In this document: piece after piece, positions 1-64,000 of the stretch
How positions within the stretch are numbered: the first letter of the stretch is position 1
Layout of the letters: every line of letters starts with the position of its first letter
Assembly (NCBI GenBank): GCA_021737785.1
Contig: JAIPDI010000031.1
Span: 1-64,000, forward strand
Length of the DNA stretch: 64,000 nucleotides
DNA from: Deltaproteobacteria bacterium
Lineage (GTDB): Bacteria > Desulfobacterota > DSM-4660 > Desulfatiglandales > Desulfatiglandaceae
Reading direction: 5' to 3'
The notes under the pieces: generated by a model
Databases searched by the model: none
Seen by the model: only the letters and a program-made list of their open reading frames with translations
What the model was told of the DNA's origin: nothing
Made by a program: the position numbers and the translations under genes

Positions 1-254
1 TAAGGAAAAAAACCTTTTCTGGGTGATCCAGGTTCCTTTCCCAACCTTCCATTATTCCAGTATTCCAACATTCCAGATGTCTGGCAACATCGAACCCCCT
101 TGATAATAGGAAGTCAATCGAGAACCACTTTGGTTGCGGGCATCCGCGTTAGTATGGATCCGGGTTTGGGAAATTGAGGGGTTTGGGAATTCAGGGACTT
201 AGAGCCTTTGCAAGGCCAAGACGGAAAGCGGACGAAATACAGGAGACCGACCGG

Positions 255-974
255 ATGAAAAATGAAGGCATGGTGAAGTCTATCATTCTGGGCGCCGCCA
301 TCTTCTTAGGGTTATCCCTACTGGGTTATCTTTTGGGCGGCAGTGTGGTAAGATTCAAGGAATTCGAAAGGTCGGTATCGGTGAAGGGCCTGTCCGAGAA
401 GGAATTGCCCGCAGACATCGCTCTGTGGCCGATTCAGTTCACCCGTGCCGGTAACGATATCTCTCAGGTGTATGCCGATCTGGAAAAGGATACCGGGCAG
501 ATCACCGATTTTCTGATCAGCAACGGATTTGTGGATTCGGAGATCACGGTCTCTCCTCCTGCGATTACCGACAAACTGGCACAACAGTATGGAGATACCT
601 CGAAGATAGGGCTTCGATACGGCGCAACACAGAACATTACGGTATATACGGATAAGATCGACGCGGTCAGGGCCACCATGAAAAAGCTGGCTGAGTTGGG
701 AAGGCGCGGGATCGTGTTTACCGGCGGCAATTATGAAAACAAGACGGAGTTCATATTTACGGGGCTCAACCATATCAAGCCGGAAATGATCGAAGAGGCG
801 ACCCGGAAGGCCCGGGAGGTGGCGCAAAAATTCGCCAAGGACTCTGACAGCAGGTTGGGGAAAATCAAGCGGGCCCGGCAGGGTCAGTTCTCCATTACGG
901 ACAGGGACAGGAATACCCCCCATATCAAGAAGATACGTGTGGTATCCACCGTGGAATATTATTTATCGGATTGA
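255..974 (+). CDS. SIMPL-domain (DUF541) membrane-anchored protein
   Basis: Protein of 239 residues with one N-terminal hydrophobic helix (about residues 7-29) acting as a signal anchor, followed by a periplasmic SIMPL/DUF541 domain (conserved start FERSVSVKGLSEKELPADIA, then repeated beta-alpha units). The ATG at 255 is chosen over an upstream TTG at 174 because AGGAGA lies 8 bases before it and the membrane helix begins right after it. Family members are usually periplasmic proteins of unknown mechanism, sometimes tied to oxidative stress. It stands alone; the downstream gap carries a hairpin repeat. The family call is firm, the function unknown. Confidence 0.85.
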   Translation: MKNEGMVKSIILGAAIFLGLSLLGYLLGGSVVRFKEFERSVSVKGLSEKELPADIALWPIQFTRAGNDISQVYADLEKDTGQITDFLISNGFVDSEITVSPPAITDKLAQQYGDTSKIGLRYGATQNITVYTDKIDAVRATMKKLAELGRRGIVFTGGNYENKTEFIFTGLNHIKPEMIEEATRKAREVAQKFAKDSDSRLGKIKRARQGQFSITDRDRNTPHIKKIRVVSTVEYYLSD

Positions 975-1068
975 TGATTTCTTGTTGCCGGAAGAGGAGA
1001 TGGGCGCCCATTCCCGATCTCCAGGAAAACCTGAGGAGTTCGTCAAGGCACTTGAAGACAAATTAGCA

Positions 1069-1108
1069 GTGCCTGAACGAAAATCACGCCTTGGCGTGAT
1101 TCAGGCAC
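1069..1108. repeat. Long imperfect hairpin (REP-like)
   Basis: GTGCCTGAA and AATCACGCC pair with GGCGTGATT and TTCAGGCAC around a 2-base turn, giving an 18-bp stem with a small bulge. The left arm (CAGTGCCTGAACGAA) recurs at 27988-28002, directly after another stop codon. It may be a REP-type element or act as a transcription end for the SIMPL gene; there is no T-run, so it is not a classical terminator. Confidence 0.6.
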
Positions 1109-1185
1109 AATTGCGAATTGAGGAATTGCGAATTCCGATCCACCCTTTTTGGATTTCCGGGTTTTCTGAAGGGGAAACGTTATAA

Positions 1186-1920
1186 ATGAAGGTCATCAGA
1201 AAAAGCTGTGCGCAGGGCGCCAGAGAGGCGGAGGGGCTTGCGGTCATCATCGATGTGTTCAGGGCCTTTTCATGTGAACCCCTATTCTTTTATTTCGGGG
1301 CGCGTCGGGTGATCATGGAGGCGGATCCGGCAAAGGCGGTTTCCCTCAAGAACGAGCACCCGGAATTTGTCCTTTCAGGCGAAGTCAACGAAGTGCCGAT
1401 CGAGGGTGCGGATCTGGGGAACTCCCCCACCCACATCATTCAAAAAGGGTTTCCCTATTTCGAAAACAAGACGGTCATCCATCGAACCACGGCAGGCGTT
1501 ACCGGGGCCACAGCCGCCTTCAGGAAAGCGGAAGAAGTTGTCCTGGGAAGCTTTGTCATGGCAAAGGCGATTGCCGGTTATATAAAGGAAAAACGCCCGG
1601 ACCGGGTGAGCCTTGTGGCCATGGGGGAACGGGCCGAAAGACCGGCGCCTGAGGACGAAGCGTGCGCGGACTATCTGGAACATCTCCTCATTGGTACTCC
1701 CTATGATCCGGTTCAGTCCTTCCGCGATGTGGTGTTCCAGCCCACAGCCCAAAAGTTTCTCTCAGGGACCAGGGACTATCTACCCAGGGAAGACCCCATT
1801 TTCTGCCTGCAGAAGGACCTCTTCGATCTGGTATTGACGGTCAGGACCGTTGACCACAGGCTGGAGGTCTCAGCTCGCTGGAGGAATGGGACCGGGTCGT
1901 TTTCTCCGGCAGCCCGCTGA
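1186..1920 (+). CDS. comB: ComB-like 2-phosphosulfolactate phosphatase family protein
   Basis: Protein of 244 residues with the hallmarks of the ComB family: the N-terminal VIIDVFRAF strand, the GE...GADLGNSP segment (about residues 66-82), an RTTAGVTG loop (about 101-108) and the EDEACADYLE helix. Characterised ComB hydrolyses 2-phosphosulfolactate to sulfolactate in coenzyme M synthesis; many bacteria carry it without that pathway, so the substrate here is unproven. The ATG at 1186 follows GAAGGGGAAA at fair spacing. It ends 34 bp before the kor operon, with which it may be co-transcribed. Confidence 0.8.
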   Translation: MKVIRKSCAQGAREAEGLAVIIDVFRAFSCEPLFFYFGARRVIMEADPAKAVSLKNEHPEFVLSGEVNEVPIEGADLGNSPTHIIQKGFPYFENKTVIHRTTAGVTGATAAFRKAEEVVLGSFVMAKAIAGYIKEKRPDRVSLVAMGERAERPAPEDEACADYLEHLLIGTPYDPVQSFRDVVFQPTAQKFLSGTRDYLPREDPIFCLQKDLFDLVLTVRTVDHRLEVSARWRNGTGSFSPAAR

Positions 1921-1954
1921 TGGTCCGGGGATTTGGAGGGCAGGGGCCTGAGAT

Positions 1955-2152
1955 ATGAAAAAAGAGGGAAAAATCATCATCAACAAAGACTGGTGCAAGG
2001 GGTGCGGCATCTGTGTTGCGTTCTGCCCTGAGGGGGCCCTGGTGCTGGACGACAATGAAAAGGCCTCCTGGGCCTACCCTGAAAAATGCCGGCGATGCGG
2101 GTTTTGCGAACTGAGGTGTCCGGACATCGCCATTGAACTGGTGAAAGAATGA
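1955..2152 (+). CDS. korD: 2-oxoacid:ferredoxin oxidoreductase, delta (ferredoxin) subunit
   Basis: A 65-residue protein with two 4Fe-4S motifs, CKGCGICVAFCP (about residues 14-25) and CRRCGFCELRCP (about 43-54), the layout of KorD/VorD subunits. It should carry electrons from the thiamine-diphosphate site to soluble ferredoxin. Its stop codon overlaps the start of the alpha subunit (ATGA), so the two are translationally coupled. The order delta-alpha-beta-gamma matches four-subunit 2-oxoglutarate or branched-chain 2-oxoacid enzymes; substrate specificity cannot be read from this subunit. Confidence 0.9.
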   Translation: MKKEGKIIINKDWCKGCGICVAFCPEGALVLDDNEKASWAYPEKCRRCGFCELRCPDIAIELVKE

Positions 2153-3306
2153 ATCCCGAACGCGCTGATGTAAGGTTTATGCAGGGCAACGAGGCCGTTG
2201 CCGAAGCCGCCCTCTATGCGGGGCTCCGCTTCTATGCGGGGTACCCCATCACGCCCTCCACGGAGATTGCCGAAATCCTCTCCAAAAGGCTTCCCGACGC
2301 AGGCGGAACCTTCATCCAGATGGAAGATGAAATCGCGTCCTTGTGCACGATAATCGGCGCCTCCCTGACCGGGCTCAAGGTGATGACCGCCACCAGCGGC
2401 CCCGGATTTTCACTCATGCAGGAGGCCATCGGATATGCCGTCATGGCCGAGGTCCCTTCGGTGATCGTCAATGTGCAGCGGGGCGGCCCCAGTACCGGCC
2501 TCCCCACGGCCGTGGCCCAGGGAGACGTCAACCAGGCCCGCTGGGGGGCCCACGGGGACCATTCCATTGTGACGCTCACCGCATCCAATCTTCAGGACGT
2601 GTTTCTGATGACCGTGGAAGGCTTTAACATGGCCGAGACCTACCGGACCCCGGTGATTCTTTTGTTCGATGAAATTGTCGGTCATATGCGGGAAAAGGTC
2701 GTTATTCCAAAACCTGGAGAGATAGAGATCATTGAAAGGCTCTGGACATCCGTGCGAGAAGGGACCAATTTCCATCCCTATCTGCGGCGTGAGGATGGAA
2801 GGCTGCCGATGAGCGCTTTCGGGGGGGTCCATCGGTACAATGTCACCGGTCTGGTCCACGACATGTGGGGATTCCCCTCAACCGATCCCGGCATTGCCTA
2901 TGATCTCCTTCACCACCTGGTGGACAAGTTGGAAAACCGGGCAGACAGCATGGCGCACTACAAGGAATATTTTATTGACGATGCCCAGGTCCTTTTGATC
3001 TCCTACGGGAGTGCGGCCAGGAGCGCACTGCAGATGGTGGCGGATCGCCGGAAGCGGGGCGCCAAGTTAGGGCTGTTGGAGCTGCAGAGCCTCTGGCCTT
3101 TTCCGAGGGAAACCGTGCGGGAGGCTTGTGAAGGCCGGACCCATATCCTGGTGGTGGAGATGAATATGGGACAGGTCTGTCACGAGGTGAAAAAGGTCGT
3201 ATCCAGGCCCGAGCGGGTGTTTCTCGCCAACCGGTTTGACGGGGTCTTCATATCGCCGGAGGACATCCTGCGGGTCCTCAATATGATACAGGGAAAAGGG
3301 GTCTGA
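2149..3306 (+). CDS. korA: 2-oxoacid:ferredoxin oxidoreductase, alpha subunit
   Basis: A 385-residue alpha subunit with the pyrimidine-binding N-terminal domain (GYPITPSTEIAE; FIQMEDEIASL with the conserved glutamate; the GPGFSLMQEAIGYA loop; QRGGPSTGLPT) and a transketolase-C-like domain from about residue 270. With KorB it forms the thiamine-diphosphate active site that oxidatively decarboxylates a 2-oxoacid to its CoA ester, reducing ferredoxin. Full length for the family. It starts in an ATGA overlap with korD and ends 2 bp before korB. Confidence 0.92.
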   Translation: MNPERADVRFMQGNEAVAEAALYAGLRFYAGYPITPSTEIAEILSKRLPDAGGTFIQMEDEIASLCTIIGASLTGLKVMTATSGPGFSLMQEAIGYAVMAEVPSVIVNVQRGGPSTGLPTAVAQGDVNQARWGAHGDHSIVTLTASNLQDVFLMTVEGFNMAETYRTPVILLFDEIVGHMREKVVIPKPGEIEIIERLWTSVREGTNFHPYLRREDGRLPMSAFGGVHRYNVTGLVHDMWGFPSTDPGIAYDLLHHLVDKLENRADSMAHYKEYFIDDAQVLLISYGSAARSALQMVADRRKRGAKLGLLELQSLWPFPRETVREACEGRTHILVVEMNMGQVCHEVKKVVSRPERVFLANRFDGVFISPEDILRVLNMIQGKGV

Positions 3307-3308
3307 AC

Positions 3309-4109
3309 ATGCCGGTCAAGGACTACCTGCGCCTCCGTTTCCTGCCGCACATCTGGTGCCCCGGCTGCGGCCACGGGATTGTCATGTCGGGGATGATACG
3401 GGCGATTGAACAGATCGGACTCCAAAAAAATGAGGTGGTGGCGGTATCGGGGATCGGGTGTTCTTCCCGGATCGTGGGATACCTCGATTTCCATACCATG
3501 CACACCCTTCACGGCAGGGCCCTTGCCTTTGCCACCGGGGTCAAGCTGGGAAGGCCCGATCTCACCGTTATTGTGCCGATGGGCGACGGCGATGCCCTGG
3601 CGATCGGGGGAAACCATTTCATCCACGCCGCCCGCAGGAACATCGACCTGACCGCCATTATCATGAACAACCGCATTTACGGCATGACCGGGGGCCAGGG
3701 CTCGCCCATGACCCCTCAGGGCATGAGGAGCACCACGTCCCCCCGGGGGATCGCAGATCCTGCCTTTGACATTGTGGAACTGGCGAAAGGGGCCGGGGCC
3801 TCCTTTGTGGCCCGGACCACGACCTACCATGCAACGGAGCTGACCCGGATGATCGAAAAGGCCATCCGTCACAGGGGATTTTCCGTGGTGGAGGTCCTGT
3901 CCCAGTGCCCGGTCTATTACGGCAGGCAGAACCGGATCGGGAACGGCATGGAGATGATGAAGGGGTTCAGGGACGACACCGCTCCCATCGGGTCCAAGAA
4001 GAAGGAGGCCCGGCCCGATCTGATCGAACGGGGCATTTTCGTGGACGAAGACCGGCCCCCCTATCCGGGCGGACGGGGAGGGACGAATGAGACAACCATG
4101 CAGAAATGA
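3309..4109 (+). CDS. korB: 2-oxoacid:ferredoxin oxidoreductase, beta subunit
   Basis: A 266-residue thiamine-diphosphate-binding subunit. The CPGCGHG motif (about residues 18-24) and the GDGDALAIGGNHF...NNRIYGMTGGQ stretch form the diphosphate/Mg2+ site. It starts 2 bp after korA and would be translated from the same message. The last 25 residues are polar and glycine-rich, a common variable tail. Known members (KorB, OorB) act on 2-oxoglutarate in the reductive or branched TCA cycle of anaerobes; a branched-chain 2-oxoacid substrate cannot be excluded. Confidence 0.92.
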   Translation: MPVKDYLRLRFLPHIWCPGCGHGIVMSGMIRAIEQIGLQKNEVVAVSGIGCSSRIVGYLDFHTMHTLHGRALAFATGVKLGRPDLTVIVPMGDGDALAIGGNHFIHAARRNIDLTAIIMNNRIYGMTGGQGSPMTPQGMRSTTSPRGIADPAFDIVELAKGAGASFVARTTTYHATELTRMIEKAIRHRGFSVVEVLSQCPVYYGRQNRIGNGMEMMKGFRDDTAPIGSKKKEARPDLIERGIFVDEDRPPYPGGRGGTNETTMQK

Positions 4110-4277
4110 GACCTACTGAGGTGCAGCGGTCGGAGGTCAAAGTCGGAGATCAGAGGTCAGTAAAGACCGGAATCAGTAACGAGGATTCAGAATCCCGTCG
4201 AAGACGGGATCTTCGACCCGTACCCGGCATCCAGTATCCAGAAACCAGTATCCAGAAACCCGAGACATGAGTTTCCC
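4110..4277. repeat. korB-korC spacer with hairpin and 14-bp tandem repeat
   Basis: The four kor genes are otherwise fused or touching, but korB and korC are separated by 168 bp. This holds a perfect hairpin (ATCCCGTC at 4192-4199 with GACGGGAT at 4203-4210) and two exact copies of CCAGTATCCAGAAA (4231-4258). A closely similar 14-bp tandem lies inside the hybrid kinase gene at 15850-15877. It looks like repeat DNA inserted into the operon. Confidence 0.75.
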
Positions 4278-4829
4278 ATGCAAACCCAGCGCATCATCCT
4301 GAGCGGTTCCGGAGGCCAGGGCGTCATCACCGCAGCCATCATCCTGGCCGAGGCCGCGGTGGTCTACGAGGATTTGAACGCGGTTCAGACCCAGTCCTAT
4401 GGCCCGGAGTCGCGCGGCGGGGCCACCCGGGCCGACGTCATTCTATCGGACGAACCCATCTATTACCCAAAGGTGGATCAACCCAACTTTGCGGCCTGCC
4501 TCACCCAGAAGGCCTACAACCGGTATTCATGGTCCATCCGTCCGGGCGGCCTCTTGTTGACCGATCGCCGCTATGTGCGGCAGGATCCCCGGGTGGACGC
4601 ATGGCAGGTGGCACTGGGGATGTATGATGCGGTGGTGAATGATATCGGCAACCCGGTGGTGTTCAACATCTGCATGTTGGGGGCCCTCGTCGGCCTGACC
4701 GGCCTGGTGCGACCTGAATCAATCGCCCGGGTCTTGGAGACCCGCATTCCGGCGGATTTCCTGGATATGAACCGAACGGCCCTGCAGGCGGGCCTGGATT
4801 TGGCAGCAGAGATGAGCCATCATGTTTAA
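4278..4829 (+). CDS. korC: 2-oxoacid:ferredoxin oxidoreductase, gamma subunit
   Basis: A 183-residue gamma subunit of the pyruvate/2-oxoacid oxidoreductase family, recognised by the N-terminal SGSGGQGVITAA turn (about residues 9-20) and the SYGPESRGGATRADV motif (about 40-54). It completes the four-subunit enzyme with KorDAB and contributes to CoA binding. The ATG at 4278 has only a weak ribosome site. Full length, no disruption; separated from korB by a repeat-bearing spacer. Confidence 0.9.
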   Translation: MQTQRIILSGSGGQGVITAAIILAEAAVVYEDLNAVQTQSYGPESRGGATRADVILSDEPIYYPKVDQPNFAACLTQKAYNRYSWSIRPGGLLLTDRRYVRQDPRVDAWQVALGMYDAVVNDIGNPVVFNICMLGALVGLTGLVRPESIARVLETRIPADFLDMNRTALQAGLDLAAEMSHHV

Positions 4830-4838
4830 GAAAGATAG

Positions 4839-4952
4839 ATGAGCTGTCTGAAAGAATCAATAAGCGGGAATATATCGGCTGGACTTGCGGCCGAGGAGGC
4901 CCGTCGCTACGCCGAAAGTATTGTGGAGACGATTCGAGAGCCCCATTATTAA
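4839..4952 (+). pseudogene. N-terminal fragment of a PAS sensor protein
   Basis: A 37-codon reading frame ending in AAEEARRYAESIVETIREP, then His-Tyr-stop. This stretch matches the entry to the PAS domain of many bacterial sensor kinases, where it normally continues PLLVLD. The rest of the domain and kinase are missing, so this is probably a relic of a gene once located between korC and kaiC. It is too short to be functional. The match is from memory of the family motif. Confidence 0.55.
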
Positions 4953-4982
4953 AATTAACTCATATGGATAAGGTGCTGGGCC

Positions 4983-6737
4983 ATGACCGTGCATAAGGCA
5001 AAGTCGAAACAGGGTGTTGATGTTCTTCAAAAATGCCCGACGGGCATCAGGGGTCTCGATGAAATCACCAAGGGAGGGCTTCCGAGGGGCAGGCCCACGC
5101 TGATCTGCGGCGGTGCGGGCGCGGGCAAAACACTTTTCGCCATGGAATTTCTAATGCGGGGCGCCATGGAGTACGGAGAACCCGGGGTCTTCATAACCTT
5201 CGAGGAGACGCCGGAGGATCTTGCGAAGAACTTCATGTCCCTCGGTTTTGATCTCCATGAGATGATGGCGCGGGGTCTCATCGAAACGGATCACATCCGC
5301 ATCGCGAGAAGTGAGATTGAGGAGACGGGTGAGTACGATCTGGAGGGATTGTTCATCCGGCTGGGGAGCGCCATTGACTCCATTGGAGCGAAACGGGTTG
5401 TCTTGGATACCATCGAAGCCCTTTTTTCCGAGCTGCCGAATGCCACCATCCTTCGGGCAGAGCTTCGTCGGCTTTTTCACTGGTTGAAAGACCGTGGCGT
5501 GACAGCCGTCGTTACGGGAGAAAAGGGCGACAAGACACTGACACGCTACGGACTCGAAGAATATGTCGCCGATTGCGTGATCTTCCTCGATTTCCGCATC
5601 GTGAAACAAATTGCCACCCGCCGCCTGCGTATTATTAAGTACCGCGGTTCATCTCACGGCCCCGACGAGTATCCCTTCCTGATAGGCGAGGAAGGCCTCT
5701 CGATCCTGCCCATCACCTCCATCGGGCTCGACTACCCCGTTTCCACGGAGCGCATCTCCACGGGCGTTCCCAAGTTGGATGCCATGTTTGACGGCAAGGG
5801 GTTCTACCGGGGCAGCACCATCCTCGTCTCCGGTACAGCAGGCACAGGCAAGACAAGTCTGTCGAGCACCTTTGCCGACGCCGCCTGCCGGCGAGGGGAG
5901 CGCTGCCTCTATTTTGCCTTCGAAGAATCGCCCAGACAGATCATCCGGAACATGGGCTCCATCGGCATGGATCTCAATCAATGGGTGAAGAAGGGGCTTC
6001 TCGAGTTCCATTCAGCCCGGCCTACGCTTTACGGCCTTGAGATGCACCTCGTCACCTTCCACAAGGCGATCGAGGCGTTCAAACCCCGGATTTTCATCGT
6101 GGACCCCATCAGCAACCTGATCAATGTGGGAACCGCATCAGAAGTGAAATCCATATTAACGCGCCTTATCGACTATTTGAAGATGCAAAAGATCTCCACC
6201 CTCCTTACCGACCTCACCCATTTCGGCAGCAGCGTTGAACGCACAAGCGAAGAGATATCTTCGCTGATCGATACGTGGCTTCTCCTGCGGGATATCGAAC
6301 TCCATGGGGAACGAAACCGGGGGCTCTACATTTTAAAATCCCGCGGCATGCCCCACTCCAATCAGATTCAGGAGTTCCTCCTCTCGAACCAGGGCATTAA
6401 CCTTGTTGACATCTATACCGGCTCCGGCGAGGTATTGACCGGCAGTGCCCGGGCAATCCAGGAAGGCAAGGAAAAGGCCTCTGAGCTGGCGCGCCAACGT
6501 GAGGTGGATCGTAAGTTCCGCGAGCAGGAGCGCAAGAGAAAGACCCTGGAAGCAAAAATGGCAGCCCTCCGCGCCCAATTGGATGCGGAATCCGAAGAAC
6601 TGCGTTTGATGGCGGAAGAAGAGCGGCGAAGGCAGGCTGCCCTGGCAGACAACCGTTCGGAAATAGCGCATCTCCGCAAGGGGGAACCTTCGGCAGCCCG
6701 ACGAAAGGCTCGAAAAAGAAGCGGGAAAGGAGATTAG
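4983..6737 (+). CDS. kaiC: KaiC-like double RecA-domain ATPase
   Basis: A 584-residue KaiC homologue with both halves present: CI Walker A GGAGAGKT (43-50) with catalytic glutamates E74/E75, and CII Walker A GTAGTGKT (284-291) with E314/E315. The CII segment [11 protein letters not shown] (421-431) aligns with the cyanobacterial phosphosite segment; Ser426 and Ser427 replace the Ser-Thr pair and Thr421 may match the third site. After about residue 490 a charged coiled coil of some 70 residues extends beyond standard KaiC (about 519 residues). It heads an operon with two kaiB genes and a sigma-54 activator. Outside cyanobacteria such proteins are linked to stress or timing; kaiA is not seen here. 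Confidence 0.93.
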
Positions 6738-6738
6738 C

Positions 6739-7071
6739 ATGAAACCCGTCTCGCCAGGGAAGGGAAAGAAGGCAACGGCCGGTTCAACGGAAGAGATCTG
6801 GAATCTCCGGTTATATGTCGCCGGCCAGACCCCGAAATCGATTACGGCCCTTGCCAATCTGAAGACGATCTGCGAAGAGCACCTCGCGGGGAAATACAAC
6901 ATTGAAGTGATAGACCTTTTGCAGAAACCCCAGCTTGCCAAAGGGGATCAGATTATTGCCGTACCGACACTGGTAAGGAAGCTTCCGGAACCGCTCAAAA
7001 AGATCATCGGAGATCTGGCCAACACGGAGCGCGTCCTGGTGGGTCTCGATATTCGTTCCGGCTCCGGATAA
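6739..7071 (+). CDS. kaiB: KaiB-like protein (first copy)
   Basis: A 110-residue KaiB homologue: [12 protein letters not shown] strand-loop (about 24-35), [16 protein letters not shown] (about 57-72), [11 protein letters not shown] and the C-terminal [14 protein letters not shown]. KaiB binds the KaiC CI ring after a fold switch into a thioredoxin-like form. It starts 1 bp after the kaiC stop, with AAAGGAGA as ribosome site. About 20 extra residues at the N-terminus precede the KaiB core. A second, divergent kaiB follows 25 bp downstream. Confidence 0.93.
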
Positions 7072-7096
7072 TAGAATTACTTTTGGAGTAACAGAG

Positions 7097-7441
7097 ATGG
7101 CGGTGAAGAGAGGGAAAACCCGTGCTGAGGCACTCGAAAAGGCCACAGCGGGGCGAGAAAGCGAAGGGTATGTTCTTCGGCTGTATGTTACCGGGTTGAC
7201 CCCGCGGTCAACCCTGGCCATCGCCAATGTCCGGAAAATCTGTGACCAACACCTGGCGGGCCGTTACGAACTCAAGGTGATAGACCTCTACCAACAGCCC
7301 AGGCTGGCCAAGGGAGAACAGATTATTGCAGCGCCAACGCTCATCAAAACGCTCCCCCTGCCGCTCCGCAGGCTCATCGGCGACATGTCGGATACGGAGA
7401 AGGTTCTTATGGGCATGGATCTGAAACCCCGGACATCCTGA
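7097..7441 (+). CDS. kaiB: KaiB-like protein (second copy)
   Basis: A 114-residue KaiB homologue with the same motifs as its neighbour: [53 protein letters not shown]. The two copies are clearly paralogous but diverged throughout, so this is an old duplication or two distinct KaiB classes rather than a recent copy. A TTGGAG site precedes the ATG. It ends 10 bp before the sigma-54 activator gene, consistent with one transcript. Confidence 0.93.
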
Positions 7442-7451
7442 GTGTGCGTCC

Positions 7452-9050
7452 ATGAGCAAATCGGATAAAACACGCCAACACCTTTTGGATGAGTTGGAGG
7501 AACTCACATCGCGGCTGATGGAAGCTGAGGAGACCCTGCGCGCCATCCAGGGCGGTGAGGTGGATGGCCTGGTTGTCTCAACCGCGGAAGGAGATCGCGT
7601 CTTTACACTATCGGGTGCCGATCATCCTTACAGGGTCATGGTCGAAACCATGAACGAAGGGGCCGTCACCTTTGCCCCCGACGGTACGATCCTTTACTGC
7701 AACCAAAGTTTTGCAGATATCGTCAACGTGTCTCTGGAAAAAGCCATAGGATCTTCAATCTACCGATACGTTTCATCAACAGACCTTCAGCTGTTTGAGG
7801 CATTGATTGAGCGGGGTTTAGAAGGGAACGGCAAGGGGGAACTGGCGTTACAGGCCGCAGGTGAAATTTCCGTACCTGTCTTACTTTCCATAAGCGGCCT
7901 TCGGAACGCGGATATGCCCGGTGCAGTGTGCGCCGTCATGGTGGACATCACCGAGCGGAAGGAGATGGAGGAGGCCTTAAAAAGATCCTACAACGAACTG
8001 GAACGACAAACCGTCGAAATTCGGACGGCTCTCTCTGAAATCAAAGTATTGAAAGACCAGCTCGAGGCCGAGAATATTTACCTTCGTCAAGAGAGCAAAA
8101 TGAAACATCACCTCGACCATATTCTCGGGGAAAGTGATGCGCTCAAGTATGTTCTCTATCGAGCGGAGCAGGTCGCTCCTACGAACACAACGGTCCTCAT
8201 CCTTGGCGAGACCGGTACGGGAAAGGAGCTGATCGCCGCCGCCATCCATAACATGAGCCCTCGCAAGAATCGGCCCCTGATCACCGTCAACTGCGCCGCC
8301 CTGCCGGCCAATTTGATGGAGAGCGAATTGTTCGGCCGGGAGAAAGGGGCATTTACCGGGGCCGATACCCGCCAGGCAGGCCGGTTCGAGGTCGCCAATG
8401 GTTCCACCATCTGTCTTGACGAGATCGGGGAACTGCCGCTGGAACTGCAGGCAAAGCTCCTTCGGGTCATCCAGCATAATGAATTTGAGCGCCTGGGCTC
8501 ATCTCATACCATCAAGGTGGATGTGCGGATCGTGGCGACGACCAATCGAAACCTTGAGGAAGAGGTCCGCGAGGGGCGATTCCGGAAGGACCTTTACTAT
8601 CGGCTCAACGTTTTCCCCATCACTGTCCCTCCCCTGCGGCAGAGGAAAGAAGACATCCCGTTGTTGGTCAAGACCTTCCTGTCGCGATATGCCAGGAAAT
8701 TGGGGAAACAGATCACGTCGATCCAGAAGGAGACGATGAAGGCCCTGCAGGATTATTCGTGGCCAGGGAACGTCCGGGAGCTGGAAAGCGTCCTTGAACG
8801 GGCCGTGATCCTGTGCCCCGGGCCGGCCTTGCAGTTGGCGGATAAACTGGAGTTTTCCTTCCTCTCCCCGTCATCCGGCGTAAGAACCCTCGAAGAGGCG
8901 GAGCGAAACCAAATCCTCGAGATCCTTTCGGAATGCCGATGGCGCATCGAGGGAAAGGAGGGGGCCGCGGCGATCCTGGGTCTCCACCCGAGCACCTTGA
9001 GAGCGAGGATGCATAAGCTCGGAATCGTGCGTCCGGCGACCAATGAGTGA
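7452..9050 (+). CDS. PAS-AAA+-Fis sigma-54-dependent transcriptional activator
   Basis: A 532-residue enhancer-binding protein. Order: N-terminal helix with [16 protein letters not shown] (about 27-42), PAS domain (about 57-170), coiled coil (about 172-215), sigma-54 AAA+ domain with Walker A GETGTGKE (252-259), the sigma-54 contact loop GAFTGA (299-304), Walker B LDEIGE, the GNVRELE motif, and a Fis-type helix-turn-helix at the end (about 490-530). It has no receiver, so control is probably through PAS or a partner. As last gene of the kai operon it is the natural candidate to bind the palindromic sites found 30 bp downstream and three more times in the window. Confidence 0.93.
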
Positions 9051-9079
9051 GATTGAGAACCGGCTCTCCTTAAAAACTC

Positions 9080-9113
9080 CCTCAATATATTGAGGTTCCA
9101 CCAAATATTGAGG
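9080..9113. promoter_or_regulatory. Double upstream activator site, copy A
   Basis: A perfect 16-bp palindrome CCTCAATATATTGAGG (9080-9095) is followed 2 bp later by a related site CCACCAAATATTGAGG (9098-9113), so the two sites are 18 bp centre to centre. It lies about 115 bp before a -24/-12 promoter, the normal enhancer distance for sigma-54. The same arrangement recurs at 11358, 16703 and 17484. Binding by the activator at 7452-9050 is inferred. Confidence 0.75.
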
Positions 9114-9210
9114 CCAAACCCATCGGTTCACCCTTCCCTACGCTTTTCCCCCATTCATCTAATCCACTGTTATTACGGGATGATTCCAAATTCTCTCCTT
9201 TTCCGGTTCC

Positions 9211-9226
9211 TGGCAGGCCGCTTGCA
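9211..9226 (+). promoter_or_regulatory. Sigma-54 promoter, copy A
   Basis: TGGCAGGCCGCTTGCA has GG and GC separated by exactly 10 bases, the -24/-12 signature. Transcription should begin near 9237 and read into the CrtI-like gene at 9356 after a leader of about 120 bases. Confidence 0.8.
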
Positions 9227-9238
9227 AAGACGATCCGC

Positions 9239-9304
9239 ATGATCCTGGTCACCACACCCAAGAGAGAATTCTTGTCATTTTATTGGGGAGGGGATATGAC
9301 TTAG
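9239..9304 (+). pseudogene. Relic start of an ABM monooxygenase gene (copy A)
   Basis: The first codons after the predicted transcription start read MILVTTP, matching the MILVITR and MILVIIR starts of the intact genes at 16862 and 17643. The frame then departs and stops after 21 codons. It marks where the duplicated promoter block was joined to other DNA. Confidence 0.5.
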
Positions 9305-9355
9305 CGAAGGGCTATGAAAGTTTTTTCGCGCCCTAAGTGCTGAAAGAACGATGAT

Positions 9356-10888
9356 ATGACGGATTTTGACGCCATAGTGGTCGGCAGCGGCGCCGGCGGG
9401 CTCAGCGCTGCGTTGCGCATGGCCCAGCAGGATGTATCGGTCTTAGTTCTCGAGGCCATGCCCTCTTTCGGAGGGTATCTGAATCCATTTGTTCGTAACG
9501 GCTACCGGTTCGACACCGGTCTCCATTACCTGGGAAAGCTCGGCAGGGGGGGTACATTCCGGCTTCTTCTGGAGCTGCTGGGGCTTGATGGAAGGCTTGA
9601 TTTCGTCGAACTTGACCCGGACGGTTTCGACCGCTACGTGTTTCCGGATTTTGAAGTCAGGCTCTGTAAAGGAAAGGAGCGCTACCAGGAGCGGCTGCAG
9701 CGTCTTTTTCCTCAAGAATCCAAGGCTATTGAACGATATTTCAATGTGATCGACAGTTTGCTGAGGGTCTTCTCCGATCCCCACGGCCCCCCCAAGAGCT
9801 TGCTGGATCGCTTGCGGTATGTCTTCAGACATCCGGTCCTGATAAAATATCACCGCGCCACCTATCAACAGATGCTGAACGGCATCACCCGCAACCCGCG
9901 CCTGCAGGCGGCCCTGTCGGCCCACTGCGGCAACAGCGGACTGCCCCCCGAGCGCGCTTCGGCCTTTTTGTGCATGATGCTGCTGGACCATTATCTGGAC
10001 GGGGCCTACTACCCCAAAGGCGGCAGCGCGGCCCTTCGGGATGCGCTTGTGACGGCCTTGATGCAAAAAAACGGCGTTTTGAAGAACCGGACGCCGGTGA
10101 CCGGCATACACCGGTCCGGCACGGAATTTATCGTTACCGACCGGTCCGGCGAGACAGTCTCGGCCAGAACGGTCATCAGCAATGTGGATCCGCTGATCGC
10201 ATTCCAGAAGTTAGTCGATCCAGGGATTATCCCTCGGTCGATTAAAAAAAAGGTGGCTCGACTGCGGCCATCTGCGGGTTCGTTTTACGCATTTATCGGA
10301 ACGCGTATTGATCCGGCCGCGGCCGGCCTGACTGACGCCAACATCATCCATTTCGAATATACGGATGTAAACCGGACCTTCGCTTCCATTGACGGGCGGC
10401 AGGGGTCGGACCCGTTCCCCTATTACTTCGTGACATCACCCTCTTTGAAAGATCCGGATCATCGGCACGCCCCTGACGGTTGTCACACCCTCGAGATCAT
10501 CAGTGGATTGGGTTATGAGCACCCCTTCACGCCCTGGTCCGGCACCCGGAGCCGCGGGCGCGGCGGCGAATATTTACGGTTAAAGAACCAGATCGGAATG
10601 AGCCTCGTCCGGTCGGCCGAACGCTATATCCCAGGTCTTAGCAGCGAACTCGATTATGTCGAATTCGCCACGCCGCTCTCCAATGAATACTGGGTCAACA
10701 GCTTTGGCGGGGGAAATTTCGGGCTCGAACAGACCCCGGACCAATTCGGCCCCGGACGTTTTTGCGATTGCACGACCGGCATCCAAGGACTTTTTGTGGT
10801 GGGGGCCGGCGCCATCTGCGCGGGCGTGTTGAGCTGCATGGCCTCAGGCGTCTGGGCCGCCGACAAGGCCGTCGAGTTTCTCGGTTGA
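9356..10888 (+). CDS. CrtI/RetSat-like FAD-dependent oxidoreductase
   Basis: A 510-residue flavoprotein of the phytoene desaturase / carotenoid isomerase / retinol saturase superfamily. The N-terminus has the dinucleotide-binding VGSGAGGLSAALRMA fold (about residues 9-23) with the acidic end of beta-2 (LVLEA); the C-terminus has the second FAD motif GIQGLFVVGAGAICAG (about 473-488). No other carotenoid genes are in the window, so the substrate is unknown. It is the first intact gene after sigma-54 promoter A. Confidence 0.85.
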   Translation: MTDFDAIVVGSGAGGLSAALRMAQQDVSVLVLEAMPSFGGYLNPFVRNGYRFDTGLHYLGKLGRGGTFRLLLELLGLDGRLDFVELDPDGFDRYVFPDFEVRLCKGKERYQERLQRLFPQESKAIERYFNVIDSLLRVFSDPHGPPKSLLDRLRYVFRHPVLIKYHRATYQQMLNGITRNPRLQAALSAHCGNSGLPPERASAFLCMMLLDHYLDGAYYPKGGSAALRDALVTALMQKNGVLKNRTPVTGIHRSGTEFIVTDRSGETVSARTVISNVDPLIAFQKLVDPGIIPRSIKKKVARLRPSAGSFYAFIGTRIDPAAAGLTDANIIHFEYTDVNRTFASIDGRQGSDPFPYYFVTSPSLKDPDHRHAPDGCHTLEIISGLGYEHPFTPWSGTRSRGRGGEYLRLKNQIGMSLVRSAERYIPGLSSELDYVEFATPLSNEYWVNSFGGGNFGLEQTPDQFGPGRFCDCTTGIQGLFVVGAGAICAGVLSCMASGVWAADKAVEFLG

Positions 10889-10929
10889 CAATGCCGCCAA
10901 TATGTCATGACAGGTATCACAGCTTGATC

Positions 10930-11226
10930 TATAGTTTTTCAGAAATTAAATTTCACAAATTTTCCGCTGAGGTTGCCAGAGTAGGTTGGGTAGAGCGTAG
11001 CGAAACCCAACGAACGGGCGGTGACCATCACCCGCCGCCAAAATTGTTGGGTTACGCTTAACATGCTGGATTGAAATACATTCCAGCCATCACTGCCTGT
11101 TTGACGAAGGCATGTTTGCAACCTTTCCCGACGCTAACCCAACCTACGCGGCGAAGACCCTGCAACGGACATCTCCGGATTGAGGTTTCAAAATCAAACT
11201 GGAAATTATTTATCTGAAAAACTATA
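10930..11226. mobile_element. MITE-like element with terminal inverted repeats
   Basis: TATAGTTTTTCAGA at 10930-10943 is an exact inverted copy of TCTGAAAAACTATA at 11213-11226, and the similarity extends inward with mismatches to about 25 bp. Inside lie palindromic GTAGGTTGGG...CCCAACCTACG arms of a widespread repeat type. About 297 bp, no coding frame. No target duplication is obvious. Confidence 0.6.
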
Positions 11227-11271
11227 AAAGAACAGGCGGGGCCTTCGAGCGCTCCAAGGTCCTTTCGGAAT

Positions 11272-11334
11272 ACCTTGAGAGTGAGGAACCATAAGCTCGG
11301 GATCCTCCGTCCGGAGACCAAGGAGTCAGATTAA
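11272..11334 (+). pseudogene. Relic of the 3' end of the kai-linked sigma-54 activator gene
   Basis: The 20 codons before the TAA read TLRVRNHKLGILRPETKESD, against [18 protein letters not shown] at the end of the activator encoded at 7452-9050. The resemblance continues in DNA upstream with an indel and downstream through the activator sites and promoter. It shows that copy B of the promoter block was duplicated together with the end of the activator gene. Confidence 0.75.
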
Positions 11335-11357
11335 GATCCGGTTCTCCTTAAAGACTC

Positions 11358-11391
11358 CCTCAATATATTGAGGTTCCACCAAATATTGAGG
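11358..11391. promoter_or_regulatory. Double upstream activator site, copy B
   Basis: A perfect palindrome CCTCAATATATTGAGG (11358-11373) and CCACCAAATATTGAGG (11376-11391), identical to copy A in sequence and spacing. It precedes the sigma-54 promoter at 11489. Confidence 0.75.
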
Positions 11392-11488
11392 CCAAACCCA
11401 TCGGTTCACCCTTCCCTACGCTTTTCGTCAATTCATATAATACTCTGTTATTACAGAATAATTCCAAATTCTTTCCTTTTCCGATTCC

Positions 11489-11504
11489 TGGCAGGCCACT
11501 TGCA
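11489..11504 (+). promoter_or_regulatory. Sigma-54 promoter, copy B
   Basis: TGGCAGGCCACTTGCA with GG-N10-GC spacing. The predicted start is near 11515. A short relic frame (MNLIISSG, 11517-11579) begins 2 bases later, as in the other copies. The first real gene downstream is the CsbD gene at 11643. Confidence 0.8.
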
Positions 11505-11642
11505 GTGATGATCGGCATGAACCTGATTATCAGCAGCGGGCAAAAAGAGTCCGGATGCGCGGTCCCAGCCAGAGGATGAATGACCGGGATGACAGGGACC
11601 AACGTGCCATTACGAGAACCCAATTACGAAAGGAGAAACACC

Positions 11643-11822
11643 ATGAAATCAAGCACAAAAGACCAAGCGGAAGGCACGTTTCACAAAGTGAAAGGCAAGA
11701 TCAAGGAGGTTGCCGGGAAGGTGAGCATGAATGCTGACTTGGAAGCCACAGGCAAAGAGGAAAAGCTTGCCGGAAAAGTCCAGGAAAAAATCGGCGAACT
11801 CGAGAAGGTCCTGGGTAAGTAG
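11643..11822 (+). CDS. CsbD-family stress protein
   Basis: A 59-residue hydrophilic protein with the CsbD pattern: KDQAEGTFHKVKGKIKEVAG, then LEATGKEEKLAGKVQEKIGE. Such proteins are induced in stress in many bacteria; their mechanism is unknown. The start at 11643 follows GAAAGGAGAAACACC. It is the first complete gene behind sigma-54 promoter B and is followed 14 bp later by a response regulator. A second CsbD gene lies at 19241. Confidence 0.9.
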   Translation: MKSSTKDQAEGTFHKVKGKIKEVAGKVSMNADLEATGKEEKLAGKVQEKIGELEKVLGK

Positions 11823-11836
11823 AAAGGAGTCGTGGG

Positions 11837-12262
11837 ATGGGAGAGGCCAAGAAAGAGGCGAAAGACGATGCAGCCCCGAACGTAGGGCAAGCCATATCCG
11901 GACGTATCCTGGTGGCTGAGGACAATAAGGACATTAAGGATATGGTTTCCAGGTTCCTTAAGTATATCGGATTTGAGGTTGCCCTTGCCGGCAACGGTCT
12001 CGAAGCACTCTCTCTGTTTCTCAATGCCTCTTTCGATCTGGTTCTAACCGACCTTGACATGCCGGATATGGACGGTTGGGGCTTGACAAGCTGCATTAAG
12101 AAAAGGTCGCCTGACACTCCGGTTGTATTGATGACGGGGGAGGATAGAGAGACCGTCCTGAGGGACGTGGAAAGATGGCCTGTTGACTCAGTCATATTCA
12201 AGCCCTTTGCACTGGAAGATCTTCAAAGGACAGTCCAAGGAGCCCTGGAGCTGAGGAGATGA
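11837..12262 (+). CDS. Single-domain response regulator
   Basis: A 141-residue protein: a polar 20-residue leader, then one receiver domain with the acidic pocket AEDN (about 27-30), the phospho-acceptor in LTDLDMPDMDG (Asp72), an LMTGE switch and FKPF with the conserved lysine. No output domain, so it should pass phosphate or act by protein contact. The hybrid kinase downstream (12883-16431) is a likely partner. Strong AGAAAGGAG ribosome site. Confidence 0.9.
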   Translation: MGEAKKEAKDDAAPNVGQAISGRILVAEDNKDIKDMVSRFLKYIGFEVALAGNGLEALSLFLNASFDLVLTDLDMPDMDGWGLTSCIKKRSPDTPVVLMTGEDRETVLRDVERWPVDSVIFKPFALEDLQRTVQGALELRR

Positions 12263-12429
12263 CCATAAAGTGCCTTTCGTGCCGCCAAAAAATCAGTGTC
12301 GCCGCCAACCGGATAAGATGGACCCCATTGGAGGGAGTTCACGGACCCACCTCCACTGACTCAAACAGCAAGAGAAAAACCTCATGTGTCATTCCTGCCC
12401 AAGGTTCGGCAAAACACATAGACCCCTGA
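12259..12429 (+). CDS. Possible small Cys-pair peptide (doubtful)
   Basis: A 56-codon frame starts in an ATGA overlap with the preceding response regulator gene and begins MTIKCLSCRQKI, a CxxC knuckle as in zinc ribbons. The rest shows no second Cys pair or conserved pattern. It may be a decayed or chance frame; only the coupling and the CxxC speak for it. Confidence 0.25.
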   Translation: MTIKCLSCRQKISVAANRIRWTPLEGVHGPTSTDSNSKRKTSCVIPAQGSAKHIDP

Positions 12430-12491
12430 TCGTATTCCGTGGATTGGGGAAATCCTGGCTCATGCAGAGCTGAGAAAGGAGGACAGATAAC

Positions 12492-12629
12492 ATGCAAATC
12501 AGTATGTCGCCACAGCCGGTGATTGCTCTAATCGCGGGAATTGCGATTCTCCTTGTCCCGAGGCTATTGAATTACATCGTTGCCATCTATCTCATCATAT
12601 TCGGCATTCTCGGGTTGGTTCGAATTTAA
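12492..12629 (+). CDS. DUF3096-family mini membrane protein
   Basis: A 45-residue, almost wholly hydrophobic protein. The segments IALIAGIAILLVPRLLNYIV and AIYLIIFGILGLVRI are diagnostic of DUF3096. Good ribosome site GAAAGGAGGA. These tiny proteins are often found beside CsbD, BON and lmo0937 genes, as here. Function unknown, probably inner-membrane. Confidence 0.85.
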   Translation: MQISMSPQPVIALIAGIAILLVPRLLNYIVAIYLIIFGILGLVRI

Positions 12630-12658
12630 GTGAAGACGCCGTTTAAAAGGAGGTGAAC

Positions 12659-12811
12659 ATGTTTTGGACCCTATTTGTGATTCTCGTGATTCTGTGGGGT
12701 CTCGGGGTCCTGGTTTTTCAAGTCATTCGAGATCGGTGTCGAAACATACAGGGGCGCGGTTTTAGTGAGGGGTTCCGTTTATTCCCAAAAGGGCGTCGAG
12801 AAATCGAGTGA
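12659..12811 (+). CDS. Divergent or shortened lmo0937-like mini membrane protein
   Basis: A 50-residue protein whose first 18 residues (MFWTLFVILVILWGLGVL) match the lmo0937-family protein encoded at 20766. The middle second helix is missing, and a polar tail follows (QVIRDRCRNIQGRGFSEGF). It therefore looks like an internal-deletion or fusion derivative of that family, with one membrane helix. Ribosome site AAAAGGAGGTG. Confidence 0.6.
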   Translation: MFWTLFVILVILWGLGVLVFQVIRDRCRNIQGRGFSEGFRLFPKGRREIE

Positions 12812-12882
12812 AATGGCCAGTGATGTCGAAGGGGTCAAATGATACGCGGCAAGAAAGAGGGGGTGACAAGGAAGCATTTGCT

Positions 12883-15800
12883 ATGAGGCCTACCTTTCAA
12901 AAATCAGGCGGGGAAGAGCAAAACAGCAAAAACCGCCGTCCTATCATCTTTATGTCTTTGGTTTTGTTCCTGACGGTGATGGCGCTGGTATGGTTCGGCT
13001 ACTCTTCGTGGCGCGCTTACCACACGATGAAAGCCGAAATTAAATCCTATTCCAGGATCATGGAACTTCGCAGCGACATCATCCACTTGGACGAGGTACT
13101 GACCATGTCTGCACGCCTGGCGGCCGCCACGGGCGACCTCTCCTGGGAGCAGCGCTATCGTATTTTCGAGCCTAAATTGGACACAGCCATAAAAGAGGCG
13201 GTACGGCTTGCCCCCCAGGTCTCTATCCGGGCTTCTGCAGAAACCGATGCCGCCAACAGCCTGCTGGTGGAGTTGGAAAACCGCGCCTTTGATCTTGTTC
13301 GCCGGGGGCGCACGGACGAAGCCGGTCGCCTCTTGTTCAGCGACGAATATGAAGAGCAAAAACGAATATACGCCCGGGGGATGGCCGAATTGGCCGTCGG
13401 TCTTTCTGCGGCTGCAGATGCCGCTCTTGCAGGTGAACGTCGCAATGCCTTGCTGCACATCGGGCTGGTTTTTGTGTTTATTCCGCTGTTGATTATCGGC
13501 TGGTTTGTTGTCTTTCGAGTTGTCAAGATCTGGGAGCGGACCCTCGTGAGCAAAACAGAGCTTGAAAAAGAGATAGAGGCCCGGAAACGTTCAGAGGAAA
13601 AGATCCATTTCCAAAAGATATATTTCGAAAGCCTGTTTCAGAATCTGCCGGACGGCGTGGTCACTTTTGACAAAGACGGGTATATTATTGAGATTAATAA
13701 AGCATTTGCCGAAATGTTCGGCTACACTCAGGCGGAAGTCAAAGGGACGGATATCTGCGAGCTGGTGGTGCCGCCGGACCGGAAAGAAGAAGCCGATGCC
13801 ATAAGGGAACGTATTTCAAGCGGCGAATCTGTAAACGTTGAAACCATCCGCAAACGCAAGGACGGTTCCCTGTTTGATGTCCACCTCCAGTCGGTGGCCG
13901 TATCGATCGACAGCCATTTGATGAGGCATATTTTTATTTACAGAGACGTTTCAGAGAAAAAAGAGCATGAAGCTGTTTTAATGCAATCCCGGTCCCTGGC
14001 CCAAAAGGAACACGCCAGGCTTTCCGCCATGATTTCCACCATGAATGAGGGGGTGATTTTTGCCGACAGCCGGAACATCATCACGGATGTCAATCCGTTT
14101 TTTTGCAGTTTTGTCGGCAGAAAATACGATGAGCTGATCGGAAAAGGGCTGGAGGAGTTTCATTCCGGCGATATCTTGAAAAAAATAATCGATCATATTA
14201 CCGCCTTTCGCACAAATATCGATTCAAAGGGGATCGAAATACAAAGAAAAATAGGGGCGTCGGAAGTGATTCTGCGGGTTCAGCCGATTTACCTGGCTAA
14301 TCATTACGAAGGCGTTCTTTTAAACGTTATTGACGTGACGGCTTTTGTTGAGGCCAGGCAGCAGGCCGAGGCGGCCAACCTCGCCAAGAGCGAATTTCTG
14401 GCCAACATGAGTCATGAAATCAGGACCCCCATGAACGGCGTCATCGGTATGACCGAGCTGCTCCTCGGAACCCATATCACCAAAGAGCAGCGTGATTACC
14501 TGGAGACGCTCAACACCTCGTCGGAGTATCTGCTCAATCTCATTAATGACATCCTGGACCTTTCCAGGATCGAGGCCGGCCGGCTTGAACTGGAAGAAAT
14601 CGACTTCGACCTGAGAACCACGCTCGAAGGGGCGGCCGGGGCGCTCTCGCCCAAGGCCCATGAAAAGGGCCTGGAACTGATCTGCCATATCGCACCCGAT
14701 GTCCCGACCGCCCTGATGGGAGATCCCGGCAGGCTTCGCCAGGTTATCCTCAATTTTACCGGCAATGCCATTAAATTCACCGAAAAGGGGCAGGTGGTCA
14801 TTGGGGCAAAGACCGAAAAAGAGGAGGAAACATCCACGACCTTGCATTTCACGGTTGGCGATACGGGCATCGGCATTCCCCCTGACAAGCTGGAGATGAT
14901 CTTCGAGAGTTTCAGGCAGGTGGACAGCTCCGTCACCCGGCGATACGGCGGGACGGGCCTGGGCCTGACCATATCCAGGCAGATCGTTCGGATGATGGGC
15001 GGCAGGGTTTGGGCGGAAAGCGAACCTGGAAAGGGAAGCGTCTTTCATTTTACAGTCCCCTTTACCCTCAGCCGGGCCGAAATCCGCAAACCCGTATCTC
15101 CTGATGCCATCGACATTGCCGGTATCCGTGCGCTCATCGTGGATGACAATGCCCTCAATCGACAAATATACAGGGAAATGCTCTCCAAATGGGGGCTCAT
15201 CCACGGTGAGGCACGGGACGGAGAAGGCGCCATCGAAGAGATAAAGCGGGCATTTGCGTCGGCGGAACCCTATCGTCTCATGCTGTTGGACTTCCAGATG
15301 CCCGGGATGGACGGGTTCGAACTGGCGGAAAAGGTCATGGAGAGCCCCTATGGGGAAGGCCTGGAGATTATCATGTTGACTTCCGCAGGCCAACCGGGAG
15401 ATGCGGAACGATGCAGGAAGATGGGTATCTCAGGCTATCTGCAGAAGCCGGCCAGAATGGCGAAGCTTTTGGATGCTGTTTTGATGGTTCTCGGCCGTCG
15501 CACTGATGGGCCACCTTCCCCTGTGACCCGTCACAGGGTTCAGGATGCCCGCATGAGATTGCATATCCTCCTGGCTGAAGACAATCCCATCAACCGGAAA
15601 GTGGCCTTCGAGGTATTGAAAAAAAGGGGTCACCGGGTGACGATGGTCGCAAACGGCCTTGAAGCGGTGAAGGCATTTGAACGGGAGCCCTTTGATTTGA
15701 TCCTCATGGACGTCCAGATGCCGGAGATGGATGGAATAGAGGCGACCAGGAGGATCAGAAGGTTAGAAGGTGAGAGGGGTGGAAGCGTAGAAGCTGAAAG

Positions 15801-16431
15801 CTCAGAGCTCAAAGGCAAAGAAGACTCTCCGCCTCGTTCCGAAAGGCATCCAGCATCCGGTATCCAGCATCCGGTATCCAGAATCCCGATCGTGGCCATG
15901 ACGGCCCATGCCCTGAAAGGGGATCGTGTAAAATGCCTCGAGGCCGGAATGGACGACTACGTGTCCAAGCCGGTCAAGGCGGAGGTGCTTTACCGGGTCA
16001 TCGAGAACCTGGTAAACACCAGGCAAAAGGACGATGAGGCTCGTACCACGGTTCTCCGTGTTCCCCCGGACCTGCCGGAGGACAGGGCTGTTTTCGACCT
16101 CTCCGCGGCCCTGGAGGCGGTGGGTGGAGACCGGACGCTTTTCCTTGAAATCGCCCGGCTTTTTCTGAGCGAGCTTCCCCAGGCCGTGAGCGACATCAGG
16201 GAGGCGGTCTCGAACAGCGACGCCTCTCGCCTGGAACAGGGGGCCCACAAGCTGAAGGGGTCCCTGTCGATTGTGGGCGCCAAACGGGCCTTTGATGCGG
16301 CCTATGGTCTGGAGGTCCTCGGCAGGGAAAAAAAGATGCAGGAGGCCCAACATGCAGTGGATGTGCTCTTGCAGGATCTTCAAGACCTGGAGTCCGCCCT
16401 TCGGATCAGCCTCAAGGAGGTTGACGCATGA
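12883..16431 (+). CDS. Hybrid sensor histidine kinase (PAS-PAS-HisKA-HATPase-REC-REC-HPt)
   Basis: An 1182-residue membrane kinase. Two membrane helices (about 21-43 and 190-212) bracket a helical periplasmic sensor. PAS domains follow at about 246-360 and 376-485, HisKA with NMSHEIRTPMNG (about 508-519), an ATPase domain with DTGIGIP and GGTGLGL, REC1 (phospho-acceptor in LLDFQMPGMDG), REC2 (LMDVQMPEMDG) and a C-terminal HPt with AHKLKGS. The ATG at 12883 is chosen because GGAAG precedes it and the membrane helix follows soon after. REC2 carries an unusual insert of about 35 residues (around 963-1002) encoded by repeat DNA. It likely phosphorelays to local receivers; a receiver gene overlapping its stop is truncated. 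Confidence 0.93.
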   Translation: MRPTFQKSGGEEQNSKNRRPIIFMSLVLFLTVMALVWFGYSSWRAYHTMKAEIKSYSRIMELRSDIIHLDEVLTMSARLAAATGDLSWEQRYRIFEPKLDTAIKEAVRLAPQVSIRASAETDAANSLLVELENRAFDLVRRGRTDEAGRLLFSDEYEEQKRIYARGMAELAVGLSAAADAALAGERRNALLHIGLVFVFIPLLIIGWFVVFRVVKIWERTLVSKTELEKEIEARKRSEEKIHFQKIYFESLFQNLPDGVVTFDKDGYIIEINKAFAEMFGYTQAEVKGTDICELVVPPDRKEEADAIRERISSGESVNVETIRKRKDGSLFDVHLQSVAVSIDSHLMRHIFIYRDVSEKKEHEAVLMQSRSLAQKEHARLSAMISTMNEGVIFADSRNIITDVNPFFCSFVGRKYDELIGKGLEEFHSGDILKKIIDHITAFRTNIDSKGIEIQRKIGASEVILRVQPIYLANHYEGVLLNVIDVTAFVEARQQAEAANLAKSEFLANMSHEIRTPMNGVIGMTELLLGTHITKEQRDYLETLNTSSEYLLNLINDILDLSRIEAGRLELEEIDFDLRTTLEGAAGALSPKAHEKGLELICHIAPDVPTALMGDPGRLRQVILNFTGNAIKFTEKGQVVIGAKTEKEEETSTTLHFTVGDTGIGIPPDKLEMIFESFRQVDSSVTRRYGGTGLGLTISRQIVRMMGGRVWAESEPGKGSVFHFTVPFTLSRAEIRKPVSPDAIDIAGIRALIVDDNALNRQIYREMLSKWGLIHGEARDGEGAIEEIKRAFASAEPYRLMLLDFQMPGMDGFELAEKVMESPYGEGLEIIMLTSAGQPGDAERCRKMGISGYLQKPARMAKLLDAVLMVLGRRTDGPPSPVTRHRVQDARMRLHILLAEDNPINRKVAFEVLKKRGHRVTMVANGLEAVKAFEREPFDLILMDVQMPEMDGIEATRRIRRLEGERGGSVEAESSELKGKEDSPPRSERHPASGIQHPVSRIPIVAMTAHALKGDRVKCLEAGMDDYVSKPVKAEVLYRVIENLVNTRQKDDEARTTVLRVPPDLPEDRAVFDLSAALEAVGGDRTLFLEIARLFLSELPQAVSDIREAVSNSDASRLEQGAHKLKGSLSIVGAKRAFDAAYGLEVLGREKKMQEAQHAVDVLLQDLQDLESALRISLKEVDA
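15850..15877. repeat. 14-bp tandem repeat inside the kinase gene
   Basis: Two exact copies of CCAGCATCCGGTAT, followed by a partial CCAGAATCC, lie in frame in REC2 of the hybrid kinase, encoding HPASGIQHPVSRIP. The period and sequence resemble the CCAGTATCCAGAAA tandem between korB and korC. They sit between helix 3 and strand 4 of the receiver, where an insertion can be tolerated. Confidence 0.75.
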
Positions 16432-16523
16432 AGATCCTGATCGTTGAAGACGATCCCGTCTCCATGAGGGTTTTGGAGGGCAGAGAGATCACCTCAATCT
16501 ATGTTTTGTTTATGGGAAGATGA
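16428..16523 (+). pseudogene. Truncated response-regulator gene
   Basis: The frame starts in an ATGA overlap with the kinase stop and reads MKILIVEDDPVSMRVLEG, the canonical first strand and acidic pocket of a receiver. It then loses similarity and stops after 31 codons. The rest of the receiver is gone; about 180 bp downstream promoter block C begins. It was probably the kinase's original partner, cut off by the rearrangement that brought in that block. Confidence 0.75.
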
Positions 16524-16702
16524 ATCGGGAAGAGCGGCATCTGAAGTACTCTTCAGGGACTCAGCACTCTGTCCCCTCAACACTGCTGATGGGCCATCAT
16601 CTATGAATGCATCCGACACATCCATACGCCCCCCCCCCAACAAAGGATGCAGATGGGGGAAATCCTGGTTGTCACAGCGGAACCGGCTCTCCTTAAAGAC
16701 TC

Positions 16703-16736
16703 CCTCAATATGTGGAGGTTCCACCAAATATTGAGG
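16703..16736. promoter_or_regulatory. Double upstream activator site, copy C
   Basis: CCTCAATATGTGGAGG (palindrome with a degenerate right half) and CCACCAAATATTGAGG, in the same order and spacing as copies A and B. It lies about 115 bp before sigma-54 promoter C. Confidence 0.75.
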
Positions 16737-16833
16737 CCAAACCCATCGGTTCACCCTTTCCTACGCTTTTTGCCCATTCATCTAATCTTCTGTTATTACA
16801 GTATTATTCCAGATATTCTCTTTTTTCGGTTCC

Positions 16834-16849
16834 TGGCAGGCCACTTGCA
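16834..16849 (+). promoter_or_regulatory. Sigma-54 promoter, copy C
   Basis: TGGCAGGCCACTTGCA, identical to copy B. The predicted transcription start (about 16860) is only 2 bases before the ATG of the monooxygenase gene, which would give an almost leaderless message. Confidence 0.82.
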
Positions 16850-16861
16850 GCTACGATCTGC

Positions 16862-17167
16862 ATGATACTGGTCATCACACGAATGAAGGTTCTTCCTGAG
16901 AAGCGCATGGAGCTGTCTCAGGCGATCACTTCCCTGATCGGTCCCATACGGACAGAGAAGGGATGCCTGCGCTGCGACTTTTGCCGGAGCATGGAGGATG
17001 AAAATGAACTCCATATCCTCGAAGAATGGAATACCGGGGAAAACCTGAACAGCCATCTGAAGTCCGACCGGTTTCGTGTACTTCGCGGGGCCATGAATCT
17101 TCTCCAGGAGCCCTGTGAAATGGTGTGCCACACCGTAGCAGGGGGAAAAAGGAAAAGGAGGGAGTGA
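16862..17167 (+). CDS. Antibiotic-biosynthesis-monooxygenase (ABM) domain protein, copy 1
   Basis: A 101-residue ABM-fold protein: first strand MILVITRMKVLPEKR, then GCLRCDFCRSMEDENEL, ILEEW (the conserved E-W of the domain) and LNSHLKSDRFRVL. ABM proteins are small dimeric ferredoxin-like folds that include quinol monooxygenases; the activity here is unknown. There is no ribosome site; the ATG lies 2 bases after the predicted sigma-54 start, and a later ATG would cut the first beta strand. A near-identical gene lies at 17643. The stop overlaps the next start (TGATG). Confidence 0.85.
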   Translation: MILVITRMKVLPEKRMELSQAITSLIGPIRTEKGCLRCDFCRSMEDENELHILEEWNTGENLNSHLKSDRFRVLRGAMNLLQEPCEMVCHTVAGGKRKRRE

Positions 17168-17376
17168 TGGAGAAAGCATGCAAGCCTCTTCAAAGAAGGG
17201 GGGAGAGGAATGTGTTCTGCCCTCTTTATAACCATTGTTTGAATCATGCAGTCAAGGAGTCCTGGGAATATTGGACCTGTCGTGATTGCCGGCATAAGCT
17301 CGATCGGGGAGCCAGGCCGGAGATGAAGCTTATGGTGAACGACTCAATTGAATATTCCGTTTTGATTTGGACTTGA
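17167..17376 (+). CDS. Small cysteine-rich (zinc-ribbon-like) protein
   Basis: A 69-residue protein with CPLYNHCLNHAVKESWEYW then CRDCRHK, a C-x5-C ... C-x2-C set able to bind one metal. Many short proteins of related bacteria share this kind of 'CP-(aromatic)-x3-C-x2-A' knuckle; I know no assigned function. An AAAGGAGGGAG site precedes the ATG, which overlaps the stop of the ABM gene, so both depend on promoter C. Confidence 0.7.
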   Translation: MEKACKPLQRRGERNVFCPLYNHCLNHAVKESWEYWTCRDCRHKLDRGARPEMKLMVNDSIEYSVLIWT

Positions 17377-17483
17377 TTCGAGGGCGCCATGTTTTTGAAC
17401 GGACCCGTATGGCGGCTCGAGTTGACCACGGTAGAATGGCCCAAGTAAGTTGCGCTTTTATACAGAATGGAGAAAAAAGATTC

Positions 17484-17517
17484 CCTCAATATATGGAGGT
17501 TCCACCAAATATTGAGG
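17484..17517. promoter_or_regulatory. Double upstream activator site, copy D
   Basis: CCTCAATATATGGAGG and CCACCAAATATTGAGG in the conserved arrangement. As in copy C, the first palindrome has lost its right-half TTGAGG, which reads TGGAGG. Confidence 0.75.
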
Positions 17518-17614
17518 CCAACCGACCGTTTCACCCTTCCCCACGTTTCTCTCCCATTCATATAATCTACCGTTATCTATACATTATTCCAATTTCCTTC
17601 CCCTCCCGGGGTGT

Positions 17615-17630
17615 TGGCAAGACTGTTGCA
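17615..17630 (+). promoter_or_regulatory. Sigma-54 promoter, copy D
   Basis: TGGCAAGACTGTTGCA with GG-N10-GC spacing. The spacer differs from the other three copies while the -24 and -12 elements are kept, which suggests selection for function. Predicted start about 17641, 2 bases before the ATG of the second ABM gene. Confidence 0.82.
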
Positions 17631-17642
17631 GCTACCATCTGC

Positions 17643-17957
17643 ATGATACTGGTCATCATACGAATGAAGGTTCTTCCTGAGAAGCGCATGGAGCTGTCCC
17701 AGGCGATCGGTTCCCTGATCGGCCCCATACGGACAGAGAAGGGATGCCTGCGCTGCGACTTCTGCCGGAGCGTGGAGGATGAAAATGAACTCCATATCCT
17801 CGAAGAATGGGATACCCGGGAAAACCTGAACAGCCATCTGAAGTCCGACCGGTTTCGTGTACTTCGCGGGGCGATGAACCTGCTCCAGGAGCCCTACGAA
17901 ATGGCGTCTCACACCGTAGCAGCGGGAAAAAGGAAAAGGGAGGTGTGGCCCCGGTAG
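17643..17957 (+). CDS. ABM-domain protein, copy 2
   Basis: A 104-residue paralogue of the protein encoded at 16862, with about ten substitutions over the shared 97 residues plus a different tail (KRKREVWPR). Same ABM motifs and the same near-leaderless placement behind sigma-54 promoter D. High DNA identity through promoter and gene shows a recent tandem duplication of the whole block. It leads a run of small stress and envelope genes. Confidence 0.85.
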   Translation: MILVIIRMKVLPEKRMELSQAIGSLIGPIRTEKGCLRCDFCRSVEDENELHILEEWDTRENLNSHLKSDRFRVLRGAMNLLQEPYEMASHTVAAGKRKREVWPR

Positions 17958-18066
17958 GGTGTGGTGCTTATGGGCAAACACGTCGGCCTGCAATCCAAAT
18001 ACTGCCTTTTCAGTGTATTGCGGGAAACACGGAGACAATCTTGAGAGAGAGAAAGGAGGATTGGCC

Positions 18067-18249
18067 ATGACAGTGATAACACTTCTTATTGCGATTATTG
18101 CGTTGATCATTGCGGTTCTGGCATTTCAACGAACCGGAGGGACTAAAGATCTCAAGAAAACCACAGCCGAGCTTTTGGCAAAGATGGAAAAAAGGATGCG
18201 AGAAGAAGAAGCGTCTAAGGTGGCGGAAAACGAAAAACTGGAGCAGTAA
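18067..18249 (+). CDS. Small single-helix membrane protein
   Basis: A 60-residue protein: an N-terminal membrane helix (TVITLLIAIIALIIAVLAF) followed by a highly charged helix (KKTTAELLAKMEKRMREEEA). No family recognised. The ATG at 18067 is preceded by AAAGGAGG; an upstream start at 17959 would add an unlikely polar stretch. Probably an inner-membrane protein with a cytoplasmic coil. Confidence 0.65.
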   Translation: MTVITLLIAIIALIIAVLAFQRTGGTKDLKKTTAELLAKMEKRMREEEASKVAENEKLEQ

Positions 18250-18378
18250 CCGAAACGTTATGGAAGGCATCAAACTCCGATGCCATGTAAAATAGCATCG
18301 TTATACGTGTTATCCGTCTGTTTTTAAAGGCATTCATCAATTGCAGCGGATCCGCCACGAATGTAAGGGAGGATAATC

Positions 18379-18636
18379 ATGTATTTTTCATTAATCATCA
18401 CCTTTTTACTTGTACTGGTAATCATCGTCACTGCGATACAGAACAGTATGCCTTTGGATTTCAAATTCTTGACCTGGACTTTTCAGCTGTCCATTACGGC
18501 CTTGATTGTTTATTCCTCCCTTTTGGGTGGCGCCATCGTGGCAATTTTGACCTTGCCAAAGCTGGCAAAAAAATCCCTTCATGCAAGGACCATGAACAAA
18601 GAGATTCATAAACTAAGGGAAAAGAGTGCAGGATAG
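18379..18636 (+). CDS. LapA-domain (DUF1049) inner-membrane protein
   Basis: An 85-residue protein with two membrane helices (about 3-20 and 41-61) around the short loop IQNSMPLDFKFLTWTFQLS, and a basic cytoplasmic coil at the end. This is the LapA (lipopolysaccharide assembly A) pattern, where the full protein helps regulate LPS synthesis through LapB/FtsH. GGGAGGAT precedes the ATG. No lapB is nearby. Confidence 0.85.
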   Translation: MYFSLIITFLLVLVIIVTAIQNSMPLDFKFLTWTFQLSITALIVYSSLLGGAIVAILTLPKLAKKSLHARTMNKEIHKLREKSAG

Positions 18637-18693
18637 GGTTTTTTTTGTAAGGCGAACTCAAAAATGGAGGTTCGAGATGGAGGAGGGGTCCAA

Positions 18694-19158
18694 ATGAAAC
18701 GGGTTATGTTCGTAAGGGGGTTGCTGGCAGTCATGTTGTTGATCCCGTGGATATTGTCGGGTTGCGGTGACAAGGACCAACCCCAAAGCAAGCCCGGGAC
18801 CGTATCCGGGGATGACGTCAAGAAGGAGGCCAAGGAGGCTTACGAGACAACCAAGGCCTACACCCAGGAGCAGATGCAGACCGTTCGAAAACAGATGGAA
18901 ACCAAACTGGATGAATATGGGGAGGACATTGATAAACTTCAGGCAAAGGCGGAACAGCTGGAAGGGGACGCCAAGGCGAAGGCGGAACAGCAATTGACGG
19001 CATTGCGTCAAAAGCGGGATGCGGTCGCTGAAAAGGTGAAGGAGTTAGGTGCTTCAAGCGGAAGCGCGTGGGAGCAACTCAAGTCAGGCATTGATGCGGC
19101 AATGGAGGAGTTGGCCAATACCTACAAAAAAGTTGTGGCCGAGTTCAGCAACTCCTAA
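18694..19158 (+). CDS. Predicted lipoprotein with coiled coil
   Basis: A 154-residue protein with a signal peptide ending in a lipobox (WILSGC, Cys about residue 25), then a long Lys/Glu/Gln-rich helical region (about 45-150). No known domain. ATG at 18694 follows GGAGGAGGGG. Probably anchored to the outer or inner membrane, in keeping with its envelope-stress neighbours. Confidence 0.75.
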   Translation: MKRVMFVRGLLAVMLLIPWILSGCGDKDQPQSKPGTVSGDDVKKEAKEAYETTKAYTQEQMQTVRKQMETKLDEYGEDIDKLQAKAEQLEGDAKAKAEQQLTALRQKRDAVAEKVKELGASSGSAWEQLKSGIDAAMEELANTYKKVVAEFSNS

Positions 19159-19240
19159 TGTTAAAACTATTAAGAGACCCCTAATTTCAGGCTCTTTCAT
19201 TGAATTTTTCACATTCAAAGCGAAATCGAAAAGGAGAGAT

Positions 19241-19423
19241 ATGATGAAATCAGGGACACGGGATGAGGCAGAAGGCAAGATGCACCAAGTCAAAGGCAAG
19301 ATCAAGGAAATCGCCGGGAAAGCAAGCGATAACCCAAAATTGTTAGCCGAAGGCAAAGAAGAAAGGAGCACCGGCAAAGTTCAGGAAAAGACGGGAGAGA
19401 TCAAGAAGGTCGTTGGGACGTAG
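19241..19423 (+). CDS. CsbD-family stress protein (second copy)
   Basis: A 60-residue CsbD protein: SGTRDEAEGKMHQVKGKIKE and LLAEGKEERSTGKVQEKTGE. Closely similar to the protein encoded at 11643 but with many substitutions. AAAGGAGAGAT ribosome site; two adjacent ATGs (19241, 19244). It lies in the gene run behind promoter D. Confidence 0.9.
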   Translation: MMKSGTRDEAEGKMHQVKGKIKEIAGKASDNPKLLAEGKEERSTGKVQEKTGEIKKVVGT

Positions 19424-19492
19424 CATTCATTGTGACTGAAGGACTCTCAGAATGGATGCACTGGAATCTAATCCGAAAAAGGAGGACAAGGT

Positions 19493-20674
19493 ATGAAAAT
19501 GAGATGGCTGAAAATGGTTCTGCCGGTCGCTGCAGGTGCGTTTCTGATCGGCTGTGCTGCCCCGCAGGCGGTTCCCACATTTACCCCCCAGAATCTCAAC
19601 CCGATGCTCCAGTCGGGGGACTATGTGCAAAAGGTGGATAATTTCGTCGTCATTGTCGACAAGTCCGGGACCATGGGTGAACCCTATAAGGGAGAGCTGA
19701 AGCTGGATATTGCCAAACGATTGGCGTCTCGAATGAATCACACCATTCCGGATCTCAAGATGACCGGAGCACTCAGGATCTTTGGCAGGACAGCCCTTTT
19801 TGATAATGAGCTGACCAAACTTTATTGGGGCCCGGCCCCGTATGAAAAGAGCGCCCTTGACGCGGGGTTGAACAAGATCGGTTTTAGCGTCGGCGAAAGT
19901 CCGCTGAATCAGGCCTTTGATGCGACGGCCCAGGACTTTAAATCGGCCCAGGGCGATATCGCGGTGATTATTTTCACCGATGCCGACAAAGATGTGATGG
20001 TGTATGACGCGGTCAAGAAGTCCGCGGCAGATTTGAAAGCGCATTACGGAAACAGGATCTGTTTCTATGCCGTACAGATCGGCGCGGATCCCGACGGCAA
20101 GAAGCTTCTTGAGCAGGTCGTGGAGACGGGTCAATGCGGAACCTATGTCACCGGGGACCAGGTCGCGTCCCCTGCGGGGATGGCCGATTTCGTGACAAGG
20201 GTGTTTCTGAAAAAGGCCCCGCCCAAACCCGCACCGGTGGAAAAGGTCGTCATTCTGGATTCCGACGGCGACGGTGTTCCCGACAATTTGGATAAGTGCC
20301 CGGGAACCCCCAAAGGCGCAAAGGTCAACGCGGACGGATGCTGGGTCATTGCGAATGTGCTGTTTGATTTTGACAAGTCCAATATTAAACCGCAATTCTC
20401 CCACCTGTTAGATGAAGTTGCTGTGGTATTCCAAAACAATCCGGGCCTCAGGGCGCAGATCGAAGGACATACGGACAGCATCGGTACTGAAGCCTATAAC
20501 CTGAAGTTATCCATGAGAAGAGCCAATGCCGTGATAGACTATCTGGTCCGGAAGGGCGTTGGCAAGCACCGACTTTCCGCTGAAGGATTCGGGTTCTCCC
20601 AACCGATCGCCACCAACGAGACGGCAGAAGGACGGGCCTTGAACCGGAGGGTCCAAATTGTGCCTGTCCCATAG
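19493..20674 (+). CDS. vWA-TSP3-OmpA lipoprotein
   Basis: A 393-residue protein with a lipoprotein signal (FLIGCAAP, Cys about 21), a von Willebrand A domain with metal site DKSGTMG (about 58-64), a calcium-type thrombospondin-3 repeat (DSDGDGVPDNLDKCPGTP, about 256-273) and a C-terminal OmpA peptidoglycan-binding domain (VLFDFDKSNIKP, EGHTDSIGTEAYN, RRV). It should sit in the outer membrane and grip peptidoglycan, presenting the vWA domain in the periplasm. The fusion of all three modules is notable. Ribosome site AAAGGAGGAC. Confidence 0.9.
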   Translation: MKMRWLKMVLPVAAGAFLIGCAAPQAVPTFTPQNLNPMLQSGDYVQKVDNFVVIVDKSGTMGEPYKGELKLDIAKRLASRMNHTIPDLKMTGALRIFGRTALFDNELTKLYWGPAPYEKSALDAGLNKIGFSVGESPLNQAFDATAQDFKSAQGDIAVIIFTDADKDVMVYDAVKKSAADLKAHYGNRICFYAVQIGADPDGKKLLEQVVETGQCGTYVTGDQVASPAGMADFVTRVFLKKAPPKPAPVEKVVILDSDGDGVPDNLDKCPGTPKGAKVNADGCWVIANVLFDFDKSNIKPQFSHLLDEVAVVFQNNPGLRAQIEGHTDSIGTEAYNLKLSMRRANAVIDYLVRKGVGKHRLSAEGFGFSQPIATNETAEGRALNRRVQIVPVP

Positions 20675-20765
20675 GGGTGCGGCAGAAACTGTGCTGTGAA
20701 GCGCTGTATGGATAGGGGTCGGGCCAAGGGCTCGGCCCCAGCCATCCAGCAGAAAGGGGTAAGAC

Positions 20766-20915
20766 ATGCTTTGGACCATATTTGTGATTCTTTTAATTCT
20801 ATGGGGAGTGGGATTGCTGACGGGCTACACCATGGGCGGCGTTATCCACGCCCTTCTGGTCATCGCCATTATTGTGGTGGTGATTCAGGTTATTCAGGGG
20901 CGACGACGAGTGTAA
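20766..20915 (+). CDS. lmo0937-family mini membrane protein
   Basis: A 49-residue protein with two membrane helices, MLWTIFVILLILWGVGLLTG and VIHALLVIAIIVVVIQVIQG, ending in RRRV, the full pattern of the lmo0937 family. These proteins often accompany CsbD and BON genes. AAAGGGG precedes the ATG. A shortened relative is at 12659. Confidence 0.88.
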   Translation: MLWTIFVILLILWGVGLLTGYTMGGVIHALLVIAIIVVVIQVIQGRRRV

Positions 20916-20969
20916 CCATTTAGGCCCTTGCCGGACAAGGCGGGGCATTTAGAGGAAGGAGCGAGTGAT

Positions 20970-21284
20970 ATGAAAATGAGGAACAGGTTTATCGGGTATT
21001 TTGTCCTTCTGATGGTGATTGCCGCGTTTTCGGCCTGTGGATCCACGTCCAAACAGACAACTCCAGGTGAATACGTGGATGATTCGGTCATCACGACCAA
21101 GGTTAAATCCCTGCTTGCAGGGGATGATTTTCTCAAATCATTCCAGATCAGTGTGGAAACCCGCAAGGGGATCGTTCAACTGAGCGGCTTCGTCAATTCT
21201 CAAAAGGCGGTCGATAAGGCGGGTCAAATCGCAAGGAGCGTTCAAGGGGTCACATCCGTAAGGAATGATCTGATCGTGAAATAG
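20970..21284 (+). CDS. BON-domain lipoprotein
   Basis: A 104-residue protein: signal peptide with lipobox (AFSACGS), then one BON domain (DDSVITTKVKSLLAGDD ... VQLSGFVNSQKAVDKAGQIA ... GVTSVRNDLIVK). BON domains bind membranes or phospholipid and occur in OsmY-like envelope-stress proteins. The start at 20970 follows AGGAAGGAG. It is the last gene of the rightward stress cluster and converges on the efflux operon. Confidence 0.9.
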   Translation: MKMRNRFIGYFVLLMVIAAFSACGSTSKQTTPGEYVDDSVITTKVKSLLAGDDFLKSFQISVETRKGIVQLSGFVNSQKAVDKAGQIARSVQGVTSVRNDLIVK

Positions 21285-21425
21285 GCAGGCCTTGTTTTTT
21301 CCCGGGTGGATTCCGTCGGCCTGTTGTGATCCCAACCCTGAGTTCTGAGAGGACGCTCTTTGATCTGTGTATTCACGGCCGTAGCGGCCGTTCAACCTGT
21401 GAACGGCTAAAGCAAACCCGGCCCC

Positions 21426-24400
21426 TCACGATCCTGCCTTTTCTTCAATCCGCTCTGCGCCCCGTATTCGAAAGATGCCCGACGTTCGACTGACCTTCTT
21501 CTGAAATCGATCCAGATAGATGTATACCACCGGGGTCAGATAGAGGGTCATCAACTGAGAAAAGATCAGGCCCCCGACGGTGGCCAGGCCCAGGGGCTGT
21601 CGGGATTCCCCTCCGGCCCCGAACCCGACGGCAATGGGGAGAGTTCCCAGAAGGGCGGCCATGGTGGTCATCATGATCGGCCGGAAACGGGTGATGCATC
21701 CCTGATAGATGGCCTCCTTCGGGCTTTTCCCCTCCTTTCTTTCCGCAGCCAGGGCGAAGTCGATCATCATAATGGCGTTCTTTTTCACCAGGCCCACCAG
21801 CATGATGACCCCCACAAAGGCATAGACGTTGAGATCCACATCAAAGATGAAAAGGGTCAAAAGGGCCCCGAATCCCGCGGACGGGAGGCCGGAAAGGATG
21901 GTCAGGGGATGGATGAAGCTCTCGTACAGGATCCCCAGCATGATGTATATGACCAGGATCGCCATCAGGAGGAGGAGCCCCAGGCCGCGCATGGAGTCCT
22001 GAAAGGCCTGGGCCGTCCCCTGAAAGCTGGCGCTGATCCCCTGGGGGAGGGTTTCGCGGGCCACCTTCTCGACCGCGGCGACGCCGTCTCCCAATGATAC
22101 GCCCGGACGGACATTGAAGGAGATGGTCACCGCAGGCAGCTGACCCAGGTGGTTCACGGTCAAAGGCCCGAGCCCTCTGGTAATGGTGGTTACGGCATCG
22201 AGGGGAACGAGCCGGCCGGAGGCGGACCGGATATAGAGGAGTCGGATCGCCGCCGGGTCCAGCTGGTACCCGGGCTGAAGTTCAAGGATGACCTGATAGT
22301 CATTGTTGGCCGCGAAGATGGTGGAGATCTGTCTGGAAGAATAGGCGCTGAAGAGGGCGTCTTCGATCTGATGGGCCGTCACCCCCAGTGTTGCAGCCTT
22401 GTCCCGCTGGATTTCAATGTCGATCTGAGGGTTCATGACGGCCAGGTCGCTGGTCACGTCCTGGAGTTCCTTGAGGCCCCGGAGTCGCGCCTCCAGCAGG
22501 GGGGCGTACCTGTAGAGTTCATCCGTATCCGGACCCTGAAGGGTAAACTGATACTGGCTCTTGGAGAGGGACCCGCCGATCCGTATAGGAGGAGGGTTTT
22601 GCGCGAATGCCTGAATTCCGGGGACGGCCGCAAGTTTTGAACGAAGCTGTTGAATCACCTCATCCACATGAGGGCGTTCTTCACGGGGTTTAAGACGAAT
22701 GAACAGGCGGCCGGTGTTGTTGGCCCTGCCGCGGCTGCCGCCGCCGATCCCCGACATGAATGATTCCACGTTGGGATCCTCGGTGACGATGGCGTTTAAG
22801 GCCTGCTGGTGACGGACCATGGAGTCAAAGGAGATCCCCTGGGCCGCTTCGGTGATGGCGAAGATGCGGCCGGTATCCTCACTGGGGAGGAACCCCTTGG
22901 GGATGATGATAAAGAGGTAGAGGGTGGCGATGAGAACCAGGGCAGACACGAAGAGGGTCGCCAGACGGTGATCCAGGACCCGCGTAAGGCTCCACCGGTA
23001 CACATCGAGCATTCCCTGGAAGACCTTTTCAGAGGCGTTGTAGACGCGGCCGTGACGCTGGGCCCCGGGGGGGCGCAGGAAACGGCTGCACAGCATGGGG
23101 GTGAGGGTGAGCGATACGAATCCGGAGATGAGGACGGCGCAGGCGATGGTGACTGCAAATTCATGGAGGAGTCTTCCCATGACGCCGCCCATGAAGAGCA
23201 CCGGCACAAAGACCACCACCAGAGAAAGGGTCATGGAGACAATGGTAAAACCGATTTCCCTGGCCCCGTTAAGGGCCGCCGCCATGACCCCTTCCCCCTG
23301 TTCCATGTGGCGGACGATGTTCTCCAGCATCACAATGGCGTCGTCCACCACAAAACCGACCGAAAGGATGAGGGCCATCATGGAGAGATTGTTGATGCTG
23401 AAATCCATAAAATACATGGCCGCAAAGGTCCCCACAATGGATATGGGGAGGGCCAGACTCGGGATAAGGGTGGCGGACAGGTTGCGCAAAAAGAGAAAAA
23501 TCACCATCACCACCAGCCCCACGGCCAGGAGGAGGGTGAACTTGACGTCTGCCACCGATTCACGGATGGATTCGGACCGGTCATAAAGGACATCGATCTT
23601 GACCGAGGCCGGAATATTCGCCCGAAGGGTGTTGAGGATCCCCTTGATGGCATTCACCACCTCCACCGTATTGGTGCCGGGCTGCCGCTGAATGGCCAGC
23701 ACGATGGCCGGGACATCGTTGAACCAGGTAATCGCCTTATCGTCTTCAGCGCTGTCCATGACGCGGCCGATGTCCTGAAGGCGCACCGGCGCTCCCCCCC
23801 GGTAGGCGACCACCACCGGACCATAGGCCTGCGCATCCGTCAACTGGCCGCTCGCCCGCACCGTGACGGCCTGCTCGCTTCCCCAGAGGGTTCCTGTGGG
23901 GAGATTCACATTGGCCTTCTGGATGGCGTCGACCGCCTCATCAATCCCGATGCCCCTCGATGCGAGGGCCTTGGGGTCCAACTGTACCCGGACCGCATAT
24001 TTCTGGGCGCCATAGACCATGACCTGGGCCACGCCCGTGACCATGGAGATCCGCTGGGCCAGCAGGGTCTCCGCATAATCGTTGACCGTGGAAAGGGGGA
24101 GGGTGGGGGAGCTGAGAGAAAGATAGAGCACGGGATGATCCGCGGGATTCACCTTTCGGTACGAAGGGGGGCTGGGCATATCGGACGGCAATTGTTTGGC
24201 CGCGGCGGTAATGGCGGCCTGAACATCCTGGGCGGCGGCGTCGATATCGCGGCTCAGATCAAACTGGAGGGTGATCTGGGTGTTGCCAAGATTGCTTGTG
24301 GAGGTCATGGAGTCGATCCCGGCGATGGTGGAAAACTGCCGCTCCAGCGGGGTGGCCACGGCCGAGGCCATGGTCTCCGGGCTTGCCCCCGGAAGGGCCG

Positions 24401-24545
24401 CTGTCACCAGGAGGGTAGGAAAATCCACATTGGGGAGATCGTTGACCGGGAGCTGGCGATATCCCATGATGCCGAAGAGGAGGATTGCCGTCATGACCAG
24501 GGTGGTCATCACCGGGCGGCGTATGAATATGCCGGCGATATTCAT
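21426..24545 (-). CDS. RND-family efflux transporter (HAE1/MdtBC-like permease)
   Basis: A 1039-residue inner-membrane proton antiporter of the AcrB/MdtB class: 12 predicted membrane helices, two large periplasmic loops, the proton-relay aspartates in VGFVVDDAIVMLEN (about 398-411) and the partner lysine in GLVKKNAIMMIDF. With the adaptor encoded just upstream (4-bp overlap) it should form a drug or metabolite efflux pump; no outer-membrane channel gene is next to them. Full length, no damage. Convergent with the BON gene. Confidence 0.93.
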   Translation of the reverse strand: MNIAGIFIRRPVMTTLVMTAILLFGIMGYRQLPVNDLPNVDFPTLLVTAALPGASPETMASAVATPLERQFSTIAGIDSMTSTSNLGNTQITLQFDLSRDIDAAAQDVQAAITAAAKQLPSDMPSPPSYRKVNPADHPVLYLSLSSPTLPLSTVNDYAETLLAQRISMVTGVAQVMVYGAQKYAVRVQLDPKALASRGIGIDEAVDAIQKANVNLPTGTLWGSEQAVTVRASGQLTDAQAYGPVVVAYRGGAPVRLQDIGRVMDSAEDDKAITWFNDVPAIVLAIQRQPGTNTVEVVNAIKGILNTLRANIPASVKIDVLYDRSESIRESVADVKFTLLLAVGLVVMVIFLFLRNLSATLIPSLALPISIVGTFAAMYFMDFSINNLSMMALILSVGFVVDDAIVMLENIVRHMEQGEGVMAAALNGAREIGFTIVSMTLSLVVVFVPVLFMGGVMGRLLHEFAVTIACAVLISGFVSLTLTPMLCSRFLRPPGAQRHGRVYNASEKVFQGMLDVYRWSLTRVLDHRLATLFVSALVLIATLYLFIIIPKGFLPSEDTGRIFAITEAAQGISFDSMVRHQQALNAIVTEDPNVESFMSGIGGGSRGRANNTGRLFIRLKPREERPHVDEVIQQLRSKLAAVPGIQAFAQNPPPIRIGGSLSKSQYQFTLQGPDTDELYRYAPLLEARLRGLKELQDVTSDLAVMNPQIDIEIQRDKAATLGVTAHQIEDALFSAYSSRQISTIFAANNDYQVILELQPGYQLDPAAIRLLYIRSASGRLVPLDAVTTITRGLGPLTVNHLGQLPAVTISFNVRPGVSLGDGVAAVEKVARETLPQGISASFQGTAQAFQDSMRGLGLLLLMAILVIYIMLGILYESFIHPLTILSGLPSAGFGALLTLFIFDVDLNVYAFVGVIMLVGLVKKNAIMMIDFALAAERKEGKSPKEAIYQGCITRFRPIMMTTMAALLGTLPIAVGFGAGGESRQPLGLATVGGLIFSQLMTLYLTPVVYIYLDRFQKKVSRTSGIFRIRGAERIEEKAGS

Positions 24546-25957
24546 GACGCGGGGGGAGCCTTTATGAGCCCGCTTTTGATTTCCACCTTCATCCCCGGGA
24601 CCAGCCGAAGTGAACCGTCCGTCACCACCCTTTCCCCGGGCGAGAGTCCCCCGGTGACGACGGTTTCGCCGTTCAGGGTCCGTCCCAGGGTCAGCTTCCG
24701 GTATTCAGCGGTCAGCTCCTGGGTGACGATGAAGGTGTACGGTCCTTCCTGGCCGGTCTGGACGGCCTGGGACGGAACCACGGTAACGTCTCTCTCCATA
24801 TCCAGAATGACCACCACATCCACGAACTGACCGGGCCAAAGCCGATTTTCTTCATTAAGAAACGTCCCCTTGAGCCGGATGGTCCCGGTGGTCCTGTCCA
24901 CGCTGTTATCTATGAAGGTGAGGCGTCCCTGCTCCGTCTCTTTCCGGTCGCCCGGAATCCGGGCCTCCACCTTGAGATCTCCCAGTATGGGGTGTCTTCT
25001 GATCGTTTGAAGCTCCTGCTCGGGGACGGAAAAGGCGACATAAATGGGATGCACCTGATGGATCTCCACAAGGACCGCATCGTTGGCCTTGATGATATTG
25101 CCTTCCTTCACGTGAAGATTCCCTGTGCGACCGGTCAGGGGTGAGTGTATGTAACAGTATTCCAGCCGGAGCCTGACGTTCTGAAGATTTGCGCGGGATG
25201 CGCGAACCGCGGCCTGGGCATGCTCCAGGGCCGCGTCCGATGCCAGCAAGGCGGCGCGGGCCTTCTCCACCCCCGCCTCATCTGCGAGTACCATCGCATT
25301 CAGGGCGTCCGCCTTCATCTGTACCTGATCGTATTCGTCTTTGGATACATTCCCTTTCGCGGCCAGTGCGCCATACCGTTCCGCCTGCACCCTGGCGGTC
25401 CTGGCCTCAACCTGGTCTTTGGTCAGAATGGCCTGGGCGTGTTTCAGTTGCGACCCATTGCTGACCCGGTTGGCCTGGGCCTCCTTCACCGCTGAGAGGT
25501 CCCTTTCGAGGATGGCCTCCGCCTGTTTCAGGGCCGCCTCAAAGGGCCGGGGGTCGATTACGAAGAGGAGATCCCCCTTTTTCACCTCCTGACCCTCTTG
25601 AAAGGCTGCCTTTGTCACTTGTCCGTCCACCAGGGATTTTATGGCAACAGAGGCGTAAGGTTCCACATTACCGATGGTGATGAGCTGGACAGGGACATCC
25701 TTTCGGATTGCGGAACTCACGGTGACAGGTGCCGCCGTCTTTTGCTTCTGGTTTCCCTCGGTCTGGGACGAGCAGGCGAAACAGAACATCAAAAGGCCTG
25801 AAAGGAGGACCGGGATCTGCTCCCTCCAATACCCCCTTTTCAAACGGCGTCGATGTTGCCGATAAATATGCCTGCGCGATGTCGTCACCACCTCAATCTT
25901 AATCTCCCTTAATCCAACCTGCCTCTGAATAAGGAACGTGAGAGTCCAAGTTCTCAC
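24542..25957 (-). CDS. RND efflux periplasmic adaptor (membrane fusion protein)
   Basis: A 471-residue adaptor with a lipoprotein-type signal (LLSGLLMFCFACSSQ), biotinyl-lipoyl halves flanking an alpha hairpin (about 120-230), and beta-barrel and membrane-proximal domains, as in MdtA/AcrA. The frame opens with GTG at 25957; another GTG at about 25891, closer to the signal peptide, may be the real start. Its stop overlaps the permease start (ATGA), so the two genes are coupled. Confidence 0.9.
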   Translation of the reverse strand: MRTWTLTFLIQRQVGLREIKIEVVTTSRRHIYRQHRRRLKRGYWREQIPVLLSGLLMFCFACSSQTEGNQKQKTAAPVTVSSAIRKDVPVQLITIGNVEPYASVAIKSLVDGQVTKAAFQEGQEVKKGDLLFVIDPRPFEAALKQAEAILERDLSAVKEAQANRVSNGSQLKHAQAILTKDQVEARTARVQAERYGALAAKGNVSKDEYDQVQMKADALNAMVLADEAGVEKARAALLASDAALEHAQAAVRASRANLQNVRLRLEYCYIHSPLTGRTGNLHVKEGNIIKANDAVLVEIHQVHPIYVAFSVPEQELQTIRRHPILGDLKVEARIPGDRKETEQGRLTFIDNSVDRTTGTIRLKGTFLNEENRLWPGQFVDVVVILDMERDVTVVPSQAVQTGQEGPYTFIVTQELTAEYRKLTLGRTLNGETVVTGGLSPGERVVTDGSLRLVPGMKVEIKSGLIKAPPAS

Positions 25958-26536
25958 GTCATGCCGGACTCGATCCCCGCAAGTACGGGGAACATTTAAC
26001 TTCTTAAAAAGACACGGATTCCGGCTCCCGGATCGGAGTCCGGGACAAGCTTCGCCGGAATGACGGCCTGGAATTTATGCATTCAACAAGATCAGTACAT
26101 TACGAGAACTTTGGACTGCGGAGTAAGGAACGTATCCACGATTTTTCAAAATATTCGCATTATACTCACCATCTGTCCGTGGTCGCAACAGAGAAATGAA
26201 TGCCGGAGATGTTGTTTCGGCATTGACCCTCCCCCTGGGTTAGGGTATAAATGCCATCGAAGATATCCCGGGCGACGGGAAGGATCGTAGGTCGAAGGGT
26301 GATACCTCCGGTCGGTGGAGGGGGAGAGGCGCCCATTCGGGGGACGGCGTAATGGATGGCAATCTCTCTTCCCCAAGTTTGTCTTACACGTCACACACGA
26401 AAAAATGTCCTGGAATATGGAAGGTTAATCCCGGGACTTCAACAAAGTTATTAATTTTGACCGACCTGTTTTCCGTAGATCTGATGATACTTAGTGGGTT
26501 CCGTCTGAGGGGCCGGCACCGGTTGAGGAGTTGATA
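25958..26536. other. Intergenic region with a palindromic repeat remnant
   Basis: Divergent gap of 579 bp between the efflux operon and a sigma-54 activator gene. At 25960-26065 it holds a TCATGCCGG...CCGGAATGACG palindrome related to the repeats at 33271, 39041 and 41162. A GC-rich, possibly structured stretch lies at about 26225-26350. No coding frame and no promoter I can assign with confidence. Confidence 0.5.
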
Positions 26537-27988
26537 ATGGGGCAGGGAAAAAGTTCTTCTATTGCCGACAGGTATTTCCGTTCTGAAGAATGGGCGCAAC
26601 CGTTTGTGCAGGACCTTTTTTCTTCACCGCTTGCCTTGTCTGTCCTTCTGGATTCCATCCCCGTGGGGGTGGCCGTTCTGGACGATCACCGTCGTTTGCT
26701 CTATTTCAACCAATACCTGGAATCCCTGACCGGATTCCATCGTGAGCAGGTTTGGGGGCTGCCCTGCTGTGATGTGCTGCGGGCCGATGTCTGTCCCCGG
26801 CGTTGCCCTTCGGCCACCAAGACGTCCGGCAGTGACGCGGGATCCTCGTTGGAAGGGGATATCATCAACAAAGACCGGCGTAAAATCCCCGTCCGCCTAT
26901 CCTCTATTCCGCTGTTTAAGGAAGATGGGAGCGTGCTCGGGTACATGGAAGTGGTTGAGGATATCCGGCTGCTCAAGGCCTCGGAGACAGCCGGGCATGC
27001 CTACAGTTTCGGCGAAATGATCGGGCACAGTCCCAAAATGGAAGAATTGTTTCGAATCATGCCCGTCATCGCCCAAACCGATTCCTCTGTCCTGATCACC
27101 GGGGAAACGGGAACCGGCAAGGATCTGGCCGCCGAGGCCATCCACCAGGCCTCTGAACGCGCCCGGGAGCCCTTCATCAAAATCAACTGTTGCGCCCTCC
27201 CCGACACCCTCCTGGAATCGGAGCTTTTCGGACACATCAAGGGGGCCTTCACCGGAGCAGTCTCTGACAAGCCGGGGCGTATGCGCCTGGGACACAAGGG
27301 TACCGTCTATCTGACCGAAGTCGGTGATCTGCCCCTTTCCCTGCAGGTCAAGCTCCTGACGTTTCTCGATGACAAGATTATCTATCCCCTGGGCGGCACC
27401 AAAGGGTTTCAGGCCGACGTCCGCGTCATCGCCGCTACCCATCGCCCGTTGGAAAGAATGGTTCGGGACGGTCATTTCCGCGAAGACCTCCTGTTTCGAT
27501 TGAACGTGGTGCGGCTGCACCTTCCGCCGCTCCGGGAAAGGGAAGGGGACATCGACCTGTTGATGGGTCATTTTCTTGGATTGTTCTCCGGTCGTTTTCA
27601 TAAAAAAATTAATGGCTTTTCTGAAAAAGCTGAACCGATACTGAAGAAATACGCATATCCGGGCAATGTTCGCGAGTTGCGAAATGCCATAGAATATGCG
27701 GTCAATATCTGCCAGGACGAACGTATCAGACCCGAACATCTGCCGGCTTACATGACGGCGCCCCAGTCGTCGGCTTCCGAACCGGGGACGCCGGTAATGG
27801 CCGGCCCTTCAGAACTGCTGTCCACACTGTCTCGATCCCAGGGAACCAACTGGCCGGAAATGGAAAGACAGATGATCATCAACGCCCTGATCCAGGCGAA
27901 AGGGCGAAAGAACAAGGCGGCCTCGGCCCTCGGCTGGGGCAGGAGCACCCTCTGGCGAAAGATCAACCAGCACGGGCTTGAACCTTAG
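26537..27988 (+). CDS. PAS-AAA+-Fis sigma-54-dependent activator
   Basis: A 483-residue enhancer-binding protein: PAS domain (about 30-140) with a cysteine cluster (LPCCDVLRADVCPRRCP), AAA+ domain with Walker A GETGTGKD (about 189-196) and GAFTGA loop (about 236-241), and a Fis-type helix-turn-helix (KAASALGWGRSTLWRK). ATG at 26537 is used, 6 bases after a TTG, with GAGGAG upstream. Oddly the Walker B aspartate is replaced: the usual LDE reads LTE (Thr260-Glu261). It heads a signalling operon; the sigma-54 promoter at 31546 is a plausible target. Confidence 0.92.
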   Translation: MGQGKSSSIADRYFRSEEWAQPFVQDLFSSPLALSVLLDSIPVGVAVLDDHRRLLYFNQYLESLTGFHREQVWGLPCCDVLRADVCPRRCPSATKTSGSDAGSSLEGDIINKDRRKIPVRLSSIPLFKEDGSVLGYMEVVEDIRLLKASETAGHAYSFGEMIGHSPKMEELFRIMPVIAQTDSSVLITGETGTGKDLAAEAIHQASERAREPFIKINCCALPDTLLESELFGHIKGAFTGAVSDKPGRMRLGHKGTVYLTEVGDLPLSLQVKLLTFLDDKIIYPLGGTKGFQADVRVIAATHRPLERMVRDGHFREDLLFRLNVVRLHLPPLREREGDIDLLMGHFLGLFSGRFHKKINGFSEKAEPILKKYAYPGNVRELRNAIEYAVNICQDERIRPEHLPAYMTAPQSSASEPGTPVMAGPSELLSTLSRSQGTNWPEMERQMIINALIQAKGRKNKAASALGWGRSTLWRKINQHGLEP

Positions 27989-28041
27989 CAGTGCCTGAAC
28001 GAAGACCAGGTTTTCGCTCAGGAAATCCGAAATCCGAAGCT

Positions 28042-28157
28042 CGAAATCCGAAACAATGACCAAAACCCTAAATACCTCAATGACAGAAACATCCTGTTTT
28101 TAAGCTGTTGGTTTTTATCATTTGAACATTCGATATTCGCATTTGTTTCGGATTTCG
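28042..28157. repeat. Inverted repeat upstream of the NifX-like gene
   Basis: CGAAATCCGAAACAA (28042-28056) is an exact inverted copy of TTGTTTCGGATTTCG (28143-28157). The flanks are rich in related CGAAATTCGATATTCG words. This is a dispersed-repeat type rather than a gene; it separates the activator gene from the next one. Confidence 0.65.
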
Positions 28158-28241
28158 AAATTCGATATTCGGGTTTTGGCTGAACAGGGGTTTCCGTTCG
28201 GGAACCAACTATAACGCGATTCGTATGAAAGACAAAAGACC

Positions 28242-28598
28242 ATGGGAGGCAAACTACTGATTACCTTGAGGGAAAACCATGTGGCGCCTCGTTTTGATCT
28301 GACCACGGAGGTCCTGCTGCACAGCGGCGGAAATTCAGGCGACGCAGCCGCACGAAAAACCCTCGTTCTTCCCCGTGCCTCGGCCGAGGAACTCTGTCAC
28401 CTGATTCTTGCCGAAGAGGTGCGAACCGTCATCTGCGGCGCCATAGAAGAGGAGTATTATCAGTACCTGACGTGGAAGAAAATAGATGTCATTGATTCCG
28501 TCATGGGGCCGTGGGAAAAGGCCCTGGAAAGATGCGTGAACGGCCGTCTTCGACCCGGAGACATCCTCCACCCGATTCCCGGAAAACACCCGCTATGA
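28242..28598 (+). CDS. NifX/NifB-like (dinitrogenase cofactor-binding fold) protein
   Basis: A 118-residue protein whose core (VICGAIEEEYYQYLTWKKIDVIDSV, then PWEKALERCVNGRLRPGDIL) resembles the iron-molybdenum cofactor-binding fold of NifX and the NifB C-terminus. Homologues next to histidine kinases occur in sulfate reducers and are unlikely to serve nitrogen fixation; a sensory or ligand-binding role is possible. Its stop overlaps the start of the kinase (ATGA). The family call is moderate. Confidence 0.6.
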   Translation: MGGKLLITLRENHVAPRFDLTTEVLLHSGGNSGDAAARKTLVLPRASAEELCHLILAEEVRTVICGAIEEEYYQYLTWKKIDVIDSVMGPWEKALERCVNGRLRPGDILHPIPGKHPL

Positions 28599-30307
28599 GC
28601 AGATTTTTCAACAAGGCGCTTACAGTCAAGAAAAACGATGAAGGACGCTCACCGGCCTGGTACCAGAAATTACGGCGAAACATCACCATCCTCATGTTGC
28701 TGGTGACCCTCTTGCCCCTTTCGTTTATTGCAGGGTTCAATTATTATGTGTACCAGGGCGCCTTAAAAAATGAAATTATGACGCCTTTAAAGGCGATGGT
28801 CAACAAGACCAAGCATTCTTTTGAACTCTTCCTGACCGAAAGGATCTCCGCAGTCAGCTTCATCGCTTCAGCATATACGTTTGAGGAGTTGGCGGACCAA
28901 AATACCCTGGGCCGCATTTTTCGGGTCATGAAGAAGGAATTCGGCGGGTTTATAGACCTGGGACTCATTAACAGCGCGGGAAAGCAGGTGTCTTACGCCG
29001 GCCCCTATCGATTAGAGGGAAAGGAATACGCCGGCCAGCCCTGGTTCCAGGAGGTCCAGCTCAGGGGGACACATATCAGCGACGTCTTTATGGGGTATCG
29101 CCAGTTTCCCCATTTTGTAATCGCGGTCCAGCATGTGAGCGCCTCCGGGCGGGCCTGGATACTCAGGGTCACCATCGATACACGGAAATTCAACGAGCTC
29201 ATTGCCTCCATGGGTCTGGATGCATCCACCGACGCCTATATCCTCAACCGGGAAGGAACCTTCCAGACCACATCCAAGTTTTACGGCAGGGTCCTTGAAA
29301 AATGTCCCAACTGCCCACCGCCGATCAGCTATGAGCCCACCATTATGGAGACTGTGGACGACCAGGGCCGCGAAATCCTTTTCACTTATACGGATTTCCA
29401 GTCCGGGCCTTTCCGTCTGGTGGTGGTCAGCCGGCGCTCCGAGGTTCTTAAAAGCTGGGTCACTTTTAAGAATGAGATATTTTATGTGTTCGTTGTAAGT
29501 GTTATTCTTATCAGTATCGTGATTATTAAGCTGACCGGCATGCTGGTGAGGCGCATTGAAGAATCCGACCAGAAGCGCGAACTGGCCTATCACGAAATGG
29601 AATACACCAGCAAACTGGCATCCATCGGCCGCCTGGCCGCCGGGGTGGCCCATGAAATCAACAATCCGCTGGCCGTCATCAACGAAAAAGCCGGGCTGAT
29701 GAAAGACCTGATGACCATGGAAGGTGGCGTGGTCGACATGAAGCGGTTTCAAGGCCTGACCGACGGCGTGCTGACCTGCGTGGAACGGTGCAGGGCGATC
29801 ACCCACCGCCTTCTCGGATTTGCCCGCAGGATGGACGTCTCCATCGAGGTCATTAACCTTAACGAAGTCCTTCGCGAGGTGCTCAGTTTTCTGGAAAGGG
29901 AGGCCTTGAACCGCAACCTGGTCCTGCATCTGGAACTCGCAGAGGATTTGCCCAGCATCCTTTCCGACCGGGGCCAGCTCCAGCAGGTCTTTCTGAATAT
30001 TCTCAACAACGCCTTTGACGCGGTCAAGGACGGTGGCCAGGTCACCATTAAATCATTGGAACGGGACCCGGATCATGTGGAAATCTCTATCAGCGATAAT
30101 GGTGTGGGGATGTCGGAGGAGACCATGAGGCATATATTTGAGCCCTTTTTCTCTACCAAGAAAGGATATGGTACCGGATTGGGGCTCTCCATTACATACG
30201 GCATCGTCAAGAAACTGGGGGGTGAAATCAAGGTCGACAGCCGGCTGGATAAGGGAACGGTGTTCCAGGTGATTCTGCCCAAGAGAAGCGAGCAGGAAGG
30301 AGAGTAA
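28595..30307 (+). CDS. Sensor histidine kinase with periplasmic Cache domain
   Basis: A 570-residue kinase: membrane helix (about 30-53), large periplasmic double-Cache-like sensor (about 54-292), second helix (about 294-316), HisKA with VAHEINNP (His about 353) and an ATPase domain with NNAFDAV (N box), DNGVGM and GTGLGLS. It begins in an ATGA overlap with the NifX-like gene and is followed 2 bp later by a receiver, its likely partner. Cache sensors bind small ligands such as carboxylates, which fits the downstream anion transporter. Confidence 0.92.
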   Translation: MSRFFNKALTVKKNDEGRSPAWYQKLRRNITILMLLVTLLPLSFIAGFNYYVYQGALKNEIMTPLKAMVNKTKHSFELFLTERISAVSFIASAYTFEELADQNTLGRIFRVMKKEFGGFIDLGLINSAGKQVSYAGPYRLEGKEYAGQPWFQEVQLRGTHISDVFMGYRQFPHFVIAVQHVSASGRAWILRVTIDTRKFNELIASMGLDASTDAYILNREGTFQTTSKFYGRVLEKCPNCPPPISYEPTIMETVDDQGREILFTYTDFQSGPFRLVVVSRRSEVLKSWVTFKNEIFYVFVVSVILISIVIIKLTGMLVRRIEESDQKRELAYHEMEYTSKLASIGRLAAGVAHEINNPLAVINEKAGLMKDLMTMEGGVVDMKRFQGLTDGVLTCVERCRAITHRLLGFARRMDVSIEVINLNEVLREVLSFLEREALNRNLVLHLELAEDLPSILSDRGQLQQVFLNILNNAFDAVKDGGQVTIKSLERDPDHVEISISDNGVGMSEETMRHIFEPFFSTKKGYGTGLGLSITYGIVKKLGGEIKVDSRLDKGTVFQVILPKRSEQEGE

Positions 30308-30309
30308 GG

Positions 30310-30684
30310 ATGCAAAAAGGAACAAAGGTACTCCTTGTGGACGATGAAGCGGAATTTGTCCGCACCCTGGCCGAACGGCTGCAGATAAGGGGCATCCAGG
30401 CCTTGGTGGCCACTGACGGCGTCGAGGCGCTGCAGGTCGTTGAGGAACATGCGCCTCCCATAGTCGTTCTGGATGTGATGATGCCGGGGATGAGCGGTAT
30501 TGAAGTCCTCCAGCGTTTGAAGGAGCGACACCCGGATATTCAAGTTATTCTGCTGACCGGCCATGGCTCCACCAAGGAAGGCGTTCGAGGCATGCGCCTG
30601 GGGGCGTTTGATTACCTGATGAAACCTGTGCACATCGAAGAACTGATCAAGAAGATGGATGAGGCCTACGACGCCTCCCGGTAA
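30310..30684 (+). CDS. Single-domain response regulator
   Basis: A 124-residue receiver: acidic pocket VDDE (Asp11, Asp12), phospho-acceptor Asp55 in VVLDVMMPG, LLTGH switch and MKPV lysine. No output domain. It starts 2 bp after the Cache kinase gene, which should be its donor. It is closely related to the receivers at 32238 and 32749, suggesting local duplication. Confidence 0.92.
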   Translation: MQKGTKVLLVDDEAEFVRTLAERLQIRGIQALVATDGVEALQVVEEHAPPIVVLDVMMPGMSGIEVLQRLKERHPDIQVILLTGHGSTKEGVRGMRLGAFDYLMKPVHIEELIKKMDEAYDASR

Positions 30685-30710
30685 TCCATCGCTACACAAA
30701 AGGGGTTGAA

Positions 30711-31361
30711 ATGAATCAGCAGGAAACCGCCTTCATGGGGCGCATCACCGCAGGCCTCAGCCATGAAATAAATAATGTCCTGGCGATTATCAAAGAATCT
30801 GCCGGCCTGATGGACGACATTATCAGACTTTGCCCGGAGAATGTTGTTCCCCACCAGGACCGGCTGGTCAAGGCCGTGGACAATATTCGGAAACAGGTGG
30901 ATCGAGGGGTCGATATCGTCACCGGACTCAACCGCTTTGCCCACAGTATGGATGAATCACGCGCCCGAATCGATCTGAACGAGCTGACAGCCCGGATGGT
31001 CTTCCTGATGCAGCGGTTCGGCCGCAAGCGGCGGATCCGCCTGAGCGCCGTGCCCCATCCCGAACCGGTGATGATCGAAACGGATCCCTTTTGTCTGGAA
31101 ATGCTCCTGGCCGCGGGCGTGGATTTCTGTCTGGACCGGGCCGAAGAAGGATCTTCCCTCGTCCTGCAAGTGCGGCTCGTTGACGACCGGCCGGCCGTAT
31201 GGATGGGTTCAGGCCCTGATTTATCTCCAACGACCTTTTCGGTCAAGGAGCCCTGCCCCGGGGATCTTCTGCCGCTTGAAGAAGACTTGGAACACCTGAA
31301 GGCCGATATCTTCGTGGTCGGAACAGCCTCCGCGCCCGGTTTACTCATGCAATTCAGGTGA
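30711..31361 (+). CDS. Histidine-kinase-like protein with degenerate ATPase domain
   Basis: A 216-residue soluble protein. The N-terminal half is a HisKA-like dimerisation helix pair with LSHEINNVLAII (His about 17). The C-terminal half has the length of a HATPase domain, but the N box (asparagines) and the glycine-rich DxGxG and GxGLGL boxes are not visible. It may be a phosphotransfer or pseudo-kinase protein serving the neighbouring receivers. Confidence 0.75.
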   Translation: MNQQETAFMGRITAGLSHEINNVLAIIKESAGLMDDIIRLCPENVVPHQDRLVKAVDNIRKQVDRGVDIVTGLNRFAHSMDESRARIDLNELTARMVFLMQRFGRKRRIRLSAVPHPEPVMIETDPFCLEMLLAAGVDFCLDRAEEGSSLVLQVRLVDDRPAVWMGSGPDLSPTTFSVKEPCPGDLLPLEEDLEHLKADIFVVGTASAPGLLMQFR

Positions 31362-31545
31362 TACGGTAATCTCTTGGTTTACAGCTTCTCTACTGTGAGC
31401 ATGTCCAAACGCAATCGTGACGCATCTGAATGAGCTTTTCAATTTGTTTCATTTAGGTGTATCATTTAGTTTCATAATGTTTTAGGGCGGGCTTCTGCAA
31501 AGGCCTAAGCGCCACATCCTGCTGTTTTCATTTGCATTATCATTT

Positions 31546-31561
31546 TGGCACAGGCCTTGCT
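31546..31561 (+). promoter_or_regulatory. Sigma-54 promoter
   Basis: TGGCACAGGCCTTGCT is a near-perfect -24/-12 element (TGGCAC-N5-TTGCT, GG-N10-GC). It lies in the 329-bp gap before a degenerate receiver gene. AT-rich CATTTAG direct repeats at about 31451-31480 could be activator sites. No CCTCAATA-type site is present, so a different activator, perhaps the one encoded at 26537, is likely. Confidence 0.82.
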
Positions 31562-31690
31562 CATTGAATCTGAGTTCGGTTGACCTGGGATATAACGGCC
31601 TGTTGCGGGTCGGCAACCATCTGGCACTCACCAAGGATTTCTCCGGTGGGGCAAATGATAGCGTTGGCGAGGAGTAGCGAGCGGAACAAG

Positions 31691-32197
31691 ATGTTAAGGA
31701 CGGCCCCTCGAGTATTGATCATGGGGACGGACGCCTTGAGCAGGGGGAGCCTTGGTTCCTGGTTGAAGCGTCATGGCTGTCATATTTGCGAAGCGGAACA
31801 TCAGATGGAGGCCCGAACAATTCTTCATGAACAGGAGGTCGACGTGGTCCTGTTGGGATTGAACGATTACGGGACCGATTCCCTCTCCATCATCCGGGGG
31901 ATAAGCCGCTCATCAAGAGCCCCGGCCTTCATCCTGTTGACTGACCCCCCAAATATCCGCCTCTCCATGGAAGGCATGAAACTGGGCGCATTTGATGCCC
32001 TGACGGTTCCGGTTGATGTGAATTTGCTGGTGGAACGCATCTCCGCCGCCTGCTCCGGCAGAAGAAAGGCCCTTGGTCGACATTTGGAGATCGCAGGAAA
32101 GGTCACCAGAGGCCGGTCTAAGTCGCTACGGTCGTTCTTGGATGCCGTCGGCTTGAACAAGGCCAAAGGCCGGTTCGGTGTCGCCAGATTCCCTTGA
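31691..32197 (+). CDS. Pseudo-receiver protein
   Basis: A 168-residue protein with a receiver fold (RVLIMGTDAL, VVLLGLNDYG, FILLTDPP, GAFDALTVPVD) in which the phospho-acceptor aspartate is glycine (Gly56), the acidic pocket is lost and the conserved lysine is valine (Val106). It cannot be phosphorylated in the usual way. A basic 45-residue tail follows. ATG at 31691 marks the domain start; an in-frame ATG at 31655 is an alternative. It is the first gene after a strong sigma-54 promoter. Confidence 0.75.
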   Translation: MLRTAPRVLIMGTDALSRGSLGSWLKRHGCHICEAEHQMEARTILHEQEVDVVLLGLNDYGTDSLSIIRGISRSSRAPAFILLTDPPNIRLSMEGMKLGAFDALTVPVDVNLLVERISAACSGRRKALGRHLEIAGKVTRGRSKSLRSFLDAVGLNKAKGRFGVARFP

Positions 32198-32237
32198 GTT
32201 CCCGTAATCAGGAAATCTTTGATGAAAGGAATCGCTG

Positions 32238-32648
32238 ATGGAGAAATTTCGAGTCTTGCTCGTCGATGATGAAGAAGATTTTGTCAGGACGCTTTCCGAG
32301 AGGCTCCAGATGCGTGATCTGGATTCCCAAACCGCCTTCGACGGCGAAGAGGCGCTCGAATTGATGGAGGATGGCATTCCGGACGTCATGGTGCTTGACC
32401 TGAAAATGCCTGGCATAGACGGTATGGAGGTTCTTCGCCGGATGAAGAAGCTCTATCCCGGTGTGCAGGTCATCATTCTTACGGGACACGGCTCGGACAA
32501 GGACGAAGCGGAGGCACGGCGTTTGGGGGCTTTTGAGTATCTTCAGAAACCGGTTAATCTGGAATACCTGATGGCCGTCCTGAAGAGGGCGTATCAGAAG
32601 AAGGTGGAGGCCTCGTCCATAGACGCAACCTTCGACGACGCCGGATAA
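32238..32648 (+). CDS. Single-domain response regulator
   Basis: A 136-residue receiver with VDDE pocket, phospho-acceptor Asp54 in MVLDLKMPG, ILTGH and QKPV. The short polar tail (VEASSIDATFDDAG) carries no output domain. GAAAGGA ribosome site. Highly similar to its neighbours at 30310 and 32749. Confidence 0.9.
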   Translation: MEKFRVLLVDDEEDFVRTLSERLQMRDLDSQTAFDGEEALELMEDGIPDVMVLDLKMPGIDGMEVLRRMKKLYPGVQVIILTGHGSDKDEAEARRLGAFEYLQKPVNLEYLMAVLKRAYQKKVEASSIDATFDDAG

Positions 32649-32748
32649 CCGGATGCCGGCTCGGGATCTAGGTGGAGTGTGGGAAAGACAAAGGGTTCAA
32701 CCCCTGAACAGGATGGGCAATCTGCAGGATGGAGAAAGGAGACGCCTT

Positions 32749-33183
32749 ATGCCAGATGGTGTGAAGGTCTTAGTGGTTGACGATGAGGAGGAATTTGTTG
32801 ACGCCCTGGCCCAGCGGCTGGAGGTCCGAGGGTTCACGGTCATGACCGCCTTCAGCGGCGATGATGCCCTGGCCGTTGTACAGGACAAACCGGTGGATGT
32901 GGTGATCCTGGACGTGTTGATGCCTGGAAAGGACGGACTTCAGACGTTGAAGGAGATCAAGCAGCTCAAGCCGTTGGTGGAGGTGATTATGCTCACCGGA
33001 CACGCAACCGTGGAGACGGGCATCGAGGGGATGAAGCTGGGCGCTTATGATTATCTGATGAAACCGACCGACACGGAAGAACTGGTATCTAAGATCAATA
33101 AGGCCCATGGACGTAAGGCCGAGCATGAGGAGCGAATCAGCCAGGCACACATTAACAATCTGATCAAGACACGGGGCTGGTAA
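32749..33183 (+). CDS. Single-domain response regulator
   Basis: A 144-residue receiver with VDDE pocket, phospho-acceptor Asp55 in VILDVLMPG, MLTGH and MKPT. The ATG at 32749 is preferred over 32653 because GAAAGGAG precedes it and the receiver starts at once. The C-terminal 25 residues are polar (EERISQAHINNLIKTRGW). Third intact receiver of the operon. Confidence 0.9.
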   Translation: MPDGVKVLVVDDEEEFVDALAQRLEVRGFTVMTAFSGDDALAVVQDKPVDVVILDVLMPGKDGLQTLKEIKQLKPLVEVIMLTGHATVETGIEGMKLGAYDYLMKPTDTEELVSKINKAHGRKAEHEERISQAHINNLIKTRGW

Positions 33184-33270
33184 TCACCCACCCGTGTGGG
33201 TTTCAGGATCGTCCGACGTTTTTCATCGGGCCGCCTTGGAATTCAGCAGTTCCCGGGTCGCGCGTTTAGG

Positions 33271-33460
33271 CCCTTATTCCCTGGTCTTCTGTCATGAAAA
33301 CAAGAAAATATGGCCATCCTTCCACTGCACGCTTAGCCTTCCGTCATTCCGGCACGTTTCTAGCCGGAATCCAGAAATACGGCGGACTGGATTCCGGCCA
33401 AGGGCATGCCGGAATGACGGGACAGCACACAGCCGTTTTGGTTGCGGATATCCGCTTTAG
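33271..33460 (+). repeat. 190-bp palindromic dispersed repeat, copy 1
   Basis: It starts CTGGTCTTCTGTCATGAA, runs through GAAAATATGGCCATCC and a nested palindrome (CGTCATTCCGGCA ... TGCCGGAATGACG) and ends TTGGTTGCGGATATCCG. Copies lie at 39041 (same strand) and 41162 (opposite strand), and a tail fragment at about 130-155. Non-coding and MITE-like, without a transposase in view. Confidence 0.8.
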
Positions 33461-33507
33461 TATTCCTGTGGGTGACGTCTGTCGTCACCGGAACGAGGTG
33501 CATCTTT

Positions 33508-34062
33508 ATGGGTAAGCAGATGGTAAAAGATATCATGGTCTCTTTGGCTGAATACGCCACCGTATCTCAGAACGCCTCACTGTATGAGGCCGTGCTCGCG
33601 CTCGAGAAGGCACAGAATGCGCATGTTCAGAATCAATACACCCACCGTGCGGTCCTGGTCTATGACGATAAGGGACACATTGTGGGGAAGCTGAGTCAAA
33701 ACGATGTACTGCGGGCCCTGGAACCCAAATATAAGGACATGGGGGATATGAAGAGCATCACCCGAACCGGCTACACCGCCGAATTCATCGCGTCCATTAT
33801 GGAAAGCCAGGGCCTCTGGCGAGATCCCCTGGCCAACCTCTGCCGCAAGGCCGCTGAAATGAAGGTTCGGAGCATCATGTACACCCCGGTGGAGGGTGAA
33901 TATGTGAAAGAGGGGGCCACCCTCGCTGAAGCCATTCATCAATTGATCATGGGTCACCATCAATCCCTTCTGGTGACCCGTGACGGGGAAGTGGTGGGTA
34001 TTTTGCGCCTGACCGACGCATTTGAAGCTATTTGCGACATGATCAAGACCTGCCGTTTGTAA
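33508..34062 (+). CDS. CBS-domain pair protein
   Basis: A 184-residue protein made of two CBS domains (about 4-75 and 125-182): KDIMVSLAEYATVSQNASLYEAV ... HRAVLVYDDKGHIVGKLSQNDVL and RSIMYTPVEGEYVKEGATLAEAI ... SLLVTRDGEVVGILRLTD. CBS pairs bind adenine nucleotides and regulate partner proteins. ATG at 33508 has GAGG upstream. It lies 140 bp before the anion transporter, whose activity it might control. Confidence 0.88.
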   Translation: MGKQMVKDIMVSLAEYATVSQNASLYEAVLALEKAQNAHVQNQYTHRAVLVYDDKGHIVGKLSQNDVLRALEPKYKDMGDMKSITRTGYTAEFIASIMESQGLWRDPLANLCRKAAEMKVRSIMYTPVEGEYVKEGATLAEAIHQLIMGHHQSLLVTRDGEVVGILRLTDAFEAICDMIKTCRL

Positions 34063-34201
34063 GGTCGGCAGGCCTTATCCCGAACGCTCGTCGACCCGGA
34101 TCATTCCAGACCCACGGCGACGGAAACGGTCATCACAAAACTTATTTTTACCATGGGTGGTAAGAATTCCGAGACGTCTATTTACACAAGGAGATCGGTA
34201 A

Positions 34202-35677
34202 ATGAGTTCCCAACCAAACATAACTGCCACAGAAGAAAAAGTGAACTGGACCCGCTTAATTCTCATGCTTGTGGGGCTTTCTTTGTTTGTCCTTGTCTAT
34301 TTTTCACCGCCATGGCCGGATGCCGTGGACCCCATGGGCAAGCATTTTCAGTTGTCGCAGGAAGGCAAGGGGGCACTGGCCGTCTTTCTCATCGCCGGGA
34401 CCTGGTGGGTCTTTGAAGTGGTCCCCATCGGCGTCACCAGCCTTCTCATCGGCGTGCTGCAGGCCCTCTTTCTGATCCGGCCTGCCAGCCAGGCGTTTAA
34501 GGACTTCATGGACCCGTCGGTGATGTTCATCTTTGCCTCCATTGTGGTGGGCCTTGTTTTCACCAAGACGGGCCTCACTCGCAGGATGGCCTACAAAATG
34601 TTGAACATTGTGGGGGAAAGAACCAGCATGATATATCTGGGCTGTTTTTTGGTGACTGCCGCCCTCACCCATATCATGGCCCATACCGCTGTGGCCGCCA
34701 CCCTGTATCCTTTGCTGATGACCATCTATGCCCTTTACGGAGAGGAGGACAAGCCGAGCAAATTCGGCAAGGGGTTGTTTATGGGAATGGCCTATGTGGC
34801 CGGCGCAGGCAGCATCGTCACCCTCCTGGGGGCGGCCCGGGCTGCGGTGGCCATCGGCTTCTACAACGAGATCGTGGGCAAGGAAATCAGCTTTTTCGGG
34901 CTGAGCTATTATATGTTTCCGGTGGGCTGGATCATGGTTTTTCTGCTCTGGGGGTTCTTCATGGTCTTCTTCAAACCGGAGAAAAGGGTGATCCCCGGGC
35001 TCCGGGAGAGGGCAAAAAACCTCAATGCCCAACTGGGGCCCTTGTCTTCAAAAGAAATTCTGGCCGGCCTCATCGTTTTTGCCATGATCGCGGCCATGTC
35101 CCTCCGGTCCTTTATCCCGGCCCTTCAACCCATCGACAAATCGGCCATCATTCTCATCTCCACGGTCCTCTTTTTTGTCCTGCGCATCCTGGATATCAAT
35201 GACCTGGAAAGCATCCCCTGGAACATCATCCTCCTTTTCGGCGGCGCCATGAGCATCGGGTTCTGCCTCTGGCAGACCGGGGCGGCCGAGTGGCTGGCCA
35301 TCAACTGGCTGGCCATGTTCAAGGAGGCCCATTGGTTTGTTTTTGTCATGGGCATCACCTTCTTTGTCCTGATCATGACCAATTTTATCATGAATGTGGC
35401 TGCCATCGCTATTTCTCTCCCCGTGGCCCTGGTTATAGCCCCGTATCTCGGCGTGTCCCCTGAGGTGATCGTGTTTGCCTCACTGGTGGCCGCGGGCATG
35501 CCCTTCCTTCTGCTGGTGGGGGCCGCGCCCAATGCCATCGCCTATGAATCCAAGCAGTTTTCCAGCGGCGAGTTCTTTGGGTTCGGAATCCCGGCAAGCG
35601 TTATTCTGATGGTGGTGGTGGCATTTGCGGTCTATATCCTATGGCCGTTGATGGGGATGCCCATTACCGTGAATTAA
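34202..35677 (+). CDS. DASS/SLC13-family anion symporter
   Basis: A 491-residue membrane protein with about 12 hydrophobic helices and the family signatures: TWWVFEVVPIGVTSLL near the N-terminus, an AHTAVAATLYPL first clamp-like hairpin and ITFFVLIMTNFIMNVAAIAI in the second half. SLC13 relatives carry dicarboxylates or sulfate with sodium; which anion is moved here is not clear. Strong AAGGAGA site. It closes the signalling operon and is followed at once by a terminator. Confidence 0.9.
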   Translation: MSSQPNITATEEKVNWTRLILMLVGLSLFVLVYFSPPWPDAVDPMGKHFQLSQEGKGALAVFLIAGTWWVFEVVPIGVTSLLIGVLQALFLIRPASQAFKDFMDPSVMFIFASIVVGLVFTKTGLTRRMAYKMLNIVGERTSMIYLGCFLVTAALTHIMAHTAVAATLYPLLMTIYALYGEEDKPSKFGKGLFMGMAYVAGAGSIVTLLGAARAAVAIGFYNEIVGKEISFFGLSYYMFPVGWIMVFLLWGFFMVFFKPEKRVIPGLRERAKNLNAQLGPLSSKEILAGLIVFAMIAAMSLRSFIPALQPIDKSAIILISTVLFFVLRILDINDLESIPWNIILLFGGAMSIGFCLWQTGAAEWLAINWLAMFKEAHWFVFVMGITFFVLIMTNFIMNVAAIAISLPVALVIAPYLGVSPEVIVFASLVAAGMPFLLLVGAAPNAIAYESKQFSSGEFFGFGIPASVILMVVVAFAVYILWPLMGMPITVN

Positions 35678-35694
35678 ACATGACGTTCACCAAT

Positions 35695-35731
35695 AAAAGA
35701 GGACGCGGCCAGATGGCCGCGGCCTCTTTTT
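35695..35731 (+). terminator. Rho-independent terminator
   Basis: AAAAGAGGACGCGGCC and GGCCGCGGCCTCTTTT form a strong hairpin around AGAT and run into a T-tract. It ends the transporter transcript. Since the stem is A/T-flanked on both sides it may also serve the convergent gene ending at 35772. Confidence 0.88.
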
Positions 35732-35771
35732 GCCTTACGGCCCCCCGTTCAGGGAGGCCTCGGCCCCTGAT

Positions 35772-37193
35772 TCATGGCCAGATGTCTATGGTGGGATAAA
35801 GCCCTTTCCTCGGCCCTTCCGGATATGGCTGAATAATATTAAAAGAGATGTTCTGGCCCTTCTGGGCATGCCCTTTTTTCTTGGTCCCGTCGAAGTAGGC
35901 CCCGTTGGCCTCCAGAATATGCTCCAAACGATCCCGAAAGCCGTTCACAAAGAAGGCACCGCTTCCGTTAAACCTCATGGCCCCCCGCCGGACTTCTCCT
36001 TTGCACGTTGACAGCTCCGCCAGGGGGATGCTGTGCCCGGCCAGGTCTTTTGCATCCTGGATATACCCCCATATCAGGTGGTCAGGAGGTATTTCCAGCG
36101 GTTCTTTGAGGTCTATTATGGTATGGGGCATGACAATGCTCCCCTTGCCGATGCCCAGACTGCATTCCGGGGTCCCGTGGAGGAAGGCGTTAAAGCCCAC
36201 AAAGACGCCTTCTCCCAACTGTGCATTGATTATCTTCCCTCCATGGGCGGTGATGTTCTTCCCCTCAAGGATGGACCGGATGATATAGCAGTTTTCCTGA
36301 GCATTGGATCCCACCCCGAGCCATGCATCTTCGAGATAGGCCCTTTGGGCGACCAGGACGTTTTCGCTGATCCGGGTCTGGCCCTTCACCACGGCATACC
36401 GGCTCAGGGCCGCACCCCGGGGCACCGCAATGGCGGGTTTACATCTCACCAGTTCAAAGACCTGTTCAAAATCCTGTTTTCTCTTCTCCACAAAATCCAT
36501 GAAGACGCCCTTCGGGGGCTCTCCCGGCTTCAGGCGGACATAGCGCTGCAAGACATCTTCCGGGAATTGATAGGTGAAATCAAAGTCATCACCATACCGG
36601 ATCCATATTCGACCGTCCGGAATGAATTGATGGGCCAGTTCTCCTGCCTGTACATAGGCGAAGGTCCCGATGACGCAGTCGTGAAGGGTGGTGAGATCCA
36701 CCGTGCTGAAGGGTCCGAGGAAGCTCCCTTCCACAGGGGACCCGTGGATATTGGCATAGTGGAGGGAGACAATATTCTGGATCAGAAATTCTTCAGGGCA
36801 TTCCGGGTCATGGGAATGGTTGTGCACCAGGTTCTTGACCAGGTAGCTGTCTTTGATGCGGATCACTTCATCATCATGGAGCGGGATTTCCAGGCCGGAA
36901 TGTTTAAAAACGTCTCCGCGCGCCTTGAGTTCGTCGCCTCGGATGTCGCTCTTGTACAACACCGAGTGATCCACAATGCATTTGCCGAGAAAATAGCTTC
37001 CGGCAATGCTCGAATGCTCGAAATGAAAATGGATCGGGTGGTGAAACGTCAACCCGTAAAAGGCATAGAACCGGGAGACCTTGGCCCACGGGATCACCCC
37101 TCGAACATACGGTCCTACGTCAAAACCGGGTTCCCTCAGATTTACGTTCACCCGGTCGATGATTCGATTTACAAGTCGGTCCAAGGCATTCAT
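35772..37193 (-). CDS. Left-handed beta-helix (hexapeptide-repeat) protein
   Basis: A 473-residue protein with two stretches of imperfect hexapeptide repeats (around 65-200 and 265-380, for example the VLVAQRAYLEDAWLGVG and HGGKIINAQLGEGVFVGFNA stretches), the left-handed parallel beta helix of acyl- and nucleotidyl-transferases. The substrate is unknown; length and layout are unlike LpxA or GlmU. A single gene transcribed leftward. Complete, with an ATG start at 37193. Confidence 0.8.
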   Translation of the reverse strand: MNALDRLVNRIIDRVNVNLREPGFDVGPYVRGVIPWAKVSRFYAFYGLTFHHPIHFHFEHSSIAGSYFLGKCIVDHSVLYKSDIRGDELKARGDVFKHSGLEIPLHDDEVIRIKDSYLVKNLVHNHSHDPECPEEFLIQNIVSLHYANIHGSPVEGSFLGPFSTVDLTTLHDCVIGTFAYVQAGELAHQFIPDGRIWIRYGDDFDFTYQFPEDVLQRYVRLKPGEPPKGVFMDFVEKRKQDFEQVFELVRCKPAIAVPRGAALSRYAVVKGQTRISENVLVAQRAYLEDAWLGVGSNAQENCYIIRSILEGKNITAHGGKIINAQLGEGVFVGFNAFLHGTPECSLGIGKGSIVMPHTIIDLKEPLEIPPDHLIWGYIQDAKDLAGHSIPLAELSTCKGEVRRGAMRFNGSGAFFVNGFRDRLEHILEANGAYFDGTKKKGHAQKGQNISFNIIQPYPEGPRKGLYPTIDIWP

Positions 37194-37431
37194 GGCAGTT
37201 CCCCTCTCCTTGCAGATGAGACATCTTCGGTTTGCGGTCCAATTGCCGATGTCGAGCCGGCTTTCAGCAAAGGAGAATAGGAGAACAGGGATTCGGATGT
37301 CAATTCAAAAAACGCCCATCCTCGGCGGCAAGAACGGCGGCTTTAAGAGAATCCGGCCTTGGAATTCCCGTCATAAAGACGCATTTTGGTTGGTTCGGGC
37401 CTCGGTATCGCGGTATGTGTTGTCCTTTCTT

Positions 37432-37460
37432 TTGACAACTGGAACGGTCGGCGCTATATT
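37432..37460 (+). promoter_or_regulatory. Sigma-70 promoter for the S1-like gene
   Basis: TTGACA (37432-37437), a 17-bp spacer and TATATT (37455-37460), close to consensus. Transcription would start near 37467, leaving a leader of about 58 bases before the ATG at 37526. Confidence 0.85.
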
Positions 37461-37525
37461 CGAATCCGCAGTAAAATGCCTTTTTTAATAGGTGGGCAGG
37501 AAAGCTCACGAAGGAGACCGGTTGT

Positions 37526-39016
37526 ATGGAAGACAACGAACTGGATACACGTGCGGAAGAAGAGATGCCCGACCCAACAGAAGTGGATGAAGAAGAAGAC
37601 TTTTCCGCGCTCTTTGAGGAAAGTCTGAAAAAGGTTAAAAAGCGGGTCCAGACCGACAGCCAGGTGTCGGGAACCGTGGTGAGCATCGGCGAGGAATGGG
37701 CCTTTGTGGATATCGGAGGGAAGAGCGAAGGGGTGATCGCGACCCAGGAGCTGCTGGGCGAAAACGGGGAGCCCACGGTTTCGGTCGGAGATCCCATCTC
37801 TGCCTATGTGGTAAGCACCCGGGACGGGGAGACCGTCTTGAGCGTCAAGATGACCGCCGCGGCCTCCAGTGAATCCCTGGAAGGGGCCTACAGGAGCGGG
37901 CTGCCCGTAGAGGGGGTGGTGGCCTCCGAGCGCAAGGGCGGGTATCAGGTAAGGGTCTTTGGCAAAGAGGCCTTCTGTCCCTATTCTCAGATGGACCTGC
38001 GGGGGGTTTCGGATCCCGAGGGATATGTGGGGAAGAAACTGGTGTTTCGGATCGCCGAGTATGAAAACGGGGGCCGTAATATTGTTTTGTCCAGAAGACA
38101 GATCCTGGAAGAGGAGCGGCAGAAGATGGTTGACCAACTCCGTCAATCCCTCCATGTGGGGGACCTGATCCCGGCCTTTGTCACAAAGCTGGCCCCCTAC
38201 GGCGCCTTCGCAGACATCGGCGGCATAGAAGGTCTCATCCCGATGTCCGAATTGGCCTGGCACCGGGTGGCCTCGGCCTCGGATATCCTGACCCCCGGAG
38301 ACACGGTCAGCGTGAAGGTCCTGGATCTGGACTGGAAGGGAGGACGGATCAGCCTCAGCCTCAAGGCCACGCAGGAGGATCCCTGGATCACTGTTGAAGA
38401 GCGCTACACCGAAGGTGCGATTATGACCGGACAGGTGATGCGGCTGGCCCAGTTCGGGGCCTTTGTGCAGCTTGAGCCGGGGATTGAAGGGTTGCTCCAT
38501 ATCTCCGGCCTGGGTCTCGGGAGAAGGGTGGCCCATCCGAGGGAGGTGGTCTCGGAGGGAGAAGAACTCCAGGTCAGAATCGTCTCGGTGGACGCGGCCG
38601 CACGGCGAATCGGTCTGGAATTGAATTTTCCATCTGCTGATGACAAGGAGGGGACGCAGGAGGACCTGCAGCCGGGGGCCGTTCTGGAAGGGACCGTGGA
38701 TGCCATCAAGCCCTATGGGGCCTTTATCCTCCTTCCCGGCGGGAAAACAGGCCTGCTTCATATTTCCGAAATGGCGGGGGACACCACCGGGGACCTGCGG
38801 CGAAAATATCCGCAGGGATCTTCGGTCACGGTCCAGGTGCTCAACGTGGACCCGGGGGCCGGGAAGATCTCCCTCAGCACAAAGGGCCTCAAAGAGGCGG
38901 AAGAGACCCGTGCCTTCAAGGCCTACCAGGGCGAAAAGGGGGGCTCCGGATCATTCGGGACCCTGGCCGCGGTTTTCAAGAAGGCGAACCGAAAAGAGAG
39001 ATCCTTCCAAAAGTAG
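37526..39016 (+). CDS. S1 RNA-binding repeat protein (ribosomal protein S1-like)
   Basis: A 496-residue protein with an acidic N-terminus (about 1-30) and four S1 repeats (about 45-110, 205-275, 290-360, 380-455), seen in GTVVSIGEEWAFVDIGGKSEG, TKLAPYGAFADIGGIEGLIP, MRLAQFGAFVQLEPGIEGLL and DAIKPYGAFILLPGGKTGLL; a degenerate repeat may lie at 120-195. Ribosomal S1 usually has six repeats, so this may be a short S1 or a paralogue. The strong promoter and AAGGAG site suggest high expression. Confidence 0.85.
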   Translation: MEDNELDTRAEEEMPDPTEVDEEEDFSALFEESLKKVKKRVQTDSQVSGTVVSIGEEWAFVDIGGKSEGVIATQELLGENGEPTVSVGDPISAYVVSTRDGETVLSVKMTAAASSESLEGAYRSGLPVEGVVASERKGGYQVRVFGKEAFCPYSQMDLRGVSDPEGYVGKKLVFRIAEYENGGRNIVLSRRQILEEERQKMVDQLRQSLHVGDLIPAFVTKLAPYGAFADIGGIEGLIPMSELAWHRVASASDILTPGDTVSVKVLDLDWKGGRISLSLKATQEDPWITVEERYTEGAIMTGQVMRLAQFGAFVQLEPGIEGLLHISGLGLGRRVAHPREVVSEGEELQVRIVSVDAAARRIGLELNFPSADDKEGTQEDLQPGAVLEGTVDAIKPYGAFILLPGGKTGLLHISEMAGDTTGDLRRKYPQGSSVTVQVLNVDPGAGKISLSTKGLKEAEETRAFKAYQGEKGGSGSFGTLAAVFKKANRKERSFQK

Positions 39017-39040
39017 ATTCGGGGGTCTTTAGTACCTTCT

Positions 39041-39201
39041 TGCCAGGTTCTCTGTTATGAAAAACAAGAAAATATGGCCATCACTCCATTGCGCACTTAC
39101 CTTTTCCGTCATTCCGGCACGGTTTTGGCCGGAATCCGGAAATACGCCGGAGTGGATTCCGGCTAAGGGCATGCCGGAATGACGGAACACCACACAGGCG
39201 G
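39041..39201 (+). repeat. Palindromic dispersed repeat, copy 2
   Basis: Same layout as the element at 33271: CAGGTTCTCTGTTATGAA, AAAATATGGCCATC, then the CGTCATTCCGGCA ... TGCCGGAATGACG palindrome. It separates the S1-like gene from the convergent DUF2007-like gene. Confidence 0.8.
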
Positions 39202-39212
39202 GCCAGGGCGCG

Positions 39213-39482
39213 TCATTGACCGGGTCCTTCCGTTTGATCCTCACTGTTGTCCGGACCGGATGACGTGCTTCTGAGATCACCGAGGATCTCTTTTATCTCT
39301 TCGTGGTATTCCCGGGGGGCACTCACATGGCCCCACCCCTTCTGGGTCTGGAACAGGCCGTCAAAGGCCGTATCGTGGAAGGACCTCATAAGATGGGGGA
39401 TCTCTCGCTCGTTCAGGACGGAATCCAACAGCTGGGCCTCGAAATCATTATCAAGTACGTCAACCTTCTCATATTCGTCCAT
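39213..39482 (-). CDS. DUF2007-like small protein
   Basis: An 89-residue acidic protein, VDVLDNDFEAQLLDSVLNER then IPHLMRSFHDTAFDGLF and a GWGHVSAP motif, resembling DUF2007 (so-called putative signal-transducing) proteins, which have a small alpha/beta fold. No catalytic motif. It lies alone on the minus strand. Confidence 0.65.
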   Translation of the reverse strand: MDEYEKVDVLDNDFEAQLLDSVLNEREIPHLMRSFHDTAFDGLFQTQKGWGHVSAPREYHEEIKEILGDLRSTSSGPDNSEDQTEGPGQ

Positions 39483-40213
39483 GCTTTTTCCCCTCCCTCG
39501 ATCATAAATAATAGCACGTCCGCCGGATTTTGGTAAGCCCGTTTGTCCCGCCCTACTTGAATACCACCGAAGGGAGCCACGTCACCGTGGAGGGAAAGAG
39601 GATCACGATTTAAAAGGGGCGGATCAGGAGTGTCCGGGAACCCGTTTCCCCTCAACGCAAAGGGGCCTGCGGGTTGCCGGGGAAGTATATTTCCTCTGCA
39701 CGGGCCGGGGCAGGCACGATGTCCGTCCTTTGACGCCGGTGAGGTGAGTGATGAGAAATCCCGTTTTCAGGCAGTACATAGGCGATTTCGCCAGGCAAGT
39801 CAAGGGTGAAGTGGCGGCATGCGGGCACCCCGGTGGATGCAAAAATCGCTCCCGGATCCGGAAGCCGATCCTGACGGGTCTTTGTGGATAAGGCCCGCTG
39901 AAGGCGTGAGAACCCCCGGATCGGCTGAGAAATCTTCTCCATCCGTTTTCCCGTCGCCCGCACCCCCATCTCCTGATATAAAAATACCGCTTTTCCTGCA
40001 GGGGTATGAGGGCTTCACCCCATTGTCGCCCAGAGGGAAACAGATAATATTGAACCGGAAACGGCCCTTTTTTCATTGGCTCTAAAAGGAAAAATGGTTT
40101 GCCGGGTAGCCGTTGGAGAATTCCCGGGTCGGCGTGTTTTGCGGGATGTAGGGGCTGAAGGGATCGGGGCATGTTGTTAGGAGGTCATCTGCCGGGTGGA
40201 CGGGGAGAAAATA
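39483..40213. other. 731-bp stretch without a credible gene
   Basis: Open frames on both strands here (largest 39624-40172, minus) have proline/arginine/histidine-rich translations typical of non-coding GC-rich DNA. No conserved motif, hairpin terminator or promoter was recognised except the start region of the lipoprotein gene at 40214. Confidence 0.6.
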
Positions 40214-40786
40214 ATGCTGAGAAAACTTTTGCTCATGGTCGGGGTTTGTGTGCTCATCCTGTCCGGGTGTTCGACGGTTCGGGTCAGCCAGGATTACCGG
40301 TCGGGGAGAGATTTTTCAGAGCTGAGGACCTATCGTTGGCAGCATCAGGGGGATGAGAAAAAGGTCCGCACGACATCGGATGATCCGCTGGTATCCGAGC
40401 GCATCCGAAATGCGGTGGATCGAATCCTCTCCTCCAAAGGATTCCGTGAGGAGACCATTGATCCGGACATCTTGGTTGATTATCGATATACTGTCCGCCA
40501 GGTCATCGAGTCCGACGATTATGGGCCGCAGGTGGGCGTGGGGACATGGGGCTGGAGAAGCGGCGTTTTCGGCGGAATCGGCATCGGCTCCGGAGGTTAT
40601 GTCCGCACCAGTCAAGAGGGCGTGTTGTTGATCGATTTTATCGATCCGCAAAGCGGCGCGCTCCTGTGGCGGGGCAAAGGAACCCATTATGTGGAGGAGC
40701 ATTGGGGTCCGGAAACAAAAACCGAGAAAATCAATGAATTGACCGAGAAGACGCTCGCTCAGTTTCCACCGGTAAAGAATCCCTGA
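40214..40786 (+). CDS. DUF4136-family lipoprotein
   Basis: A 190-residue protein with a lipoprotein signal (VLILSGCST, Cys about 18) and the DUF4136 pattern: VRVSQDYRSGRDFSELRTY near the start, a central glycine-rich turn and SQEGVLLIDFIDPQSGALLW RGKG near the end. Such lipoproteins are common in Gram-negative bacteria and unassigned. ATG at 40214 follows GGGGAGAA. Likely monocistronic. Confidence 0.82.
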   Translation: MLRKLLLMVGVCVLILSGCSTVRVSQDYRSGRDFSELRTYRWQHQGDEKKVRTTSDDPLVSERIRNAVDRILSSKGFREETIDPDILVDYRYTVRQVIESDDYGPQVGVGTWGWRSGVFGGIGIGSGGYVRTSQEGVLLIDFIDPQSGALLWRGKGTHYVEEHWGPETKTEKINELTEKTLAQFPPVKNP

Positions 40787-40884
40787 GCCTACGGGCAAAC
40801 TTCTTCGCACCTTGCAGAGGAAGTCACGAACATAGAATCTAAGGCGGCCTAACTGCCGCAACCAAACAGGTTTCACCTATGGAC

Positions 40885-41114
40885 GCCCGTGGGGGTCTCT
40901 GCCCAAGAGCTGCAATAAAATGCGGTCGTATCGTTCGGCGGCCGCCCCCGGGCTCCGAATAATGTTTACGGAAAGGCAGCAAGGACATACCCTCCCATGA
41001 AAGGCTGTACTTGGGGCTGGAACAGACTGTATTGTAAAGCCCTGCTGCCGTCCCCACGAGCTGTATTCGGTTTTTGTCCCGCCTCCTGGGCGGGAGGCAG
41101 AGACCCCCACGGGC
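40885..41114. repeat. 19-bp perfect inverted repeat pair and associated repeats
   Basis: GCCCGTGGGGGTCTCTGCC (40885-40903) is an exact inverted copy of GGCAGAGACCCCCACGGGC (41096-41114). Direct copies of ACGGGCAAACTTCTTCGCAC lie at about 40792 and 41109. The 600-bp gap 40787-41391 is composed of such repeats plus the element at 41162 and has no gene. Confidence 0.75.
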
Positions 41115-41161
41115 AAACTTCTTCGCACGTTGTCCCGCAAGGCGGGATTACAGACAAAGGG

Positions 41162-41353
41162 CCTAACGCGGATGCCCTCACCAAAACGCCTGTGTGCTGT
41201 CCCGTCATTCCGGCATGCCCTCAGCCGGAATCCAGTCTGCGGGTTTTCTGGATTCCGGCCAAAACCGTGCCGGAATGACGGAAGGGTAAGTGTGCAGTTG
41301 AAGGATGGCCATATCTTCTTGTTCTTCATGACAGAAAACCCGGCAATAAGGGT
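41162..41353 (-). repeat. Palindromic dispersed repeat, copy 3
   Basis: Opposite-strand copy of the element at 33271, including the tail (GCATCCGCGTTAGG), the CGTCATTCCGGCA palindrome and the ATGGCCATCC head. It lies downstream of the AMP-forming ligase gene. Confidence 0.8.
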
Positions 41354-41391
41354 CTACTCCCTCCGGTCGGAACATGGGGGTACCCGCAGGA

Positions 41392-43137
41392 TCATCCGGT
41401 TTTTTTCTCTGCCAGCGCCTCCCTCCGCAATTCTCTCTTCAGTACTTTTCCGGCCAGGCTCACGGGGAGTTCCCTGCGGAAGACCACCTCCCGTATCTTC
41501 TCGTAGCCCGCCACCTTGGGGTTTACATAGTTGAGAATTTCCTCTGCGCCGGCGGTCTCACCGCCCTTGAGCACCACATAGGCCCTGGGATACTCGGTTA
41601 CGGCCGGATCCGGGATCCCGATGACCGCTGCCTCCTTGATTTTGGGATGCTGGTAAAGGAGTTCTTCCAGATTTCTGGGAAAGACATTATACCCCTTATA
41701 TTTGATCATATCCTTGATGCGGTCGACGATATAGAGGTAACCGTCTTCATCCATCCGGCCGATGTCCCCCGAGTGCAGCCATCCGCCTTTAAGTATGCCT
41801 GCCGTCTCTTCAGGCTTATTCCAATAGCCTTTCATGACCTGGGGTCCCCTTTGGAGGATCTCACCCTCCTCTCCGATGGGCACGTTCCGCGTATCATCCA
41901 TAAGATCCGCGATCTTTATCTCTGAATCGAAAAGCGGAATGCCCACGGACCCGGCCTTTCTGACCCCTTCACGGGCCGCAGGGTTGATGCATATGGCCAT
42001 GGTGCATTCGGTCATGCCGTAGCCTTCCACAAAAACGCCTCCGATGAGTTCCTTCATCCGGTTCAGATACTCCAACGGCAGGGGACCTGCGCCGCTGGCC
42101 GCAATCCGGACCTTCTTGAAACTGGCGGCATATTCGGGGAAGTCCTTATGGTTCAGCAAGGCCGTGTATATGGGTGGGGCCCCGCCCAGTGCATCGATCG
42201 GGTACTTTTTGAGCACCCGAAAGTACTCCTGAACATCGAATCGCGGAAGCACATAGTTGGTGGTCCCCACAAAGATGGGGTAATTCAGATAGGCGATGGT
42301 GCCCATGGCATGAAACCAGGGGACCACCGTGATGCTCATACGATGACGCCCTTGAGGATTGCAGTTGTCCGGTCGCAGATTCTCCACCACCTTATCCCCG
42401 AACAGGGGTGCATTCCAGTTGGTCACCTGACTCACGTTGACGATGGTATTGTAATGGGTGATCATGGCCCCCTTGGGAAATCCGGTGGTTCCTCCGGTAT
42501 AGGCCAGAACAGCGACGTCTTCCCGTGCATGGATAGGGACCTGGGGGGGATCCGGCGGGTACCGGGCGAGAAGATGCTTAAACGAATAGGTGCCGGCGGC
42601 AGGGTCCGCAATGAAGGGGGCGATATCCTTTCTTTTCAACAGGAGGAAGCCGTATTTTTTGATCAATGGAATGACGTCTTCTATGCCTGAGACAATGACC
42701 CTCTTCAGGCCGGTCCCGGCCTTCACCGCCGTCAGTTTGTCCATCAGGATGTTGAGCCTGAGGGTGATCAGGGTCTCGGCTCCGGAATCGGTTAACTGAT
42801 GCTTGAGCTCGGCCTCGCTGTTCAAGGGCGAGCACATGGTCAAAACGGCCCCCAGTCTCAGGACCCCGTAATAGGCGACCGCAAACTGAGGACAGTTGGG
42901 CATGAAGAGGGCCACCCTGTCTCCCTTTTTCACCCCCATATGGGCCAGGGCCGCGGCCAGGCGCCTGGACTGATCGCAAAGGTCCCCGAAGCTCATGGCC
43001 TTTTCCATGAAGATCAGCGCCGGCCGTTCAGGAAAACGCGTGGCAGTGGCATCCAGAAAGTCCACGATGTTTCCTTCATAATACTGAAGTGTCCGGGGAT
43101 AGACCTTGGGCCACACCCTGTACCATGGTTTTTCCAT
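41392..43137 (-). CDS. AMP-forming acyl-CoA ligase (long-chain fatty-acid type)
   Basis: A 581-residue adenylate-forming enzyme: P-loop-like LAYTGGTTGFPKGAM, the VEGYGMTEC motif, the GEILQRGPQVMKGYW segment, the hinge GWLHSGDIGRMDEDGYLYIV and the C-terminal lysine in PVSLAGKVLKREL. It should activate a fatty acid to its acyl-CoA. ATG at 43137 is used, after GGGAGG; an upstream frame start at 43242 adds 35 unrelated residues. No other beta-oxidation genes are adjacent. Confidence 0.92.
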   Translation of the reverse strand: MEKPWYRVWPKVYPRTLQYYEGNIVDFLDATATRFPERPALIFMEKAMSFGDLCDQSRRLAAALAHMGVKKGDRVALFMPNCPQFAVAYYGVLRLGAVLTMCSPLNSEAELKHQLTDSGAETLITLRLNILMDKLTAVKAGTGLKRVIVSGIEDVIPLIKKYGFLLLKRKDIAPFIADPAAGTYSFKHLLARYPPDPPQVPIHAREDVAVLAYTGGTTGFPKGAMITHYNTIVNVSQVTNWNAPLFGDKVVENLRPDNCNPQGRHRMSITVVPWFHAMGTIAYLNYPIFVGTTNYVLPRFDVQEYFRVLKKYPIDALGGAPPIYTALLNHKDFPEYAASFKKVRIAASGAGPLPLEYLNRMKELIGGVFVEGYGMTECTMAICINPAAREGVRKAGSVGIPLFDSEIKIADLMDDTRNVPIGEEGEILQRGPQVMKGYWNKPEETAGILKGGWLHSGDIGRMDEDGYLYIVDRIKDMIKYKGYNVFPRNLEELLYQHPKIKEAAVIGIPDPAVTEYPRAYVVLKGGETAGAEEILNYVNPKVAGYEKIREVVFRRELPVSLAGKVLKRELRREALAEKKTG

Positions 43138-43259
43138 TGCTGCCTCCCATGTCCTTTGAGTGATAGACGGAAATGCGAGCAAGAAGCGGTCCGGCGTCCG
43201 GGCGTCGGAATAAAAGCAAGGGGTTGAAGCCGGCAATACCAAACCAAAGGAAACTGAAA

Positions 43260-43688
43260 TTATTCGGATCCTCCCGGGTGATCCTCAAGCACAAGGGGTT
43301 TTGCCCCGCCCCGCTTCCGGAGCCAGTTGATGGATTTAATGACCGACCTCCTCCTGACAAGCCAATTCACCATCCGATCCTTGCCTGCAAAATCCGCCAG
43401 GATTACCCCGATCAAAATCGTCAGCACCCCTTGGCCCGGCAAAACCAGCATGAGAAGCCCGGTCCCGATAAAGGCGTAGCCCATGATGTTTTTGACCACT
43501 TTCAGTCCGGTTTTTATGACGGGGTTTTGAACAGCCAGAATCCTTCTTTTTTTCCTCGGCCTGGTAAAATAGTCAGGAGGAATCTTAACGGCCACCACCG
43601 GCGCGACGATCAGGCTGACGAGAAAAAAGACCGACGATACAGCCGCCACCCACCAAACGACCGCTTCATTCGCTTGAATCCAATCCAT
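43260..43688 (-). CDS. PGPGW-type small transmembrane protein
   Basis: A 142-residue protein with three hydrophobic segments (about 10-33, 67-82, 84-98). The central LPGQGVLTILIGVILADF is the signature region of the PGPGW-type transmembrane family (here PGQG). Function unknown; inner membrane expected. It lies 120 bp upstream of the acyl-CoA ligase on the same strand. Confidence 0.75.
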   Translation of the reverse strand: MDWIQANEAVVWWVAAVSSVFFLVSLIVAPVVAVKIPPDYFTRPRKKRRILAVQNPVIKTGLKVVKNIMGYAFIGTGLLMLVLPGQGVLTILIGVILADFAGKDRMVNWLVRRRSVIKSINWLRKRGGAKPLVLEDHPGGSE

Positions 43689-43740
43689 GAGATACGCTGC
43701 CCCTGCCCCCTGCTCCTTTATTACTCCCGGTTCCCTGGTT

Positions 43741-44970
43741 TCAGGCCCCGGTCTCTTTCCGTTTTTTGAGGGCCAGGGCTTCTTTCAATCCTTTTTCCCG
43801 GATCACCTTAAGCTTGAGCCGCATCTCGGTGAGTTTGAAAAAGCGCCGGCCGTATTTTTTGAGCAGCCCCTGGTCGATGTCAAACCCCAGCCCGGGCCGG
43901 CTAAAGGGGTGCAGCATCCCGTGGGCATCCGGCAATATGGGCGCGATGACGCCCTCGCGGTACTGCGGAATCCAGGAGGGCTCCTCCAGGGGATATTCCA
44001 GGGGGAGGGCGTTGTCCGGGTCGGAGAGGACCATGTTCCAGTTGATGTAAAAGCCGATGCCGTTGGTCCAGGTGTGGGGGGTGTAGAGACGCCCGAGGGC
44101 GTGGCAGCGCTCGATCACTTTTTGCACCTGGGCAATGCCGCCGGCAAAGGTGGCGTCGGGCTGATAGATGTCGAAGCAGTCCTTCTCGAACATGATCTTG
44201 ATTTCGTCCCAGCCGTAATTGAGTTCTGCCCCGGCGATCTTGACGGAAGCGGCCTGTTTGAGCGCGGCGTTGCCGTCGTAATCGCGGCTGTCCAGCGGCT
44301 CTTCCAGCCATTCGATCCCGTTGTCCGCGCAGGCAGCGGCAAACTCAACGGCCCGCTTCAGGTCCCAGGCCGGAACACGATCCACGATGGACACCAGCCA
44401 CCCCTGGTTGGCATCCACCCCCAGAACCATGTCGTCGCCGATACCCCGTCGGATGGCGGAGATGTTGTCCACATCTTCCTTCAGGGTCCGGCCCTTGACC
44501 CGCAGTTTGGCGCATTTGAAGCCGCGGGCGCGCATTTCGTGAAGTGATTCGATTCGCCGGGCAGGAGGGCGCATCTCTCCGGTACTGCAGTACACCTGGA
44601 TGGGTCGCGCCCGGCCCCCGAGCAATTCATAGACCGGCTTTCCCGCCGCCTTGGCCGCGATGTCCCAGCAGGCCGGCTCGATCCAGAAGTTGCGCCACCC
44701 GAGAAAGCCCGCCTGCTTGAGGAGATCCTGGACCCGCTCGATATCCGTCGGATCGGCCCCCATGAGGTAGCCGCCCAGGAGGTCACCCAGCCCCTGGCGT
44801 TCCTTTCCCATGGCCGATCCGGCCGACCATCCCTCGATGCCGGTGTCGGTGACCAGGCGGATCAGGGTAAACCGGTTGTGGGTCTGGGGATAGCCCGGGA
44901 TCCAGGTGGGCCAGAAGGTGGCCGCCAGGGGCACGCTCACATGGTAGAGTTCGATCAGGGAGATTTTCAA
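43741..44970 (-). CDS. Enolase-superfamily (mandelate racemase/muconate lactonising type) enzyme
   Basis: A 409-residue protein with an N-terminal capping domain and a C-terminal barrel carrying the metal ligands in VDANQGW, IEWLEEPLD and AGAELNYG, the CAKLRVKG strand with candidate catalytic lysines, and a TPHTW histidine motif. The superfamily abstracts the alpha-proton of carboxylates; substrate unknown. The start is a TTG at 44970, supported by AAAGGAGGATC 6 bases upstream and by the native MKISLIE beginning. Confidence 0.88.
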   Translation of the reverse strand: MKISLIELYHVSVPLAATFWPTWIPGYPQTHNRFTLIRLVTDTGIEGWSAGSAMGKERQGLGDLLGGYLMGADPTDIERVQDLLKQAGFLGWRNFWIEPACWDIAAKAAGKPVYELLGGRARPIQVYCSTGEMRPPARRIESLHEMRARGFKCAKLRVKGRTLKEDVDNISAIRRGIGDDMVLGVDANQGWLVSIVDRVPAWDLKRAVEFAAACADNGIEWLEEPLDSRDYDGNAALKQAASVKIAGAELNYGWDEIKIMFEKDCFDIYQPDATFAGGIAQVQKVIERCHALGRLYTPHTWTNGIGFYINWNMVLSDPDNALPLEYPLEEPSWIPQYREGVIAPILPDAHGMLHPFSRPGLGFDIDQGLLKKYGRRFFKLTEMRLKLKVIREKGLKEALALKKRKETGA

Positions 44971-45040
44971 ATTGATCCTCCTTTACCCGCTCGTCTGTGG
45001 CGGTCGACACGTGGCAGTATGTTACAACGGCGCCCGGGCG

Positions 45041-45460
45041 TCATCTCATCTTTTCCGTGCAAACCCCCATGAAAAGGAAAGACCGAATTCCTCCGGGCCG
45101 CCCATTCTCACCCCTGCCAAAAAAAGCAGAGGCCAGGAACTTTTTCATGCCGGCCTTGGTCATCAGATCGCTGTAAAATTTCACATCCACCCGCTTTCGT
45201 TCAACATCGTTTCCCGGTTCGCCATAGGCATAACAGAGGTCATGGGGCAAACAGCATTTGTAGGTGATATCCTCCCATCGGCACCCGGTGAAAAGCCCCA
45301 GCATCTCGTCCGGCAGGCACGAACATCCATCAAATTTCCAGCTGTTATATTGCTCCAAATTTGCGGTGATACGTTCTACCAGATAGTCCAGTTTGAAATG
45401 GCCGCACAATGCAAGCCCCCTTTCGGTGGTGATCATTTCACCAATCTGCGGCAGTTCCAT
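45041..45460 (-). CDS. Phospholipase A2-like protein
   Basis: A 139-residue protein with the phospholipase A2 active-site pattern KCCLPHDLCYAYG (about 68-80): disulfide cysteines flank the His-Asp pair, and DVKFYSDL follows as the second helix. There is no signal peptide, which is unusual for this disulfide-rich fold. Related short proteins occur in bacteria without an assigned role. The call rests on the motif. Confidence 0.6.
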   Translation of the reverse strand: MELPQIGEMITTERGLALCGHFKLDYLVERITANLEQYNSWKFDGCSCLPDEMLGLFTGCRWEDITYKCCLPHDLCYAYGEPGNDVERKRVDVKFYSDLMTKAGMKKFLASAFFGRGENGRPGGIRSFLFMGVCTEKMR

Positions 45461-45677
45461 TCTTTACTCCTTTCAGATAAGCAAGAATTCTCACACAGAG
45501 TCACAAAGGTTTTCTTGTTTACAGGCGATGAACAATTTACCGCTGTTATAGCATCGGCTCCAGAAAAGTTGTGCCGGGTACGGGGTTATAGAACCCTTGA
45601 CTTTGCTTAAAGATGTATGTCGGCATCAACAGAGACCCTGACCCTTCTCACAACTGACCCCTTCTCAAAACCACTCC

Positions 45678-46640
45678 CTATAACTCCCATAACCAGTCAA
45701 GTGCATACTTCTGCACTTTGTAGGCGTCTTCAGCCACCCAGAAGCCGATATGTGATGCCTTGTGGATCCACAATAATTGCGCGCCGGCAATGGCATCATG
45801 GGCATACTCGGCATCACGCGGGGGCACGTCGTTGTCCGCGTCCCCGTGGATGATCAATGTGGCGGAGCCGATCTTATCAAGCGGCAGCTTGTTAATGGCC
45901 GAACCCAGGGCGATATCGTTTTCCGCACCCGCTTTTCGTTCATCAAACCGGTAACTCATGGTTTTGAACATGGCATCAATCAAGGCAAATTTATTCGCAT
46001 CGCCCACTATCTCCTTAACGCGTTTTCCAAGATCATGTTTCTCCAGGGTGCTTTCAGTCTGCAAAAAGCTTTTCACGACCAATGAGGGAAAGTGCTTGAA
46101 AAAGTAACCCATCAACCACTGTCCCGGCCTGCTGAGATACATCCACTCCTCAACCTTGTTGATATCGTCACCCTTGCTGTAATTCATGCTGATGCCGTCG
46201 ATGACCATCAATGCCTTCACCCTTTCCGGGTGACGCTGGGCTAGCTGGTAGCTTGCCGGACCGCCGCCGGACGCACCGACCATGATAATCTCGGCGACAT
46301 GCATCGCGTCAAGAAGCGCGGCCATGAAATCTCCCTGCTCTTCGGCTGTCTTTCCAAACCGCATGGGCGTGCCAAGATATCCCGGCCGTGACGGCGCAAT
46401 AACCTTGTAACCGTTTTTGCGAAACAACTCGCCCAGGACCAGCGCCTGATCGTAGCCCCCGGGTCCGCCATGGGCAACCAAAACCATCGGCCCTTCCCCC
46501 CGCACGGCGTATTCCACTGGACCGTATTCCGTCTCAATGGTCTGCGATGCACTGACCAAACACTCCCTCAAGTCATTTCCTGTGACAATCTGATTGTCGT
46601 CCAAGGTCTCTTTGAGATCACTGGATAAAAGAACAGTCAT
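45678..46640 (-). CDS. Alpha/beta-hydrolase
   Basis: A 320-residue alpha/beta-hydrolase: oxyanion HGGPGG (about 76-81), nucleophile elbow GASGGG (about 143-148), acid residue in HGDADNDVPP and the histidine of HKASHIGFW. Esterase, lipase or epoxide-hydrolase activity cannot be told apart. No signal peptide. ATG start at 46640 with an AAAGGAAAA site. The 269-bp gap upstream holds no gene. Confidence 0.88.
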   Translation of the reverse strand: MTVLLSSDLKETLDDNQIVTGNDLRECLVSASQTIETEYGPVEYAVRGEGPMVLVAHGGPGGYDQALVLGELFRKNGYKVIAPSRPGYLGTPMRFGKTAEEQGDFMAALLDAMHVAEIIMVGASGGGPASYQLAQRHPERVKALMVIDGISMNYSKGDDINKVEEWMYLSRPGQWLMGYFFKHFPSLVVKSFLQTESTLEKHDLGKRVKEIVGDANKFALIDAMFKTMSYRFDERKAGAENDIALGSAINKLPLDKIGSATLIIHGDADNDVPPRDAEYAHDAIAGAQLLWIHKASHIGFWVAEDAYKVQKYALDWLWEL

Positions 46641-46909
46641 ATGCTTTTCCTTTAATGATGGGCTGACAGTTTAAGTTGTGAGAATCCGACTTCCGGTGCA
46701 AGTCTATCGGTTCCGAAAAAATGGCACCCGGTTGAACACCGATTTTTTCAGTATCAGATAGCCTTGATCTTTCACCACAGATGGCTGGGTCTGCCCAGCC
46801 TGATGGCATCCAGCCCGCCTGGTCTCGGGATTCCCGGGTTCTTGAAACCACCTGCGGATTACCCCGGGAATCAGGAGGGATCCGTCAAGGGCCACGCGCA
46901 ATCGGGACG

Positions 46910-47698
46910 TCATTTGACCGGTCTTAGGCTGTGCGTCTGTCTCAGCCTATTCCAGAGTGCATCAGCGATCACGTCTATTGCACTTTCCTTCCGGAGGTCA
47001 TCCACATCTGCGACCAGACGGCAGGATTCTATTAATTCATCATTGCCGTCCCTTAGACCGAGCCTCTTCCAAATATAGTCCCCCAAGCTGATCGGCAAGG
47101 CGCTTGCCTCTTCCGGCCCCATCCTGGCGATCCTGGCCTTGTCTTTCATGGTCAACTCCGAAATAATGCGGTCCACGGCCTCATCGACCGTCTTGGGCAG
47201 ATCCATCCTGCGCATGCCGGTTTCTACAAATGACAGGTGGTAAGCGGTCTTGAGGACCTTGTAGGCGTCATCATAAATCTCGGGGTCCTCGCTGGCCCTC
47301 GGGCCGGCCACGTTGAGGATTTTCAGGCCGCTTTCCTGGATCCATCTATTGATGTCCTGGGCCGCCTTGAAGGCATTGGTCTTATTTAAATCGATGTGAA
47401 GGCACGGCCGGCCATGTTTCTCGGCCAGTCTTGCGGTCAATGCCGAGTTGCCCATCAATTGGCCGTGAGACAGGATCAAGGTGCCATCCGAATCAATGAT
47501 GTTCTGCTCGGTGCGCTCCGAGTAGTTCTCTGTCTCCATCTCCTGGACCTGATATTTCTCGGGCACCTTACCGTCTTCGGCCTTTCGCCCCGAGGGGACC
47601 CATCCGCCGTGAGGAATGTCGAGGTCAATGGCCGCGTCGAGAGCAGCTCTATCGGCGCCGGTCTGGCCGCCTGAGATGATTTTGGATACCATGGTCAT
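46910..47698 (-). CDS. Putative molybdenum-carrier (YpsA/LOG-like) protein with C-terminal DUF6794-like part
   Basis: A 262-residue protein. The first half opens MTMVSKIISGGQTGADRAAL and continues TLILSHGQLMGNS..., matching bacterial 'molybdenum carrier' proteins with a Rossmann-like nucleotide-binding fold. The second half (about 165-260, VDEAVDRIISELTMKD...) resembles a separate small helical domain found in immunity or accessory loci. ATG at 47698 is used rather than the frame opening at 47734. The function is unproven. Confidence 0.7.
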   Translation of the reverse strand: MTMVSKIISGGQTGADRAALDAAIDLDIPHGGWVPSGRKAEDGKVPEKYQVQEMETENYSERTEQNIIDSDGTLILSHGQLMGNSALTARLAEKHGRPCLHIDLNKTNAFKAAQDINRWIQESGLKILNVAGPRASEDPEIYDDAYKVLKTAYHLSFVETGMRRMDLPKTVDEAVDRIISELTMKDKARIARMGPEEASALPISLGDYIWKRLGLRDGNDELIESCRLVADVDDLRKESAIDVIADALWNRLRQTHSLRPVK

Positions 47699-47851
47699 GA
47701 CGATATGAATACCGGATTTTGGTGGGAAATGCAAGGCGAAGCGTCTTTACAGAAGACTATGAGTCAAGCGTAGGCTTGACCCCCTTTCCACATATTCCAT
47801 GTCAAATTGTTTGATTACTTAAGGACGTCCGCTTGAAGGTTTCGAATACAT

Positions 47852-49135
47852 TTATAACCATACAAATTCCCCATCAACAGCCCAGTCATAAAAGAGAATA
47901 AGTGCCACCGCTTCGAACTCTCCACCCTGAATGGTGTAGAATTGATATTGGCCCCACTCTCTATCTCCAAATTCATCCATCCCTATATCGACCGTGCAGA
48001 CCAGGGTTGTATCGGCCTGAAAATAAATATTTTTCTCTAACAAATCGCTATCCATTCGGGCAATGCTTAACCACGATTCGGCCAGTACCCACATGGCGTC
48101 GTAATACATATAGGCCGTGGCCGGAATTTGCGCCATCCCGGATTTTTCCTGCAATTTGGCCGGAACATGCCTGAATGGTTTTTTAATTGCGGCCATCTCT
48201 ATTCCAAAATCGCACACTGTGAAACCCACCCTTTCTGCAAACTCCAGGGTGCCGGTCTCTGCAAAAACCGTTGCGTCGGGTTCCACTCCCACTGCGCCGA
48301 TCCATCTCACCGATTCCAGCTGCGCGTTTCCATCGGCTGCTTGAAAGATCCCCGTAACCTCGTTCAGCGCAATCAGGAGCACGGCCACACTGTCAGGAGG
48401 GTTTTCGACTTTTTTTTGTATCACCTTTTGTTCAATTCTGCCCGCAACAGCCGTAAAGTCTGTTTCATCGGGGCTGTACTTCACTCCGTCGTCAATATCC
48501 AGCCCATATTGCTCCCCAATCTCCCTCACATAGGTTTTAAGATCATTGCCGTAAACATCGTCCCGATACACCAGCACCAGACTCTCAAGGTTGGATTCCT
48601 TCGCCAGACGGACCAGCCCTTTAGCCTGTTTGACATCGTTCAAACAAAACCTGAACAACCGATTGTCCTTTTTGGCTAACGAGGGGGCCGTGCTGTAGCC
48701 GGATAGCAGCAAATGGTTGTTTTGTTGGGCATAATCGGAGACCGCCAGGATTTCCGCGCTGGTTCCGGTAAAAACGGGCACAATGCCGGCCCACGCAAAT
48801 CCCTGTATTTTCTCCGCTGCAACCTGAGGGTCGCCCTGTGTATCCTCCACAAACAGTTCTATCTGTCTTGTATGGCCGTTTTCCTTCATGTACCGGTTGA
48901 AGTCTTCAGCAGCCAGTTCAATGGCGGTGATGGCAATCTTGCCGATGGGATAGGTTTGATTGTTTGCATCCAGCAAGACGCCGACGCGCAGATTGTCGGT
49001 CGGACCGTCTGCAGTGGACGTCCCTGAGCAAGAAGCCAAAGCAGCAAAAAATGCAAGGCATGCAGCGCCAAGAAGCAGTAATAGGACGTTTGAATGATTC
49101 AATCCAAAAGGGCTGTTCGATGAGGTCACGCGCAT
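47852..49135 (-). CDS. ABC-type branched-chain amino-acid-like substrate-binding lipoprotein
   Basis: A 427-residue protein with a lipoprotein signal (AFFAALASCSG, Cys about 36) and a type-1 periplasmic binding fold: RVGVLLDANNQTYPIGK, AIELAAEDFNRYMKENG, QGDPQVAAEKIQGF, then the second lobe with VLVYRDDVYGNDL. Relatives bind amino acids or amides; no permease or ATPase gene is nearby, so it may be an orphan or a sensory receptor. ATG at 49135 follows GTGGAG. Confidence 0.85.
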   Translation of the reverse strand: MRVTSSNSPFGLNHSNVLLLLLGAACLAFFAALASCSGTSTADGPTDNLRVGVLLDANNQTYPIGKIAITAIELAAEDFNRYMKENGHTRQIELFVEDTQGDPQVAAEKIQGFAWAGIVPVFTGTSAEILAVSDYAQQNNHLLLSGYSTAPSLAKKDNRLFRFCLNDVKQAKGLVRLAKESNLESLVLVYRDDVYGNDLKTYVREIGEQYGLDIDDGVKYSPDETDFTAVAGRIEQKVIQKKVENPPDSVAVLLIALNEVTGIFQAADGNAQLESVRWIGAVGVEPDATVFAETGTLEFAERVGFTVCDFGIEMAAIKKPFRHVPAKLQEKSGMAQIPATAYMYYDAMWVLAESWLSIARMDSDLLEKNIYFQADTTLVCTVDIGMDEFGDREWGQYQFYTIQGGEFEAVALILFYDWAVDGEFVWL

Positions 49136-49242
49136 AATCGTCTCCACTTATTAAGGGTTGCCGTTCTGTCCGTTGTTTCGGACCGGTTTCGAGAGACCGA
49201 CGGGAAAGGTCAATGTGCCGGGTCCGTGTTCGCCGACTGGTA

Positions 49243-49542
49243 TTATAACTGATTTTCTACTTCAACAGACAATTTCAAACCAACACTATGCAGGACGGAA
49301 TTCAAACTTTTTAATTTCGGATTGCCTTGTGTTGAAAGAATACGGTAAAAATTTTCTCGATTAAGTTTTGTTTTGCGGGCTATTTCAGAAATACCCTTTG
49401 CGTCCGCAACGTCTTTTAAAGCCATTAAAAAAACTTCTTGGGAACCGTCTTCCAGTGCTGCATTCAAGTATTCCGCGGCCTCAACAGGATCGTGAAGATC
49501 TTTTTTGAGGTGATATTCATATTTTTCTGTTAATTTTTTCAT
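49243..49542 (-). CDS. Addiction-module antidote (HigA-like)
   Basis: A 99-residue antitoxin: KKLTEKYEYHLKKDLHDPVE leader, then an XRE-type helix-turn-helix (GISEIARKTKLNRENFYRIL) and LNSVLHSVGLKLSVEV. It belongs to the antidote family paired with RelE/HigB-type killer proteins. Its ATG overlaps the stop of the toxin frame (ATGA), the native arrangement, but the toxin is truncated, so it is now effectively an orphan antidote. Intact and full length. Confidence 0.88.
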   Translation of the reverse strand: MKKLTEKYEYHLKKDLHDPVEAAEYLNAALEDGSQEVFLMALKDVADAKGISEIARKTKLNRENFYRILSTQGNPKLKSLNSVLHSVGLKLSVEVENQL

Positions 49543-49715
49543 TTTATTTTCCCTACAGGCTTGCAATCGCCAAAGTTGCCAAGCCTTATACGATTCAACC
49601 GAACTCTGATTCTCGCACGTGCGGCGCGATCTTTAAGTGAATTAAGCCACTTATGGAAGGGACTTTTCCCGTCTTCAGTTATATATTCAAGAACTTGTAT
49701 TTTGGAATCATTCAT
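49539..49715 (-). pseudogene. Truncated RelE/HigB-type addiction-module toxin
   Basis: A 58-codon frame with the strongly conserved start of these toxins, YITEDGKSPFHKWLNSL ... RLNRIRLGNFGDCKPVG. Just after GNFGDCKPVG, where a functional toxin continues for about 40 residues with the ribonuclease core, it ends in KIK-stop. The antidote start is in its usual place, so an internal deletion removed the catalytic half. Confidence 0.8.
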
Positions 49716-49761
49716 GGTGATATTGTAGTTTAAAAGCTACGCAAGTCAAGTTTTTTTACGG

Positions 49762-49844
49762 CGAGCGTCCGCCATGACGCGCAAGGAATGGCGCAGAGCA
49801 AAGCGGTGCGCTATTCCTTGTCGCTGTCGATGGCTTTGTTGGGT
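49762..49844 (-). other. attC-like site 1 (partly decayed)
   Basis: On the minus strand: ACCCAAC, then GCCATCGACAGCGACAAGGAAT pairing with ATTCCTTGCGCGTCATGGC around a GCGCA-containing loop. The outer right core box, expected as GTTGGGT, is not recognisable. As in real cassettes, the left half overlaps the end of the upstream reading frame (NKAIDSDKE). Confidence 0.55.
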
Positions 49845-50404
49845 GTTCGGAAGTCATTCAGCTCTCCCATTGCTAATTGATAACATGAGTGGCACAGTCC
49901 GTGAGTCAATTGGGGCATCTTATCGGCCTCGAAGATCCTGAGATGAGCCAAGCCCTCTTCAATCTCGCTCCATTGTCCCGGTGAAACTTTCATCTTCTTG
50001 CACATGCTGCATAACGTGACGAAATCCGTTGATCTCGATGTGTCCGCGTTAAACAGACTGATGGGGCTCCTGGGCTTCGTTTGGAGAAGCTTGCTTGTGA
50101 TTTCGATCTGTTCATCTGGTAGGGCCTCGATAAGGAGCTCAAGGTATCTTCGTTCACTGGGAGAATCACACCGGAAGGGAATAGTCCGTGAAGGAATGCC
50201 CCCTCTTACCCGTCTAAACAACTCTCGATATAAGTGCCTTGTTTCGCGGTCTTGAATGAAGTCCCACAGCTTGTGTCCAACCACATCTTCCGGCCGTAGG
50301 GAACTGCCCCAAGCGTTGGCATCTGCGAAGGTAGACCAATTGTCGCTGACGCTGACGATGGTATCGGTGCTGTCAATTCGGTAAATGAAGACATCTTTGC
50401 TCAT
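49811..50404 (-). CDS. PAS-like protein with C-terminal double Cys-pair motif
   Basis: A 197-residue protein. Residues about 1-100 look like a PAS-type domain (IYRIDSTDTIVSVSDNWSTF, VVGHKLWDFI). The C-terminal part has CSMCKKMKVSPGQW ... LTHGLCHSCYQ, a CxxC pair matched by HGxCxxC, as seen at the end of many PAS sensor proteins, and could bind metal. No output domain. It sits between two attC-like sites, consistent with a gene cassette. Confidence 0.7.
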   Translation of the reverse strand: MSKDVFIYRIDSTDTIVSVSDNWSTFADANAWGSSLRPEDVVGHKLWDFIQDRETRHLYRELFRRVRGGIPSRTIPFRCDSPSERRYLELLIEALPDEQIEITSKLLQTKPRSPISLFNADTSRSTDFVTLCSMCKKMKVSPGQWSEIEEGLAHLRIFEADKMPQLTHGLCHSCYQLAMGELNDFRTPNKAIDSDKE

Positions 50405-50421
50405 ATGATTTTCCCTTTAAC

Positions 50422-50527
50422 ACCCAACCTCAGGGCTGAGCAGCGCCACCCTTAAAGCGCGTATTACTCAGACCTCTCCGAAAAAAACCGCTGAATTCTC
50501 GGCGTCCGCTCCAGCCCATGGTTGGCC
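50422..50527 (-). other. attC-like site 2
   Basis: On the plus strand: ACCCAAC, CTCAGGGCTGAGCAGCGCC, a central spacer, then GGCGTCCGCTCCAGCCCATG and GTTGGCC. The inner arms pair (GGGCTG with CAGCCC, GCGCC with GGCGT) with unpaired bases as in integron attC sites, and the outer boxes fit RYYYAAC / GTTRRRY nearly. It lies between two same-strand genes, right before the second gene's ribosome site. Confidence 0.6.
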
Positions 50528-50598
50528 TGTATGGCTTTGACTCGAGAGCGCGTCCTTAACTCACCACATGGTTGAACTACATCTGATGTCAGATGGGA

Positions 50599-51006
50599 TT
50601 AAGCATTGAGATCCTTGCCGAGCGTCTCGACATTCGGCACCCCTATGGAGGCATGCCCTTGCACCAACCTCCATTCATCCCCTTCTTGATGAAAGACGGC
50701 GGTCCAACGAAAAGGTGCCTCAGTGCCATCTGGCAAGACGAATTTTCCGCGATCCGCGACCCAACCGACTGTCCCCTCGCGATAGGCCAAAAGATCGCCG
50801 GAGAGCACCTTAATCCCGGCCCGGGCCTGAGCTTTGAGCGTCTGATTGATGGTGGCAGGGTCGACCCACCATTCGTTTGGATCCGTGCCGATCATGAGGA
50901 CTTCGCCTTGACTGGAAAGAATCCGATCCATGAAGCCGACGTCGCCTTGTGACATCGCCTCATAGTAGCGCAGCATGACTGCCTTAAGTTCGGGAGAGTG
51001 TTTCAT
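50599..51006 (-). CDS. NTF2-like (SnoaL-type) protein
   Basis: A 135-residue NTF2-fold protein: ELKAVMLRYYEAMSQGDVGFMDRILS helix region, VLMIGTDPNEWWVD, VGWVADRGKFVLPDGTEAPF and RWTAVFHQEGDEWRLVQGHASIGV. This fold serves as ligand-binding or ketosteroid-isomerase-like enzymes; no function can be assigned. ATG at 51006 is used because AGGAGG is at proper distance from it, not from 51012. Confidence 0.8.
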   Translation of the reverse strand: MKHSPELKAVMLRYYEAMSQGDVGFMDRILSSQGEVLMIGTDPNEWWVDPATINQTLKAQARAGIKVLSGDLLAYREGTVGWVADRGKFVLPDGTEAPFRWTAVFHQEGDEWRLVQGHASIGVPNVETLGKDLNA

Positions 51007-51163
51007 TGCCATACCTCCTGATCCGTGCTTGTTGAGTTACATGATTGACTCTGCCATCACTAAAGGCTGGTATGAGCGATGAGGCGCGCCTCCTTTCGCC
51101 CACGCCAATCGCCTTCGCACCGAAGTTTTCTATGGTCCGTCCACCGTTCCGGCAGTCGAAGCA

Positions 51164-51238
51164 GTCCAACGTAGCGGTTAAGTGGGCGACAAAGGAGCAC
51201 ATCGGATTTGCCGATACATCTTCAACCGTTCGTTGGGC
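51164..51238 (-). other. attC-like site 3 (best conserved)
   Basis: 75 bp with all attC parts: outer boxes GTCCAAC (51164-51170) and GTTGGGC (51232-51238), both fitting RYYYAAC / GTTRRRY; inner arms CGGTTAAG and CTTCAACCG, which pair with one extra unpaired base; and a central small hairpin (ATCGG ATTT GCCGAT). It lies between the NTF2-like and hydrolase genes. Confidence 0.72.
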
Positions 51239-51272
51239 AATTAGTAAAATAGGGCCAAGGCAACCGCCATGC

Positions 51273-51896
51273 TTAACCTTTTGCCGTATAGCTGGTGATG
51301 AGATTCCGGTAATTGGGAATGTGTTCGGAAAGCAGATTGCCTAAACCTTCGACGTCGTTTCGCCAGTCCCGGTGCAACTCGCACGCCACACTAAACCAGT
51401 TCATCAGTTGGACGCCCGCTTGAGCCATCCGCATCCAAGCGGCATGACGTACCGTGTCGTTGAATGTCCCGGATGCATCGGTGACCACGAAAACCTCATA
51501 ACCCGCCTCTATAGCAGAAAGGGCGGGAAACGCCACGCAAACATCCGTGACAACGCCGGCAATGATAAGCTGGTTACGACCGGTTTGCTCAATCGCTCTC
51601 ACGAAGTCCTCATTATCCCACGCGTTGATTTGGCCCGGACGGGCTATGAAAGGCGAATCGGGGAACGCTTGCCTCAATTCAGGAACAATAGGGCCGTTCG
51701 GGCCGTCTTCAAAACTGGTTGTCAGGATTGTCGGAAGCTCGAAGAATTTGGCGACATCTGCCAAGGCCAGCACATTGTTTTTAAACTCGCCGGGCGAGAA
51801 ATCCTGTACCAGGGAGATCAGGCCTGATTGGTGATCTATGAGCAAACAGGCGGCATCGTCCTTTGAAAGACGTGAGTACTTAAATGCTTTGCCCAT
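51273..51896 (-). CDS. Isochorismatase-family (YcaC-like) cysteine hydrolase
   Basis: A 207-residue protein: catalytic aspartate in LLIDHQSGLI (about 22), and the conserved D-x-C in GVVTDVCVAFPAL with the nucleophile cysteine (about 118). The overall order matches YcaC-type hydrolases, whose substrate is unknown. GGGAGGGAAT site before the ATG. Its 3' end is followed by attC-like site 3, so it may be a gene cassette. Confidence 0.85.
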   Translation of the reverse strand: MGKAFKYSRLSKDDAACLLIDHQSGLISLVQDFSPGEFKNNVLALADVAKFFELPTILTTSFEDGPNGPIVPELRQAFPDSPFIARPGQINAWDNEDFVRAIEQTGRNQLIIAGVVTDVCVAFPALSAIEAGYEVFVVTDASGTFNDTVRHAAWMRMAQAGVQLMNWFSVACELHRDWRNDVEGLGNLLSEHIPNYRNLITSYTAKG

Positions 51897-52298
51897 GAGT
51901 ATTCCCTCCCTTTTTCTTCATTGTGGTTGGTGGTTGTGGGTCGGGCCACGACAACATATTGATTATTCATTGTTTATGTCCCAGAAGTAGTTGGTTTCAC
52001 TGCAAAGACCGGTGTCGCTCCTTCGAGAACTTGAGCAAAAACTCCCGTTTGTGGCATCGATGCGTGACCTGCCCAGTTAAATGCAGAGCCTATTTAACCG
52101 GGGTGTGCCGGATGTAACCCGGAATAAAATGTCTGTTTGCTCTCGCCATAAGGTTCGGAGAAAAACGGCCCTTTTGGCCCTAAAATATTCGATATAGGCC
52201 TGTTTTAATCGTCAAAATCAATAATTATTACATTGATATCAGCCACTTGATGTGGTCCGACCCCCAGCCACTTACTGAACCATCCCAAATATCCGTCT
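51897..52298. other. 402-bp gap without a gene
   Basis: No coding frame or motif is convincing. It contains a short hairpin GTTAAAT/ATTTAAC (52074-52097) and an AT-rich part around 52180-52240. I see no attC-like arms here, in contrast to the gaps to its left. Confidence 0.5.
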
Positions 52299-52727
52299 TC
52301 AATCCGTCAGATAGACCGCCGAAGTGGCAAAGGCTTCTTCAGGGGTTCCATGCCACGTGCCGTTGTCAAAAAAGCAAGGTTCGTATTTGTCGTGGCTGTA
52401 AGTATAAAATGCCATTGTCCAGCGATCCTCATCTCCAAAATACCTTAACCGACATAAATGCGTGGGGATTCCACTGAGCCGCTCAATGCGCTCTTCTCGG
52501 GATTCCCCATAGAGATTTGGATCGTAATCTTCCTCAGGCACATACGGCTCCGTGTAAGCGTCGATATAGCAGAACTGCCCACGAAACCGCACGTCGATCC
52601 TATTGTATTTCCCGGCATAGTGTTCAGCAGCATATTCCAGGATACGCTGACGTATGCGGGGTTGTGACTTTTGAGGGATCTTGGTGCCCCCTGACTGAGG
52701 ATCGTACACCCACACCTTTCTCGGCAT
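52299..52727 (-). CDS. Conserved hypothetical protein
   Basis: A 142-residue soluble protein opening MPRKVWVYDPQSGGTKIP, with DVRFRGQFCYIDAYTEP and LCRLRYFGDEDRWTMAFYTY later. I recall similar proteins as uncharacterised, often in accessory regions; the C-terminal strands (RFRGQFCYIDAY, YEPCFFDNGTWHG) suggest a small beta-rich fold. ATG at 52727 is preferred over 52736 on ribosome-site spacing. Confidence 0.7.
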   Translation of the reverse strand: MPRKVWVYDPQSGGTKIPQKSQPRIRQRILEYAAEHYAGKYNRIDVRFRGQFCYIDAYTEPYVPEEDYDPNLYGESREERIERLSGIPTHLCRLRYFGDEDRWTMAFYTYSHDKYEPCFFDNGTWHGTPEEAFATSAVYLTD

Positions 52728-52810
52728 GATTTTCATTCTCCTTCCACAGTCTTTCTAAGAGCTTTGTTTTTCAAGAACAGCCTGAAGAGGCCACGTTGCG
52801 TACAAACACC

Positions 52811-53113
52811 TCAGTTGATGAATTCAGAGAGGACCTCCTTCAATATTTCGTCAACTTCTCGGATGTATTCCATGATTTCTTCCGACGCCTTCCCCTGCAC
52901 ACAGATGTTTCTGATGACCAGGAGCAGAGGCGGCATGCCTCTCAGATTTCGAACGCTCTCCCAACTCATCGCTTCATCGATGTGGAAGATGGCACGATCC
53001 CAGCCTTCAAAACCTGCCTCATCGACCACCGAGTCTCTGAGGCGGCTCCATGCGCCTTGGAGGTCCGAGAGGATCGTCTTTTCATATCCTGTTGATTCTT
53101 GTACAAAAGCCAT
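52811..53113 (-). CDS. Hypothetical alpha-helical protein
   Basis: A 100-residue acidic protein predicted to be mainly helical (AWSRLRDSVVDEAGFEGWDR, SWESVRNLRGMPPLLLVIRN, IMEYIREVDEILKEVLSEFI). No family recognised. Start ATG at 53113 with AAAGGG upstream. It lies 84 bp from the previous gene in the same direction. Confidence 0.6.
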   Translation of the reverse strand: MAFVQESTGYEKTILSDLQGAWSRLRDSVVDEAGFEGWDRAIFHIDEAMSWESVRNLRGMPPLLLVIRNICVQGKASEEIMEYIREVDEILKEVLSEFIN

Positions 53114-53371
53114 ATCGTTACCCTTTCATCCACACCGCTACCCGAGATTATCTATTCCATTCTCTTCAAGCAGGACATCCCGGATTTCCCCCGTAAAACT
53201 GTGGGACGTCCAAAGATACATAAGTAACGATGTGTTTTACAGAATATTTACTTATTTATGCATTGTCCCAAAAGTCCTGCCGCTTTCTGCCACTTTCTCG
53301 TGGCGCCATAACCCCGATCATGGGTGGCTCCATAATACCGATCATTGACAGCTTCCCAGTAGGCTCCTTTT

Positions 53372-54649
53372 CTAATTATCGCCAGGCAATGCTTCCGATA
53401 GAAATTCAATATCAAACATATAATTTGTTTCCGTAGATTCCTTTTTTATGAGCGGTGTTATACCTACATTGTCCTCATAAAATAAATCACTTTTGCTCGT
53501 ATCGTAAACTCCTCCAAAGATCATATGCAAACCTGGATTCTGGGACGTTAAAACTACCTTAAGGCTAGGCTTGTAGGCTGCCAAAATAGGTTCATAACCT
53601 TGTTCTGCGGTATCGACTTCGTTGTAGTTTCCTATAACATCTATTGATAAAAAATCCGACATATCACTTGGGAAGTGAGATGGCTGATCAGGAGGAATCC
53701 ACGTAAAAGTAAAGCCATCGCCAATTACATCCGCTCGGTCCATGTCGCCTGTATCACCTATCCCGCCTGAGAGCAATGGTACATTATCAAGGTAATTGCT
53801 TGCTATCTTAAAAAGGTTCAAATCACCGGTAGTGCTACTGAGAGTTCCTAATAGGCTAATAGTGTAATCGCCTGCTCCCAAAATTCTCTTTTCTGCCTCG
53901 TTATAGCTAAACTCCATTCTAACGCTCCAAGTTCCATAAGTTGAAGATACCCCATAAGATACTCCTCCAGAAGCATCAACTGAAATTCCGGTGTTGCTAT
54001 GATTGACCGAGTTTATGCTGGCGTGGCTAAGCATTGCTCCTGGCAAAAATGGCTGCAAATACCAGGAAGATCCCCAACCATTTATGTCCGTACCTGGATG
54101 CGGTCTTAAATTCAGGGTGCCATTATCATCAACCAACGTCATGAAATGGTGATCCTGATACTTAAATCTGTACTCAAAGATTCCGTTGACATTAACTTCT
54201 TCTAATGAATAGGAATCTTGAGACACAATCACACTCACTGTATCATAATAAATATTATCCATATCTGGTGAACCATTCACTACTGAATCCACCCCGAAAT
54301 AGAAGTAATATGTACCTTCAGGTAAAGTACTGTTTAAAACTTGATATGGTGCAAGATCAAATAGAGGCCCTTGGTAGGCTACTGACAATCCAGGTGACCA
54401 TGAGGTGCCAACGTTGAAGTGATACCATCCGAACGGAGTATTACCTACTATCCACCAATCCGAATTTGTACCATAAAAAGAACCAGGTGTTAGCTCAATC
54501 GAAAGTTGTATATTTTGGGTATGCGCAACCGTAATAGGCTCATCTAAGCTATTTGCCTTTATGTCAAGTAATGGATCTGCTGCATATACTGAAGTGTTTG
54601 CTGAACTCATAATCACTAAAACAATTAACATTGAAATGATTTTCGGCAT
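53372..54649 (-). CDS. Secreted hypothetical protein
   Basis: A 425-residue protein with a clear signal peptide (MLIVLVIMSSANTSVYAADP, cut after Ala-Ala). The mature part is aromatic- and asparagine-rich, beta-strand-like, without a known domain or membrane anchor. Base composition is clearly AT-richer than the rest of the window, suggesting foreign origin. ATG at 54649 follows AAAGGAGG. Confidence 0.7.
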   Translation of the reverse strand: MPKIISMLIVLVIMSSANTSVYAADPLLDIKANSLDEPITVAHTQNIQLSIELTPGSFYGTNSDWWIVGNTPFGWYHFNVGTSWSPGLSVAYQGPLFDLAPYQVLNSTLPEGTYYFYFGVDSVVNGSPDMDNIYYDTVSVIVSQDSYSLEEVNVNGIFEYRFKYQDHHFMTLVDDNGTLNLRPHPGTDINGWGSSWYLQPFLPGAMLSHASINSVNHSNTGISVDASGGVSYGVSSTYGTWSVRMEFSYNEAEKRILGAGDYTISLLGTLSSTTGDLNLFKIASNYLDNVPLLSGGIGDTGDMDRADVIGDGFTFTWIPPDQPSHFPSDMSDFLSIDVIGNYNEVDTAEQGYEPILAAYKPSLKVVLTSQNPGLHMIFGGVYDTSKSDLFYEDNVGITPLIKKESTETNYMFDIEFLSEALPGDN

Positions 54650-54704
54650 TTTCGGCAAACCTCCTTTATATTGGCATTATTGAGTAAATGGGGACGCTGG
54701 GTTT

Positions 54705-55206
54705 TTAGGTTTCGAGCCGGAAACAGTCGTTCCTTGCCTCCGCAATTCTTTGGCCGCGGGTGACTGAATCGCTGACCGATGGGGTTGATATTCCCAGTCT
54801 TCGTGAAAGCGAAGACATGGGCATTCCGAGTTCCCTTACCTCCCAGTAGCAAAACAGACTCCGGGCCTCCATAATCCGCCGACACTTGCCCTTGGCCCAT
54901 ACTTCCTTCGGAGTCACTCCCAGTACCGCCGACACCCTTGGGACGACCCCTTTCAGATTAAAGCCTGCGGACAGGAGAGCATAACGCTTCTCCATCTCCT
55001 CCTGGGCAGAGGACAGCACCTGTCCCACAAAATCCCCATCGGGCAGAATTCTTTATCGTTCTTCTGATAAACTTTCCTTCTCTTAGGGCCTTGACTCCCT
55101 CCCAATCCCGGCACTTCGTGATAACCCTCCGCCCGTAAGGTCCTGACTTACCCACGGCAAAAACCCTCTTGGATCTCGTCAGGAATGGCGATGTAGGTTT
55201 TCTCAA
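54705..55206 (-). pseudogene. Decayed REP-associated (IS200-like) transposase, C-terminal part
   Basis: The intact end (54705-55028) reads FNLKGVVPRVSAVLGVTPKE ... RSLFCYWEVRELGMPMSSLS RRLGIS, the DnaA-like helix-turn-helix tail found on many REP-associated Y1 transposases. Upstream pieces (WEGVKALREGK; RILPDGDFVGQVL) lie in different frames, and the catalytic HUH/Tyr part is missing. AAATGGGGACGC just after it recurs at 63702. Confidence 0.7.
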
Positions 55207-55348
55207 TTTAGAAAGGTCCTAAGCTTACCGGGCATTTAGGTTACAAAAATCGAATGCCACCGGATCGCTCGTCCTCTTACATCAGAATCGCAGGTCCCAT
55301 AACACTCATCAGATCCTTCTGCTTCCATCCAAAACTTAAGAACTTAGC
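55173..55348 (+). repeat. 176-bp direct repeat, left copy
   Basis: It matches 63736-63911 with about 11 mismatches and no gap by eye (about 94% identity). It includes GGTCCTAAGCTTACCGGGCA and CATCCAAAACTTAAGAAC. Together the copies bracket 8.4 kb that carries the candidate defence genes. Confidence 0.85.
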
Positions 55349-55651
55349 AGCGTCCCATTTATGCCACCATTACATGATGCCAAGCATCCGAATATTCCAT
55401 TCTCAGCAATCTGGACATAATCATTCTTTACACCAAAGTAGAATGACTCAAGCGTAGATCCCTTTATTGCATATCTTTCAACTTATTTTAGTTTCTTATG
55501 GACGTCCCCCAGCTTTATGGAATCGCCCGATACAAAATTCATTACACCCGCTTTGCGGGATTATCTCTGTGAACCGCCCCTTGCGGACCCGCCTGAGAAA
55601 AACCCCCGGCTACCCGATTAAAATACGCCATTGTTTTGCCTGTCCTACGAT

Positions 55652-56710
55652 TTACAGTTCATCGCCTAATTTTAGTGCCATCTGAATGAATGGCCCAACA
55701 GATTTTCCCAAGATCGCCATTCCTGCATCGTGAACACTTTCGAGTTTATATCGTCCTTGAGCGCTTCCATTCAATGCATAGTCCTTGTTATCAATCGTAA
55801 CAACACACCAGAACTTTTCACGACATTCTATTGTCACCTGATCATTATAAAACGGCCAGTCTCCATCGTAATCTTCTTTTTTAATAACAGTATGACGATA
55901 ACGTTTATTGGTTTTCCGTTGGATTTCGTCAATAAGTGTTCGGGTGTGTATGTTTCGGTCGTTTTTTTGATATTGAGTTGTCCCTGTTCTATAATTTCGA
56001 TTACCAAGTTCATCGTCTTTTATAAAAATAAATGAATGTAATGCGCCGGAGTATTGCAACGCTTTTTTTCCCAACCTACCCATAGTGAATTGTCGGCAAA
56101 TTGCCCTGGCAAATTTTTCAAGTTTGATCAGGATTTGACGTTTTGTATAATCTATCACTTCCTCTCCGGCTTCTAAATCTCCCAGCGCGCCCAGTTTTTG
56201 CATAATTTGTGGATTAGACATTACAAGATTGTTCTCATACTCTTCCCACAATTGTTTTACATTAATGCTTGGTTGCGAAGTTGATGTGACAATATCTAGA
56301 TTATAATATCGTGCATACTTTCCAAACTCTGAAAGCAAATAAATTAATTGATCCAGATCCTTGTCATTTTTCAAAAAGCCAGTGTCTTCCTGTAATACAG
56401 GAATATTATGTGTTGAAAAATATGCAGAAATAATAGCCTTTCTTAGTTCGAGGAGGTCATGTCCACCTTTTCCCCCGCAACCCTTGAGATATTTGCTATC
56501 AGGATAAGTGTTATGCTGTTCATGGTAACCCAAACAAATGTGGCATTTCATCAATCGCTCAAATCCACTTGAAAGGAGTTGAAACGGAAGATAGTAGAAG
56601 TCATTTCTAAAGTTCAAAGTTTGAAATTCACCAAATCCAAGCTCTATGAGTTTCACAGACGTCTGTAATTCATCATACAAGTAAAGATCTTTCAGTATCC
56701 ACTGTTTCAT
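55652..56710 (-). CDS. Hypothetical protein with HEPN-like N-terminal region
   Basis: A 352-residue soluble protein, AT-rich in composition. The N-terminal part is helical, [20 protein letters not shown] then a [13 protein letters not shown] helix, reminiscent of HEPN domains, whose members are often toxins or ribonucleases; the typical R-x4-H motif is not evident. The C-terminal part (about 280-350) is mixed alpha/beta ([20 protein letters not shown]). Third gene after the large phosphoesterase/NTPase; the HEPN assignment is tentative. Confidence 0.5.
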
Positions 56711-56781
56711 GTGAATTTTTTGCCCCCCTCTTTATCTTCACTTATTCAGAGCTCTCACAACATAAAATTTTCCACAAGAAT

Positions 56782-56836
56782 TCTAACCCGGCATCAGTGG
56801 GCGCGGTCTTCTTGCGCTCCGCTGAATGCCCTTACT
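56782..56836 (-). other. attC-like site 4
   Basis: TCTAACC, then GGCATCAGTGG pairing with CCGCTGAATGCC (one extra base) around GCGCGGTCTTCTTGCGCT. The centre is closely similar to the site at 58291 (GCGCGGTTCTTTGCGT). The right outer box is unclear. It lies between two genes of the candidate system. Confidence 0.58.
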
Positions 56837-56840
56837 TTTT

Positions 56841-57812
56841 CTAGTAATAGAACATCTCCTGTTCTGGTCCAGACCCGCCCGGAGCAGGCTGTCCAAACTT
56901 CGCCGCAATGATCGGTCGGAGATCGTAACCCGAGAGAAGTGACAGCACTCCAAGTTTTTGATAGGCGAAGCGTACCGAAGCTCTGGAGACCTCAGCTGCA
57001 AGTGCGTCATGGATACCTCCTAAGCCCTCTATATAGACAGGAACCTCGGATCGCCCCGAACGTTCTTTGGCCAAGTCTTCAAACACGCGTCTCGCATCTT
57101 TTGAGACTTTGTCGGTCGTGACGACGATGGCCCTTGTTGCCTTATAGCGGACTTGGCGGTAGTTAAGAGGGTGTGCATCTCCTGATCCAAACTCGCGGTC
57201 CTTCAGCTCAAGAATCCACAGTTCACCCATGAATTCCACCAGGATATCGACTTCCTCTCCACCCTCCGATAGGTTCCAGAGAATGGAATTCTGTGGTACA
57301 CCAGCTTTGAGTAGTTCATCGGTAACGAAAACCGTCATCCAGTGACTACTGGCGCAGAGGCGTCGTCCGAGAGAAGAAACGGAGTATCCCTCTGAAAGGT
57401 TCTCATCACGATACGCCTTGCCGCAAGTTGCGCATTTCAAATCGCCGATAGTGGGGTTTTGCAGTTGCTCTTTCTGTGCAAGACGGGTCAGAGGCGTACT
57501 TGTTCTTTTGCATTCGAGAAGGTACTCAACGGCAAGCAGATTCAACTCTTTGAGTTGCGCCAAAGCGATCTCAGCTTCTTGTTGCTTTTTGCCTTTGCGA
57601 GAAAGAATGTCTTGAGCCCGTGCGAAAACTGCCTGACTAAGATCGGTAAGCATTGTCCGGGTAACATCATTTGCCAGCACGTGCGCACCGTTCAATTCCT
57701 CAGTATTGATTTCAGGCTTGCCGAACTTAACGGTGGTTTCGTCCGTTTCCCCACCTATAATCTTGTCTAAGCGCGGGGTTCCCACGACCAACGGTTGCCA
57801 AGTGAACTGCAT
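56841..57812 (-). CDS. PD-(D/E)XK-like nuclease-domain protein, C-terminal part of a frameshifted gene
   Basis: A frame of 323 codons from an internal ATG; coding character extends upstream to about 57909 (RQEAQSFAETFQRFTTTSL), overlapping the previous frame. It contains a CATC...C zinc-like knuckle (about 124) and a restriction-nuclease-like core: GGEEVDILVEF, then LWILELKDREFG, giving the D ... ExK of a PD-(D/E)XK fold. It probably forms one protein of about 474 residues with the frame at 57767-58264, broken by a 1-base deletion. Confidence 0.7.
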   Translation of the reverse strand: MQFTWQPLVVGTPRLDKIIGGETDETTVKFGKPEINTEELNGAHVLANDVTRTMLTDLSQAVFARAQDILSRKGKKQQEAEIALAQLKELNLLAVEYLLECKRTSTPLTRLAQKEQLQNPTIGDLKCATCGKAYRDENLSEGYSVSSLGRRLCASSHWMTVFVTDELLKAGVPQNSILWNLSEGGEEVDILVEFMGELWILELKDREFGSGDAHPLNYRQVRYKATRAIVVTTDKVSKDARRVFEDLAKERSGRSEVPVYIEGLGGIHDALAAEVSRASVRFAYQKLGVLSLLSGYDLRPIIAAKFGQPAPGGSGPEQEMFYY

Positions 57813-58264
57813 GTGTCTAGTCTTTCGACCGTCGAGCGACGTGGTTGTGAATCGTTGAAAGGTTTCTGCAAAAGATTGAGCCTCTTGTCTATTTCGCTAC
57901 GGTCGTTTGTCATAATGCCAACTTCAGTTCCTGGCTCTTGTGTTCCTTTGACTTCGCTAAGTGCATAGCTCCGCCGAATCATCATCTCGCTCTCTCCGTG
58001 GCTTGTAAGAAGGAAAAATACGTCATCTCCACGGAAGAAGATATCGCCTCCGAGCGCATCTGAGGGCAGGTGAGGGCCGTAGGGAGAGAAAGGACGGGCG
58101 ATAGGTAGCGCCACTTGCCCGCTAAGGCCCGCCAGTTCAAGAACCCTCTTCTGGGATTCAAAGAGCGCGGGTTTCCAGTCTGTATCAGAAAGGGACGTCA
58201 AAACACGGCGTAAATCCGCTGGATCCATCTTCACGTAAGCATGAAGGCTCTTGATCTGCAGCAT
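57767..58264 (-). CDS. N-terminal part of the frameshifted nuclease-like gene
   Basis: A 165-codon frame with a strong AGGAGG site before its ATG. About the first 125 residues look coding (LHAYVKMDPADLRRVLTSLS, GDIFFRGDDVFFLLTSHGES, MMIRRSYALSEVKG). After DRSEID the translation becomes random (QPRRSTVERLDTCSSLG) while frame -1 becomes coding. The N-terminal domain is unrecognised. It is the second gene after the phosphoesterase/NTPase. Confidence 0.65.
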   Translation of the reverse strand: MLQIKSLHAYVKMDPADLRRVLTSLSDTDWKPALFESQKRVLELAGLSGQVALPIARPFSPYGPHLPSDALGGDIFFRGDDVFFLLTSHGESEMMIRRSYALSEVKGTQEPGTEVGIMTNDRSEIDKRLNLLQKPFNDSQPRRSTVERLDTCSSLGNRWSWEPRA

Positions 58265-58290
58265 CGGTTACCTCCTCGGTCTTAAATTCA

Positions 58291-58348
58291 GCCCAACGCT
58301 TAAATCAGCGGCGCGGTTCTTTGCGTCCGCTGGATTTAGTGGTTCGAT
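58291..58348 (-). other. attC-like site 5
   Basis: GCCCAAC, then CGCTTAAATC with CAGCGG, centre CGCGGTTCTTTGCGT, then CCGCTG and GATTTAGTGG, then GTTCGAT. The inner arms pair with one unpaired base. The right outer box departs from GTTRRRY at one position. It lies exactly between the stop of the phosphoesterase/NTPase gene and the next start. Confidence 0.65.
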
Positions 58349-58403
58349 ATTCGTCTTCATAAATACTCAAGACTTAAAGGCCAAGACGAGATCAGTCCAT
58401 TTT

Positions 58404-61232
58404 TTACCTCAAGACCGACATGGATGCAAAAATTAGCCTCCGCAACCCATCATAAGTAAGGGACGTCGCAGGTGGAAGCGCAGAAGAAACTTCAGCATCA
58501 ACACCTATGGCTTCTGCAGCGATAACACCTTCCCTGAACAAATTGAACGAGGTATCCAAATCAGGCGCTGTCGCCCCACCGGCAATGGCTTCTTGGAGAT
58601 GCTTTTGAAAATAACCTTTCGTTTCTTGGTCAAGATGGAGCTGCAGACCAAGTACTGCGGTTGCTGCACGCGCGTCGCGGAATGCTGTTTCATGGTAGCT
58701 TGTAAATAATTCTCCGAAACTTACCCCGAGCCCCGCCAAGCTTATTTTCGCTCGGTCATTATCTACTTGGCCTTGGTCTGGACAGTTATCACTAATGGAA
58801 TAGGCGGCAAGTAAGTTAGCAGCCATTTGATCACCGCAGCTCCCTTCGGCAGTAGCCCACTCATAGTAGAACCCCCGCTCTTTTTGCTCAAGGATGTCCA
58901 GAGCCTCACGAAACAACCTTACGGCCAATTCTGGATCGTCTGCTTTTCGATACAAGTTTGCCAAGTTTGTAAGTGTCATTGGATTTCCGGGTTCGCACGA
59001 GAGAACAGCACGGGCAATATCCAAGGCCAATTCTTTTCTGTCACTATTAAAAAAATGCTCAGGCAAGCTATAACGCCATCCGGCAAGCTGCGGCACACGA
59101 TTACCATCCTTGAAGGTATTGATAGCCGATCTCCCAAGGGTTGTAAAAAGTGCTCCGAGATCTGTAGCAAAATCATTTTCCAGAACAGTGATTAGAGCAG
59201 TCGCTATCCGACGGTGGCGAGTGAAAATAAACAATGATGTGCCTGTAGCCGCTGCCTCCTGCCCGAGAGGGGCGAGTACATGCCGATGTAATTTTTCTAG
59301 AGGACAAGACAATGCTTGGGACAAGACGGGACGGGACAAGAATCCCAACCCCTCAGCGTGCATTGCTGCGATAAAGGCAAGAGCATCCATCAGGGTGCCA
59401 CCGCTTGGTATTTTTCGCTGCCCAATCCTTTCCAGCATCAGACGTGCATGGGTGTGCAAATCACTCCCGTGACGGACGGCGAGAAGCGCACCGAAGAAAG
59501 CACCTTGATTTGTCTTTGCTTCTTCTCGGGCTTGCCGCTCGAGATTACCGACTCGCTGCTCTTCTGGTATCTCGGCAAGATTGCCTAACCCTCGGGTACC
59601 AAAAGCATTCCAGGCATTGACAATGGCTTTCGCATCTTCTCTATCAAGTCCGGTAAGGCGTTCCTGCTGAAAGGTACATACACTTGCCCAGTTTTCCAGA
59701 TTGGCTCTTGACGCTATCCAATCTGAATCCCGGGAGGCTAGTGAAAAGTGAACCCTTCCCTGGAGCTCAGCAGGAATTTTCTGGAGAATAGCGATAAGGT
59801 CTTTCGCGATAAGATCGGCCTCGTCCAACAACACTAACCAGCGATATTCCGCAACCAACAAAGGCGCGAGGGCATTCCACTCCATTGGGGCCGCATCGTC
59901 TGACCGTCGCAAGATACGCCATCCGCGTCTTTCCTTAGTCACCTCCCAAGCCGCTTGAAGCAGGGCTGTAGTTTTTCCTTCACAACTTGCAGCCAGCAAG
60001 ATAGTGACGATAGGACGCGCAGATCCTTCTGCCTCTTGGAAATGCGAAGCAAGCGCTCCGACAATTCTTCGTCTGGGGATAGAAGTGGATAGGGCCATGG
60101 ACCAACTAGGAACTGCACCGTTAAAAAATCTAATCGCCCTCTCTTCTTCTAGGGGTTTAATGTATTGGCTTAACACTTTGGGATCAAAGACACCCCATCC
60201 TGGAGGAGGATGTACATTTGGTAGTGCCGCATTTTTAACCAAATCTAGAGCACGCGACGTATCTGGAAGTGGATAAATCCACCAGTCTCCTTTTCGGTGA
60301 TTTTCGTGAAAAGCATCGGTTGCAAGAATCCACGCCTGTTGATTGGGCTCCCACCTCCGAGGTTGAAGGCGTACTTCTTGTGCATCCAAGTCCAGCTCGG
60401 CCCAAACAAGACCATTACGCCACATTTCCCCATCTCGTGCCTGAAAAGCAGCACCGGATTGGATGGTTAGAAACTGATGGCCTCCACCATATGTTGGTTC
60501 CGCCCAGGCATCATGCAGATGACCATGCAGATACAAGACATGGCATTTCCCGAGAAGGCTCTTGAGTGATCTCTGCTCTGCTGGAATAAACCAGTCGATG
60601 GGATGATGCCCTAAAACGATACGAACTTTAGCCTCGCTAATATTATCCAGGACTCCTTCGAGCAAAGCTTTGCCAGGGGTAAGCTTCCGTTCGTCGTGAC
60701 TGTCTTTACTCAGCCATGCTGTGTTGATGCCGGTAATTCCAATACTATTACCGTGGATATCGAGTAGGTGAGCAAAGGCTCCCTGCTCTTTAAGAAAATC
60801 TCCCTTGGTTGGACTACAGTCGTTTTCAACGAATGAATTGAATCGCGGGAATAGCATTTCACGAAGTTTTTTGCCTTCTTCGTTAGGATCGAAATAGCGA
60901 CTTTTGGGGGCAGACATTTCTTCGCGGCTAAAAGCTTGATGATAGTCGCGGTCTGCATCGTGATTTCCGGGCACCGCAAAGGTCCGGGATGAGATATCAC
61001 CGCCTATTACGTCCTGGAGAGGAGATACAAACTCAAGCCAAAATGTTTCGTAATCGCAGGCCTTCCCTTTGTCTGCTAAATCGCCGGTAAAGAATATAAA
61101 ATCTGGGACAAAGCCTTCATTCTTTCTCCGGCGAATGTGTTCAATGATATAGTCGAACATTTTTCTGCCTGCATAGTCATCTTTCCCCACATGAAAATCT
61201 GATAAATGAAGCCAGCGTATTATTGAAGTCAT
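58404..61232 (-). CDS. Metallophosphoesterase-P-loop NTPase-TPR protein (candidate defence protein)
   Basis: A 942-residue fusion. Residues 1-260 are a calcineurin-like metallophosphoesterase with every metal ligand: SDFH (Asp12, His14), TGDL (Asp51), GNHD (90-92), GHHP (His209), HGHLH (236-240). A P-loop NTPase follows (about 385-650): Walker A-like AASCEGKTT (414-422, first glycine replaced) and Walker B WLVLLDEAD (Asp470). The C-terminal 300 residues are helical with TPR-like repeats (NPMTLTNLANLYRKADDPEL). Effector, NTPase and repeat sensor in one chain is the plan of STAND immune proteins. Cytoplasmic. First gene of a three-gene minus-strand set. Confidence 0.85.
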   Translation of the reverse strand: MTSIIRWLHLSDFHVGKDDYAGRKMFDYIIEHIRRRKNEGFVPDFIFFTGDLADKGKACDYETFWLEFVSPLQDVIGGDISSRTFAVPGNHDADRDYHQAFSREEMSAPKSRYFDPNEEGKKLREMLFPRFNSFVENDCSPTKGDFLKEQGAFAHLLDIHGNSIGITGINTAWLSKDSHDERKLTPGKALLEGVLDNISEAKVRIVLGHHPIDWFIPAEQRSLKSLLGKCHVLYLHGHLHDAWAEPTYGGGHQFLTIQSGAAFQARDGEMWRNGLVWAELDLDAQEVRLQPRRWEPNQQAWILATDAFHENHRKGDWWIYPLPDTSRALDLVKNAALPNVHPPPGWGVFDPKVLSQYIKPLEEERAIRFFNGAVPSWSMALSTSIPRRRIVGALASHFQEAEGSARPIVTILLAASCEGKTTALLQAAWEVTKERRGWRILRRSDDAAPMEWNALAPLLVAEYRWLVLLDEADLIAKDLIAILQKIPAELQGRVHFSLASRDSDWIASRANLENWASVCTFQQERLTGLDREDAKAIVNAWNAFGTRGLGNLAEIPEEQRVGNLERQAREEAKTNQGAFFGALLAVRHGSDLHTHARLMLERIGQRKIPSGGTLMDALAFIAAMHAEGLGFLSRPVLSQALSCPLEKLHRHVLAPLGQEAAATGTSLFIFTRHRRIATALITVLENDFATDLGALFTTLGRSAINTFKDGNRVPQLAGWRYSLPEHFFNSDRKELALDIARAVLSCEPGNPMTLTNLANLYRKADDPELAVRLFREALDILEQKERGFYYEWATAEGSCGDQMAANLLAAYSISDNCPDQGQVDNDRAKISLAGLGVSFGELFTSYHETAFRDARAATAVLGLQLHLDQETKGYFQKHLQEAIAGGATAPDLDTSFNLFREGVIAAEAIGVDAEVSSALPPATSLTYDGLRRLIFASMSVLR

Positions 61233-61921
61233 CTTTTCGGAATACCTTGAAATAGTGTTAATAATGTCTAAATGTCACCTGGTTATCGAACCATTGATTA
61301 GCAAGTAGATTTGCCCTGATAAGAGCATATGCATAGGATTTTCGGGCAAATGTGCGTTGTGCCAATATCACCTAAATGTATAAAGCAAATAGAGCGAAAC
61401 CGAAAAAATGAAAAGGGGTCAGGTCTGCTGTTGATCCTTGTTTGCCGTATCTTATTTCTCACGATCTCCGTTGTCCACTTAGATGAACACCACGTATTTT
61501 ATCACCTAATGTCTCTGACATTTAATAGTCATAAGGTAAAACCGTTGCATGAATCCGTATCGATGCTACCCGACGCCTCAAGGTCACGGAGGGCCTGGAC
61601 CAGGGGATTCAGGAATCTGTTGTATTTGGGTAGACGGTTGTGTTTTGCCATGTTGAAATCCCGATATTAGACGTCAGGCACCGCGAACCGGCCTATTCCG
61701 GAATTGAGTTTGGCCTGCAGAAGTTGAGATCTACGGATGTGGCTAAGTATTTTTACTCCCGACAGGGGCGGAAAAGGCTCCTGTCAGGAGACGGGTATGG
61801 GGTATTTGAGAGGGTGCTCCAGGACATGGCTCATGGCTGATGCCTTGGCCACATAGTCTGTCTTGATCCTGAAAAAACATGGGGAAGCGCCTCCGCAGCT
61901 TGCGCCGAGGACGTTCCCGGT
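61233..61921. other. 689-bp gap without a credible gene
   Basis: The open frames here (for example 61329-61670, plus) have no domain or consistent codon pattern. AAAAGGGGTCAGGTCTGCTG at about 61410 is a phrase common next to REP-associated transposases. The right end carries one arm of the repeat at 61771. The promoter of the phosphoesterase gene should lie at 61233-61330 but no clear box stands out. Confidence 0.5.
61771..61814 (+). repeat. 44-bp direct repeat, left copy
   Basis: GAAAAGGCTCCTGTCAGGAG followed by a GGGTATGGGGTATTTGAG stretch recurs at 63062-63104 with a few changes. The two copies flank the secreted-protein gene at 61922-62995. Confidence 0.7.
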
Positions 61922-62995
61922 TTACCGTTCACCCCATTCGCCATTAAACGGAATGGCCGGCTTCCCATATTTGGCTCTTCTCCAGGAGGAGTTTAGTTTT
62001 CCGGACGATTTGATTCTGCCTATACTGAAGTTCTGGCCGATGGTTGCGGTCATGGCCCGAACGGCTTCGCCGTTGATCTCCGGATATTCATAACCCACTT
62101 CCAGCCAGCCGCCGTTTTCGTCCATCTGACTGGAAAGCCATTTGGCCAGATTGTTGGCGTATCCTGTGGCCGCACCACCCACCATCTTCATGGCCATGAT
62201 CGCGTAAGCCGTATCCTGGATATAGCCGTCAACGCCATTCCCTTTTCCTGCAACGGCAATAAGATCATAGAGCAATTCTATGACCTGATCATAATAGAGA
62301 TCCGCGTACCCACACCCCACCAGGGCGCGGATCGCGCCGGCCAAGTTCAGGGCATACCAGCCGGTGTCACCATAGTAGAAATCATCCTCCGTATCGGCAA
62401 GGATGGCTGCCGCACCGTCTGCCCAATCAAAATCGCCTGAAAGATAAGCCGCCTCCAGAAAGAAGGCGATATCCCAGATGCTCGCACGATTGATGGACCG
62501 GAACAGTGCATCCATATTCCCTGGCGTGGCAAAATCAACGAAGGAGGTAATATTGAACCACTCCTGAACCGCCCGGTCCGCATACAGTTGATTTCCGGTT
62601 GCCTGCGCAAGGTGGTGAAGGAATACGACATCGGGTGCGGTTGTTCTTACGTGGTGTTGAATGCCTGTCGCGCCCGCACCAAGATGGGTTTGGATGAACT
62701 CAGCCGCCTTTACAGCAGCATCCAGGCAGACAGGGTCCTTGTCATCGAGATAGGCCTCCAAGAGACCCAGCGCAGTAACCCCTGTCAGGTTGGTCGCATT
62801 GTATGTGCTCCCGACATACCAGTACCATGTCCCTTCCCAATCTAAATCCGTTCGCTGAAGGTCCACGATCCGTTCAGATGCTACGCGGATGGCCGGTTTT
62901 CTCGCCTTTTTCCCTATATTGCCGGCCAAAACATTACCGCTGAAAGCAACCGCCAAAAACAAAGCCAAAGAAAACATCCATGCCCTTTTCATCAT
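61922..62995 (-). CDS. Secreted alpha/alpha-toroid-like protein
   Basis: A 357-residue protein with a signal peptide (MFSLALFLAVAFSGNVLAGN) and a regular series of paired helices (TNLTGVTALGLLEAYLDD, AVKAAEFIQTHLG, YADLYYDQVIELLYDLIA, YIQDTAYAIMAMKMVGGAA), as in alpha/alpha-barrel glycosidases and terpene-cyclase-like toroids. No catalytic residues can be assigned. The ATG pair at 62995/62992 follows AAAGGAGG; the longer frame opening at 63271 lacks support. Confidence 0.72.
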   Translation of the reverse strand: MMKRAWMFSLALFLAVAFSGNVLAGNIGKKARKPAIRVASERIVDLQRTDLDWEGTWYWYVGSTYNATNLTGVTALGLLEAYLDDKDPVCLDAAVKAAEFIQTHLGAGATGIQHHVRTTAPDVVFLHHLAQATGNQLYADRAVQEWFNITSFVDFATPGNMDALFRSINRASIWDIAFFLEAAYLSGDFDWADGAAAILADTEDDFYYGDTGWYALNLAGAIRALVGCGYADLYYDQVIELLYDLIAVAGKGNGVDGYIQDTAYAIMAMKMVGGAATGYANNLAKWLSSQMDENGGWLEVGYEYPEINGEAVRAMTATIGQNFSIGRIKSSGKLNSSWRRAKYGKPAIPFNGEWGER

Positions 62996-64000
62996 TAGCC
63001 TCCTTTCATTGATGCTGCGGGAACGTTGTTGAATTTTTCGGGTTTTTCCTCCCAACAGGCCGAAAAGGCGCCTGTCAGGAGCGGGGTATGGGGTATTTGA
63101 GGGGATGATCCATAAGCTGAAAGCTGAAAGGCTTAAGGTTAATGGCGCACTGGATTTATGATTGTCGATTGATGATTGTTGATTCAACCCTTTTAAAACA
63201 CGATGGTCCATGGGAAGAAACCTTAACTGACTTATCATTGGGAATAATAGTGCAACTGGCGGGTATGTCAAGCAAAAATTGAAAGAATTGGTGAGAAATG
63301 CCGAAGCGTCCGCATTCAGCGGTCAGGCCGCGTCGCTCCCGCATTTAATTGGTCAAATAGACATCTTCACCGCCAAGTCGCAAAGGACGCAAAGGAATCT
63401 AGCTTTGTCGTTTGTAGCAGAGACAACCACAAACGACAATCCGCATGCCTCCGGCAGTGGGATGGAGAAATTCTCTGCTCAGCGGACCTTGCGCCTTGAA
63501 GGACCACACCGAAGCGTGGGGGTGAGGGGTGACAGGAAAACGGGAGTCGAGCAGCCTTGGGATGAGGTCTTGCCAGGTCATCTGTCTAGGAAACATCTTC
63601 GCTTGTTGCAGCCTATGGCAGCGACCGGAGCCGATAGGCATAGCCCCTTGTTTTTGTAATCAGGAAATCAGGAAATGCTCCGCCCCCGACAATCTCTATG
63701 TGTCTAAATGGGGACGCCGTAAGGGATCCTCTTAAATCTCGTCAACAATATCGATGTAGGCCTTCTCAAATTAGAAAGGTCCTAAGCTTACCGGGCACTT
63801 AGGTTACAAAAATCAAATGCCACCGGATCGCTCGCCCTTTTACATCAGAATCGCAGGTCCCATAACACTCATCAGATCCTTCTGCTTCCATCCAAAACTT
63901 AAGAACTTAGCCCCATTTATGCATGACGAAATCCATCCGGCAACTGATAGGTAGTTTCTAACCGGTTGGTTTCCACAAGATTAGCACAGTATGCGGTTGA
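62996..64000. other. 1-kb right end without a credible gene
   Basis: It contains the right copy of the 44-bp repeat (63062-63104), an exact 11-bp inverted repeat TTGTCGTTTGT / ACAAACGACAA (63405-63415, 63429-63439), the phrase AAATGGGGACGC at 63702 and the right copy of the 176-bp repeat. Open frames are short and without motifs. Confidence 0.6.
63736..63911 (+). repeat. 176-bp direct repeat, right copy
   Basis: Right-hand partner of 55173-55348 (about 94% identical, same orientation). Both are preceded by a short stretch that looks like transposase-relic DNA, here without the coding tail. Confidence 0.85.

Follow-up and report, generated by a model that had tools for sequence, protein, structure and literature searches.

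Results

Organization of the locus

The window, the whole 64,000-nucleotide stretch of DNA that was analysed, contains kaiC, two kaiB genes and, directly downstream of them, a gene for a sigma-54-dependent activator (Table 1). The activator combines a PAS domain (E 8.1e-9), an AAA+ Sigma54_activat domain (PF00158, E 6.7e-72) and a Fis-type HTH domain (PF02954, E 2.1e-6, 27.8 bits against a cut-off of 22), and its translation includes the motif GAFTGA, which we take to be the GAFTGA loop of sigma-54 activators; by these three features it is assigned as a predicted sigma-54 enhancer-binding protein. RpoN is encoded in the genome by one match (PF04552, E 1.4e-60, contig C46). At E ≤ 1e-100, close relatives of the activator were present in 24 of the 61 genomes, and matches were obtained at 79 loci of named assemblies: the weakest are PAS-only, and the better ones are mainly labelled Syntrophaceae or Deltaproteobacteria, with a few Planctomycetia, Brocadiaceae and others. 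Going by these names, the window would belong near Syntrophia-type Desulfobacterota.

DNA similarity combined with a pattern search identified four enhancer–promoter blocks in the genome: A (9048), B (11328), C (16680) and D (17476), all on the same strand and within 9 kb. Each comprises a −24/−12 sigma-54 promoter and, with its palindrome centre 123 bp away, a 34-bp enhancer that departs from CCTCAATATATTGAGGTTCCACCAAATATTGAGG at two positions at most; a pattern search of the genome at ≤3 mismatches returned four sites, all of them in A–D. Across the window and its relatives, 63 of 72 block copies allowed enhancer and promoter to be located, and their distance was 123–125 bp in 56 of these. 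The bare −24/−12 pattern is weak by itself (7 occurrences in the window versus 2.9 expected); in block B this element lies at looping distance from the enhancer, the arrangement that marks a sigma-54 promoter. Judged by position, block A would drive a gene for an FAD oxidoreductase, block B the CsbD-family and response-regulator genes, and blocks C and D two ABM (monooxygenase-like) genes. No known structured RNA reached Rfam gathering scores in 8900–18000.

Two observations concern the stability of this region. Block D, its ABM gene and the genes that follow (17375–18631) form a segment kept in the same-genus genome G001 (contig C179, locus L157; 84% over 1.3 kb), so the D unit is not recent. 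The CsbD, BON and small-protein genes of the window are found on short contigs of G001 and G051 in other orders (L154, L158, L159, L161, L162), as if repeatedly rearranged.

Table 1. Features of the locus, with positions in the window and the basis of each assignment
Feature	Position	Strand	Basis
kaiC (double domain), kaiB, kaiB, directly upstream of activator	4983–7441	+	PF06745, E 3.9e-111; PF07689, E 2.5e-27 and 8.5e-25
Sigma-54 activator (PAS, AAA+ Sigma54_activat, Fis-type HTH), family that gave rise to the relic	7452–9050	+	Pfam
Block A enhancer, CCTCAATATATTGAGG + CCACCAAATATTGAGG	9080–9113	+	sequence/pattern
Block A sigma-54 −24/−12 promoter, TGGCAGGCCGCTTGC	9211–9225	+	pattern, geometry
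Block A ORF, MILVTTPKREFLSFYWGGDMT and stop; first ~20 bp like ABM gene start (15/17)	9239–9304	+	sequence match
MITE-like short inverted-repeat element, 297 bp, TIR TATAGTTTTTCAGA, inserted at TA	10930–11226		TIR, second copy, empty site
Probable continuation of activator relic, about 42 bp with indels	11230–11271	+	profile and global alignment
Activator 3'-end relic, 20 codons and TAA	11272–11334	+	blastn, shuffles, translation
Block B enhancer, same 34 bp as in block A	11358–11391	+	alignment, pattern
Block B sigma-54 promoter, TGGCAGGCCACTTGC	11489–11503	+	pattern, 123 bp from palindrome centre
Block B ORF, MNLIISSGQKESGCAVPARG and stop; first ~20 bp like ABM gene start (13/17)	11517–11579	+	sequence match
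CsbD-family gene, first intact gene after block B	11643–11822	+	PF05532, E 1.9e-14
Response-regulator receiver gene, second after block B	11837–12262	+	PF00072, E 2.7e-23
Block C (without relic) and intact ABM gene from 16862	16680–17167	+	DNA, Pfam, profile
Block D (without significant relic) and intact ABM gene from 17643	17476–17957	+	DNA, Pfam, profile

A remnant of the activator gene upstream of block B

Positions 11272–11331 translate as TLRVRNHKLGILRPETKESD, followed by TAA at 11332–11334; the matching C-terminal 18 residues of the activator are encoded at 8994–9047, followed by TGA. A blastn search with 8901–9360 against the window aligned 8994–9247 with 11272–11525 without gaps, 224 of 254 positions being identical (88.2%, E 7.8e-91). 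Local alignment of 8950–9260 with 11225–11540 scored 358, against a shuffle maximum of 31 (0/1000), and the coding part alone (8994–9050 versus 11272–11334) scored 70, against a maximum of 25 (0/2000); blastn and shuffles together rule out chance similarity. The preliminary description had derived 11272–11334 from the end of the activator and had placed the same sites and promoter behind it. Both statements hold: the coding DNA outscores all 2000 shuffles, the match (88%) continues ungapped to 11525, and the alignment by which the derivation was to be checked is the one scoring 358, far above shuffled sequence.

The relic ends in ILRPETKESD, as do relatives, and the activator of the window in IVRPATNE. 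Because it keeps this relative-like C-terminus, the relic of block B is a sister of today's gene end and no recent copy of it. Two of ten conserved HTH positions are changed in block B, and its relic has N where 44 copies of activator DNA have M or L. Between blocks A and B, the enhancer is identical at 34 of 34 bp and the coding relic at 51 of 60.

Further leftward, a profile built from 23 relatives carries the relic to 11230. Global alignment of 11228–11271 gave a score reached by 6 of 5000 shuffles with the activator of locus L035, by 45 of 5000 with the window's own activator and by 52 of 5000 with the family consensus; this 44-base piece retrieved no matches as the sole query of a profile search. 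A rival placement, a 15-base match at 8920–8934, was equalled in 44 of 2000 shuffles when the whole gene was used and in 19 of 2000 when only its last 133 bp were. Taken alone, the extension over 11228–11271 is moderately supported as activator-derived. Neither beyond 11230 nor leftward of the inserted element did the window show a longer relic, 650 of 1000 shuffles reaching the score obtained.

That element has the features of a MITE: terminal inverted repeats, a TA target, an empty site and more than one copy. The second copy in the genome lies at C9:99739–100037 (93%), and five short, partial matches to an inner part of the element (GTAGGTTGGGT...) lie in C15, C17 and C48. Contig C404 of G001 carries the same relic with the element site empty and a PLD-family gene closely upstream, so the element arrived after the relic existed.

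Among the blocks away from the activator gene (B, C and D), regulator DNA is present only at B. The profile match at block C starts at 16682, i.e. after the stop codon. A stretch at 17292–17346, joined to block D in the first profile search, gave E 0.038 alone and was dropped as an activator relic. The preliminary proposal that the blocks took regulator DNA along is thus borne out for B and unsupported for C and D.

Probable pairing of the activator with its operator

In most close relatives the palindrome starts 32–50 bp past the end of the activator gene, a few having an extra 60–120 bp; it is absent downstream of the activator in L029, L037, L038 (two genes), L050 and L063. We tabulated recognition helix against operator for the 68 activators whose helix could be read and whose downstream sequence was 200 bp or longer, relatedness among them being left in. 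Activators with the helix PSTL are followed by the CTCAA palindrome (≤3 mismatches) in 36 of 45 cases, one of which, L034, is a CTCGA variant, and by GGTCA in none; for the helix RSTL the corresponding site is TGGTCATATATGACCA in 12 of 14 cases and CTCAA in none, an agreement of 36:0 versus 0:12 in which the R class may represent one clade. Shuffled downstream DNA held the two sites in 6 and 1 of 1360 cases. Single departures are consistent with the pairing, the helix QSTLRAKM going with CATCAACATATTGATG. Neither site was found downstream of 9 of 45 P-class, 2 of 14 R-class and 3 of 6 A-class activators, close ones included (L037, L038 twice, L029, L050 and L063). More distant activators (L011–L021, L031, L033; L023/L034; L030) have other helices and other operators, GGTCATATATGACC, CCTCGACATGTCGAGG and CCGTTAAATATAACGG.

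The relic alone is evidence only that activator and site were linked; co-variation of helix and operator is the stronger evidence for their pairing. The pairing put forward in the preliminary description is upheld, more on these grounds than on the relic that had been offered for it.

Recurrent, graded remnants in relatives

A profile trained on loci picked for having the sites gave 156 hits, reduced by E value, length and identity filters to 72 distinct block copies. In 44 of these, block A included, the profile reached about 290 bp into the activator gene: 35 extend to residue 230, four stop at contig ends (L067, L070, L078, L086), and five are 5'-truncated with upstream DNA present. The five start at residues 287 (L074), 322 (L082), 389 (L088, 10133), 390 (L084) and 407 (L057, the first of its two), leaving 246, 211, 144, 143 and 126 codons before the block; 128 bp of other DNA precede the truncated activator of L057 (129–506). 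Barring assembly error, these would be intermediate stages between gene and relic.

Short 3' remnants away from an intact activator number seven in six genomes: block B of the window, C404 and C143 of G001, the second block of L035, L049, L088 (7924) and C448 of G026. The C404 relic lies outside the 72 copies, as its contig ends in the block, and was counted separately; L140 (22 bp coding), C201 (contig edge) and block D were left out of the relic count. Short and 5'-truncated remnants together make 12 copies in 9 genomes, and they look like decay stages of whole activator copies. With the relic-plus-block of B as DNA query, matches were obtained in only 8 of 118 genomes.

The short relics keep the original order of activator end and block; their lengths vary, with profile starts from 206 to 264. 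In C143, activator codons of about 445–458 are fused to about 508–532 at CCCGGGCC, and the promoter of the block is lost; CCCGGGCC recurs in C201 at the second place. C201 and C404 end at repeats, and their outer flanks lie beyond the contig. Where at least 90% of the 44 copies agree at an HTH position, the six short relics compared depart from it in 11 of 53 cells, versus 12 of 440 (Fisher 4e-6; the sequences are related and the 44 include the five truncated activators), which is indicative of a loss of protein constraint. The activator of L073 contains a stop codon. In a tree of 67 of the 72 block copies, the two copies of L088 pair together, A, B and C of the window group with G001 and L035 copies, and the relic copy of L049 stands apart from the other copy of its genome; these placements suggest several copying events. 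The relatives supply a stage series: long activator with block and ABM gene, activators of 126–246 codons, spliced remnant, 20-codon relic, block alone, and dead promoterless block.

A second, fainter fossil, of an ABM gene start

The preliminary description overlooked a second, weaker fossil, about 20 bp resembling the start of an ABM gene. It forms the beginning of the short ORFs behind blocks A and B, whose resemblance is limited to the first 20 bp or so. Block B is thus bracketed by two fossils, the clear 3' end of an activator and the faint 5' start of an ABM gene.

Homology to ABM genes begins at a fixed place, 12–14 bases past the −12 element. This holds for 19 of the 44 blocks that have activator DNA upstream, at least two of these frames being broken (L044, L084), and for 13 of 35 blocks whose activator reaches residue 230. 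Of the 19 query peptides used in this search, the small proteins at 12494, 12660, 18068 and 20767 had been read in a wrong frame, and their results were set aside. Since ABM genes start at a fixed place after many activator-linked blocks, the likely parent arrangement is activator, block and ABM gene. Among the 42 copies without a following ABM gene, 36 were testable (five had no found promoter and one was too short), and an ABM start of at least 13 of 17 bases was present in 16 of the 36 and in 3 of 7200 shuffles, at a threshold chosen after the sequences had been inspected; 20 of the 36 fall below it. Locus L088 has a truncated ABM frame ahead of CsbD.

Two further observations bear on the DNA behind the promoters. 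The intact ABM genes at 16862 and 17643 and those of relatives start 12–14 bases past the −12 element, which places them at about +3 of the predicted transcript and makes their messages look nearly leaderless. Transcript starts predicted from the −12 elements of A–D lie near 9237, 11515, 16860 and 17641. A second leader type, a short ORF reading roughly MILVISPKSEFLS, follows several blocks (L088 10133, L075, L007 and the window at 9239); it may be what is left of an ABM start or may encode a small peptide of its own.

Origin of block B

Homology, its recurrence in relatives, graded remnant lengths, conserved enhancer–promoter geometry and the empty element site are direct observations. The reading we consider very probable is that block B is a copied enhancer–promoter cassette that formerly lay between an activator and an ABM gene, and that the switch was retained while the gene ends eroded. 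After duplication, selection would have retained only the switch part, namely two binding sites and a sigma-54 promoter; the activator copy would have eroded from its 5' side to about 60–100 bp of 3' end, with about 20 bp of the ABM start still recognisable, and the small transposable element would have landed later at the outer edge of the relic. In its present form, block B is most likely a working promoter of the CsbD/response-regulator operon with passenger gene ends. On receiving its signal, the activator would bind the CTCAATATATTGAG palindrome and the neighbouring CAAATATTGAG site and contact, through a loop of about 125 bp, sigma-54 RNA polymerase at 11489–11503, whereupon transcription of the CsbD and response-regulator genes would be switched on.

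Two routes to this arrangement are compatible with one another. By the first, the relic was left by a complete second activator that decayed in place, from an order activator, A, oxidoreductase, second activator, B and CsbD; the converse is a copy that was partial from the start. Truncated activators with upstream DNA present make decay in place the more probable, and we hold this route at slightly better than even. It is favoured by the gradation from 5'-truncated activators (246–126 codons) to short relics, by the two non-adjacent activator pieces of C143, and by the relative-like C-terminus of the B relic. On one 11.5-kb contig, L057 has an intact activator frame (580 codons) as well as a truncated one, with a block after both. 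The preliminary description had suggested a search for relatives with two complete activator genes, and this returned assembly DNUI01, whose two long activators (L058 and L059) each extend at least to residue 230 and are each followed by a block, on separate contigs. No contig was found with two long activators each followed by a block; L038 has two activators on one contig, without a block. The lack of activator DNA in the window beyond 11230 or left of the element also speaks against the first route, as does the position of the C404 relic closely behind a PLD-family gene.

By the second route, to which we give a little less than an even chance, the arrangements of the window and of L035 differ by homologous recombination through the block, the oxidoreductase segment having been inserted or deleted. 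The L035 activator is 90% identical to that of the window, and its order is activator, block, CsbD and response regulator, with no oxidoreductase between; its genome, G051, has only a 51% oxidoreductase homologue, on another contig. The L035 block is A-like on the left (profile positions 307–333; 20/25 versus 15/24) and B-like on the right (466–516; 44/47 versus 38/47), as expected if the arrangements differ by recombination through the block. Against this, informative positions are few, and in the middle (368–465) L035 matches A and B equally well (76/94 and 77/94).

Retention of the relic for a function upstream of the enhancer, such as DNA bending, insulation or an auxiliary site, would agree with the recurrence of short relics in six genomes in the original order; we consider it improbable, as blocks C, D and others keep the enhancer–promoter geometry without a relic, relic lengths vary, and the relic diverges faster than the enhancer. 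That the block travels as cargo of a mobile element, or moves by itself as a mobile promoter, is scarcely credible, even though an inverted-repeat element abuts the relic and the blocks precede unrelated genes: all four blocks share one strand and a stretch of 9 kb, and cargo of the adjacent element is ruled out by the empty site in C404 and by the copy on C9, a contig in which the site search located no block.

Association with kai genes

The preliminary description had the blocks arising by duplication from the kai operon. The copied cassette of our preferred reading agrees with this in that B derives from DNA downstream of an activator; a kai origin finds no such agreement, the relics seen being of activator DNA only. 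Among activator-plus-block loci with 2.3 kb or more of sequence upstream, 10 of 32 have KaiB no more than 3.5 kb upstream (9 of 32 at 2.6 kb); the count is 9 of 28 after removal of four with 5'-truncated activators. The kai genes are thus frequent, optional neighbours of the activator–block–ABM unit. Upstream of kaiC, at 4830–4960, a short broken frame that by eye resembles the start of a PAS sensor (YAESIVETIREPHY, then a stop) is perhaps another gene remnant.

The available portion of PMC5520375 describes Kai modules outside cyanobacteria and treats the transcriptional readout of kaiC/kaiB as an open question in bacteria without RpaA. The present locus shares with those modules kaiC and kaiB and an unexplained readout; it differs from what that portion describes in that a sigma-54 activator lies directly downstream, making it a possible candidate for the readout factor. 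A fuller scenario, in which the kaiC–kaiB–kaiB-linked activator is the Kai readout and its regulon grew by copying of the adjacent promoter, the copies being date-stamped by eroding activator and ABM ends, is speculative and rather unlikely. If kai linkage does mean regulation, it becomes testable which transcription factor reads the Kai proteins without RpaA, the question raised in that part of PMC5520375.

Comparison with known systems

Among the matches listed in a search of open-licence papers, none dealt with this activator or its site, or with fossil gene ends attached to copied sigma-54 promoters. Rhizobial nifH/NifA-dependent sigma-54 promoters are reportedly reiterated together with a gene fragment. 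The likeness to those reiterations is the duplication of a sigma-54 promoter and activator site with coding DNA attached; the difference is that the fragment there is said to come from the target gene, whereas here the activator gene also contributes, in several lineages.

Mobile promoters are characterized by copies dispersed around the genome. No such dispersal was seen here, the four copies all lying within 9 kb. Homologous promoters do stand before non-homologous genes: A before the FAD oxidoreductase, B before CsbD, and C and D before ABM genes. Promoter propagation in prokaryotes has been described by Matus-Garcia et al. 2012 and van Passel et al. 2014, as cited in PMC8049555; relative to the mobile promoters outlined in the sections available of that paper, the present case is alike in having homologous promoter DNA before unrelated genes of one genome, and differs in that its copies are local and on the same strand and that B bears recognisable ends of both genes that flanked the parent. 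The enhancer-binding-protein regulons of Desulfovibrio vulgaris (PMC4641369, accessible text) are similar in that their activators neighbour operons which have sigma-54 promoters and a palindromic, AT-rich site; the main text has no match for CsbD, KaiC or 'duplicat'.

Promoter copying is already known, and the present case is an unusually legible variant of it. From such fossils the parentage of a regulatory site can be read directly in the sequence, so that an uncharacterised activator can be assigned its operator and likely regulon ahead of any experiment.
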